From NCBI GenBank assembly GCA_012517065.1, contig JAAYVR010000042.1:1-42702 (forward strand): 42,702 bases of DNA, given 5' to 3'. The translations under genes and the position numbers were made by a program. Position 1 is the first letter of the stretch; every line of letters starts with the position of its first letter. The DNA is from Verrucomicrobiota bacterium (lineage in GTDB: Bacteria; Verrucomicrobiota; Verrucomicrobiia; Limisphaerales; J093). The notes below the pieces were generated by a model. The model saw only the letters and a list, made by a program, of their open reading frames with translations. It was not told the origin of the DNA and did not search any database. Positions 1-42,702 of the stretch are shown here, piece by piece.

Positions 1-289
1 AATCGCCGCGCTCCTGCCGGCGCCTTAGAGGAAACACCGACGGCCGGCAGCGCGGCGGTCCTCGGCCGCATCAACCCGACGACCGACCCTATGCCCCGTT
101 TAGATCAGGCAAATGCGGCGCCCGAACATTCACCGGCCGGAATGCACAAACAACGTGCCTGTCCCCATATCGGCGTTGGCAAGCGCGAAGCGTTTGGAGT
201 GCGGCGGCTTGCCGCCGCTTTGTTCTTACGCCCAAACAACGTGTCTGTCCCCATATCCCCGCGCAGCGATTCCGGTTCGACACCTACAA
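1..289. repeat. Chimeric intergenic repeats (149-bp family joined to 146-bp family)
   Basis: No gene is supported here. From about 50 to 115 the DNA matches the start of the 149-bp unit seen at 42260-42702 (GCGGTCCTCGGCCGCATC, then AACCCGACGACCG). At 155-170 and 241-256 lie two copies of the box GTG(C/T)CTGTCCCCATAT that marks the 146-bp family at 20425-20732. Between the boxes is that family's hairpin: GCGGCGGC (201-208), TT, GCCGCCGC (211-218). The hairpin stands just downstream of the aceE stop and could help end its transcript, but no T-run is present on the minus strand. Confidence 0.75.
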
Positions 290-2989
290 TCACACCAGAG
301 CAGGAAATGCCTTGTCAGGGTCAATCCCCAATTCCTTGATTGCGCGAGTGACCACTTTTGGCTCGACAGCGCCTCTGGTGGCCAGCGAATGAAGAGTTGC
401 AACAACCACATTCTCAGCGTCCACCTCGAAAAACCGCCGAAGCCGCTCTCGAGTGTCGCTTCGGCCGAAACCGTCAGTGCCGAGCGTTGTGAGACCGCCG
501 GGTACCCATGGTGCGATCAGGTCAGGAACAGCTTTCACGTTGTCGGAGACGGCCACGAACACGCCTGACTCCGGCGCAAGCGTGCGTTCGAGGTATGACC
601 GGCGGGGCGTTTCCTGTGGGTGGAGTCGATTCCAGCGTTGGCACAACAAGGTCTCGGTGCGCAATCGTTTATAGCTCGTCGCACTCCACACGTCGGCTGA
701 AACATCATACCGTTCAGCCAGAATCTCCTGGGCGCGCAAAGCTTCTCTGAGGAGAGGGCCACTGCCAAACAGATGAGCTTTGTGTGACAGTCCTTGAGGG
801 CCTTGTTTGAATCTGTAAAGCCCCTGAATAATGCCCTCTTCGCAGCCTGCAGGCATCGGTGGCATGCGGTAGTTCTCGTTGTACAGGCAGATATAGTAGA
901 AAAGCTCCTCGTTCTCGAGGTACATTCGACGAAGCCCGTCCGCAATGATCACCGCCAATTCGTAGGCAAAAGCGGGGTCGTAGGTGAGCAGTGTCGGGAC
1001 CGAGCTGGTCAACAAAAGGCTATGGCCATCCTGGTGCTGAAGCCCTTCGCCGGCGAGCGTTGTTCGGCCCGCAGTTGCTCCGAGCAGAAATCCCTTTGCT
1101 CGGATGTCCCCGGCCAGCCACATCAGGTCGCCCACCCGCTGGTAACCGAACATGGAATAATAAGTGTAGAACGGGATCATGTTCACGCCGTGCGTTGAAT
1201 AGGATGTCGCAGCAGCGATGAACGAAGACATGGCCCCGGCTTCGGTTATGCCCTCTTCGAGAATCTGCCCGTCAGGCATTTCACGATAGTAGAGCAGCGA
1301 TTTCATATCTACCGGCTCGTAAAGCTGGCCACGGTGCGCATAAATGCCGATTTCGCGGAACAACGCGTCCATCCCAAAAGTCCTGGCCTCGTCGGGTATG
1401 ATTGGCACGACGTGCCGCCCGATCTTCGGGTGCCGGACCAACAAGCTCAGCATCCGCACGAAAGCCATCGTCGAAGAAACCTCCATCGTTCCTGAACCTC
1501 TGAGGAACTCTGCGAAAAACTCACGGCCGGGAACTTCCAAAGCCGGTGCTGAAGATGACCGGGCCGGGAGAAAACCGCCCAGAGCTTTCCGGCGTTCCTT
1601 GAGATAGATGGTTTCGGGACTGTCATCCGGAGGACGATAAAACGGGGCTTCGGCGATTTCTTCATCGCTGATTGGAATGTTGAACCGGGTTCTGAACTCG
1701 CGGAGCTCTTTCTCATTGAGTTTCTTTTGCTGATGAGTGATGTTGCGGCCTTCGCCTGCCTCGCCGAGGCCGTAGCCTTTGACTGTCTTTGCCAGGATAA
1801 CTGTTGGCGTGCCGCGGTGATTGACTGCGGCATGGTATGCGGCATAGACCTTTACCGGGTCATGCCCGCCCCGGAGAAGCTTCCGAATCTGCTCGTCAGT
1901 GAGATGGTTCACAAGTTCGAGCAGTTCCGGATATTTTCCGAAGAAATGCCGGCGGATGTAACTGCCGGGTTCGACCGTGTATTTCTGGTAATCGCCGTCC
2001 AACGCTTCTTCCATTCGCTTGACGAGCAGACCGGTCTTGTCCGCGGCCAATAGCGGGTCCCAATCAGACCCCCAAATGACCTTGATGACATTCCACCCTG
2101 CGCCACGAAAGAGGGCTTCGAGTTCCTGAATGATCTTGCCATTGCCACGGACAGGGCCGTCCAGCCGCTGCAAATTGCAGTTGACCACCCATGTCAAGTT
2201 ATCGAGATGTTCGCGCGCTGCGAGGGTGATCGAACCCAGCGTTTCCGGTTCATCACATTCGCCGTCGCCAACAAAACACCACACACGCGGTTCAGGGTCG
2301 GAAATCAAACCGCGCGCTTTGAGGTAGCGATTGAACCTCGCCTGGTAGATTGAAAGGATTGGCCCCAACCCCATCGAAACAGTCGGGAATTGCCAGAAAG
2401 AAGGCATCAGGTAAGGGTGCGGGTAAGACGGCAATCCACCGCCCTCGGCCAGTTCTTGCCTGAAGTTATGCAAGTCTTTCTCGTCCAAACGTCCTTCCAA
2501 GAACGCACGCGCGTAAATGCCCGGAGAAGCGTGCCCCTGCAAATAGACGATGTCGGCCGGGTGACCGTTCCCGGCACCTTTGAAGAAATGATTAAAGCCA
2601 ACTTCGTACAACGTTGCGCATGACGCGTAAGTCGAGATGTGTCCGCCCAATCCGCTGTGAAGCCGGTTCGCGTTCACCACCATAGCCATTGCGTTCCATC
2701 GAATGTAACTCTTGATGCGTTTCTCGATGGCGCGGTCGCCGGGCATTGGCGGCTGTTGATCGGCCGGAATCGTATTCAAATAGGGTGTGCTGGTTGGTTC
2801 CGGCGCTTCAATGCCGGCTGCTCTGAATCGCTCCAACATGCCGGTCAAAAACCGCCGTGCGTTCTCGTGCGGGCCATTCTCGAGTGCGATCCTGAGCAGT
2901 GATTCGTGAGCATCGAGCCAACGTCCCATGTCAGGCGTGGTCGCCCCGTTGGCCAGTTGTTCCTGAAGTGTCGTCTTGGACGGTTTCAC
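290..2989 (-). CDS. aceE: Pyruvate dehydrogenase E1 component, homodimeric type
   Basis: This is the thiamine-diphosphate E1 subunit of the pyruvate dehydrogenase complex. It decarboxylates pyruvate and passes the acetyl group to the lipoyl E2. The protein shows the AceE-type N-terminal region (RAIEKRIKSYIRWNAMAMVV), a YLQGHASPG active-site segment near residue 153, the ThDP/Mg motif GDGECDEPE near 241 followed by NCNLQRLDGPV, and the transketolase C-terminal domain. From the GTG at 2989 it has 899 residues, close to the 887 of E. coli AceE. The frame stays open to 3310, but that extension overlaps ileS and does not resemble the family. An ATG at 2929 is the other plausible start; neither has a clear Shine-Dalgarno. 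No aceF or lpd lies in the window, so the other subunits are elsewhere. The gene is divergent from ileS across about 176 bp. Confidence 0.95.
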   Translation of the reverse strand: MKPSKTTLQEQLANGATTPDMGRWLDAHESLLRIALENGPHENARRFLTGMLERFRAAGIEAPEPTSTPYLNTIPADQQPPMPGDRAIEKRIKSYIRWNAMAMVVNANRLHSGLGGHISTYASCATLYEVGFNHFFKGAGNGHPADIVYLQGHASPGIYARAFLEGRLDEKDLHNFRQELAEGGGLPSYPHPYLMPSFWQFPTVSMGLGPILSIYQARFNRYLKARGLISDPEPRVWCFVGDGECDEPETLGSITLAAREHLDNLTWVVNCNLQRLDGPVRGNGKIIQELEALFRGAGWNVIKVIWGSDWDPLLAADKTGLLVKRMEEALDGDYQKYTVEPGSYIRRHFFGKYPELLELVNHLTDEQIRKLLRGGHDPVKVYAAYHAAVNHRGTPTVILAKTVKGYGLGEAGEGRNITHQQKKLNEKELREFRTRFNIPISDEEIAEAPFYRPPDDSPETIYLKERRKALGGFLPARSSSAPALEVPGREFFAEFLRGSGTMEVSSTMAFVRMLSLLVRHPKIGRHVVPIIPDEARTFGMDALFREIGIYAHRGQLYEPVDMKSLLYYREMPDGQILEEGITEAGAMSSFIAAATSYSTHGVNMIPFYTYYSMFGYQRVGDLMWLAGDIRAKGFLLGATAGRTTLAGEGLQHQDGHSLLLTSSVPTLLTYDPAFAYELAVIIADGLRRMYLENEELFYYICLYNENYRMPPMPAGCEEGIIQGLYRFKQGPQGLSHKAHLFGSGPLLREALRAQEILAERYDVSADVWSATSYKRLRTETLLCQRWNRLHPQETPRRSYLERTLAPESGVFVAVSDNVKAVPDLIAPWVPGGLTTLGTDGFGRSDTRERLRRFFEVDAENVVVATLHSLATRGAVEPKVVTRAIKELGIDPDKAFPALV

Positions 2990-3165
2990 GCAGTGATTCA
3001 GAGCACTGAATCGCGTCTTGTCAACACCGACAGTTGCAGGTTTAATTCGGAGCTTTCGGCACGTACCATAGCCATGTTGGAGCCGACCGGGTATTTGCGC
3101 CGCACAAAGGTTGGAATGCAAATGGAAATGAAACCATTGTCGGTCGGCCGAAATGGACACGAAAA

Positions 3166-6093
3166 ATGGATTACAAAGAAACATTGAATTTGCCGCGCAC
3201 CGGGTTCCCGATGAAAGCGGACCTTGTGGCCCGTGAACCCGAGCGCCTTGAACGCTGGCAAGCCGCCAAGCTTTACGAAAGCATTCAGGCCGCCAGAAAA
3301 AACTCGCCAAAGTTCGTCTTGCATGACGGCCCGCCGTTCGCCAATGGCGACGTCCACATCGGCACCGCCATGAACAAGATACTCAAAGACATCATCGTCA
3401 GATACAAAACACTCCGCGGCTGGCAGGCACCGTTCATTCCCGGCTGGGACTGCCACGGCTTGCCAATCGAGTTCAAAGTCGTTCAGGACCTTCGGAAAAG
3501 GGGCAAGACCGATCACGGCGCCTCAGAAATCCGCAGTGAGTGCGAGGCGTACGCGCTCAAGTATGTGGACGTGCAGCGCGCCCAATTCCAGCGTTTGGGA
3601 GTGCTTGGCGATTGGGATAATCCTTACCTAACGCTGCACCGCGAGTACGAAGCCGAGGAACTGCGCCTTTTCGCGAGCCTCGTCGAGCAGGGATTCGTGT
3701 ACAGAGGCAAGAAACCGGTCTATTGGAGCATTCCATGCCGAACCGCCCTCGCCGAAGCCGAGGTCGAGTACAAAGACCATATCAGCCAGAGCATCTATGT
3801 AAAATGCCCGGTCGTCGGAAGACCCGGAACATTCGTCGTGATTTGGACCACCACGCCATGGACTCTGCCGGCCAATCTGGCCATCGCTTACAATTCAACC
3901 TTCAGTTATTCATTGGTCCGGGTCGGTGTGGGTGAAGACGGCCGCTGCGAGGATTACATCGTCTCGACAATGCTCTTAAGCACGGTTGCAGACAAGTGCC
4001 GTTGGCATCCGTACCAAATCGTCCGCAGCCTTGACAGCCTGCACCTCGCCGGCCTCGAATATCAACACCCGTTCTGTAATCGCACAGGCAAACTCGTCCC
4101 CGGCGACGAGTTCGTGGATAACGAGACCGGCACGGGTTTCGTCCATATCGCCCCCGGGCACGGCCTCGAAGACTATGTCCTCGGCTCCAGAATCGGCTTG
4201 CCAATTTACTCACCCGTCGATGATGAGGGACGCCTCGCCTACACTGACGATCTCCCGATCGAACAACAAATGCCGGCGGCCATGGTCGGCAAGTCCATCC
4301 TTGAACAGCACGGGGAAAGTGAAGCGAACTCGGCTGTCTTGCATGAACTCCGAACGCGCGGCGTCCTCCTGTTCAGCGAGCATTACCATCACTCCTACCC
4401 GCACTGCTGGCGAAGCAAAACGCCGGTAATTTTCCGGGCCATGGAACAGTGGTTCATCAACATTGACCACACCCCGCAAGGGCAAACCGGCACAAGCGAA
4501 GGTTCCAACGCCAAATCAACCCAGCCGCAAGAGCCACAGAAATTCCGCGACCGCGCCCTGGCCGCAATCGAAAATGTCGAGTGGATTCCTGCGTGGGGCA
4601 GAAGCCGAATCGAGGCGGCGGTCAAGTCACGGCCTGACTGGTGCATATCCCGCCAACGAACCTGGGGCGTCCCCATCCCCGCGTTTTACGACGACAAGGG
4701 CAATCCAATCCTCGACATCAGAATCATTCGCAAAGTGGCCGACATCGTCGAAAAAGAAGGGTCTGGTTTTTGGTTCGAGCTGCCAGCCGAACAATTGTGG
4801 GCGCGATGCCGCCCCGCCGATTGGGCCGGCCCCGAAGCAGTCAGGAAATCCACCGATACACTCGACGTCTGGATCGATTCCGGATCGTCATCGCGCGCAG
4901 TGATTGCAGCAAGACCGGAATTGCGCGGCTCGCCCCTGCCCTTCCAAGCCGATCTTTACCTCGAAGGCAGCGACCAACACCGCGGCTGGTTCCAATCTTC
5001 ACTCCTGCTGTCCCTCGCAGGAAATGGCGCGCCTCCTTTCCGGCAGGTGTTAACCCATGGCTTCGTTCTCGACGCTGACCGCGAAAAAATCGCCAAGAGC
5101 AAACAGAGCACAGGCGGTTACGTAAAACCCCAGACCGCCGATGCGTACGTGAAGCAATGGGGAGCCGATGTCGTGCGGCTCTGGGTCGCTTCACAGGAGT
5201 TTCAAGGCGATATCGTCGTCAGTGAAGACCGGCTCGAGAAAGTGGCCGAGACTTACCGGCTCTTGCGCAATACACTGCGCTTTCAACTGGCCAATCTTTT
5301 TGATTTCGACCCTCGACAACACGCCGTGCCCATCGATCAGCTTGACGGGTTGGACAGGTGGATTCTCGACGAGTACGCAAGAGTCGAGGCCGATGTTCTG
5401 CGGTCCTATGAGAAATACGATTTCCACCTCGTCTATCAACGTGTAAGCCAGTTTGCTGCGGTCGAACTCTCCGCACTGTACCACGATATCGTCAAAGACC
5501 GGCTTTATACCGACCCGCCCAATTCGCACCGGCGCCGTTCAACGCAAACTGCGCTCCACAAGCTTGTCCAAGGCCTTTGCAAATGCATTTCACCCATCCT
5601 GTGCTTCACCGCAGATGAAGCGTGGGAGTTCATCCCCCATCCGGACTCCCCGTCAGTCCACACCGCAGAGTGGCAGCCGCTCGGACCGGTTTGCACAAAG
5701 ACCGAACAGGAAACATGGACAATGCTGATCGGCTTGCGCGAACGCGCGCTCCCTGAACTCGAAACCGCACGCCAAAACAAACTGATCGGCAAAGCGCTCG
5801 AAGCACAGGTCGCACTCGAAGGCCCCCCGCAGGCGCTTGCCCCGTTCCTTCCCCACAAGGAAGCGTTGCGTGAGCTACTGAACGTCTCGAATCTCGAGTT
5901 CAATGAGATTCCAGCACCGCCCGTGCCTGAAACTGCAACCGATGTCATAATAGCTTCAGCAGCGCTGCCAAAAATCACCGTTTCACGCGCTGAAGGAAAG
6001 AAATGTGAACGTTGCTGGCACTGGGACAAGGAAGTCGGCGCCAACTCCGCCCATCCCACCCTGTGCCCGCGGTGCATCCAGTCGATCAGTTAG
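3166..6093 (+). CDS. ileS: Isoleucyl-tRNA synthetase
   Basis: Class I synthetase that charges tRNA-Ile and edits mischarged valine, in the cytoplasm. It begins with the family's usual MDYKETLNLPRTGFPM, which supports the start, and runs 975 residues. The HIGH motif is HIGT at residues 64-67. The KMSKS loop reads KIAKS at 641-645, so the middle serine is alanine. The CP1 editing domain occupies roughly 200-400 and carries TTTPWTLPAN. The C-terminal zinc finger has C947, C950, C967 and C970. The protein belongs to the bacterial type with a C-terminal zinc site. No T-box or other leader structure is evident in the 176-bp space shared with aceE. Confidence 0.97.
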   Translation: MDYKETLNLPRTGFPMKADLVAREPERLERWQAAKLYESIQAARKNSPKFVLHDGPPFANGDVHIGTAMNKILKDIIVRYKTLRGWQAPFIPGWDCHGLPIEFKVVQDLRKRGKTDHGASEIRSECEAYALKYVDVQRAQFQRLGVLGDWDNPYLTLHREYEAEELRLFASLVEQGFVYRGKKPVYWSIPCRTALAEAEVEYKDHISQSIYVKCPVVGRPGTFVVIWTTTPWTLPANLAIAYNSTFSYSLVRVGVGEDGRCEDYIVSTMLLSTVADKCRWHPYQIVRSLDSLHLAGLEYQHPFCNRTGKLVPGDEFVDNETGTGFVHIAPGHGLEDYVLGSRIGLPIYSPVDDEGRLAYTDDLPIEQQMPAAMVGKSILEQHGESEANSAVLHELRTRGVLLFSEHYHHSYPHCWRSKTPVIFRAMEQWFINIDHTPQGQTGTSEGSNAKSTQPQEPQKFRDRALAAIENVEWIPAWGRSRIEAAVKSRPDWCISRQRTWGVPIPAFYDDKGNPILDIRIIRKVADIVEKEGSGFWFELPAEQLWARCRPADWAGPEAVRKSTDTLDVWIDSGSSSRAVIAARPELRGSPLPFQADLYLEGSDQHRGWFQSSLLLSLAGNGAPPFRQVLTHGFVLDADREKIAKSKQSTGGYVKPQTADAYVKQWGADVVRLWVASQEFQGDIVVSEDRLEKVAETYRLLRNTLRFQLANLFDFDPRQHAVPIDQLDGLDRWILDEYARVEADVLRSYEKYDFHLVYQRVSQFAAVELSALYHDIVKDRLYTDPPNSHRRRSTQTALHKLVQGLCKCISPILCFTADEAWEFIPHPDSPSVHTAEWQPLGPVCTKTEQETWTMLIGLRERALPELETARQNKLIGKALEAQVALEGPPQALAPFLPHKEALRELLNVSNLEFNEIPAPPVPETATDVIIASAALPKITVSRAEGKKCERCWHWDKEVGANSAHPTLCPRCIQSIS

Positions 6094-6472
6094 CGAGGCT
6101 CGGCCTCAGACCGACCGGGCATGCGGTGCCGTAATGCGCAACTGGTGATCGCCCTTCTCGGTGCGTGCCGCGGATGGCTTAAATGACACGGACGTGAAAG
6201 TGCACATGACTCAGCCGTCTTTCGGGTCAGCATAACTGCGTGTCTGTCCCCATATTGCCCCATTTCGACTTTGGCGCTTGGGATCGTTTGACAGGTGCGC
6301 TCGGTTGTCAAAAGTGACGATCGAGGTGACGACAAAGTTTGACGGAGCGCCAAGAAGGAACCTCCAAACTTCTGCGTCCTGCCTGAAGGCGCGACTCTGA
6401 CGCACCGCGCGGTCGAACCATGGTCCGACGCAGAGTCTCGCCAGATTTCCGGCCAGCCCCGCCAAAAGACCA
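6094..6472. other. Gene-free interval with one copy of the GTGTCTGTCCCCATAT box
   Basis: This space lies between convergent ileS and the OB-fold gene. The box GTGTCTGTCCCCATAT sits at 6240-6255, followed by TTGCCCCATTTCG, which resembles the sequence after the boxes at 20440 and 20586. The hairpin and spacer of the full 146-bp unit are absent, so it is a partial copy. The rest holds nothing recognisable. A 92-codon frame at 6211-6489 (-) overlaps the end of the next gene and was not accepted. Confidence 0.6.
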
Positions 6473-7138
6473 TCACCGGACAAGTTCACATCCGGTGAAC
6501 GTCACCTCACCGTCTTTGAAACCTTTGCAGCGCCCCTTTATCACAACCGTGTCGCCCACATTCATCAATTCGGCTTCACCTTTGGCACCCGCTCTGGCGA
6601 CGAGCGTCCTGCCTTTCTGCTTCGTGTAAACGGCCGGGTATTTGTCCACGTAATTGAACCCGCAAACCACAGAAATACCACGCGCGCCGGTGTCCAGCAA
6701 CACGTCGAACCGCCGGACAACCAGTTTGACGTCGAACCGCTCGACTTGGCCTTTGACCTGGAAAACCCGCCCAACGTAACGCTGCTGCGCGGCTTCGGGC
6801 TGATTCGCAAAATGAACCGCCAGTTCCGACGCTTCAACGACCTCACCTTCTCCAAGCGCCGGGAGAGATGCAATCGGCCTTGCCAACGCCTCGACCCGAT
6901 TTGCTTCCGTTGAAACACGCGGTTCAGGTTGTGCGCTCTTGAGCCGTTTGTTTTCTTCTTGAAGCCGCCGAAGTTCCTTGCGCGCGTTCTCGAGCTCGCG
7001 CTGCAAGCGGTCCACTTCTTCTTGCTTCTGTTTGAGTTCGTCTCCGGCGCGCGGCAGTTCCGACGCGCTTGCCAGAGGTGCAGTCGATGCCAGCAATCCG
7101 ACGATCAACAACTGAAGCAAGGTATCAGCATTCTTCAT
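6473..7138 (-). CDS. Exported coiled-coil protein with OB-fold (tRNA_anti-like) domain
   Basis: The 221-residue product starts with a signal peptide (about residues 1-26, cleaving near ASASE). A heptad-rich coiled coil follows at about 30-70 (KQKQEEVDRLQRELENARKE). The C-terminal 120 residues look like the OB-fold 'tRNA_anti-like' family: a helix with FANQPEAAQQRYVGRVFQVKG, then strands ending VGDTVVIKGRCKGFKDGEVTFTGCEL. In that family the domain is usually periplasmic and of unknown ligand. The gene lies 42 bp after the DUF805 gene on the same strand, so the two may be cotranscribed. Family assignment is from motif memory; the function is unknown. Confidence 0.8.
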   Translation of the reverse strand: MKNADTLLQLLIVGLLASTAPLASASELPRAGDELKQKQEEVDRLQRELENARKELRRLQEENKRLKSAQPEPRVSTEANRVEALARPIASLPALGEGEVVEASELAVHFANQPEAAQQRYVGRVFQVKGQVERFDVKLVVRRFDVLLDTGARGISVVCGFNYVDKYPAVYTKQKGRTLVARAGAKGEAELMNVGDTVVIKGRCKGFKDGEVTFTGCELVR

Positions 7139-7180
7139 GCGAACAAACTCGAGGTAGATTGACGAGTCCGCCTCTCCAAC

Positions 7181-7534
7181 TCAGGCGCTCACTTCCTTCG
7201 GGTTTGGACCGTATTGGTTCGGTCCGGGAGTGCTGTCCAGGACCATAAACACCAGCAAAACTATAAAACCAACAACCGGGACAAGCCCGATCAACAACCA
7301 CCAACCGCTGCGGCCTGTGTCATGCAAACGGCGCACTGCTACCGCAATCCCGGGAATAAGCACGGCCAAACCATAAATCGCGCCAAGCACACCGGGACCG
7401 CCAAAGAGCCCTTCGATGAAACCCAATACAAATGAAATAATGACGTTGAACAATACGAAAAACCAGTATTCTCTCCTTCTCGCTCGTCCTTCAAATACTG
7501 CGTACTTTTTCAGGGCTTCTAGATACCAGTGCAT
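7181..7534 (-). CDS. DUF805 family inner-membrane protein
   Basis: A 117-residue membrane protein with the DUF805 hallmarks: an N-terminal WYLEALKKYAVFEGRARRREYW, then three to four hydrophobic segments, with the conserved AVAVRRLHDTGRSGWW between the last ones. It has the usual family length. The frame opens at 7594, but the ATG at 7534 matches the family N-terminus and has a good Shine-Dalgarno (GAAAGGAT) about six bases upstream. DUF805 proteins are of unknown function. It is the first gene of a likely pair with the OB-fold gene. Confidence 0.9.
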   Translation of the reverse strand: MHWYLEALKKYAVFEGRARRREYWFFVLFNVIISFVLGFIEGLFGGPGVLGAIYGLAVLIPGIAVAVRRLHDTGRSGWWLLIGLVPVVGFIVLLVFMVLDSTPGPNQYGPNPKEVSA

Positions 7535-7741
7535 GTTAATCCTTTCAGTTGATTTCTCAGTGGCTGCATTTGGCGCCGCACACCTGGCCGCCACTAATGT
7601 TGCATGACACCTGCGCGGCTCTCCGTCACGCCAGTGCGGACTCTGAACTCAGGAATCTATTCGTCAAGAGGAATTAAAGATGAACGGCTTGCGAAAGCTC
7701 TACACTGCACAGTGCCATTCTGGAGCCGCAACGCCGCGATG

Positions 7742-9010
7742 TCACATCGCCCATTCGGGCGGATTTCGCAGTCGATGGAGCGTTTCACCGGCTTTCGGAA
7801 CAAGCAAAACACCCTCAGCTTCGCGGCCCGCGAATTCCTCGGGTCTGATGCTAGTTGGATCCCGGTACCCAAGGTTGACCGATCGACATCTTCTCTCCGA
7901 AATGCCGGTCGCGAGCACAACCCGCGCCCGCGGCGTTTCTCGTCCCTCAACGTACGTGCCCAGCCCGAAAACGTGCGTGGAATGCGCAAGAACACCCCAC
8001 GGATAGCCCTTGAACTTGTCCCATTGACCAAGAAAGTAATCACGGCAATGGTAGCCGACTTCTTCGATCACCTTGCCATGAGTGGCGGAAAACTCCGTGA
8101 TGTGCGGTGCGTAAATTATGAGCTCGCCGCCGTCCGCGAGGACAGGCTCGAGTTTGTACATGCACTTCCCAGCAGTCCAAATCTCGTCATACATCTTCGG
8201 CGCACACGCCAGTATTTTGCCGTACGGCCGATCATGGTAGATGACGTGCAACTGGTTGGACAGGTCGCTCGCCGGGTCCCATGCTTCCTCGGGCGTTCCT
8301 GCGAACAAGCCGGCCAGCTCCTCGCCTTCAACGACCAGACAAAAACAGGCCTTTGGCACGCGTATCAATGATGCCGCTTTGTCAACCACGCGACGCACCG
8401 GCGTCCATTTCCGGCCGATAATCTTCGGAGTTGTTATTACTGCTCCCAGCCAGTGGAAAAAGTTGAGTATCTGCGGCCCCGCAACTCCGGGAAAGAAGTA
8501 CTTGTTCCCACCTGAAAACCCGACAACTTCATGCGGAAACACAGGCCCGATGATTATCAGCCGATCGTATTCAAGCAGACGCCGGTTGATCTCGATCGGC
8601 ACTTCCATCTCGAACCGGCCCTCGGTAAGCGCGCGCACATCCCTGGCGCCTATGGTGCCGATCGTTACAAGGGCCGATGCCTCATTCCACGCGTGATTGT
8701 AGAATTCCACGTTCGCATACTCGTGCCGGCGCTCGGCCGCCGTGATACCAAGCCGCTCGCAAATGGCCGTCTCGCTCATCGGTTGATGCGTGCCAAGAGC
8801 CACAAGTACGTCGAACCGCGTTACAACACCGGCAAGGTGGTTGTGCAGCGGCCGGAACACAGAACCAACCGGCGCCGTCCTTGTACCGTCAGGAACGATC
8901 ACCAAGGTTCGCTTGCCTTCGTACCACACCGCCGGGCAGGCCTCGCGCACAATGCTTCCCACTTCCTCCGGCTCGATCGCTTTGCCCTTCTTTGCAATGG
9001 CCGAAATCAT
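7742..9010 (-). CDS. LarA-superfamily nickel-pincer racemase/epimerase (DUF2088)
   Basis: 422-residue protein of the lactate-racemase superfamily, whose known members invert the alpha-carbon of 2-hydroxyacids using a nickel-pincer nucleotide bound to a lysine. Key residues are visible: DGTRTAP (41-47), ALGTHQPM with H75, and PHEVVGFSGGNKYFFPG with H160 and K170, then H186. The intervals H160-K170 (10) and K170-H186 (16) equal those of H174, K184 and H200 in Lactobacillus LarA, so the cofactor site looks intact. The start at 9010 lies 4 bp past the stop of the SDR gene. The open frame runs on to 9088, but that part overlaps the SDR. The UxuB-like partner suggests a sugar-acid substrate such as D-mannonate/D-gluconate rather than lactate; this is inference. 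No larB, larC or larE is present in the window. Confidence 0.88.
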   Translation of the reverse strand: MISAIAKKGKAIEPEEVGSIVREACPAVWYEGKRTLVIVPDGTRTAPVGSVFRPLHNHLAGVVTRFDVLVALGTHQPMSETAICERLGITAAERRHEYANVEFYNHAWNEASALVTIGTIGARDVRALTEGRFEMEVPIEINRRLLEYDRLIIIGPVFPHEVVGFSGGNKYFFPGVAGPQILNFFHWLGAVITTPKIIGRKWTPVRRVVDKAASLIRVPKACFCLVVEGEELAGLFAGTPEEAWDPASDLSNQLHVIYHDRPYGKILACAPKMYDEIWTAGKCMYKLEPVLADGGELIIYAPHITEFSATHGKVIEEVGYHCRDYFLGQWDKFKGYPWGVLAHSTHVFGLGTYVEGRETPRARVVLATGISERRCRSVNLGYRDPTSIRPEEFAGREAEGVLLVPKAGETLHRLRNPPEWAM

Positions 9011-9014
9011 CTGA

Positions 9015-9821
9015 TCAGATGGTCTGTGCCAGAAACCCGCCGTCCACACGAATATCCGCGCCCGTGACAAACCCGCTCGCCTTGTCACTGGCCAGGAAAA
9101 TCACCGCACCGATCAGTTCTGACGGTTCACCCATCCGGCGCATTGGCGTGTGATCCAGTATGGCTTTCGCCCGCGATGTCGGCGATCCATCCGCGTTGAA
9201 CAGCAACCGCCTGTTTTGCTCCGCAGGGAAAAAACCAGGCGTGATTGAATTCACGCGCACGCCTTTGGTCGCCCACTCGCGCGCAAGAAATCTTGTCAAG
9301 TTCAGCACCGCAGCCTTCGCAGCCGAATACGCCACCACACGCGACAGCGGTATGTGCGCCGATACGCTCGCGATATTGATAATGCTGCCGCGACCTCGTT
9401 TCACCATCGCTGCCCCAAACTCCTGACACGGGAACAGCACGCCACCGCACAAGTTGAGATCGAAGTTGGCACGCCATGCTTCAGCACTCAGGTTCTCAAA
9501 AGGACGATCCTCAGTAACTTGCGCGGCTGGGTCGTTCCCGCCCACTGCGTTAACGAGGATTGTTGGCGCGCCAAGTTCGCGCGTTACTGACTCATGTGCT
9601 GCGCGCAAACTGGTCCGGTCAAGCGCATTCGCCTGGACAAAAACAGCACGCCGGCCTTTGTCAGCGATGCTTTTGGCCCGCGCCTGGCCGCGTTCCACAG
9701 CGAAATCCAGTATTGCAACGCTGGCGCCTGCTTCTGCCAAGCCCTCGGCCATCGCACCGCCGAGAGCGCCTCCCGCGCCCAACACCACTGCCACTTCGTT
9801 TGAAAGGTCAAATATGTTCAT
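9015..9821 (-). CDS. SDR oxidoreductase, UxuB-like (D-fructuronate/D-mannonate)
   Basis: 268-residue short-chain dehydrogenase. The NAD(P) motif is GAGGALGG near residues 15-22 and the catalytic residues are S152, Y165 and K169 (YSAAK). The block PGFFPAEQNRRLLFNADG followed by HTPMRRMGEPSEL closely follows the SDR-type D-mannonate oxidoreductase of Bacillus (UxuB/YjmF), as does the early NAVGGNDP. The reaction would be D-fructuronate to D-mannonate in hexuronate catabolism. The ATG at 9821 was chosen because it begins the Rossmann fold directly; the upstream frame to 10082 has no family resemblance. It is followed 4 bp later by the LarA-like gene, so the two are almost certainly cotranscribed. 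Confidence is high for SDR and moderate for the substrate. Confidence 0.88.
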   Translation of the reverse strand: MNIFDLSNEVAVVLGAGGALGGAMAEGLAEAGASVAILDFAVERGQARAKSIADKGRRAVFVQANALDRTSLRAAHESVTRELGAPTILVNAVGGNDPAAQVTEDRPFENLSAEAWRANFDLNLCGGVLFPCQEFGAAMVKRGRGSIINIASVSAHIPLSRVVAYSAAKAAVLNLTRFLAREWATKGVRVNSITPGFFPAEQNRRLLFNADGSPTSRAKAILDHTPMRRMGEPSELIGAVIFLASDKASGFVTGADIRVDGGFLAQTI

Positions 9822-9909
9822 CACACTTCCCAGTCTGAACCAAACCGTCTGCGTCGTGAAGGCAAAATGGATTCTGCGGCCCCACGCATTAGCACGGGCA
9901 TTCCACGTG

Positions 9910-9977
9910 CCAGCAAATCTCACCAGCCGAACCTTCGGATTCGCACATGCCTTCACTCCAGTGAGATTTCCGGGAGC
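9910..9977. repeat. Palindromic repeat (GTGAGATTTCCGGG family), divergent copy
   Basis: Arms AAATCTCACC (left, 9915-9924) and GTGAGATTT (right, from 9961) form an imperfect inverted repeat. It lies in the space between the divergent SDR and Gfo/Idh/MocA genes. The outer arms match the copies at 13815, 16857 and 28646, while the centre has drifted. The rest of the 286-bp gap shows no clear promoter. Confidence 0.65.
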
Positions 9978-10107
9978 CGAAGCCATCGCACATCCGGACC
10001 GCGATTCGGGAGAGATTGCCGGGCTGAGATGTGTGGCCCGCCCATATTGATTGCAGATGACGCGGCGCTGACACCACAACACACACGCCAGTTCTTGACC
10101 TCAGCGC

Positions 10108-11352
10108 ATGAATGACCAAAATCCGCACATGAATCACAACTGTAGCTCCAAGAACCAATACCGCCACACGGACAATGCCAAGCCACCCCTCAAACGCAGA
10201 GAGTTCATTGGAACCATCGGATTGGCGTCGTTTGCTTCCATGATGACCCTCACCGGGAAAGGCGCCGATCTGCGCGAAAACCGCAAGCCATGGCAACCCG
10301 TGTCGAATCGAAAAGTCCGCGTCGGCATCGTTGGGTATGGTGTTTGCAAATTCGGGGCCGCTTTCGGTTTCCAGGATCACCCGAACGTCGAAATCGTCGC
10401 CGTAAGCGACCTGTTTCCTGATCGGCGCGCGGGTTTGATGGAAGCTTGTCGTTGTGGCAAATCATACGATTCCCTCGAAGAGCTCGTCAAAGACCCGAAA
10501 ATCGAGGCGGTCTTCGTGGCCACGGACGCGCCGAGCCACGCGCGGCATTGCATTCTTGCCATGGAACATGGAAAACACGTCATGAGCGCCGTGCCGGCTG
10601 TTTGGGGTTCCTTGGAAGATGCCGAACGGCTCATCGAGACCGTGAAACGGACCGGTCTAAAATACATGATGGCTGAAACGAGCTGCTACCATGCCTCGTG
10701 CCACGCGATGCGCACAATTTATCGTGCAGGCGGTTTTGGCCGAATCGTCTATTCCGAAGGCGAGTATTATCATTACATCACCGAACCGATCGACTCGTAC
10801 AAGGGCTGGCGCATAGGATCGCCGCCATTGTGGTATCCAACCCATTCAACTGCCTACTACATTGGCGTTACGGGGAAACGGTTCACAAGTGTTTCATGCG
10901 TCGGGTTCAAAGGGAAATCGCCGGTTTACCAGCCGGGCGGCAACAAGTACGGGAACCCGTTCTCGGATGAAATCGCCATCTTCGAAACAAGCGAGGGCGG
11001 CGCTTCACGCATGCTCATGTGCACTTCAATCGCAAGGCTCATCGACGAGACAGGACGCGTTTTCGGCGAACGCGGCCGCATGGCTGGCATGCAGTATTTC
11101 GGCGAACTTGAAGAGAACCTGCCAGACATCTCCCGCCCCCCACTTCCGCCCGGCGTGCCGGAAGGCGGACACGGCGGCTCTCACGGCCCGTTGATGCACG
11201 AGTTCATTTCGTCCATTCTCGAAGATCGCGAGCCGCTGGTAAACATCGACGAAGCACTCGCCATGACCGTTCCGGGAATAATTGCACATGAATCCGCGAT
11301 GCGAGACGGTGAACGCCTGAAGATTCCCGCTTTCGAGAGGAAGAAAACTTGA
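10108..11352 (+). CDS. Tat-exported Gfo/Idh/MocA family oxidoreductase
   Basis: 414 residues. The N-terminus carries a twin-arginine signal (PLKRREFIGTIGLASFAS, about residues 28-45), so the enzyme is probably exported folded with its cofactor. The Rossmann domain begins at VRVGIVGYGV. The loop after the fourth strand reads GKHVMSAVPAVWG, replacing the usual EKP lysine motif; this and the later MMAETSCYH segment recall the GH109 branch of the family, whose members hydrolyse glycosides by an NAD-dependent mechanism. That branch assignment is tentative. The ATG at 10108 or 10129 could start the protein; neither has a strong ribosome site. It is divergent from the UxuB-like SDR and ends 7 bp from the convergent pseudopilin gene. 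Confidence 0.85.
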   Translation: MNDQNPHMNHNCSSKNQYRHTDNAKPPLKRREFIGTIGLASFASMMTLTGKGADLRENRKPWQPVSNRKVRVGIVGYGVCKFGAAFGFQDHPNVEIVAVSDLFPDRRAGLMEACRCGKSYDSLEELVKDPKIEAVFVATDAPSHARHCILAMEHGKHVMSAVPAVWGSLEDAERLIETVKRTGLKYMMAETSCYHASCHAMRTIYRAGGFGRIVYSEGEYYHYITEPIDSYKGWRIGSPPLWYPTHSTAYYIGVTGKRFTSVSCVGFKGKSPVYQPGGNKYGNPFSDEIAIFETSEGGASRMLMCTSIARLIDETGRVFGERGRMAGMQYFGELEENLPDISRPPLPPGVPEGGHGGSHGPLMHEFISSILEDREPLVNIDEALAMTVPGIIAHESAMRDGERLKIPAFERKKT

Positions 11353-11359
11353 TCGCAAC

Positions 11360-12205
11360 TTACCAAGCGCCTTTGTAAATCGGCGCAAACGAGGCCGATT
11401 GATGTTCGGTCATGTTGGCAATGCTCTTCCACTGCACCGCGCCGTCCAGTGTTGCAACGTTGCCACCCGCCGCACCTTTTTCCCGCGGGCTTTCACCTTG
11501 CGTGGGCGCCACAAAGACCGACCCCGCTTTCTTGAGCGAACCACGCGGCGTGTGTGGAACCATTACCCACGGCAAGTCACCCCCAGAACACCAACTGTTT
11601 GCGTCGGAAAACAGTATATTGGTGGGCGCATCGGAAGATTTTTGTGGTGAAACCCAGCCCGGGTTTTCGGTTTCAGGTCCCATTGGCCGCCCACCGTGAT
11701 AATGGTACCCGATAAAATAACCCATGCCTTGTTCACGCCGTCCCTGGCTTTCTGGTGCGTCAGCGAGGTTGACTCCCCAGTCCATGTTCGGGCAGTCAAT
11801 GATCTTTCCGCCGTAAAGATTCGTGATCAGCTCGAACGACCGAGTCCCAAGGCAAATCAAGAACCACCCTCCATTGTCGAGCGTTCCATCGAAAAGCCGG
11901 TCTTGGTTGTCGTCTGCGTACATGTCTGCTGCAGTCGTTAGTTGTCTGAGATTGTTCTGGCAAACGGTCCGGCGAGCTTTCTCCCGCGCTGCAGACAATC
12001 CGGGAAGAAGAAGCGCCGCAAGTATCGCAATGATCGCAATTACAACGATGACCTCGACAAGGGTAAAACCCCTCGTGAACAGCTTTCTGGCATCATCCCG
12101 AGAAATCAACCACGGGCATGTGGCACAGCCCGGCAAACACTGTTTTGGCACAGGCACCATGGAACACCACCAAGGGCTCTCGACGGACAACGCCGGTTTC
12201 GGCAC
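11360..12205 (-). CDS. Type II secretion/type IV pilin-like pseudopilin
   Basis: 281 residues as the longest frame. The prepilin leader ends in RG before [23 protein letters not shown], with glutamate at +5, followed by [19 protein letters not shown], the standard sequence of the abundant PulG-like proteins of planctomycetes and verrucomicrobia. The C-terminal part ([35 protein letters not shown]) is the usual globular domain of this class. The start is uncertain: the frame opens with GTG at 12205, and ATG 12160 or a nearer TTG are alternatives; none has a convincing ribosome site. The leader before the cleavage site would be about 47 residues from 12205, longer than usual. Confidence 0.82.
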
Positions 12206-12274
12206 AGCGGCATTCCGGCAATCAACACAGTTGGCAGCACTGGAGCGTCCCGTTTCGCATAGGCCGCGCCGGGT

Positions 12275-12970
12275 TCATCGCTTCTTCAGCGTCAGAGAAA
12301 TGCCAGACCCTTTTATGTCGATAAACACGGTGTCGAGCGTGGCGTTTGTTGTTATCGCTCTGATATAAGCCGGATCGGCCAGTTGTGAGTCAATGTTGTG
12401 CGCAACAACCAATCCCCCGGGCCGCAACAGCGGCAACAGTTTCTCGAGGTAGTCCACGTAACCCGTCTTGTCCGCATCCAGAAATATCAGGTCGATTGGT
12501 TCCTTCAACTTCTTTACCTGCTCGTGCGCGTCTCCTTCGACCAAGGTAACAATGGAACCGGCACCGGCGCGCTTGAAATTCTCCCTGGCGATCGCGGCAC
12601 GCTGCGCGTCTATCTCGTAAGTTGTCAGTTTTCCGCCCGTTTTGCGCAGAGCAAGGCAAAACCAGATGCCCGAGTACCCGTACGAGGTACCAAGTTCAAC
12701 CACATGCTTTGCGTCCGTGCTCTCGGCGAGCAATCGCAACAGCCGCCCATCTTCCCGGGGGACACTCATCGAGCCGCGGCGTTGGTTGGCGTCCATGTCG
12801 GCGAGCACATCAAGTATTTGCTTTTCGGCGTCGTCTTTCGGTAGAGGCGCCGATGAAAAATCGTAGCTTGCGTTCCGACGGTACTGAAACGCACCCCGTT
12901 GCTGTGCGATCACTGTGGCGCTTGTTGCAACAATCAACAGCGCACAAAACAAAAGTCTAGCCTTGGCCAT
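12275..12970 (-). CDS. Exported class I SAM O-methyltransferase
   Basis: 231 residues. The core matches the catechol/caffeoyl-CoA O-methyltransferase family: VVELGTSYGYSGIW (SAM-binding motif I), a YEIDAQRAAIARENFKRAG motif, IDLIFLDADKTGYVDY (metal-binding acidic motif) and LLRPGGLVVAHNID. Such enzymes methylate catechol-type hydroxyls with Mg2+ and SAM. Unusually, a convincing signal peptide precedes the core (MAKARLLFCALLIVATSATVIA), placing the enzyme outside the cytoplasm, where SAM is not expected. The start at 12970 is the only one that includes this peptide. It lies between nikR and the pseudopilin on the same strand, with gaps of 158 and 69 bp. Confidence 0.87.
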   Translation of the reverse strand: MAKARLLFCALLIVATSATVIAQQRGAFQYRRNASYDFSSAPLPKDDAEKQILDVLADMDANQRRGSMSVPREDGRLLRLLAESTDAKHVVELGTSYGYSGIWFCLALRKTGGKLTTYEIDAQRAAIARENFKRAGAGSIVTLVEGDAHEQVKKLKEPIDLIFLDADKTGYVDYLEKLLPLLRPGGLVVAHNIDSQLADPAYIRAITTNATLDTVFIDIKGSGISLTLKKR

Positions 12971-13128
12971 AATTCATTATCTTCCTGGGTTTTTTACTTC
13001 TCGGCGGAACACACAGCGTAACATCATTCCGTTGCTTCGCGCTCAAACCCACCAAATTGGATGGCGGCAAAAACACGGCACTCACCATGCCCCGTGGCAA
13101 CCAACAATCGAATCGTTACAGTGATTCA

Positions 13129-13566
13129 TCACGCGGGCAAATCCTTGCCCGTGGTTGTGATGGTCAATTTGCCGTGTTTCACGCCTTTGGCACTGATCAA
13201 CCGATCCGCAATCCGCTGGATTTCAGACGGCCTGCCACGCACCACCAAAACTTCAAGGCAATTGTGATGGTCAAGGTGCACGTGCAAGGTCGAGATTATC
13301 GAATCATGATGGTCATGTTGCAAATCAGTCAACGTCTCCTGAAGACCGTGTTTGTGATGGTCGTACACGAGCGTGATCGTTCCCGCTATTTCTTTCCCAG
13401 CAAACTTCTGCTGATGCTCGACAAGCCACGCGCGAATCATGTCGGCAACAGCCAATGACCTGCTGCTGTACCCTTTCTCGCCTGCGATTTGGTCGAGCTG
13501 TCGAGCAAGATCGGATGGCACTGACACCGTGAACCGAGCAACTCCAGAGCCACGCGTCGTCTTCAT
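13129..13566 (-). CDS. nikR: Nickel-responsive transcriptional regulator NikR
   Basis: 145-residue repressor. The N-terminal ribbon-helix-helix domain (RFTVSVPSDLARQLDQIAGE) binds DNA and the C-terminal ACT-like domain binds nickel. All four high-affinity ligands are present: H84, H95, H97 and C103, spaced exactly as H76, H87, H89 and C95 in E. coli NikR. The ATG at 13566 is preferred over 13590 because it gives the family length. NikR usually controls nickel uptake. No nikABCDE is in the window, but a nickel-pincer-type enzyme lies 4 kb away and a metal-type importer 10 kb away. A small palindrome at 13621 upstream may be an operator. Confidence 0.93.
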   Translation of the reverse strand: MKTTRGSGVARFTVSVPSDLARQLDQIAGEKGYSSRSLAVADMIRAWLVEHQQKFAGKEIAGTITLVYDHHKHGLQETLTDLQHDHHDSIISTLHVHLDHHNCLEVLVVRGRPSEIQRIADRLISAKGVKHGKLTITTTGKDLPA

Positions 13567-13620
13567 GGGATCAACACTACAACAGGGCACAACCCCGTCA
13601 ATGACCGACTCGATTGCCCT

Positions 13621-13634
13621 GTATTACTAAATAC
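13621..13634. promoter_or_regulatory. Candidate operator upstream of nikR
   Basis: GTATT-ACTA-AATAC is an inverted repeat 55 bp upstream of the nikR start, AT-rich against a GC-rich background. The half-site GTATTACT recurs at 28169-28176 upstream of the metal operon in the same relative orientation. Known NikR sites have longer spacers, so assignment to NikR itself is weak. Confidence 0.25.
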
Positions 13635-13644
13635 GAATTGAGAA

Positions 13645-13700
13645 TGGCCAAAGGCCCGATCCATACCAGCCTTGCGCACCGCCCCATGCGGGTGGGCCAA
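13645..13700. repeat. REP-like element (GGCC-AAGGCCCG...CATACCAGC family)
   Basis: TGGCCAAAGGCCCGATCC followed by ATACCAGCCTTGCGC resembles the segment at 37428-37465 and, reversed, that at 37268-37318. It contains the short hairpin GGCCAAAGGCC. It is probably a dispersed noncoding repeat. Confidence 0.5.
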
Positions 13701-13745
13701 ATCAGTTACACCCAAGGGCTGCAAGCCCGGACTATCCCAGCAGAG

Positions 13746-13774
13746 TTTTCGTGTATTTGGTGTGTTTCGTGGTT
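13746..13774. repeat. Short dispersed repeat of the 'CGTGTATTTGGTGTGTTTCGTGG' type
   Basis: TTTTCGTGTATTTGG followed by TGTGTTTCGTGGTT is a degenerate short repeat. Its reverse-complement relative is at 42204-42234 (AACCACGAAAAATGCG then AAATACACCGAAAGA). Similar sequences are common between genes in many environmental bacteria. Confidence 0.5.
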
Positions 13775-13814
13775 GGGACAAGTTCAATCCAAACCCACTC
13801 GCCCGGAACTCTTA

Positions 13815-13867
13815 GCGGAATGAAACTTTGGGTGTCTGGGTCTGGTCAGGCGATGAGATTTGCTAGC
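13815..13867. repeat. Palindromic repeat (GTGAGATTTCCGGG family), decayed copy
   Basis: CGGAATGAAACTTTGGGTG and CAGGCGATGAGATTTGC align with the interior and right arm of the copies at 16857 (reversed) and 28646. The left arm has decayed. Confidence 0.6.
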
Positions 13868-13968
13868 TGGGGGGGATAGTTTCATGCGGTTGGGACTTGC
13901 TCCGGCAAGCTTGCGTCCAGTGGTGGTTTGATCAGAGTCCTTTTCCCAGCGACGAAGTCGCAGGGTAT

Positions 13969-14066
13969 ATTTCCCAGCCCGGCGTGGCTGAAGGTCCGAG
14001 CGTTGCAAGAGCCGGGGGCTTTGCCGGCCAGGCGACTCTGGTTCCGGCTACGCCGGGCTGGGAAAC
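13969..14066. repeat. Inverted-repeat element, 'CAGCCCGGCG' family
   Basis: Left arm ATTTCCCAGCCCGGCG (13969-13984) and right arm CGCCGGGCTGGGAAA (14051-14065) bound an element of about 98 bp. A second copy at 24541-24642 has matching interior in the opposite orientation (AGGCGACTCTGGTTCCGG against AGGCAACTTTGGTTCGGG). The 13567-14066 gap is otherwise filled by the repeats listed separately; no gene is supported in it. Confidence 0.75.
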
Positions 14067-14237
14067 ATGCGGTCCAAGACAAAGTCCCTCTGGACATTCA
14101 ACGCTGAGGCTGACATTTTCATCCACGATGTCTTCAACGGTAGGTCCGCGGCAGGGCTGCGTATTCATTATGTTGTGCGCACCGACAGCCTGCTCACTCC
14201 GCCCACCGGATTGAAGTTCGAGATTTACAGTAATTGA
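14067..14237 (+). pseudogene. Possible gene remnant, 56 codons
   Basis: The frame reads MRSKTKSLWTFNAEADIFIH, continues through DVFNGRSAAGLRIHYVVRTD and ends LKFEIYSN before TGA. The composition is protein-like and unlike the flanking repeats. The ATG lies exactly at the edge of the inverted-repeat element, with no ribosome site, so this is more likely the 3' end of a gene cut by the element than an intact small gene. It ends 3 bp before the next gene. No family was recognised. Confidence 0.35.
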
Positions 14238-14240
14238 CGC

Positions 14241-16796
14241 ATGAATGTTCTTCGACGGCTGCTGGCACGGGCATTTTTCCAAGGCAATCTTCTGCTCGCT
14301 TGTTTAACAATCGGCGCACTGCTGACCTCGGCGGTGATCGGTGCTCAAATCACCGGAACCGTGGTGGATGAACAGAGCGGAGACCTGCTCCCAGCGCGAA
14401 TCTACATTCAAGACGCGGACGGCAACTGGCACTTCGTTGACCCAGCCTCTCCTCAAGGGTCCGCTGTTCGCTATGCGAAGACCAATTGGGTGAATCCGAA
14501 ATCGGTCGAGGTTCATACAACCATCTCAGCCCATCCTTTTCGCGCTGAGCTCGCTCCGGGGAAGTACTCTTTCACAATCGAACGCGGCAAGGAGTACCGG
14601 CCTCTGGTCGGAACAATCGAGGTAAACGCACAGGACTTGCAACTCAGGTTTCCGCTCTCGCGCTGGATAAACATGGAAGCGCTGGGGTGGTTCTCAGGCG
14701 ACACTCACTTACACCGAACCGTCGAAGAGTTGAACAATGTAATGCTCGCGGAAGATCTCAACGTCGCATTCCCACTGACATTCTGGGTCACCACAGCCTT
14801 TACGGCCCCAAGCAGGAGCGGGCTCAACATGCCCGGCGAAAACCAGGCAAAACTCGTTCTGCTGGACGAAACGCATGCGATATGGCCCAGAAACACAGAG
14901 TACGAGATCAACAGTATCGATTCCAAACAGCATACACTTGGCGCGCTCTTTCTCCTGAACCATCGATCCGTCTTAGCAAACGCAGTGCCGCCATGGGAAC
15001 CCGTAGCCAACAAGGCAAAGTCCGAGGGAGCTTTGCTTGACATGGACAAACTGGATTGGCCTTTTGCTCTGATGTTGCCGCCTGTCACTGGCGCGCAGCT
15101 CTATGAGCTCGCCAACAACCACATGTGGCGGACCGAATATGCTTTCACCAACTATGTATCGTTCGCGCCACCATATTTGCACCCGCCGTACGGCAGCCGC
15201 GTTGGCACGGAGCGCGATTGGACCCTCTACACCTTCGGCATGTATTACACGCTGCTTAATGCGGGCTTTCGATGTGTCCCAAGCGCCGGCACGGCAAGCG
15301 GTGTTCATCCCGTCCCGGCCGGATTCGGCCGTGTCTATGTTCATCTCCCCGAAGGTTTCAGCTATGAGCAATGGACCAAAGCACTTGCGGCAGGCCGAAG
15401 TTTTGTCACCACAGGACCCATGCTTTTCGCCACGGTAAATGGCCGAGACCCGGGCGAGACTTTTCGTCAGACAGAGCCCAAAGCAGCCTACCAAATCGCG
15501 GGTTCGGTCATCAGCGAAGAACCGCTGGCGTTCATCGAGGTAATTCGCGACGGCATACCCGCAATCACAATCATGCCCAAAAACGAGCTGACACCCCAAG
15601 GCGCCAGACGGACGGAATTCACCGCCGACATCACATTTGATCACAGCGGCTGGCTCGCTGTGCGTTGTTGGGAAGAACGCCCCGGCGAACGATTCCGTTG
15701 GGCGCATACCGCGCCGTGGCACATCGTGCTTCCGGGCAAACCACTCCGGCCGAGAAAGGAAGAAAAGGATTTTCTCGTGAGCAGGATGCGGTTCGAAATT
15801 CAACGGAGCAGCAGCCTTCTGCCCCCTCAAGCCAGGGCAGAGTACGCACGCGCCCTCGCTTTCTATGAAAAGCTCGATGTGCAGGATAACTCACAACAAG
15901 TCTCCATGCAGGGTCGTCCCCCCAAAAACGAGATGGACCTGCGGTATTGGCTCGAAAACATGATTTGCGACCACGGTTTTACAGCGGATGAGGTGCGCAT
16001 GGCAACCGGCCTCGGCCTTGATGCGATCGAAAAGGCTCAAAAGCAGTATGCCATCCCGAACACGAGATCGGCCTCCGCACGCCTGCAAAACCTCCGAGTC
16101 TTGCCGTATCCAGGCGGGCGTCACCCACGAAGCGGGTTCCTCGATGGCGCCCTGAACCCAACGCGCGACACAAAATTCAGCGTGTTTTTGCCCTGGGACG
16201 AGCGCAGCTACGTTGTCGTCGATGCACCAGAGGCAATTTGGTCCAATCTCGGACTCACGTTCCTCGCCCATGAACACATCCATACCATCTGGACCAAACA
16301 GGGCAAAACTCTCCAGCCCCTCGAATGGAATCGGCGGCCCGATGGCTCACTTGACTTCGAACGCGTGTTGCCCAACGGAATCGCCTTCGGAACAAAGGTC
16401 GTCCCAGGTCCCGATGCAGTCCGAATGGAAGCATGGGTCCGTAACGGAACGACAGAAACCTTGCGGGATTTGCGCTGGCAGGTCTGCATGATGCTTAAGG
16501 CCGCAGCCGGGTTCCACGAACAAACCGGCCAAAACAAGGCCATGCGCTCTCCTTACATCGCCTGCAAGTCCAACGACGGACGGCGATGGATAATTACCGC
16601 CTGGGATCCCGTGGGCCGCCTGTGGCAGAACCCGCCAGTCCCCTGCATCCATTCGGATCCGAAATTCCCAGACTGCCCGCCCGGCCAAACCGTGCGTGCT
16701 CGCGGCTGGATTTCTTTCTATGAAGGCAGCGAGCTCGATGCGGAACTGGAACGGATCGAAAACACAGGATGGCGCAGAACCGCATCCGCACCCTGA
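14241..16796 (+). CDS. Exported CehA/McbA-like metallohydrolase, multidomain
   Basis: 851 residues. A signal peptide or anchor covers about residues 15-35. A carboxypeptidase-regulatory-like beta-sandwich (ITGTVVDEQSGDLLPARIYI) runs from about 37 to 140. Then comes a PHP-type CehA/McbA region starting LGWFSGDTHLHR with D154, H156 and H158 as probable metal ligands, followed by FLLNHRS and VPSAGTASGVHP. After a linker with a charged helix (about 510-620) comes a C-terminal beta domain of about 220 residues (SGFLDGALNPTRDTKFSVFL, VPGPDAVRMEAWV) that was not recognised. CehA-like proteins hydrolyse esters or phosphoesters; the substrate here is unknown. The ATG at 14241 directly precedes the leader. 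Confidence 0.82.
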   Translation: MNVLRRLLARAFFQGNLLLACLTIGALLTSAVIGAQITGTVVDEQSGDLLPARIYIQDADGNWHFVDPASPQGSAVRYAKTNWVNPKSVEVHTTISAHPFRAELAPGKYSFTIERGKEYRPLVGTIEVNAQDLQLRFPLSRWINMEALGWFSGDTHLHRTVEELNNVMLAEDLNVAFPLTFWVTTAFTAPSRSGLNMPGENQAKLVLLDETHAIWPRNTEYEINSIDSKQHTLGALFLLNHRSVLANAVPPWEPVANKAKSEGALLDMDKLDWPFALMLPPVTGAQLYELANNHMWRTEYAFTNYVSFAPPYLHPPYGSRVGTERDWTLYTFGMYYTLLNAGFRCVPSAGTASGVHPVPAGFGRVYVHLPEGFSYEQWTKALAAGRSFVTTGPMLFATVNGRDPGETFRQTEPKAAYQIAGSVISEEPLAFIEVIRDGIPAITIMPKNELTPQGARRTEFTADITFDHSGWLAVRCWEERPGERFRWAHTAPWHIVLPGKPLRPRKEEKDFLVSRMRFEIQRSSSLLPPQARAEYARALAFYEKLDVQDNSQQVSMQGRPPKNEMDLRYWLENMICDHGFTADEVRMATGLGLDAIEKAQKQYAIPNTRSASARLQNLRVLPYPGGRHPRSGFLDGALNPTRDTKFSVFLPWDERSYVVVDAPEAIWSNLGLTFLAHEHIHTIWTKQGKTLQPLEWNRRPDGSLDFERVLPNGIAFGTKVVPGPDAVRMEAWVRNGTTETLRDLRWQVCMMLKAAAGFHEQTGQNKAMRSPYIACKSNDGRRWIITAWDPVGRLWQNPPVPCIHSDPKFPDCPPGQTVRARGWISFYEGSELDAELERIENTGWRRTASAP

Positions 16797-16856
16797 ACCG
16801 GAAAATCTCATTTGCTCACCGGCCGAAAACAATCAAATCGCCGTGCACATCAGCCT

Positions 16857-16925
16857 GGCCCGGAAATCTCACCGCTTGACCAGCTCAAGACACCTAAAGC
16901 TTCATTCCGGTGAGATTTCCGGGCC
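16857..16925. repeat. Palindromic repeat (GTGAGATTTCCGGG family), best copy
   Basis: Perfect 17-bp arms: GGCCCGGAAATCTCACC (16857-16873) and its complement (16909-16925), with a 35-bp centre. The centre reversed (GGAATGAAGCTTTAGGTG) matches the centres at 28659 and 13816. It lies 60 bp after the metallohydrolase stop. The remainder of the 16797-17154 gap shows nothing else. Confidence 0.8.
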
Positions 16926-17154
16926 AAGGAAACCCGCGCCCAGACGAGAGAATCTCAGTTTCCAGACCTCACACTGTGCTCTCCTCCGGAGCCGATTTCG
17001 GCAACGCGACTTTTGACACACTGGAGAAGATATCACTACTTGTTTCGTGTGGCGCGGGTTTCCCAAAGCACCCCGGGTGAGCTGAACGCTGCCAGATTTA
17101 TCTGGCATTCCATTTCGGTTCGGAGCAGAGTCCTGCTCATATTGGCAGAAACGT

Positions 17155-17595
17155 ATGAAAGTAATTCAAAGACTTTATGAACTTCAGGAATTGGAATTAG
17201 GCGGCGCTAAAGATTCGCCTGAGGCGAAACTGAGAATTGAGTCGATCCGAAAAGAAACGCCCGAACCTATCATGGGCCATTACGACCGGCTCCTCGCAAG
17301 GGGCAAACGAGCGGTAGCCATGGTCAGACACGGCGTCTGCACCGGATGCCGCATCAAACTCCCTTCCGGTTCGTATGCGGCCTTGATCCGTGATGACGAC
17401 ATCTCGATGTGCGAGAACTGTGGAAGGTATCTGCTGCTTTCGCCCGAAGAACAACCTGAACCCATCCAATTGCCCGCGCAACAGGTTCAACCCCCGCCAC
17501 CACCCGTTGAACAAAAACCAAAGCCAACACGGCGAACAGCCAAACGAAAGAAACAGGTCCCAAAAGAACCCGCTTCTGTTAGGTCCGAATCTTAA
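17155..17595 (+). CDS. C4-type zinc-ribbon protein (CdsZ-like)
   Basis: 146 residues. A helical N-terminal part of about 55 residues leads into a zinc ribbon with C62-TG-C65 and C86-EN-C89, spaced as in the zf-RING_7/CdsZ family of putative nucleic-acid-binding proteins. The C-terminal 45 residues are proline-rich and then very basic (PTRRTAKRKKQVPKE), suggesting nucleic-acid contact. No signal peptide is present, so it is cytoplasmic. The ATG at 17155 begins MKVIQRLYELQELE, typical of the family. The function is unknown. Confidence 0.82.
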   Translation: MKVIQRLYELQELELGGAKDSPEAKLRIESIRKETPEPIMGHYDRLLARGKRAVAMVRHGVCTGCRIKLPSGSYAALIRDDDISMCENCGRYLLLSPEEQPEPIQLPAQQVQPPPPPVEQKPKPTRRTAKRKKQVPKEPASVRSES

Positions 17596-17680
17596 CCTTT
17601 TTTATGGTTCAGCAATGGGCTGCGGCATCACTACCACAGCCCATTTGAAATAGTTCTGACATCACCAAGCGCGCTCCGGA

Positions 17681-18910
17681 ATGCTCGACGCTGGATCATC
17701 AATTGCCGCGTTCAATGTGAAGTTGGAGTCACACGGTCCATTCTCACAACACAGAACCGCTCCTCAAATCGACCTGTGCTCCGTGGTCGCAAGGCCGGCA
17801 CTCAGATCGTTTCAATCTTGCTGTGCCGTGCTCTGCATCGCGCTGACGGCGTTGTCGGGGCCGGAACTCTTGTCTGCAGAATCCCGCACAAGAAACGCCG
17901 CTCAACCCTCAGTGGTGATTCACCCGGCCAAGACCTTGCAGTTCCGTGGCGCCAACAGCCCGGCCCCTGATCAGCCCGGAGACACCGATTGCAACAGCCC
18001 GTTGCATTGGGACGGCAATACGCTGTACCTGTTTAACTCGAGCGGTCATCCGTGGCGAAGTTCGGGTCGCGATGTTTCTAGTCTCAATGAATCCTACATC
18101 AGGACCGAGTACGATAAGACCGCCCAAGGCGGCAGATGGATCGAATGCACATGGAAAGTGCCCAAGGGTTACCTCTACGGTTGGTACCATCACGAACCAA
18201 CAGGCGTCTGTCCGGGAAAGAACCTGACCGCTCCGCGCATCGGTGCAGTGCGTTCTCCCGATAACGGCGCACATTGGGAAGACCTGGGCATAATACTCGA
18301 TCCGCCCCCCAACACGCTGAGGTGCAACACACCGAACAAGTATTTCGCCGGTGGGAACGGCGATTTCTGCATCATGCTCGATCGCCGCAACCGTTATTTG
18401 TACTTGTTTGTCAGCACATACTCGGGTCCTCCCGAAACACAGGGCGTCGCCATGGCAAGAATGAAATGGGCCGACAGAGACGCGCCGGTCGGAAAAGTGT
18501 GGAAATGGTCCAAAGACGGATGGACCGAACCTGGGCTGGGCGGCTGCCCAACACCGTTCCTTCCCGTAAGACGCGACTGGCACACAACCAATGCCGACGC
18601 GTTTTGGGGGCCGTCCGTCCATTGGAACAGCCATCTGCGGCAATACGTGATGCTCCTAAACCGCGCCAAAGACGCCGATTGGTCCCAAGAGGGCATTTAC
18701 GTCTCGTTCAATCGCGACCTTGCAAACCCGGGCGGTTGGACGCCCCCCGAAAAAATCCTCGGCGACCTCGGCAATGACCGGTGGTACCCGCAGGTCGTTG
18801 GCCTTAACGCTGCCAAACGCGAAACAGACAAACTGGCCGGCGCCCGCGCACGCCTCTTCGTTCGCGGGAAATCCGAGTGGGAAATCGAGTTCCGCCGTCC
18901 ACAGCGGTAA
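17681..18910 (+). CDS. Exported BNR/Asp-box propeller protein (glycosidase-like)
   Basis: 409 residues from the ATG at 17681. The hydrophobic stretch CAVLCIALTALSG (about residues 48-60) looks like a signal peptide, so the true start may be the GTG near 17783. An Asp-box motif, RSPDNGAHW, lies in the middle, and several WDG/DRR strand-turn segments (SPLHWDGNTLYLFNSSGH, CIMLDRRNRYLYLF, VHWNSHLRQYVMLLNRA) suggest a five- or six-bladed beta-propeller as in sialidases or GH43-type enzymes. No catalytic triad could be assigned. The next gene starts 6 bp later, so the two form an operon. Confidence 0.78.
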   Translation: MLDAGSSIAAFNVKLESHGPFSQHRTAPQIDLCSVVARPALRSFQSCCAVLCIALTALSGPELLSAESRTRNAAQPSVVIHPAKTLQFRGANSPAPDQPGDTDCNSPLHWDGNTLYLFNSSGHPWRSSGRDVSSLNESYIRTEYDKTAQGGRWIECTWKVPKGYLYGWYHHEPTGVCPGKNLTAPRIGAVRSPDNGAHWEDLGIILDPPPNTLRCNTPNKYFAGGNGDFCIMLDRRNRYLYLFVSTYSGPPETQGVAMARMKWADRDAPVGKVWKWSKDGWTEPGLGGCPTPFLPVRRDWHTTNADAFWGPSVHWNSHLRQYVMLLNRAKDADWSQEGIYVSFNRDLANPGGWTPPEKILGDLGNDRWYPQVVGLNAAKRETDKLAGARARLFVRGKSEWEIEFRRPQR

Positions 18911-18916
18911 TACAAC

Positions 18917-20413
18917 GTGTTGATTTTGGTGAAACAAACCCGATTCGCTCTTCTTCTCTGTGCCATTATGTCCGCCTCAATTCCCGTTTCGAGCTCCACT
19001 TCCACGGAACTCATGGGACGAGCCACAGAATTCGAACAATCCGGGCAATTCGCTGAAGCAGAGTCACTCCTTGCACGCGCAGCTCAAGACCCGGCCTTCA
19101 ATGAAACGGAACGTCGTGCGATCGATTTTGCGCGAGAACGTCTCTTGCGAATTCGCCGTGAGTATCGGTTGACCCAGGATGATCTGTTCAACGACCTGCA
19201 AAAGAGCATCCGCGGCTTGACTCTGCGCGAGTTCGAACAATGGGTTCGCAATGGCAGATTCGATTCCCGAATCATCGATGGCGTGCGAAGGTTCGCAAAC
19301 CCGAGCGTCAGTAACCTCTTCTTTCGCTATCCAGCCCTCAATGCTCGGCGAATCAACCCGGTGGACTCCAGCCCTGAACATCACGCTTGCCTTGCAACCG
19401 CCCAATCCATTCGCGCCGCCAGCCAAGAAACCGGTCAGCCCATTGTGCTCCCAAAACGCCTCGAAGTCACCATGTCCGCGACGATCAAACCCAACTCCGT
19501 CGCTCCCGGAACAATCATCCGGGCATGGCTACCAATACCGCGTGCATATCCGTTCCAGACCGATTTCGTGTTGTTGGAAAGCTCATCTGCAGTCTTGCAC
19601 ATTGCCGATCAAAACAGCCCAATCAGGTCCGCATACCTCGAACAACCCGCCGATGACGCCGGCTCGGCCACCTTCAGAATCCGGTACGCTTACACTTCAG
19701 CGGGTGTCTGGTTCAATCTCGACCCCAAAATCGTGCCACCGCAATGGCAGCCTTCCTCAGAACTTGAACCGTTCCTCCGGGAAACCCAGCACGTCATCTT
19801 TACCGACACCGTCCGAAAACTTTCCCGCCGCATAATTGGCACGGAAAGAAACCCGGTAAAACGCGCAAGGCTGTTCTACAACTGGATTTCACACCACATC
19901 ATGTACAGCTACGCCCCGGAGTATTCAACAATCACAAACCTAACCGAGTTTTGCCTCACCCGGGGTTACGGTGACTGCGGCATGCAAGCCCTCCTGTTCA
20001 TCACTCTTTGCCGTCTGAATGGCATCCCAGCAAGATGGCAGTCCGGATGGCGACTCGCACCAGGTTCACCCAACATTCACGACTGGTGCGAGATTTACCT
20101 TCCGCCTTGGGGATGGATTCCAGTTGACCCGTACATGGGTGTCTATGCCACAAGGTACGCAACCAGCCTTTCTGCAAACCAGCGACGTCAACTGCGCGAT
20201 TTCCACTTCGGCGGACTTTCGCAGTTTCGTATGATCGCCAACTCAGATCATTGCAAGGAACTCTTCCCTCCCAAAACCTCACATCGCTCAGACAATGTCG
20301 ATTTCCAACGCGGCGAATTCGAAGCCGCAGGCCAGAATCTCTACTTCGACAAGTTCTCGTATTCTCTCACATGGAAAGAGATTCCCGGGCTAGACGCAGC
20401 GCTGTCAGAGTAA
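18917..20413 (+). CDS. Exported transglutaminase-like domain protein
   Basis: 498 residues. A signal peptide (LLLCAIMSASIPVSSS) precedes a helical, TPR-like N-terminal region (ATEFEQSGQFAEAESLLARA). The transglutaminase core carries the catalytic triad C354 (GYGDCGMQALL), H388 (IHDWCEIYLP) and D404 (IPVDPYMG). A beta-sandwich (VTMSATIKPNSVAPGTIIRAWLP) comes before the core, as in many bacterial protease-like members. Such proteins act as thiol proteases or amidases in the envelope. The GTG start at 18917 is 6 bp after the propeller gene; GTG 18929 is an alternative. Confidence 0.87.
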   Translation: MLILVKQTRFALLLCAIMSASIPVSSSTSTELMGRATEFEQSGQFAEAESLLARAAQDPAFNETERRAIDFARERLLRIRREYRLTQDDLFNDLQKSIRGLTLREFEQWVRNGRFDSRIIDGVRRFANPSVSNLFFRYPALNARRINPVDSSPEHHACLATAQSIRAASQETGQPIVLPKRLEVTMSATIKPNSVAPGTIIRAWLPIPRAYPFQTDFVLLESSSAVLHIADQNSPIRSAYLEQPADDAGSATFRIRYAYTSAGVWFNLDPKIVPPQWQPSSELEPFLRETQHVIFTDTVRKLSRRIIGTERNPVKRARLFYNWISHHIMYSYAPEYSTITNLTEFCLTRGYGDCGMQALLFITLCRLNGIPARWQSGWRLAPGSPNIHDWCEIYLPPWGWIPVDPYMGVYATRYATSLSANQRRQLRDFHFGGLSQFRMIANSDHCKELFPPKTSHRSDNVDFQRGEFEAAGQNLYFDKFSYSLTWKEIPGLDAALSE

Positions 20414-20424
20414 CTCCCAACCAC

Positions 20425-20845
20425 GTGTCTGTCCCCATGTAGCCCTATTCGACCTCGCCGCTTATCCCAATGGTTTCTAACGCGCCGCCGCGGATGCAGC
20501 GGGCGTTGCCAGGCGCGAAGCGTTTGGAGTGCGGCAGCTTGCTGCCGCTTTGTCCCTACGCCCAAACAACGTGCCTGTCCCCATATGGCCCCATTGGATC
20601 GTGCCGCTGATCCCAATAGCTTCTCACGCGCCGCCGCGGATGGAGCGGACGTTGCCAGGCGCGAAGCGTTTGGAGTGCGGCAGCTTGCTGCCGCTTTCTC
20701 TCTATGCCCAAACAACGTGTCTGTCCCCATATCGTCCGAGGGGTTCCTCCACAGACTTCGGCGACCGCGGATTGGAACAACGAACAATTTGCGGGTCACG
20801 CCGCAATCCGGGGCCAAAACCCAAACAATGAGCCTGTCACCCTAT
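20425..20845. repeat. 146-bp tandem repeat with conserved hairpin
   Basis: Boxes GTG(T/C)CTGTCCCCAT(A/G)T start at 20425, 20571 and 20717, giving an exact 146-bp period, with a decayed box at 20830. Each full unit has a GC-rich spacer, the segment GGCGCGAAGCGTTTGGAGT, and a hairpin GCGGCAGC-TT-GCTGCCGC (20531-20548 and 20677-20694). A copy with GCGGCGGC-TT-GCCGCCGC is at 201-218. The frames inside the array are shared low-complexity translations of the repeat and were not accepted as genes. Nothing else is evident between 20846 and 21050. Confidence 0.85.
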
Positions 20846-21050
20846 TTGCGTTCTTTATGGATATGCTTGGGTCGCAGTCTGCACGTACTCAATCAACTCG
20901 TTTGCCGCCGCATTCGGTTGTCCAGAAACGAAGTGGCGGCTCCACAGCCACTTTGTTTCTGGGTCTGGAAATGCCGAGACAAATAAATCGGTTCATGACG
21001 CACCACCGGCCAGCCACACACGCACCCCAAAAGTGCGCACCTCGAAACAT

Positions 21051-21082
21051 AAAAAAGCTGCCCCGCGTTAGCGGGGCAGCTT
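21051..21082 (-). terminator. Rho-independent terminator
   Basis: AAGCTGCCCCGC (21055-21066), loop GTTA, and GCGGGGCAGCTT (21071-21082) form a perfect 12-bp stem. On the minus strand it is followed by a run of six T. It lies 28 bp after the stop of the DUF11 gene. Confidence 0.9.
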
Positions 21083-21110
21083 CGCAGAAACCCTCAAAGG
21101 GCAGCCGATA

Positions 21111-22700
21111 TTAGTAGATCGTGGTGCTCTCGAGTTCAGTAATCGGCGTTTCGCGTCCGGTTGTAGTCACATCAACTTTCAGACGGCTGTCGCCAGCTTT
21201 CACGCCCTTGGCAACCATTGTGTAAGTAATGGACTGCTTCGGCGCAAGAGTCGGCACCACCGGCCATGAGACATTCTTCCCGCTGATCGTAGCTCCGCTC
21301 GAGGCACTAACCGGATCGATCTCAGCAGGCAAGAACGCTTTCACAGCTATCTGTTCGATGTTTCTCGACGAACCCTGGTTGGTCACGCGGATCGTGAACG
21401 TTGTGGTGTCACCAACCTGAATTGGATCGGGATCGTCAACCACCTCGACCAACACGCCGGTTACGCCAATCCAGTCCGTGCAGGCTTGGGCGGCTTCCTG
21501 CAGCCCTTGCGCAGTGACAACTTTGGCCGCGTTGCAGTAATTGCCCGGCGTTGCTGAAGTGAGAGTGACATCGAATGTCTTTTCCTCACCCTTGTTAAGA
21601 GTGCCAATATTCCATGTCGCCGTGTTTCCACTTATGGTCGCGCCAGGAGCAGCAAGAATCTTCGTCGGAGCCGGCGCCGAGTCTGTGACAACAACACCCG
21701 TCAGAGGAACGTCACCCGTATTTGTGACCTTTATGCTGTAAGCGGCCTCTTTGTTGATGAGCCGTTCTTTCGGTCCAGTCTTGGCGATCTTCAAGCCGGG
21801 CTGGACAACCGTTGTGCAAGCGTCATCGGTGACCTTTCCGGGAACGTTTTCAGCAACAGCAGTGGCCTTATTGCAGAACTGGCCACGCTGGGCCGCCTTG
21901 AGCGTCACCGGGATTTCTTTTGACGCACCCGGCGCCAAATCACCGACATTGAACGTCAATTGCTTCTGGCCACTGGCATGTGTAAGCCCGTCCGGTACGT
22001 CGTCAGTCACAACAACGTTCTTGGCCAGAAAATTACCCTGATTCGCAACACGAATTCTGTACGCTACATCGCTCCCGAGTTGGGCCATTTCGGGCCCGCT
22101 CTTGTCGATGGCGAGCACCGGCTTCCCAACGAAAGTACTCGCGCACAACCGCGGGTCAGCCGAGACAGTCGCACATGAAACCAGCTCACCCTCGCGGTCG
22201 GCTCTGAGCCAGACCTTGATCGGCACCGTTTGCCCCGGGTCCATGTCGCCCAACTTCCATACAAGGGTATTTCCGACAACCTCAGCTTTCGGTTCGCTGC
22301 GCACGTAGGTCGCCCCGGCAGGGATTTGGTCGGTGACAACCACATTGGCAGCGCAAGCCACCGCCGTCGGGTTCAACTCGTACATGAATTCCTGGCCGAT
22401 GCCGACCTCTTTGGGCATGGTCTTTGTCATGTGGACCCAACCACTGTTAATCACCTGGCAAGGCCCCGTGGGTTCCACGCGGGGCTGCGGTTTCGCTGGC
22501 TGAGGAGCTGGTGCCGGCGTAGCTTCAGGCCCCAAAAAAGGCGACCGCCCCGAGTAATAATCCCCCGGCGGAACGTTGTATCTCTTGCGACCCCAACGGA
22601 GATCTGTACCGCTGCTCTCGGCAGCAGCCGCTTCAACCAGCCCAGAAACCGCGATGCAAACAGCAAAAGCGGCCAACGACAGGAGTTTAGTCTTTTTCAT
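21111..22700 (-). CDS. DUF11-repeat, OmcB-like cysteine-paired envelope protein
   Basis: 529 residues. A signal peptide (MKKTKLLSLAAFAVCIAVSG, cleaving near AAAAES) is followed by a tyrosine/proline-rich segment (RWGRKRYNVPPGDYYSGRSP) and a PAPAPQPAKPQP linker. Four DUF11-type immunoglobulin-like domains follow, each with a VTDxxP strand pair (VVVTDQIPAGATY, VVVTDDVPDGLTH, VVVTDSAPAPT), and a last one ending EIDPVSASSG. Cysteines come in pairs in the first domains: C81/C116, C176/C186, C276/C295, C389/C407. This layout resembles the chlamydial 60-kDa outer-membrane protein OmcB. It may be a disulfide-stabilised envelope protein; that role is inference. The ATG at 22700 has an AAAGGAT ribosome site and the gene has its own promoter and terminator. 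Confidence 0.85.
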   Translation of the reverse strand: MKKTKLLSLAAFAVCIAVSGLVEAAAAESSGTDLRWGRKRYNVPPGDYYSGRSPFLGPEATPAPAPQPAKPQPRVEPTGPCQVINSGWVHMTKTMPKEVGIGQEFMYELNPTAVACAANVVVTDQIPAGATYVRSEPKAEVVGNTLVWKLGDMDPGQTVPIKVWLRADREGELVSCATVSADPRLCASTFVGKPVLAIDKSGPEMAQLGSDVAYRIRVANQGNFLAKNVVVTDDVPDGLTHASGQKQLTFNVGDLAPGASKEIPVTLKAAQRGQFCNKATAVAENVPGKVTDDACTTVVQPGLKIAKTGPKERLINKEAAYSIKVTNTGDVPLTGVVVTDSAPAPTKILAAPGATISGNTATWNIGTLNKGEEKTFDVTLTSATPGNYCNAAKVVTAQGLQEAAQACTDWIGVTGVLVEVVDDPDPIQVGDTTTFTIRVTNQGSSRNIEQIAVKAFLPAEIDPVSASSGATISGKNVSWPVVPTLAPKQSITYTMVAKGVKAGDSRLKVDVTTTGRETPITELESTTIY

Positions 22701-22819
22701 ATGATTATCCTTTGTTTGCAACGACACCGTGGACTTTAATTCCGCAATTACCTATTCGAGAAACTGCATGCTCAATCCTTATGGGCATTGGGCTCGTAGC
22801 AACAACTGATTCGCCCAGC

Positions 22820-22848
22820 ATCTTACAACTGCCATCGGCTGGCGTCAA
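22820..22848 (-). promoter_or_regulatory. Candidate sigma-70-type promoter for the DUF11 gene
   Basis: On the minus strand TTGACG (22848-22843) and TAAGAT (22825-22820) are separated by exactly 17 bases. Transcription would start near 22813, leaving a leader of about 113 bases before the ATG at 22700. Confidence 0.45.
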
Positions 22849-22922
22849 GGGATTTCACACTGTCTATCTTGCCAACTTGCACCATGAACTCGCTTGCTTG
22901 CATGAACTTCAGCATAAAAACT

Positions 22923-23741
22923 CTATCCGCCCCGGTAACGACGAAACAATGCCGCGCACCCTACCAAGCCCGAGGAAAGCAACACTATCACCGCGCCACT
23001 CGGCAAGTCAGCAACAGCCGCAATCACAAAACCACCCAACCCGCTCATAAGCCCGAGAAACGCCGACAACAACAGCACGCGCCCGCACCCGCGCGTAAGC
23101 TGAAAAGCCGCCATGGCCGGATTGCTCACAAGACTGTAGATCATCAAACCGCCAACTGTCTGAAAGTTCACCGTCAATGTGACGGCAGTAATCCCAAGGA
23201 ACATGGTCCACACAAGGCCAACCTGAATCCCAACCGCCTGCGCTTCCATCCGCGAAAAAAGAATCGCTCGCAGTTCCTTGAAGAAAAGCACTACAAAAAC
23301 CAGAATCGCCGCACACACCAGCCCCATCAGCCACACATCTTCCCAACGACAGAAATTCAAACTGCCCCAAAGCAAACTGCGCACGTCATTGTCGCTCTTG
23401 CCAAATATCCCGTGCAAACCGATTCCAAGGAACGCAAGCCCCATCGACGCGGAAAACAAGAAGCTTAGCAGTATGTTGTTGTCCAAACTCACCCGCTCCG
23501 GATTTGCCATCCCAAGCGCAAAAGCAGCGAGCAATGCCCCTCCAATGGCCGGCAACAAGAGCAACTGCCCGCCCAGTCCAAACAAACTACCAAAGACCGC
23601 CCCAGCCAGAGCCGCATGCGCCACACAGACACCCAAGAATGGAATCCGCATTCCAACAATGAACGTGCCAAGCGCGCCGCTCGAAGCGCCGGCCAAAGCG
23701 CCTCCAGCCATGACAGGCGCCCAATAAACAAGGTCAATCAT
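22923..23741 (-). CDS. Metal-type ABC transporter permease (ZnuB/MntB family)
   Basis: 272-residue inner-membrane permease with about eight hydrophobic segments. The family signature appears in the early GTFIVGMRIPFLGVCVAHAALAG and later in TVGGLMIYSLVSNPAMAAFQLTR. Members form the membrane channel of zinc, manganese or iron importers. The ATG at 23741 overlaps the end of the ATPase gene by 8 bp, so they are translationally coupled; the frame upstream to 23768 lies inside that gene. It is the last gene of the operon. The metal cannot be told from this protein. Confidence 0.9.
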   Translation of the reverse strand: MIDLVYWAPVMAGGALAGASSGALGTFIVGMRIPFLGVCVAHAALAGAVFGSLFGLGGQLLLLPAIGGALLAAFALGMANPERVSLDNNILLSFLFSASMGLAFLGIGLHGIFGKSDNDVRSLLWGSLNFCRWEDVWLMGLVCAAILVFVVLFFKELRAILFSRMEAQAVGIQVGLVWTMFLGITAVTLTVNFQTVGGLMIYSLVSNPAMAAFQLTRGCGRVLLLSAFLGLMSGLGGFVIAAVADLPSGAVIVLLSSGLVGCAALFRRYRGG

Positions 23742-24540
23742 CTCGATGGCCCCCCGGTACCAAAGCATGCCTGCCCGCTTCGTGCCATGGACGTAGTCCG
23801 TCCCCGTAAAGCTCAGTCACGCGTGTTTCCGTGAAAACTTGCTCCGGAGCCCCATCTGAAACCAAACGACCGGACTCGAGGAGCGCGACCCGGTGGCATG
23901 ATGGAGGCAACACTTCGAGCTCGTGGCATACCAGCACAACACTGATGCGAGTCTGCGTGTAAATCTGATCTATTGTCTCGACGATTCTTTCCCGCCAGCC
24001 GAGGTCGAGGTTCGCAGTTGGTTCATCCAAAAGCAACAACTCCGGTTCTTGCGCCATTGCGCGCGCGATGATTGTCTTCCGTTGTTCACCCCCAGAGACA
24101 GCGCCAAACGGCCTGTCGGCAAGCGACGCCAACCCAAGTCGCTCAATCCATCTGTCAACAATCTCCCAGTCTCGGCGCGTCAGTCGTTTGAAAAGGCCAA
24201 TGCGCGCCGTCCGCCCAATGGCCACGACCTCCCGCACCGTCAGTGGAAGCTCGCTCCGGGCGGGCAACAGTTGAGGCACATAGCCAATCCTCCTGCGAAG
24301 CATTGCCAACCTCGCACCTCGCAAGTCACGGACGTTCTCGTTCAACACGACGATTTGGCCCTGCGCATGCCTGACAAGCCCAAGACAAACCCGCAACAGC
24401 GTTGTCTTGCCTGCACCGTTCGGTCCCATCAACGCAACAATGCCGCCCTGCTCGACACACAAACAGTCAACGTCAAGCAAACAACGCCGGTCTGCATGCA
24501 CCGTTACGGCGCGCAAACAAATCACATTCACAGAACCCAT
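23734..24540 (-). CDS. Metal-type ABC transporter ATP-binding protein (ZnuC family)
   Basis: 268 residues. Walker A is GPNGAGKTT (39-47), the Q-loop is GYVPQ, the signature is VSGGEQRK, Walker B is LLLLDEPTAN and the switch histidine is CHELEV. The order and the partner permease place it in the zinc/manganese importer class. The start at 24540 lies right at the edge of an inverted-repeat element that separates it from the binding-protein gene, so its own ribosome site may derive from the element. Confidence 0.92.
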   Translation of the reverse strand: MGSVNVICLRAVTVHADRRCLLDVDCLCVEQGGIVALMGPNGAGKTTLLRVCLGLVRHAQGQIVVLNENVRDLRGARLAMLRRRIGYVPQLLPARSELPLTVREVVAIGRTARIGLFKRLTRRDWEIVDRWIERLGLASLADRPFGAVSGGEQRKTIIARAMAQEPELLLLDEPTANLDLGWRERIVETIDQIYTQTRISVVLVCHELEVLPPSCHRVALLESGRLVSDGAPEQVFTETRVTELYGDGLRPWHEAGRHALVPGGHRDD

Positions 24541-24642
24541 ATTTCGCAGCCCGGCGTAGCCCGAACCAAAGTTGCCTGACGAGCATTGCCCCGGCCCCTG
24601 CGCCCCCTGATGCGGGCTGTCAGCCGCGCCGGGCTGGGAAAT
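24541..24642. repeat. Inverted-repeat element, 'CAGCCCGGCG' family, second copy
   Basis: Arms ATTTCGCAGCCCGGCG (24541-24556) and CGCCGGGCTGGGAAAT (24627-24642). It sits between the binding-protein and ATPase genes of the metal operon and touches the ATPase start codon. It is reversed relative to the copy at 13969. Such a hairpin inside an operon could reduce downstream expression relative to the binding protein. Confidence 0.75.
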
Positions 24643-24745
24643 ATGCCACCCAGCGAGGCGAGCAAAGCGCCAACAACAGCAGCAGCCCGTCAGGCGTCAT
24701 CGCCATCACACACCTTGCCGGTCTTAGCTCGAGGCTCGCCAAGCG

Positions 24746-25579
24746 TCATCTTTGGACACTCTCAAGGAGCCGGTCAAGGTTCGCCATGACCATGTTATCA
24801 AACGATACCGCACCGTCCCTCGACACAGGAAAATTCTCGAAAACCACCACACACGCTCTCAGCCGAGCCGCCAAGGCGTCAGCGGTGCGCCGGCCTTCAG
24901 GCAGATTGGCGATGACAACCTTTGCGCTCGAAAGTCTGCCACTCTCCAACGCATCGTCGATCTCCCTTATGCTAGCGGTGTCTGCTGCGCGAAATACCGC
25001 CACGACATTGAGCCCAAGCCACTTGCAAAATGCTTGCTGATGGTGGCTCGCAACAACGGGCAATCCAACCAGCCCGGCTCTGGCAACGCGGTTCGTCACT
25101 TCCGCCGACAACGCCGCAAGACGCGATTTGATGTCCCGCAGCCGTGATTCCGCCGCGGTCTCGTCTAGCAAACCAGCCACGACCAGGTGCCGCGCCACCT
25201 GTTCGCACGCCAAGAGGTAAGTCTCCGGTTGGCACATACCGCCACCAAGCGCAACTTCACAAATGCGCGGCTTGTTTTCGCTGCCAGAGTTCAGCCTCGC
25301 ATCCAGAGATTTCTGAAAATCAAAGCGCAATAGAACCCGGCACAACCGCAGCTTCTGGACTTCGCTGGGCCGGATATCAAAATGGCCCGGGCACGTGCCC
25401 GGTTCTGCGAGCCGCAGAAAACCTGTCCGTGTCTGGAGCAGGTCTGCAGCGGCAGCCTCGAGGTAGGAAGTCGTCGTGGCTATAATGGGTTCCTTGCCGG
25501 TGCTCTCCCTTGGACTGCAAGCGCTCAGCCATAAGGCAAGCGCAGACAGAACTATTGTGGAAAAAACGCGAAATGGCAT
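24746..25579 (-). CDS. Atypical metal-type ABC substrate-binding lipoprotein
   Basis: 277 residues. A lipoprotein signal ends LWLSAC, so C21 would be lipidated. The body resembles the ZnuA/TroA family: H66 lies in PGHFDIRPSEV, where the family has DPHxYxPxP, and H179/H180 lie in SHHQQAF, where the family has HxAFxY. The second ligand block (DPHxWLDP) is replaced by GGGMCQPET with no histidine, and the last acidic ligand appears to be an asparagine (VIANLPEG). The mature protein holds seven further cysteines (63, 80, 107, 116, 125, 185, 243), which is unusual. Metal preference is therefore unclear. It starts 7 bp after the methyltransferase-pseudopilin gene. Confidence 0.82.
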   Translation of the reverse strand: MPFRVFSTIVLSALALWLSACSPRESTGKEPIIATTTSYLEAAAADLLQTRTGFLRLAEPGTCPGHFDIRPSEVQKLRLCRVLLRFDFQKSLDARLNSGSENKPRICEVALGGGMCQPETYLLACEQVARHLVVAGLLDETAAESRLRDIKSRLAALSAEVTNRVARAGLVGLPVVASHHQQAFCKWLGLNVVAVFRAADTASIREIDDALESGRLSSAKVVIANLPEGRRTADALAARLRACVVVFENFPVSRDGAVSFDNMVMANLDRLLESVQR

Positions 25580-25586
25580 CCGTCAC

Positions 25587-26900
25587 CTAAGGACTTGAGA
25601 TTTGAAGGCCTTCCCTGTCTGCCATGCGCATGATGACACCCGAGTCGCCCGAATGCTTGTACCATGTGGATGTGCTCAGGGGCGCTTTGCTGCTCTGACT
25701 CTTCTGGCTCGGCCAGCGCGGGCCAAGACTCCAAACCACCCATTTGACCGGGCTTGTTTTCGAGTCGCCGTAATAGCTTCCGACCGTGCCGTCCAATTCA
25801 GGAAACGTGTCCGGCACCCAAAGCTCGTAGTTACCAACCGGATCTCCATTCAGCAGTTGGGGCCCCGGCGCCGCATATTTGTATGTGTGCCCTGGCGCGA
25901 ACGGGTCTTCAAGGTCGGCTTGTCTGCCGGCTTTCTGGCTGCGAGGGAGGTAATGTTGTTCGCTGAGTTCAACTGGCAACTGGCACCAGTGCTCAGACAG
26001 GTCCGAATTGCAATTGACCCGGACGGGCGGGACACGCCCGGCATGGTCGTCGCTGTACATTTGCAGAGCGAGGCCAATGCCATACAACTCTGCATGCACC
26101 TTGATCACCCGCGCCTTTTCCCTTGCCCGTGCCAGCCCGGGAAATCCAAGGCTGGCCAGTATGCCAATAATCGTGATTACCACCAACAACTCGACCAGCG
26201 TGAAAGCCTTCGTCGATCGCGCGCAGACCTTGTCGGTGCGGCGTTCCTTCAATCCTGCAACCGAAGGTGTCTTTAAGGACGGGAGACGGCGCGCAACCAG
26301 CAGAAACAGCCCCTCTTCATCAACAAGGCTTTCCAGACGCAACCCTGCCGGCTCAAGCCATTCGGACCATTGGGACGAGGCTGGCAAGGTGTCTGTGGCC
26401 ACGGCGCCGCCTGTTTGCTGATGAAATGAGTTGATTTGTGCGCTGCTCGCAAAGTGCAGCACGATCAAACGTCCATTGCTCTTAAGGCTCTGAGCGAGGA
26501 ACCGCAATGCCGCAGGCTTGTCGCGGAAATGAGGGAAACTCTGAAAACACAACACAACGTCAAAACGCTCGAGTCCGGGCGAACCTGCGCACACGTCGAA
26601 AAGCTTGAAGTCGGCGTCGATTCCCTTTGATCGTGCGCGTTCGAGCATTGCCGCTGAAAAGTCAACGGCTGTCACCCGGCCAGGATGTACCCACGAAGCC
26701 AGCAGACCGGTCACCTGCCCGGTACCACAGCCAACCTCAAGCAGGTCCATGCCCGAATCTATTCCAAGGCGGCCCCTGATTTCCGACAACCTTCCCAAGG
26801 TCTTGGACTGCATCTCCGGATCATTGTCCCACGTGGCCGCGTGATGATCGAAAAACGCGATGCGCGGGTCAGTTTTGCCGTTGTCAACTGCAGGTTTCAT
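25587..26900 (-). CDS. SAM methyltransferase fused to a pseudopilin
   Basis: 437 residues in one uninterrupted frame. Residues 1-210 are a class I methyltransferase: FFDHHAATWDND, motif I LLEVGCGTGQVTG (54-66), the acidic VTAVDFS and VVLCFQSFPHFRDK. Residues 225-437 are a complete pseudopilin: STKAFTLVELLVVITIIGILASLGFPGLARAREKA with glutamate 237 at +5 if cleaved after A232, then the MYSDDHAGRVPP domain. No stop and no good internal start separates them; the TTG at 26252 has GGA directly against it. The pilin membrane helix normally has its N-terminus in the cytoplasm, so a cytoplasmic methyltransferase is topologically possible and would be released by prepilin peptidase. A lost stop codon or sequencing error is the alternative. 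It lies 7 bp before the metal-binding lipoprotein gene. Confidence 0.85.
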   Translation of the reverse strand: MKPAVDNGKTDPRIAFFDHHAATWDNDPEMQSKTLGRLSEIRGRLGIDSGMDLLEVGCGTGQVTGLLASWVHPGRVTAVDFSAAMLERARSKGIDADFKLFDVCAGSPGLERFDVVLCFQSFPHFRDKPAALRFLAQSLKSNGRLIVLHFASSAQINSFHQQTGGAVATDTLPASSQWSEWLEPAGLRLESLVDEEGLFLLVARRLPSLKTPSVAGLKERRTDKVCARSTKAFTLVELLVVITIIGILASLGFPGLARAREKARVIKVHAELYGIGLALQMYSDDHAGRVPPVRVNCNSDLSEHWCQLPVELSEQHYLPRSQKAGRQADLEDPFAPGHTYKYAAPGPQLLNGDPVGNYELWVPDTFPELDGTVGSYYGDSKTSPVKWVVWSLGPRWPSQKSQSSKAPLSTSTWYKHSGDSGVIMRMADREGLQISSP

Positions 26901-27011
26901 ACTGCAAGAGAAGCCGCTGGAAAACCGCGCCAGTTGGTACCAGCCCGCCGTTGTCCGAGGAGCAGCGCTCGCTCACAACAAACGCTTCTTGTTGTCCCAA
27001 GACTTGCCATG

Positions 27012-28157
27012 TCATTTGCTCAGCCTGTAAAACCTTGTCGCTGCGTCCTCAACAGTTTCCTGAACAACAAAGCTGCCGTTGACCATGGCAGGTTTCGCAG
27101 TCACAGCCCGCCACTCCGTTGGGACAAGCGAATCCGCATACTCGAGCCTGAAACCCGGCGCAGAAGCGGGCCACGAAATCAGGCTGATTCGCAGCACAGG
27201 CGGATCGTGAACGATCACCTCCTGCACAAAAAGTTCGTAACCAAAAGTCCCGTTGCTGCCCGATCCCGACTCCTGGTTCAGAATGCCTATCGCGTCGAAT
27301 TTCCCGGTGGGCGCAGGACCAAGGTTGTAAAGCGACGTGCGCACCGGAAAGTACCGACCTTCGCCATCGGTCACGATGCATTTTCGCTGCTCCCAAACGG
27401 TTTTTCCCCACCCCGCATTGTCAACCAGCGCGAGCCCGTTGATTCGCACGCGCATACCCTGGTAATGCTCACCCCCTGTTTGGCGTGTTTGGTCAAAAAT
27501 GTCTTCCTTTGTGCTCGGATCGCCGTCGTCCGGCCTCACAAGGTCCGATAGCGCAATCAATTCAGGTTCCGGCAATCCGTAATCAGCGCGAACAAGCACG
27601 ATTGTAAAATCAGCGTCCGGACTTTTGTCGTGCGCCTCGTTTATGTTCCTCTTGCCACCATAAAAGAGCGACCTGTTGGCGGTCACTTCGACAAGATCGC
27701 CTTTGCGAAAACGATGGTTGTTGACCGGGTCGCGGCTGACGCGGTTCACCTCTGCCACCCACTCCTCATCCGTGTAACTCTTCGCGCTGTCCTTGATCCA
27801 TGCAAGGTTCCCATAGTTCTGTCCCATCCAGAGCGCTGTTCCACCCCTGTCCCCGGGTTCCACGGCCTGGATGAACACCTGCCACTGGCCGCCCATCTTG
27901 CCCGCACCCGCCCCGTCGTTCCACGGAACAAAACTGGCAGACGTATCAAGAAATTCCTCAGGATCGTTCAAAACCACTCCCCGGATTGTGAAAGGCAAGG
28001 AACCGCTCCATGCGCTGGTCCCATCCGCATTAACAGCCTGAAGTGAGGAATGCGTTTCGCACATGACCGCGTTTTGCCCGCCAACGATCGCAACCGCAGC
28101 GGCAAAAACACCCCGCAGAATCATCAACCCCGACCGAATGGAAAACACCGTATTCAT
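27012..28157 (-). CDS. Exported protein of unknown function, first gene of the metal operon
   Basis: 381 residues from the ATG at 28157, chosen because it opens a signal peptide (IRSGLMILRGVFAAAVAIVGG). The frame is open to 28304, but that part lacks a signal and overlaps the candidate promoter. The middle (FTIRGVVLNDPEEFLD, GQWQVFIQAVEPGDRGG, RFRKGDLVEVTANRSLFYGGK) suggests OB-fold-like beta domains, as in nucleotide- or ligand-binding secreted proteins. The last 50 residues (FRLEYADSLVPTEWRAV ... FYRLSK) are the standard C-terminal tail of verrucomicrobial secreted proteins. It lies 111 bp before the fusion gene on the same strand. The function is unknown. Confidence 0.78.
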   Translation of the reverse strand: MNTVFSIRSGLMILRGVFAAAVAIVGGQNAVMCETHSSLQAVNADGTSAWSGSLPFTIRGVVLNDPEEFLDTSASFVPWNDGAGAGKMGGQWQVFIQAVEPGDRGGTALWMGQNYGNLAWIKDSAKSYTDEEWVAEVNRVSRDPVNNHRFRKGDLVEVTANRSLFYGGKRNINEAHDKSPDADFTIVLVRADYGLPEPELIALSDLVRPDDGDPSTKEDIFDQTRQTGGEHYQGMRVRINGLALVDNAGWGKTVWEQRKCIVTDGEGRYFPVRTSLYNLGPAPTGKFDAIGILNQESGSGSNGTFGYELFVQEVIVHDPPVLRISLISWPASAPGFRLEYADSLVPTEWRAVTAKPAMVNGSFVVQETVEDAATRFYRLSK

Positions 28158-28173
28158 TGTCAGCTTCAGTATT

Positions 28174-28191
28174 ACTTTTTTCCTAAAAAGT
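28174..28191. promoter_or_regulatory. Palindrome upstream of the metal operon
   Basis: ACTTTTT-TCCT-AAAAAGT is a perfect 7-bp inverted repeat 17 bp before the start codon at 28157, in an AT-rich patch. It overlaps GTATTACT (28169-28176), which is shared with the nikR upstream region. A metal-responsive repressor could bind here; no known Zur or Fur consensus is matched. Confidence 0.35.
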
Positions 28192-28216
28192 GTGAAACTA
28201 TTGACCTCGGTGTCAA
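28188..28216 (-). promoter_or_regulatory. Candidate promoter of the metal operon
   Basis: A perfect -35 TTGACA (28216-28211, minus strand) is followed after 17 bases by ACACTT, a poor -10. The -10 would overlap the palindrome at 28174-28191, as expected for repressor control. Confidence 0.3.
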
Positions 28217-28482
28217 GCACATTATCAGTGCGATTCGTGACTCGCTCTCGCCAGTTGCCCTCGTGCCCAGTGCAAAGGAAGTCGTCAGACCAAGCCCGAC
28301 ACATCAGAGCTGTTCCATCCTACATTATTTACAGACAAACCCCACTTCCCATATTCGTGAGCCACGGTTATTGTCGCTCACGTGTTTTCGCCGAACCAGA
28401 GCTGATTGGATAGGGATAGAAGGGTTGGTTTTCCGATGTGGTTTCGGTCAGGCGAAGATGGTGTACCGCAGTGGAAGAGGGC

Positions 28483-28534
28483 GTGGCCCTCGCTCCGTCT
28501 CAACAGAACAACGCGGCTACGGAGCGAGGGCCAC
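28483..28534. repeat. Perfect 16-bp inverted repeat
   Basis: GTGGCCCTCGCTCCGT (28483-28498) and ACGGAGCGAGGGCCAC (28519-28534) enclose a 20-base loop. It lies between the metal operon and the ligase gene, in a gap (28217-28729) otherwise holding only the palindromic repeat at 28646. No T-run follows on either strand, so it looks more like a mobile or REP-type hairpin than a terminator. Confidence 0.7.
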
Positions 28535-28645
28535 AGGGGATTCGGAGGCCAGCAAAACTTCATAACACCTGCTTAGCCCGCACATTTCATACCCTGAGCA
28601 GTCTGCGAAACGGGTGTCTTCAAGCAACCAAGGAATACTCGGGCT

Positions 28646-28709
28646 CCGGAAATCTCCCCGGAATAAAGCTTTGAGTGTCTTGAGCAGGCCAGGCGGTGAG
28701 ATTTCCGGG
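28646..28709. repeat. Palindromic repeat (GTGAGATTTCCGGG family)
   Basis: Arms CCGGAAATCTCCCC (28646-28659) and GGTGAGATTTCCGG (28695-28708), with one mismatch. The centre CGGAATAAAGCTTTGAGTG and TCTTGAGCAGGCC matches the copy at 16857 reversed. It lies 20 bp after the ligase stop. Confidence 0.75.
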
Positions 28710-28729
28710 TTAGCAGGCTGCTCAGGGCA

Positions 28730-29932
28730 TTAAGGTTGAGCGGTGGCTACGGTTCCTCTGTGCGGCGAAATTAGCTTGACCTTTGCTTCAACACCCAGCC
28801 GGGAGAGAAACTCGGATTCAACCTCGAGCCGTACTGTCTCCAAGGTCCGAATCAGGTCGTCGAAAATCCGATCCGACACAGCCAGCGTCAGGACGATATG
28901 GCGGTCTGTGAATTCGATTTCGACACTGTGATTGGCTATCGATGTGTGGCTTAGCACTTCCCTGATTTGCTCCTCGTAAAGCGGCATTTCATTGACGAGG
29001 ACCTGGCGATCCAGCCGTTGACCCGGGATGATCGTGGCGGTGGTCCGACCGCATTTGCATTTGGTGCGCTTGAGTTGGCAGCACACGCGCGTGGCGTAAC
29101 GCAAAAGCGGCGTGGCTTCCCTTAGCAAAGTGGTAACGAGAAGCTCGCCATCCCTGATTTCAACAAGGAAATGATCCTCGTTGACGTGGAAGCTGCCGTG
29201 TTCACACTGCACGCAAAAGCCCGGATCCAAAATCACAGGAATCCCGAAATTGCACTGGACACGGGCGAACAAGCCGGCTTGAAGCTCATGCCGCGCAAGC
29301 TCATCCACGGGCCTTGAAAGCAGTACGGTCCGCAAGTAAAGGGACTGCGGATCTATCCGCCGCTTGTCGAGTTGAGCTGCGATTTCCTTGGCGTTTGTTG
29401 GCGTTGTCACCAGAACCGTCGGCCGATAATTCCGCAGCATCGCCAACTGGTAATCGATGTGGAACGGGTCTTCTGCGATCACTGAAGCTTCAACGGTTTG
29501 AGCGCCGAGCGCGTATCCTGAAAAACTCCCTGACGAACCGTTGCCGAGGTTGATCTGGATCACGTCATTTGCGGTGACGCCCGCGGCAACCAACTGGCGC
29601 GCAACAAGCCGGCCCCACTGTTTGATGTCGTTCTGAGTGTGGCCAATGATCAGTTGGCGTCCTTTTGGCCCCACCGCCGAATGCAGTCTGATCACTTCCC
29701 GGAGGGGCAGCGCGAACATTCCATAAGGGAAACTGTCAGCCAGTTCCTCAGGCGTCGTGACGGGCAGCCGACTCAAATCCGCCAGCGATTCAATCCGGCT
29801 GTCGCCAAGCGTCTCGCGGTACCTGCGGACATTCCGTTTGAGTCGCGCAATCAAAGCTTGCAGCCGCTCGAGCTGCAATTGCTCGATTTCTTCGGGGCGC
29901 CCGCATTCGTATTTCGGATCAAGAATTCTCAT
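28730..29932 (-). CDS. PaaK-like AMP-ligase homologue with eroded active site
   Basis: 400 residues, clearly built on the phenylacetate-CoA ligase fold: LQLERLQALIARLKRNVRRYRE at the start, then LPVTTPEEL, a central GSFSGYALGAQTVEASVI, and ELLVTTLLREATPLLRYATR. The catalytic motifs are changed. The P-loop SSGTTGKP is SAVGPKGRQ, the YGxxE adenine motif is FGIPVILDPG, and the conserved GRxDDM...RG loop is GQRLDRQVLVNEM. A cysteine group (CVQC, CC...CKCG) is retained. The protein may have lost adenylation or may bind a ligand without catalysis. Its ATG at 29932 overlaps the livF stop by 4 bases (ATGA), so it belongs to the importer operon; the TTG at 29938 is less likely. Confidence 0.85.
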   Translation of the reverse strand: MRILDPKYECGRPEEIEQLQLERLQALIARLKRNVRRYRETLGDSRIESLADLSRLPVTTPEELADSFPYGMFALPLREVIRLHSAVGPKGRQLIIGHTQNDIKQWGRLVARQLVAAGVTANDVIQINLGNGSSGSFSGYALGAQTVEASVIAEDPFHIDYQLAMLRNYRPTVLVTTPTNAKEIAAQLDKRRIDPQSLYLRTVLLSRPVDELARHELQAGLFARVQCNFGIPVILDPGFCVQCEHGSFHVNEDHFLVEIRDGELLVTTLLREATPLLRYATRVCCQLKRTKCKCGRTTATIIPGQRLDRQVLVNEMPLYEEQIREVLSHTSIANHSVEIEFTDRHIVLTLAVSDRIFDDLIRTLETVRLEVESEFLSRLGVEAKVKLISPHRGTVATAQP

Positions 29933-30648
29933 TCCCAAATCTCTTTGTAGCCCTTGCCAAGGTAGGCGCGTCTCACTTCGGGATTGGTAACAAGGTCTGC
30001 CGCTTCACCCTCGAGAATGATTTCACCGGTCTCCATCACGTAAGCGCGGTCGGCGATCTCGAGCGCCGCCACTGCGTTTTGTTCGACGAGAAACACGGTT
30101 ACTCCATCCTCTTTCAGTCGCTTGATGCAATTGAAAACCTCCCGCACCATCAACGGCGCCAGCCCCAATGATGGCTCATCAAGCAACAGCAACCGCGGGC
30201 GCGCGACCAATGCCCGGCCAAGGGCAAGCATCTGCTGTTCGCCTCCCGAGAGCGTGCCGGCCAGTTGGCGCAAACGCCCTTTGAGATGCGGAAATCGCTC
30301 GTAAACATCTTCGATCGCCCGCTTCCGGTCCAGATTGTGATACCCACCCAAAAGCAGGTTTTCCCAAACTGTCATATCTCCAAACAACTGACGGCCTTCC
30401 GGCACCAGCATCATCGCATGACTGATCCGCGTCCACGGTGGCTCACCAACAACACTTCGGAGATTGACTCTGATATCCCCGCTCCAAATCGGGAGAAGCC
30501 CGGCAATCGCGCGCAACAGAGACGTCTTGCCCGCGCCGTTGGCACCCAGCAACGTCACGATTTCACCTGCATCGACGTGCAAGCTCACGCCTTTGACAAT
30601 CTCCAAGCTGCCGTATCCGCAGCGCAAGTTCCTAACCTGTAGCAACAT
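29929..30648 (-). CDS. livF: Branched-chain amino-acid-type ABC transporter ATPase LivF
   Basis: 239 residues. Walker A is GANGAGKTS, the signature is LSGGEQQML, Walker B is LLLLDEPSLGLAP, and the switch region is LVEQNA, all in the form typical of LivF. It pairs with LivG as the second ATPase of an importer of the hydrophobic amino-acid/amide class. Its start overlaps livG's end by 17 bp and its stop overlaps the ligase start, so the operon is tightly coupled. Confidence 0.95.
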   Translation of the reverse strand: MLLQVRNLRCGYGSLEIVKGVSLHVDAGEIVTLLGANGAGKTSLLRAIAGLLPIWSGDIRVNLRSVVGEPPWTRISHAMMLVPEGRQLFGDMTVWENLLLGGYHNLDRKRAIEDVYERFPHLKGRLRQLAGTLSGGEQQMLALGRALVARPRLLLLDEPSLGLAPLMVREVFNCIKRLKEDGVTVFLVEQNAVAALEIADRAYVMETGEIILEGEAADLVTNPEVRRAYLGKGYKEIWE

Positions 30649-31408
30649 TTTCTTTTTCGCCGAGATAAACGGCTATCACCTTTGGATCGGAACGGACCTG
30701 TGCCGGCGGCCCCTCTGCGATCTTGACCCCGAAATCAAGCACAAGGATTTCGTCTGCGATATCCATCACAAGCGACATGTCGTGCTCGACCATCAGCAGC
30801 GTTATCCCCCTGTCCCTGATACGCCGAAGCGTTCTTGACAGATCGTCTGTCTCCTTGGTGTTCAACCCGCTGGCAGGTTCATCCAGCAATAACAGCCGCG
30901 GTTCCGTCCCAAGCGCTCGAGCCAGCTCAACAAGCCGCCTCTGGCCAAGGGAAAGACCGCCCGCTGAGTGTCGAGCTTTCTCGGCCAACCCAACTTCCTC
31001 GAGCAATCTCGTGGCCTGTTCGACCATGGCCTTTTCCTCGCGTCTTTGTGTCGGCAATCTCAAAGCGCAACCGATCAAACCCGCACGGCCATGCAGATGG
31101 CGCCCCACGAGCACATTCTCCAAAACCGTCATGTGCGGAAACAAACTCACATTTTGGAACGTGCGCGACACTCCCAGCGCGGCAATCTGAAATGGCTTCA
31201 ATCCGGTGATTACCTTGCCGTCCATTCGGACCACACCGTCGGTTGGTTTGATCAACCCACAAATAATGTTGAACAACGTCGTTTTCCCGGCGCCGTTCGG
31301 CCCGATAATCGCCTTGATTTGCCCTGGGCTGACCTGGAACGAAACGCCGTTCAGCGCCACAAGCCCGCCGAAACATTGACGGACATTCGCAGCCTCAAGA
31401 AGCGCCAC
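30632..31408 (-). CDS. livG: Branched-chain amino-acid-type ABC transporter ATPase LivG
   Basis: 258 residues from a GTG at 31408. Walker A is GPNGAGKTT, the signature is LSLGQRRLVELARAL, Walker B is LLLLDEPASGLN, and the switch is VEHDMSLVMDIAD, all LivG hallmarks. The frame opens at 31498, but the N-terminal 30 residues are unlike the family and lie inside livM; starting at 31408 gives the usual length and a 14-bp overlap. Confidence 0.95.
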   Translation of the reverse strand: MALLEAANVRQCFGGLVALNGVSFQVSPGQIKAIIGPNGAGKTTLFNIICGLIKPTDGVVRMDGKVITGLKPFQIAALGVSRTFQNVSLFPHMTVLENVLVGRHLHGRAGLIGCALRLPTQRREEKAMVEQATRLLEEVGLAEKARHSAGGLSLGQRRLVELARALGTEPRLLLLDEPASGLNTKETDDLSRTLRRIRDRGITLLMVEHDMSLVMDIADEILVLDFGVKIAEGPPAQVRSDPKVIAVYLGEKENVATG

Positions 31409-32489
31409 TGCGCGCCTCCTTTCCCGGTTTGTACAACGTACGGCATCGACCCATCCACAAACCCAACTGTCTGAACGGTCCTTGCGGCGCCAGTGCAACT
31501 ATTGCAATCAGGATTATCCCGAAAACCGCGTTGTCATAGGTCCCAAACCAGCCGCGCAAAGAAAGAAAAACCAGTAATGTACTGACCACCAGCGCGCCCT
31601 CGAGATTTGCCACCCCTCCAGCAGCAACCAACGCAAGGTACCGAACAGACTTGAACGCGCTCGACTCGGACGGTCCTATGCCTTCGTTGTAATGTGTGAG
31701 CAGACTGCCGGCCATTGCCGCGAGGGCAGCGCTTACCATGAAAACTTCGAGCTTGAGCTTCGGCGTGTTCACGCCCATGGCGCTTGCGGCTGCTTCGCTA
31801 TCGTGAATTGCCCGAAGTGCACGGCCCATGCGCGATTCCACGAGGTTCCGCAGCAGCACCAGAACGGCGATTGCCACCGCCCATGCAATGTAGTAGTTCT
31901 GCACTCGAACCGCGCTTTTGCCGCTGACAGCAAGTCCGCCCACAGACAGTCTTGGCACCCCCGTAATCCCATCAGCAGCACCAAGAGCCGGGCTGCCAAT
32001 CAGAACGCAATGAATTATCAGCCCAAACCCAAGCGTGGCCATCGCCAGATAATGCCCGCGCAAACGCAACGACGGATACCCGATCACTGCGGCAATCACC
32101 ACCGTCAACAGAATCGCCACCATGAATGCCAGCCACGGCGCCAAGGTCAGCACAAGCGTGTCGTCGTACAAGCTCTTCCGGCTCACAATCACACCGCATT
32201 TGTCCAACAAATCAAACCATGCTGCCCCCCGATAACCGGCCATGTTGTGCGTCGTAAGAAAAGCCGATGTGTATCCCCCAATTGCAAAAAACGCCCCCTG
32301 GCCAAGCGAAACCTGCCCGGCGTATCCCATGAGCAACGACAGTCCCATCACGACGATCGAGTAGTACACGGCCATCGTCAGTTGAGTCAGATAGTAAACC
32401 TTCCCAACTGCACTCAAGCTGAGCTGGACGACTATCGCTGCCGCTGCGAATGCAGCCAGCCTCGGCCATATGCGTGCGGTCGTGTTCAT
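31395..32489 (-). CDS. livM: Branched-chain amino-acid-type ABC transporter permease LivM
   Basis: 364 residues with eight or more hydrophobic segments. The LivM signatures GYAGQVSLGQGAFFAIGGYTSA near residues 55-75 and RALRAIHDSEAAASAMGVN in a cytoplasmic loop are clear. There is a longer-than-usual insert (residues about 90-110, FDLLDKCGVIVSRKSLYDDT) between the second and third segments. The ATG overlaps the livH stop by 4 bases. Confidence 0.95.
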   Translation of the reverse strand: MNTTARIWPRLAAFAAAAIVVQLSLSAVGKVYYLTQLTMAVYYSIVVMGLSLLMGYAGQVSLGQGAFFAIGGYTSAFLTTHNMAGYRGAAWFDLLDKCGVIVSRKSLYDDTLVLTLAPWLAFMVAILLTVVIAAVIGYPSLRLRGHYLAMATLGFGLIIHCVLIGSPALGAADGITGVPRLSVGGLAVSGKSAVRVQNYYIAWAVAIAVLVLLRNLVESRMGRALRAIHDSEAAASAMGVNTPKLKLEVFMVSAALAAMAGSLLTHYNEGIGPSESSAFKSVRYLALVAAGGVANLEGALVVSTLLVFLSLRGWFGTYDNAVFGIILIAIVALAPQGPFRQLGLWMGRCRTLYKPGKEARSGAS

Positions 32490-33370
32490 ACCTCGCGCAC
32501 GGAAACACCAGACGGGCGGCCAAACAAACCATGCGGCCGCAAGAACAGCATCGCCAACAAAATGGCAAACGCTGCCACATCCTTGAATGCTGATGGTATC
32601 ACACTAACGCTGAAAGCCTCGATCAACCCCACCGTCAGCCCGCCAACAACCGCGGCCATCGGATTGCCAAGCCCACCCAAAATCGCCGCCGCAAATCCCT
32701 TGATCGCAAGACCCGGCCCCATCTCATAATGCGTCATTGAAATCGGCGAAATAACGCACCCGGCCAACGCGCCAAGTCCGGCGCTCAGCCCGAAAGCCGC
32801 CGTCCGCATGTTGCCCGCGTTTATCCCCACCAACATCGCTGCCTCGAGATTGGACGAACAGGCGCGCATTGCCCTGCCATACAATGTCCTCTTGTAGAAA
32901 AGCTGCAGAAGCACAACTACTATGGCCGCCGTGCCGAGCACCCAGATAACCTGGGGCGACAGCGCCGCCCCAAGGAGTTTTACCGACGATGCTTCGTTTC
33001 CAGTGAAATATGGGAGAGACCGCACCTTCTCATCCCAGACATGCAACGCCAGTTCCTGGATGACGATAGACAGACCTATCGTGATGATTATCATGTGAAG
33101 AATCGAGTGCGATCGCAATCTACGGAAAAACACAAGTTCGAGCCCGCATCCAAACAACGTCACAATTGCAACCGCCACCGCAACCGCAACAGGAACCGGA
33201 AGAAACGATGCCAGTGTAATCGCTACCATCCCGCCCAGCATCACAAACTCGCCCTGGGCAAAATTCAGCACGCCAGTCGCGCTGTAAATGATATTAAAAC
33301 CAATCGCAACAATGGCGTACACGCTGCCAACTGTTATGCCCGAAAAGAAATATTGCAGTGCCTGAACCAA
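32486..33370 (-). CDS. livH: Branched-chain amino-acid-type ABC transporter permease LivH
   Basis: 294-residue permease with about eight membrane segments. GITVGSVYAIVAIGFNIIYSATGVLNFAQGEF at the N-terminus is the LivH hallmark, and GRAMRACSSNLEAAMLVGIN is the coupling loop. The ATG at 33370 fits the family start. It follows livK after 254 bp that contain a hairpin at 33565-33588. Confidence 0.95.
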   Translation of the reverse strand: MVQALQYFFSGITVGSVYAIVAIGFNIIYSATGVLNFAQGEFVMLGGMVAITLASFLPVPVAVAVAVAIVTLFGCGLELVFFRRLRSHSILHMIIITIGLSIVIQELALHVWDEKVRSLPYFTGNEASSVKLLGAALSPQVIWVLGTAAIVVVLLQLFYKRTLYGRAMRACSSNLEAAMLVGINAGNMRTAAFGLSAGLGALAGCVISPISMTHYEMGPGLAIKGFAAAILGGLGNPMAAVVGGLTVGLIEAFSVSVIPSAFKDVAAFAILLAMLFLRPHGLFGRPSGVSVREV

Positions 33371-33564
33371 AACAATACCCCCTTATCCGCCGCCAAAGTG
33401 CAATTCAAGTCGGCTTTGCAGTTCCTGGTTCTGCCGTTGTTTCATGGACGTGCCGAATGCTCGGTTGTCCCCATTCCGCACGTCAAGAAAAAGAGTGAAC
33501 ACCTGCAAAGCGGCAACCCACACCGTGCCCCACCCGGGCTTCTGCATCAGGAGACGCGCCCCGC

Positions 33565-33588
33565 CACTTTGCGCATGCGCGCAAAGTG
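33565..33588. terminator. Intercistronic hairpin between livK and livH
   Basis: CACTTTGCGC (33565-33574), loop ATGC, GCGCAAAGTG (33579-33588): a perfect 10-bp stem, 36 bp after the livK stop. No T-run follows, so it probably acts as a 3' stabiliser or partial terminator that lets the binding protein be made in excess, as is common in such operons. Confidence 0.55.
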
Positions 33589-33624
33589 CGCCGCACGCCG
33601 CAAAACGAGCAGGAAGACATCAAA

Positions 33625-34791
33625 CTACTTCTTGTAGATCGCGAACTTGCCGTTCTTCACCGTCAGCATCTCAAAAGCGTCCAGTCCAAGACCCGTATGA
33701 TCTGTCGGCGAGTAGTTGAATACACCCGCTGTCCCGACAAAACCTTTGAGCTGCTCGATCGCGTCCCGCACTTTGTCTCTGTCGGTGCTCCGGGCTTTCT
33801 TCACACCTTCGATGACAACCATGAAAGCGTCGTACGCGTGCCCGCCGAAAGTGCTCACATCCTCCTTGAACCGTGTCTCGTAATCTTTCTTGTAAGCGGC
33901 CAAAACCTTTTTCTGAGGATGGTTGTCGGGCAGTTCATCGACGACCAGGAGACGACCGGCCGGGAACAGAATGCCCTCGGCAGCAACTCCAGCTTGTTCA
34001 ACGTACTTGAGATTCCCAAAGCCGTGGCTCTGGAACAGCGGGACGTTCAGCCCGATCTGTTTCATGTTCTTCGCAATTATCGATTGCGCCGGCACGATTG
34101 ACCAGTTCACCACAGCTTGCACGCCGGCTGTTCCCTTGACCTTGGTGAGGATGTCAGTCAGGTCCGTCGCGCCCTTGTCATAGACTTCATTCGCGACAAT
34201 CTGAATGCCATGCGCCGATGCAAGGTCTTCAAGCTGTTTCTTCCCGGCCATCCCAAAGCCGTCATTGCCAGACAACACGGCTATCTTGCTAATCCCCATG
34301 TCCTTCATCGTCTTGTAAATCCACGTCACCGCCTGACTGTCTTTTTGAGGGGTTTTGAAGACGTACTTTGCAAGCGGATTTACGATCGTTTCCGCTGCCG
34401 CGCACGAGACAAGGATCATTTTGTTTTCCTCGCACAACGGCTTTATCTGCATGGTCTCGCCGCTTGTCGATGGCCCGATGATCGCGAGCACGCGCTCTTC
34501 ATCGATCAATTGTTTGGCAAAAGACACCGCCTTTTCCGGGCTGCCGCCACTGTCCTTGATTATGACCTCAACCTTCTTGCCCAAAACGCCGCCTTTTGCA
34601 TTCAGTTGGTCGGCCAGCATCTGTACTGTCTTGGCCTCGGGCGCGCCAAGGAACGACGCAGGTCCTGTCTGCGAGAAAATCGCGCCGATCTTGATCGTTC
34701 GTGATTCGGCGCCGTTGGTAGTCAGAACTGTCAAACCGATGATGCATGCTGCTGCAGCGACCTTGATACCGCACATTAGCTTTTCTTTCAT
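33625..34791 (-). CDS. livK: Branched-chain amino-acid-type ABC substrate-binding protein LivK
   Basis: 388 residues of the Peripla_BP_6 family. A signal peptide (CGIKVAAAACIIGLTVLTTNGAES) is followed by IKIGAIFSQTGPASFLG, LADQLNAKGGVLGKKVEVIIKD, IIGPSTSGETMQIKPLCEEN and FGGHAYDAFMVVIEGVKKA, all standard for ligand-binding proteins of this class. The ligand could be branched-chain amino acids, an amide, or an aromatic acid; the coupled PaaK-like protein hints at an acid but does not decide it. The ATG at 34791 precedes the signal; the ribosome site is weak. Confidence 0.94.
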   Translation of the reverse strand: MKEKLMCGIKVAAAACIIGLTVLTTNGAESRTIKIGAIFSQTGPASFLGAPEAKTVQMLADQLNAKGGVLGKKVEVIIKDSGGSPEKAVSFAKQLIDEERVLAIIGPSTSGETMQIKPLCEENKMILVSCAAAETIVNPLAKYVFKTPQKDSQAVTWIYKTMKDMGISKIAVLSGNDGFGMAGKKQLEDLASAHGIQIVANEVYDKGATDLTDILTKVKGTAGVQAVVNWSIVPAQSIIAKNMKQIGLNVPLFQSHGFGNLKYVEQAGVAAEGILFPAGRLLVVDELPDNHPQKKVLAAYKKDYETRFKEDVSTFGGHAYDAFMVVIEGVKKARSTDRDKVRDAIEQLKGFVGTAGVFNYSPTDHTGLGLDAFEMLTVKNGKFAIYKK

Positions 34792-34813
34792 AACAATGCT
34801 TGAGTTGGCTGCT

Positions 34814-34830
34814 CCTGCGCGACGCGCAGG
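34814..34830. promoter_or_regulatory. Leader hairpin of the liv operon
   Basis: CCTGCGCG-A-CGCGCAGG is a compact perfect inverted repeat 22 bases before the livK start, on the transcript leader. It could occlude or expose the ribosome site; no known riboswitch was recognised. Confidence 0.4.
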
Positions 34831-34872
34831 CGAGTTGTCTTCAAATGTCTTTTGTTTGGCTGACGGAGTGCT

Positions 34873-34901
34873 ATCTCACACCACCCGGGCAATATTGTCA
34901 A
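34873..34901 (-). promoter_or_regulatory. Candidate promoter of the liv operon
   Basis: On the minus strand a perfect TTGACA (34901-34896) is followed after 17 bases by TGAGAT (34878-34873). The leader to the livK start would be about 75 bases and includes the hairpin at 34814-34830. Confidence 0.4.
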
Positions 34902-34931
34902 TGCAGCACGCGAATCGGATCACAGCAATTC

Positions 34932-35275
34932 TAACGCGTTGTCAGGAGCGCGGCGATTCTTCGCCGCCCCCAACCCGTGAATATTCGGCCGCCCGATTCG
35001 CGTGATCGGAAACAGGTCATACGATCGGTCATCAGCTCGATGCGGCCGAGGACGGCCGTGCTCCCAACGCCGTTGCTGTTTCCAGCGCGTGCAGGAGCGC
35101 GGGCATTCCTGCCCGCACCCAACCCGTGAATGTTCGGGGTCCGGATTTGCATGATCGAAACAGGTCATACGATCGGTCGTCGGCTCGATGCGGCCGAGGA
35201 CGGCCGCGCTCCCAACGCCGTTGTTTTCTCCAACGCGTGCAGGAGCGCGGCGATTCTTCGCCGCGCCATCTTTTG
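34932..35275. repeat. 149-bp repeat array (reverse orientation)
   Basis: CAGGAGCGCG starts at 34943, 35092 and 35240, a period of 149 and 148 bp. Each unit has two hairpins. The first stem reads GCGGCGA-TTCT-TCGCCGC in units one and three but GCGGGCA-TTCC-TGCCCGC in unit two, a paired change. The second is CGGCCG-AGGA-CGGCCG. Between them is the conserved CCCGTGAAT(A/G)TTCGG and GAAACAGGTCATACGATCGG. It is the reverse complement of the array at 42260. From 35276 to 35541 nothing was recognised apart from a TTGACT at 35467 with a badly spaced -10. Confidence 0.85.
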
Positions 35276-35541
35276 CCACACATCTTTCTACCAATCGTTT
35301 TTGCCTCACCTTTCTCTGCCTAATGTTCTACTCCTCCGTTTCTGTGCCCCAAGATAGTCGCAACCTCACAGTCAAATCCGCCAGACCATGCATCGCCTGC
35401 CCACGTCTCGCCCCCGACACAAAGCCAGCCCAATAACACCCGTCCGAGTACACAACCGCAAATTCCTTGACTCTTTTGCCTGCACACTCTGCTATAGCCC
35501 CGTGTTCCGATCCGCATCTCAATCAAGATCGACAACTAAAA

Positions 35542-37260
35542 ATGAAACAGATCTTCTTTGTTCTGTCCGTTCTTCTTGCGTCTCTCGTTCAGACCGAAGC
35601 AGCGCAAAACAACACCAGCCCGCAACCCGCCGCTCCGCCGCGGGAGTATCCAGAAAGACTGCGTTGGTGGGCTGAGGGAAGGTTCGGGATTTTCATTCAC
35701 TGGGGACCGGTAAGCCTCAAAGGCACAGAAATCAGTTGGTCGCGGGCAAACACAAATCCAAAATGCCCCAACAAAGGCTCCATTCCCGCCGATGTGTACG
35801 ACAACCTGTACAAGGAATTCAATCCGGTTAAATTCGACGCATCCGACTGGGTTCGAATATCTAAAACAGCAGGCGCAAAGTATATGGTGCTGACGGCGAA
35901 GCACTGCGACGGGTTTCTCTTATGGCATTCCAAGGCGAGCGACTACAACATCTCCGCAAGCCCATTCAAGCGCGACATATGCGCAGAGCTGACCGCAGCA
36001 GCACGCAAACAAGGCATCCGGATTGGCTGGTATTTCTCGCCCATGGACTGGCGCGATCCCGATTTCCGCACCGACCGCAACCAAATCTTTCTGTCAAAAA
36101 TGCAGTCCGAATTGCGCGAGTTGCTGACAAACTACGGGAAAATTGACTTGCTATGGTTCGACTGGGACGGAGGAGAACCCCTCTATAACCAGGCCGAAAC
36201 ATATTCAATCGTAAAGAGCCTCCAACCCGAAATAGTCATCAACAATCGGCTCGACCTCGGCCCGGGCAACACCGATCGGCAGATTCTGTCCGCCAATGCA
36301 GATTACTACACCCCGGAGCAACACATCGGCTCCTATGATGACCAACGCCCATGGGAATCGTGCATGACATTGTCGCGTAAGAGCCAATGGGCGTATGGCG
36401 GTCCTGACGACGGCGTAAAACCATTCGAAACATGTCTAAAGATGCTGATTGGCTGCGCGGGCGGGGACGGCAACCTGCTGTTGAATGTCGGGCCAACGCC
36501 AACCGGCGAGTTCCCCCCAGAACAGGTTGAACGCCTGATGCAATTGGGCGCCTGGCTTGCGCAATACGGAGAAAGCATCTACGGGACGCGCGGCGGCCCG
36601 TTCAAACCCGGATACTACGGTGCCTCGACGCGTAAAGGCCAGAAGGTTTACCTGTTCATCACGGACACTTCTCTGGACTCCCTTAGTCTGCCGCCTTTGC
36701 AAGCAAAGGTCTTGGACGCACACGTGCTCAAAGGCGGTCCAGTTGAAGTCAGACAAAGACCCGATGGTTTGGAAATAGTCCTGAAAGAACGCGATAAACA
36801 GCCCATTGCGACCGTGGTCCAACTCAACCTGGATCGTCCAGCACTCGAGCTTGGCGCAATCGACGTCCCAGCCCAAACCCCGGTTAGCGCCAACGCGCGC
36901 ACCACCGCGTCAAACGTCTATCAAAACCTCCAAGAGTTCGGCCCGGAAAAAGCAACAGATGGGCACGACGACACCCGCTGGGCAACCGATGCCGGACTGA
37001 AATCTGCATGGTTAGAAGTCGATCTGGGCAAACCGACGACAATCAAACGTGCCAAAATCTCCGAGGCATTCCCAAATCGCGTGCAGCGGTTCGCACTCAA
37101 GCATCGCGTGGGCGACGTCTGGGAAACCATATTGACCGGAACAACCATCGGTGAATCATGGTCACGAAGTTTCAGCCCTGTCACCGCGCAGTATGTCCGT
37201 CTCGAGATTCTCGAGTCCACAGACGGCCCAACAATCTGGGAATTCCAGCTCTTCCAATAA
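35542..37260 (+). CDS. Alpha-L-fucosidase (GH29) with C-terminal discoidin domain
   Basis: 572 residues. A signal peptide (MKQIFFVLSVLLASLVQTEA) leads into the GH29 barrel: WWAEGRFGIFIHWGP with H54, MVLTAKHCDGFLLWHS with H121, and IDLLWFDWDGG with D207 as probable nucleophile. The C-terminal 130 residues (ASNVYQNLQEFGPEKATDGHDDTRWATDAG ... WEFQLFQ) are an F5/8 type C (discoidin) domain that should bind sugars. The enzyme releases L-fucose from glycans outside the cytoplasm. The frame opens at 35467 but the ATG at 35542 begins the signal peptide. It stands alone between a repeat array and the exporter operon. Confidence 0.94.
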   Translation: MKQIFFVLSVLLASLVQTEAAQNNTSPQPAAPPREYPERLRWWAEGRFGIFIHWGPVSLKGTEISWSRANTNPKCPNKGSIPADVYDNLYKEFNPVKFDASDWVRISKTAGAKYMVLTAKHCDGFLLWHSKASDYNISASPFKRDICAELTAAARKQGIRIGWYFSPMDWRDPDFRTDRNQIFLSKMQSELRELLTNYGKIDLLWFDWDGGEPLYNQAETYSIVKSLQPEIVINNRLDLGPGNTDRQILSANADYYTPEQHIGSYDDQRPWESCMTLSRKSQWAYGGPDDGVKPFETCLKMLIGCAGGDGNLLLNVGPTPTGEFPPEQVERLMQLGAWLAQYGESIYGTRGGPFKPGYYGASTRKGQKVYLFITDTSLDSLSLPPLQAKVLDAHVLKGGPVEVRQRPDGLEIVLKERDKQPIATVVQLNLDRPALELGAIDVPAQTPVSANARTTASNVYQNLQEFGPEKATDGHDDTRWATDAGLKSAWLEVDLGKPTTIKRAKISEAFPNRVQRFALKHRVGDVWETILTGTTIGESWSRSFSPVTAQYVRLEILESTDGPTIWEFQLFQ

Positions 37261-37267
37261 GCAGCCC

Positions 37268-37318
37268 TTGTGGCGGGGCTTCACCCCACGCTGGTATGAG
37301 CCGCGCCGTTGGCGCTTC
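37268..37318. repeat. REP-like element, reversed copy
   Basis: TTGTGGCGGGGCTTCACCCC followed by ACGCTGGTATGAGCCGCGCC resembles the reverse complement of 13645-13700 (AAGGCTGGTATGGATCGGGC). The short hairpin GCGCCGTTGGCGC closes it. It lies 7 bp after the fucosidase stop. Confidence 0.45.
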
Positions 37319-37427
37319 GATGACCGACCAAGACAACCACGTTGTCCATGGCAGCGCAGTTGATTGTTTCAGCCATGAACGCCCCTGACTGCGTTCCAGA
37401 CCGTTGGTGTTCCTGGACCAGTAACTC

Positions 37428-37465
37428 GAGGGCCGAAGGCCCGGCCCCACACCAGCCTACGCCAG
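37428..37465. repeat. REP-like element, forward copy
   Basis: GAGGGCCGAAGGCCCGGCCC followed by CACACCAGCCTACGCC, with hairpin GGCCGAAGGCC. It faces the copy at 37268, so the two may make one composite palindrome about 200 bp long. The rest of the gap to 37615 shows nothing recognisable. Confidence 0.5.
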
Positions 37466-37615
37466 CGGCTCAGATCAAAGGCGCTCCATTCAAAGCCGAC
37501 TCGAGGCGGGACTCTAACGGCAGCGGGGGACAACGCCACTCGGTTGGTAAACCCGCGGCCCAGTTGAACGTTGCGAGTTGAACGTTGACAGTGTCGATAG
37601 CATGCTCTCGACCTG

Positions 37616-38818
37616 TCATGGTTCCCTGAGCCCGGCGGCGACCGGCATGCGAGCCGCGCGAATCGCAGGCAAAAGCCCGCCAATGAACCCAATGCCGATC
37701 GAGTAAATCAGACCCTTCAGCATAAGCGCTGGTGTCACCGCGAAGCTGAATGTGACCTGGCTGAAGCTTTGCCAGTTCATGGTTGCCGCCCGGAAACCGT
37801 CGAAAGCAAAATACGCTAGCAGGCCGCCCATTCCTCCTCCGAGAAAGGCAAGGAACATTGATTCAAGCATCACTGACGCAGCCACCGGACCACCCCGAAA
37901 ACCAAGGGCACGCAAAGTGGCAATCTCGCGTGTGCGAGCAGACACAGACGAGTACATCGTGTTCAATGCGCCGAAGACGGCGCCCACGCCCATCAAGCCG
38001 GCTATTATCGAGCCCAGTCCTGTGACAAGGTTGTAAACCACGCGGGATTGCTCGAAATAGAAATCAGTTTGCCGAAGCACCTTCACATTCAGGCGCGGGT
38101 CCGCTGTCAACGCAGCCGCAAACTCATCAAATGCGTCAGGCGATTCAAGTCTGGCTATGACTGATTGATACGAATTGCCGCGTTGGTACGCCTCCTGAAG
38201 AACGACGGCGTCGGTCCAGATTTCAGATTCCGGCAACCCACCATCGGCACTGAACAGTCCGACGACCTTCCATGTGTTTCGGCCCACGCGCAATTCAGAG
38301 TCTAGTTCAAGCCCCGCGAACTCCCGAGCCGCACCCACGCCGGCAATCACTTCGTTCCGGCCCGGCTCGAACCGCCGTCCGGCAACGATTTTGATGTTGT
38401 CACGAACTCGGAATGCAGCCTGTTGAACACCACGCAACGGCACATTCGCGTCCGTCCACTTTGGGCGTTTCGGAAGGCTGATTATGACGAACAGTTCAGA
38501 CGATACCAATGCACCCTCATCAGTGCGGCGGATGCCGGGAGCATCAGCTATCAGCCGCGCATGTTCGCCCGACAGAAAGCTCACCATCTCCGTATCTGCG
38601 CCGCCGCGCAATACAATCGCCGTTTCCGGCGAACCTGCGATTGCAAGCGCTTGCCTGAAGCCCTGGCCGATCGACAACGTGCCAAGGAACACGGCTACCA
38701 CACCGCCGATGCCGAAAGCTGCGGCTGCTGAGGCCCCTTTGCGTTCGGGTATCGTTGACAACCCGAATCGAGCTGCGATGGCCAACTGCGAAAACCAGTT
38801 AATTATCAGACGTAGCAT
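37616..38818 (-). CDS. FtsX/MacB-like ABC transporter permease, second copy
   Basis: 400 residues. One membrane segment near the N-terminus (AFGIGGVVAVFLGTLSIGQGF) is followed by a large periplasmic domain of about 230 residues, then three segments at the C-terminus with the FtsX hallmark (MYSSVSARTREIATLRALGF). This is the MacB/LolE layout. The ATG at 38818 lies 2 bp after the stop of the other permease; the frame runs on to 39064, but that part lies inside the neighbour. It is the last gene of the exporter operon. Confidence 0.9.
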   Translation of the reverse strand: MLRLIINWFSQLAIAARFGLSTIPERKGASAAAAFGIGGVVAVFLGTLSIGQGFRQALAIAGSPETAIVLRGGADTEMVSFLSGEHARLIADAPGIRRTDEGALVSSELFVIISLPKRPKWTDANVPLRGVQQAAFRVRDNIKIVAGRRFEPGRNEVIAGVGAAREFAGLELDSELRVGRNTWKVVGLFSADGGLPESEIWTDAVVLQEAYQRGNSYQSVIARLESPDAFDEFAAALTADPRLNVKVLRQTDFYFEQSRVVYNLVTGLGSIIAGLMGVGAVFGALNTMYSSVSARTREIATLRALGFRGGPVAASVMLESMFLAFLGGGMGGLLAYFAFDGFRAATMNWQSFSQVTFSFAVTPALMLKGLIYSIGIGFIGGLLPAIRAARMPVAAGLREP

Positions 38819-38820
38819 CT

Positions 38821-39975
38821 TCAAGCTTGCCGCAGCGATTCTGCAATCTCGAGCCGCATCGCGCGCAGCGCCGGGAAAAAACCCGTGACAAGCCCGAGTC
38901 CGACCGAGATGCATGCGCCATACACAACATCCCGCACCGGAACATAAAAAACAGGCAACGCACCACCTGTGGGATCGCCCGCCGAAATCAAAAGCAGCGC
39001 AATGCCGAGCCCAAGAAAACCGCCGAGGCACGAGATCATGCAGGACTCCGCAAAAACCAAACACAATACCTGCCGGTTCGTAAACCCGAGTGCCTTGAGA
39101 ACGCCCAGTTCCTGCGTGCGCTCGCGGACCGATTGCGCAATGGTGTTGCCTGCGACGAGCAGGATCGTAAAAAACACCGCCGTCAGAATCGCTCGAATTA
39201 TCAGCCCGATATCACCAATCTGGTTGACCCAGCCACTAATGAACGCTCGCTCGGTCTCCGCCTTGACCTCGTCAGACGAGTTCACAAATTCATCGTCGAT
39301 GAGTTTGGCGACTTCAGCAGCTCGGTCGGGATTGTCCACCTTGACGACGTACCAGCCGACGAGCCCTTTGCCAAACGCGCGACCTTCCTCGAGGTAATCA
39401 TACCAAAAGAAAAACTGGCTTGTGTCCGTGCCGCGATCGGCTCCGTCATAAATGCCAACGATTTCAAAGTCCCACATCACCCCACCGTCTTCGCGCCGCC
39501 ATATCGTTGCCTGGAGAGGAATGTGATCCCCGACTTTGAAGCCAAATCTGGTAGCGGTGGAACGGCCAACAATGGCGCCGTTCCGCGTTCGCAGCCATGC
39601 CAGTTTTTGTTCCTCCGGCAAAACAAACTCGGGGTACATGTCCAAAAACGGCTCGGGATCAACTGCCATTTGCGGGAAAAAGTTCTTCGCCTCCTGATAG
39701 ATTCCGCCGAACCAACTTTGATGTATGGCTGCCCGAACACCCGGGACACGCTTGATCCTGTCAAGGTAACTGATTGGGAGTGGCTGGGCGATCGACACTC
39801 GATGCCGCACAAACAACCTGTCTGCCCCCGCAACCTGCACGCCCGCCCCCAAGCCGACGCGTATTGCGGCAAGATACCCAAACAAAATGAACGCAACGGT
39901 GATTGACAGAAGTGTCAATGCGGTGCGCAGCCGCTTCCGCCGCAAATTGCTCAGTACAAGTGGGGCGAATTTCAT
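38821..39975 (-). CDS. FtsX/MacB-like ABC transporter permease, first copy
   Basis: 384 residues. The N-terminal segment (RTALTLLSITVAFILFGYLAAI) precedes a periplasmic domain and three C-terminal membrane segments with SVRERTQELGVLKALGFTNR, as in MacB/LolC proteins. Its start overlaps the ATPase stop by 4 bases (ATGA). The two different permeases imply a heterodimeric exporter like LolCDE rather than a MacB homodimer with fused ATPase. Confidence 0.92.
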   Translation of the reverse strand: MKFAPLVLSNLRRKRLRTALTLLSITVAFILFGYLAAIRVGLGAGVQVAGADRLFVRHRVSIAQPLPISYLDRIKRVPGVRAAIHQSWFGGIYQEAKNFFPQMAVDPEPFLDMYPEFVLPEEQKLAWLRTRNGAIVGRSTATRFGFKVGDHIPLQATIWRREDGGVMWDFEIVGIYDGADRGTDTSQFFFWYDYLEEGRAFGKGLVGWYVVKVDNPDRAAEVAKLIDDEFVNSSDEVKAETERAFISGWVNQIGDIGLIIRAILTAVFFTILLVAGNTIAQSVRERTQELGVLKALGFTNRQVLCLVFAESCMISCLGGFLGLGIALLLISAGDPTGGALPVFYVPVRDVVYGACISVGLGLVTGFFPALRAMRLEIAESLRQA

Positions 39976-40670
39976 TTCGGCATCTCTGTCACAATCTGGC
40001 CCTTGTACAGATACACCACCCGCGTCGCGCGCGCTGAAGCATGCGGGTCATGCGTTACCATGATGATCGTTTTCCCGTGCTCGCGGTTGAGCAACTGCAA
40101 TAAATCAAGAATCTCGTCGCCTGATCGGCGGTCAAGGTCGCCCGTTGGTTCGTCGCACAGCAACAATGTCGGGTCTGTCACAATTGCGCGCGCAATGCCG
40201 ACCCGCTGTTGTTCTCCGCCTGACAACTGGCGCGGGAAATGTTTCTTGCGGTGCAGCAGACCTACGGCAGCAAGCGCCGCTGCAACATGCCGCTTGCGCT
40301 GAGCTCGAGTGAGCGGAGTCAACAGCAGCGGAAGCTCAACGTTCCGTTCCGCCGTCAGGACCGGCATCAGATTGTAAAGCTGGAACACGAACCCGACATG
40401 TCGCGCCCGCCATGCAGCAAGTTCCCGCTCGTTCAGGCGGTCGATTCTTAAACCATCCACCATAATGCTGCCGCGCGACGGCCGATCGAGCCCACCGATC
40501 AGATTCAGAAGAGTGCTTTTCCCAGAGCCGGACGGCCCCATCAATGCCAGAAACTCACCGCGACGCACCTGAAACCAGATGTCTTCGAGCACGTGGACAA
40601 GTTCGGCGCCGCGCCGATAATACTTGGTCACGCCCTCGATGTTGACCAGCAGGTCGTCGGTTCCACTCAT
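39972..40670 (-). CDS. LolD/MacB-like ABC transporter ATP-binding protein
   Basis: 232 residues. Walker A is GPSGSGKST, the Q-loop is FVFQLYNLMPVLTAERNVELPL, the signature is LSGGEQQRVGIARAI, Walker B is LLLCDEPTGDLD and the switch is MVTHDPHAS. The LNLIGGLDRPSRG block is typical of the LolD/MacB ATPase class. It begins 11 bp after the membrane-fusion-protein gene. Confidence 0.95.
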   Translation of the reverse strand: MSGTDDLLVNIEGVTKYYRRGAELVHVLEDIWFQVRRGEFLALMGPSGSGKSTLLNLIGGLDRPSRGSIMVDGLRIDRLNERELAAWRARHVGFVFQLYNLMPVLTAERNVELPLLLTPLTRAQRKRHVAAALAAVGLLHRKKHFPRQLSGGEQQRVGIARAIVTDPTLLLCDEPTGDLDRRSGDEILDLLQLLNREHGKTIIMVTHDPHASARATRVVYLYKGQIVTEMPK

Positions 40671-40681
40671 GGGATGCAGAG

Positions 40682-41908
40682 TTACTGCTTTCGTTCGCGA
40701 ATCCGCGTCTTGTCGCGAAGGGGACGCTGACTCTGGATAACGACCTTTTCGCCCTCGACCAAACCGGAGACTGCGGTGGCGTCATCGCCTCGGTTTGGCC
40801 CCGGGGCGATCTGACGCAGCCTTGCCAATCCGTTGGTTGCTACGAACACGCTTTGAATTCCATTTTGTTTCTGGATGGCCGATTTTGGAAACGCCACCAA
40901 CGCAGATTGCGCGGCTGTCCCGTCTTCCCTGAAAGCAACCTTGACTGCCATCTGAGGGAGAATCCTCGAATCCAGCTTTTCGAAGCCAACCCGCACTTTC
41001 ACGGTCGCTTTCTGTTTGTCGGCCGTTGGAATGATCGCGATCACTTTCGCCGGTATTCGCCAGTCTGGATAGGCGTCCAGGATCGCCTCCACGCTCTGAC
41101 CCGGCCGAACCCGGTTGATGTAGCTTTCGTTAACGTCCACCTCGATTTCCAGCGAATTCATATCGACGATTGTGCATATGCCAGTGCGCGTGAAGCCGCC
41201 CCCGGCCGAAATCGGCGAAATCATCTCGCCCGGCTGCGCATTCTTTATCGTTACGATCCCTGCAAACGGGGCGCGGATGATCGTGTCTTCGAGCTGCTGT
41301 TGCCAAACCCCAACCTCGCGCCGTGCAACCTCGACCTCAGTCCGGGACCGATCGAGCAGCGCTTGCCTTGCCCGGTGTTCGGCTTCGGCCCGGTCGAGAT
41401 CGGACTGGCTGGCCACGCGGTCAGCCGCCAAGGACTTTATCCTGCGATACTCGCGTTCTGCGTTTTCAGCCCAAACCTCGGCTTCGGCGGTCGCTGCCGT
41501 TGCTGCCGCAAGCTGTGCTTCAGCCAGGCGCAGGCTCTTGGTGATGTTGCTGTCGTCAAGCCGCGCCAGCACATCGCCTTCTTGAACGCTCTGGCCTTCT
41601 TCGATCTTCACTTCGATAACCCGGGCGGTAATCTTCGAAGAGACAGTTGCTTCCCGCCTCGCTGTGACGTAGCCCGACGCGTGCAACGCGACACGTGAAC
41701 CTCCCTGCTCAATTCGCCTGACCGGATAAGTCACGACCTCTACAGCCGAATAACGCCAGTACAATGCCCCACCGATAGCCATCACCGAAACGATTAACGC
41801 CGCCGTTAGCAAGGCCTTGCCTCGCCGCGGCGGTTCCAGCTCGTCTATGTCCCGGTCTATTCGTAGTGAATCAAGCGGCCGTTCTGGTGGACTCATAATG
41901 TCATCCAA
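40682..41908 (-). CDS. Membrane-fusion (MacA/HlyD-like) periplasmic adaptor
   Basis: 408 residues. An N-terminal membrane segment (ALLTAALIVSVMAIGGALYW, about 32-51) is followed by a lipoyl-like half (ASGYVTARREATVSSKITAR, VQEGDVLARLDD), a long coiled-coil hairpin rich in alanine and arginine (about 125-200), the second lipoyl half (IIRAPFAGIVTIKNAQPGEMI) and beta-barrel domains. It would link the inner-membrane exporter to an outer-membrane channel; no TolC is in the window. ATGs at 41908 and 41896 are both possible starts. It is the first gene of the exporter operon, and no clear promoter was found upstream. Confidence 0.92.
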   Translation of the reverse strand: MDDIMSPPERPLDSLRIDRDIDELEPPRRGKALLTAALIVSVMAIGGALYWRYSAVEVVTYPVRRIEQGGSRVALHASGYVTARREATVSSKITARVIEVKIEEGQSVQEGDVLARLDDSNITKSLRLAEAQLAAATAATAEAEVWAENAEREYRRIKSLAADRVASQSDLDRAEAEHRARQALLDRSRTEVEVARREVGVWQQQLEDTIIRAPFAGIVTIKNAQPGEMISPISAGGGFTRTGICTIVDMNSLEIEVDVNESYINRVRPGQSVEAILDAYPDWRIPAKVIAIIPTADKQKATVKVRVGFEKLDSRILPQMAVKVAFREDGTAAQSALVAFPKSAIQKQNGIQSVFVATNGLARLRQIAPGPNRGDDATAVSGLVEGEKVVIQSQRPLRDKTRIRERKQ

Positions 41909-42203
41909 TCATCCACGGAGACTGGCGTGGACGCCGCATCCTCACCGATGTTTCCAATGCTCTTGCTTTCAACAGGTTCACAAGGTCGCCATCGACAATC
42001 GTCCCTCGAAACCATCTTCCTGGTCGTGAGGAACCAACGCCACGTCCATGCCTTCCGGCAGAGTAACACCGGCCGAGATTGTCAATCTCATCGCTTGATG
42101 TCGAGGCCGACTTTCTGGTCGGATTCGTCGCTTGTCCAACACCTTGTTCGGCCAATTATAGGATCGCGGCCGTCCTCGGCCTAACACCCGAATCGAAAAG
42201 CTG

Positions 42204-42234
42204 AACCACGAAAAATGCGAAATACACCGAAAGA
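42204..42234. repeat. Short dispersed repeat of the 'CCACGAAAAATGCGAAATACACC' type
   Basis: AACCACGAAAAATGCG followed by AAATACACCGAAAGA is the reverse-complement relative of 13746-13774. It directly precedes the repeat array. The stretch 41909-42200 holds no gene that can be supported. Confidence 0.5.
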
Positions 42235-42239
42235 CGGGT

Positions 42240-42702
42240 TGGAAACAGCAACGGCCCGGGAGCGCGGCCGTCCCCGGCCGCATCAACCCGACGACCGATC
42301 TTACGACCCGTTTCGATCACGCAAATCCGACGACCGAACATGGACCTGCTGGGTGCGGGCAAGAATGCCCGCGCTCCCACAGGGCGTTGGAAACCCCAAC
42401 GGCTTCAGGAGCGCGGCCGTCCTCGGCCGCATCAACCCGATGACCGCTCTTACGACCCGCTTCGATCACGCAAATCCGACGACCGAACATAGACCTGCTG
42501 GGTGCGGGCAAGAATGCCCGCGCTCCCACAGGGCGTTGGAAACCGCAACGACTTCAGGAGCGCGGCCGTCCTCGGCCGCATCAACCCGACGACCGGTGGT
42601 GCACCTGCTTCAATCACGCTAACCCGTCGCCTGATCATTCACCTGCTGGGTACGGGCAAGAATGCCCTCGCTCCCACAGGGCGTTGGAAACCGCAACGGC
42701 GG
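42240..42702. repeat. 149-bp repeat array (forward orientation), continues past the window
   Basis: GCGCGGCCGTCC-type starts lie at 42262, 42411 and 42560, an exact 149-bp period. Each unit carries CGGCCG-TCCT-CGGCCG, then AACCCGA(C/T)GACCG, then, in the first two units, the hairpin GCGGGCA-AGAA-TGCCCGC, and ends CAGGGCGTTGGAAACC. The third unit is more diverged in the middle. The array is the reverse complement of the family at 34932-35275. The next unit would begin just outside the window. Confidence 0.88.

Follow-up and report, generated by a model that had tools for sequence, protein, structure and literature searches.

A single open reading frame in the window, the 42,702-nucleotide stretch of DNA analysed here, joins a methyltransferase to a type IV-like prepilin, and we describe it as a fusion of two operon neighbours that is confined to one lineage and would have an unusual effect on how the prepilin is processed. 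Our best reading, to which we give a probability of about one half, is that the neighbours' fusion is made as a polyprotein from which prepilin peptidase would release both the enzyme and the pilin.

The fused frame and its two halves

The frame (25587..26900, minus strand) starts with ATG and runs through 437 codons without an internal stop, giving a product of 437 amino acids. Domain models match both halves above their cut-offs: Pfam Methyltransf_23 at residues 36-191 (E 9e-18), Pfam N_methyl at residues 229-251 (E 2.2e-6) and NCBIfam IV_pilin_GFxxxE at residues 231-252. These matches, the frame check and a sister species bear out the preliminary description of this DNA, which had proposed one frame for the two proteins; the boundaries it gave move by two residues each, with the methyltransferase ending at about residue 208 (not 210) and the mature pilin starting at residue 233 (not about 231). 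Between them lies a joint with a basic leader, residues 209-232 (LKTPSVAGLKERRTDKVCARSTKA; 26205..26276, minus strand), which is predicted to be disordered. It starts where the unfused methyltransferases reach their C-terminal end in an alignment with 21 such homologues. The AlphaFold2 model likewise places a disordered joint at 210-232, followed by a helix at 235-286.

The methyltransferase half (26277..26900, minus strand) was characterised by Pfam, AlphaFold2, alignment and dN/dS. It is modelled as a Rossmann fold, with pLDDT 80-95 in most blocks and a confident fold that ends near residue 206, and together with the intact SAM-binding motif LEVGCGTGQ this fold identifies it as a class I SAM methyltransferase. 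Among the 23 homologues aligned, the 21 unfused ones align with it from end to end, and their conserved motifs are kept. Comparison of the window species with its sister species (G001) gives dN 0.052, dS 0.393 and a dN/dS of 0.134, which points to purifying selection acting on this half. The methyltransferase part has no stop codon of its own, so the enzyme can only be produced in one chain with the pilin.

The pilin half encodes a mature pseudopilin of residues 233-437 (25590..26204, minus strand), recognised by the Pfam and NCBIfam models and by its identity to unfused orthologues. The class III signal of type IV-like prepilins, a basic hydrophilic leader that ends in Gly or Ala before a hydrophobic stretch with Glu+5, is complete in KERRTDKVCARSTKA|FTLVELLVV, and the normal cleavage site and +5 glutamate noted earlier are found as A232|F233 and Glu+5. 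The AlphaFold2 input comprised only nine sequences, and the pilin head is modelled too poorly for a fold search. The pilin body has not decayed, sharing 57-75% identity with unfused orthologues; given this, the signature of selection on the methyltransferase and the motifs kept in it, both halves look functional as judged from their sequences.

Is the join real? The evidence comes from two species, both represented by metagenome bins, of which the window genome (G000) is 95% complete. The same in-frame join is present in a separate assembly of the one other species of the genus compared (G001, contig C28, locus L023; JARYMD010000125.1), where residues 1-248 show 90% amino acid identity to the window, with no indels and no stops. 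That contig has 3.8-fold coverage and ends after residue 248, 16 residues into the pilin, up to which the join is seen to be kept; the shared stretch spans the joint, a segment free of repeat-like sequence. An artefact of assembly or binning, or a recent sequencing indel that removed a stop, might be suspected in a metagenome bin whose pilin N-terminal motif recurs about 69 times, but the join runs through the non-repeated joint in a second, independently assembled species and synteny is coherent on both sides. We therefore consider assembly error very unlikely as the source of the fusion, reject an assembly chimera, and find the artefact reading as a whole barely credible. The open joint is in itself weak evidence of selection, since the chance that it would stay open under 12 random substitutions is about 0.55.

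Separate genes in relatives

Of the 320 genomes of the order, 34 match the methyltransferase or the pilin strongly, and the two are joined only in G000 and G001. No further fusion appeared in these 320 genomes or among 384 sampled from the class, nor among 388 sampled from the phylum, which were searched with the methyltransferase query alone and inspected at their largest open frames. The search of related genomes proposed earlier thus recovers the same fusion in the sister species and separate versions in more distant relatives; two separate genes are not the rule in all close relatives, as G001 carries the fusion.

In about 20 more distant relatives the methyltransferase and the pilin are separate genes of one conserved cluster. 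Its usual order is ETH, pilin, ZnuA-like protein, ATPase and permease, with the methyltransferase mostly divergent upstream of ETH. In the window, synteny identifies ETH, a secreted OB-like protein and the pilin's most constant neighbour, upstream of the fusion (27012..28157, minus strand); its structure model gives weak OB-fold matches. A ZnuA-like metal-binding protein (Pfam ZnuA; 24746..25579, minus strand) begins 7 bases past the pilin stop and is accompanied by a metal ABC transporter ATPase (23734..24540, minus strand) and an ABC-3 family permease (22923..23768, minus strand), all three supported by domain matches and by synteny. The cluster of OB-like protein, methyltransferase, pilin, ZnuA-like protein, ATPase and permease (22923-28157) is conserved within the order and also outside it. 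Immediately upstream, on the minus strand as well, are a phenylacetate-CoA-ligase-like gene and a row of branched-chain-amino-acid-type ABC transporter genes (28730-33370). Elsewhere in the window, just after a transglutaminase-like gene, lies a direct repeat of 146-base period (20415-20845), with two full copies that are 87% alike and partial ones.

Two relatives carry the methyltransferase directly before a pilin gene, so that adjacency exists without fusion. G253 has the gene order of the window on one strand (ETH, methyltransferase, pilin, ZnuA, ATPase, permease), with the cluster's own pilin; there the pilin ATG lies in another frame ahead of the methyltransferase stop, with 14 bases shared by the two genes, such that a single indel would fuse them. 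In G003, a different pilin begins about 10 bases past the stop of the methyltransferase; in the tree this methyltransferase groups closest to the fused pair, with support of 87/93, which is below the starred level. A lost stop codon joining two neighbours, raised earlier as the alternative to a real gene, is in effect the origin of the fusion, as shown by the separate genes of relatives and the overlapping pair of G253; as an alternative it falls away, and the gene is both real and a lineage-specific fusion of neighbours.

Other arrangements show which of the genes belong together. Within the same order, the stretches examined in genomes such as G030, G040 and G270 have OB-pilin pairs but neither a methyltransferase nor a transporter, G367 has the methyltransferase beside the transporter and no adjoining pilin, and more distant relatives in the phylum have ZnuA, ATPase, permease and methyltransferase, with ETH and pilin added in one of them. 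Because each pairing occurs alone, the partner of the methyltransferase is the transporter and that of the pilin is the OB-like protein, and gene order indicates that the full cluster combines these two sets. The genomic partner of the methyltransferase being a transporter, its likeliest kind of substrate would be a small molecule linked to metal.

Several candidate fusions were rejected. In G367, what seemed to be a methyltransferase, a stop and a pilin in one frame proved to have a second methyltransferase, not a pilin, after the first; a match in G104 from residue 126 extends into non-homologous sequence, the G104 methyltransferase being separate and divergent; and long frames at pilins or methyltransferases in G013, G826 and G740 are other-frame read-through or unrelated upstream sequence. 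In the transporter loci L048 (G012, contig C70) and L117 (G367, contig C371), the methyltransferase gene is followed by another one of a different kind. The sister species also has a second, unfused OB-protein/pilin pair (L063; G001, contig C130), whose pilin is about 60% identical and has apparent frame breaks; no second copy of this pair was seen in the window genome.

Origin and processing of the fused product

How might such a product arise and be used? In the ancestor of the genus, two neighbours of the metal ABC-transporter/pilin cluster would have joined in frame. As there is no stop or ATG between the parts, a ribosome starting at the methyltransferase ATG makes methyltransferase, leader and prepilin in one chain, with the enzyme in the place of the short, cleaved leader peptide of ordinary prepilins. 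The pilin segment would then insert like other prepilins, leaving its N-terminus in the cytoplasm, in keeping with the earlier proposal that this topology makes the fusion possible, which holds up; the genome's prepilin peptidase may cut after Ala232. The products would be a soluble methyltransferase that ends in a basic tail of 24 residues and an ordinary pilin of 205 residues, and the polyprotein could supply these two components of a single metal-uptake module in equal amounts. The genome encodes one prepilin peptidase, complete with peptidase and N-methylase domains, which makes release of the enzyme possible and means that pilin N-methylation does not depend on the fused enzyme. Besides this one detected prepilin peptidase, the window genome has about 69 pilin N-terminal motifs. 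Prepilin leaders end in Gly or Ala, remain cytoplasmic and differ in length (PMC10191384); a processed prepilin with a 230-residue leader was not found in the literature searched.

The pilin might instead be made mostly on its own, from the in-frame TTG217 (26250..26252, minus strand), the start-like codon nearest the cleavage site, with the pilin tail of the stop-less methyltransferase minor or tolerated. G001 shares this codon, and a start there would leave a leader of normal length, 16 residues (MKERRTDKVCARSTKA), but no Shine-Dalgarno sequence precedes it at good spacing, and 33 of the 34 distinct pilins surveyed in the window genome have, upstream and in frame, an ATG that in most cases is no more than 27 residues from the cleavage site. 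The fused pilin is the one surveyed pilin that lacks a nearby ATG start, with no in-frame ATG between residue 85 and its cleavage site. A methyltransferase without pilin cannot be made in any case. We regard independent production of the pilin as unlikely.

The remaining readings concern the fate of the enzyme. That the whole enzyme serves as a leader, the uncut form keeping it at the inner membrane beside the transporter until cleavage releases or switches it and so couples it to pilus assembly, strikes us as distinctly unlikely. A stable membrane anchor, with the pilin helix only a tether and cleavage absent or slow, would fit the N-in orientation of the helix and its basic leader, but the entire pilin head is retained and the cleavage site is canonical, which leaves it improbable. 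More improbable still is that the methyltransferase modifies its own pilin, for instance at the N-terminus next to which it lies in cis: the prepilin peptidase already has an intact N-methylase domain, elsewhere the methyltransferase accompanies the transporter, at times without an adjoining pilin (G367 and the more distant L152 and L156), and OB-pilin pairs exist without it.

Relation to known systems

The preferred polyprotein reading, if true, implies that prepilin peptidase could act as a polyprotease, and a methyltransferase domain retained on the side of the cytoplasm would indicate what size of cargo can be carried by a prepilin leader. Through the fusion, both proteins are also tied to a single gene cluster that has been little studied and includes a metal ABC transporter. 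No methyltransferase-pilin fusion was found in the open-access papers searched.

With its Rossmann fold and SAM motif, the enzyme resembles class I SAM methyltransferases (Methyltransf_23/25/11; BioC-, CpaM- and DVU_1556-like). Unlike the BioC-, CpaM- and DVU_1556-like enzymes it forms a separate family tied to a ZnuABC-like transporter, and its NCBIfam scores (53.9, 45.1 and 42.7 bits) lie far below the curated equivalog cut-offs of 185, 180 and 155 bits. The pilin resembles verrucomicrobial GspG-like pseudopilins (PF07963/TIGR02532) in its class III signal, A|F site, Glu+5 and N-terminal GspG similarity, but it misses the GspG equivalog cut-off (36.8 versus 88.85 bits), has its own conserved head, and occurs together with a secreted OB-like protein and a transporter for metal, with no secretion genes seen here. 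Like the fused gene, bacterial prepilin peptidase, with its A24 and N-methylase domains, links methyl transfer to pilin maturation, but it is an unrelated enzyme and is separately encoded in the genome.

Modular type IV pilins are widespread: one survey, which defines them by an N-terminal pilin motif plus an extra domain, counts over 1,200 such proteins and 264 architectures (PMC8179133). As in PilB of Streptococcus sanguinis (PMC8179133), the fusion connects a pilin module through a short linker to an unrelated domain that is not specific to pili. The definition in PMC8179133 would not count it, because here the extra domain stands before the pilin motif, N-terminal to the cleavage site: whereas the extra domain of PilB-type pilins follows the pilin module and is exposed outside, the methyltransferase comes before the signal and would remain cytoplasmic.
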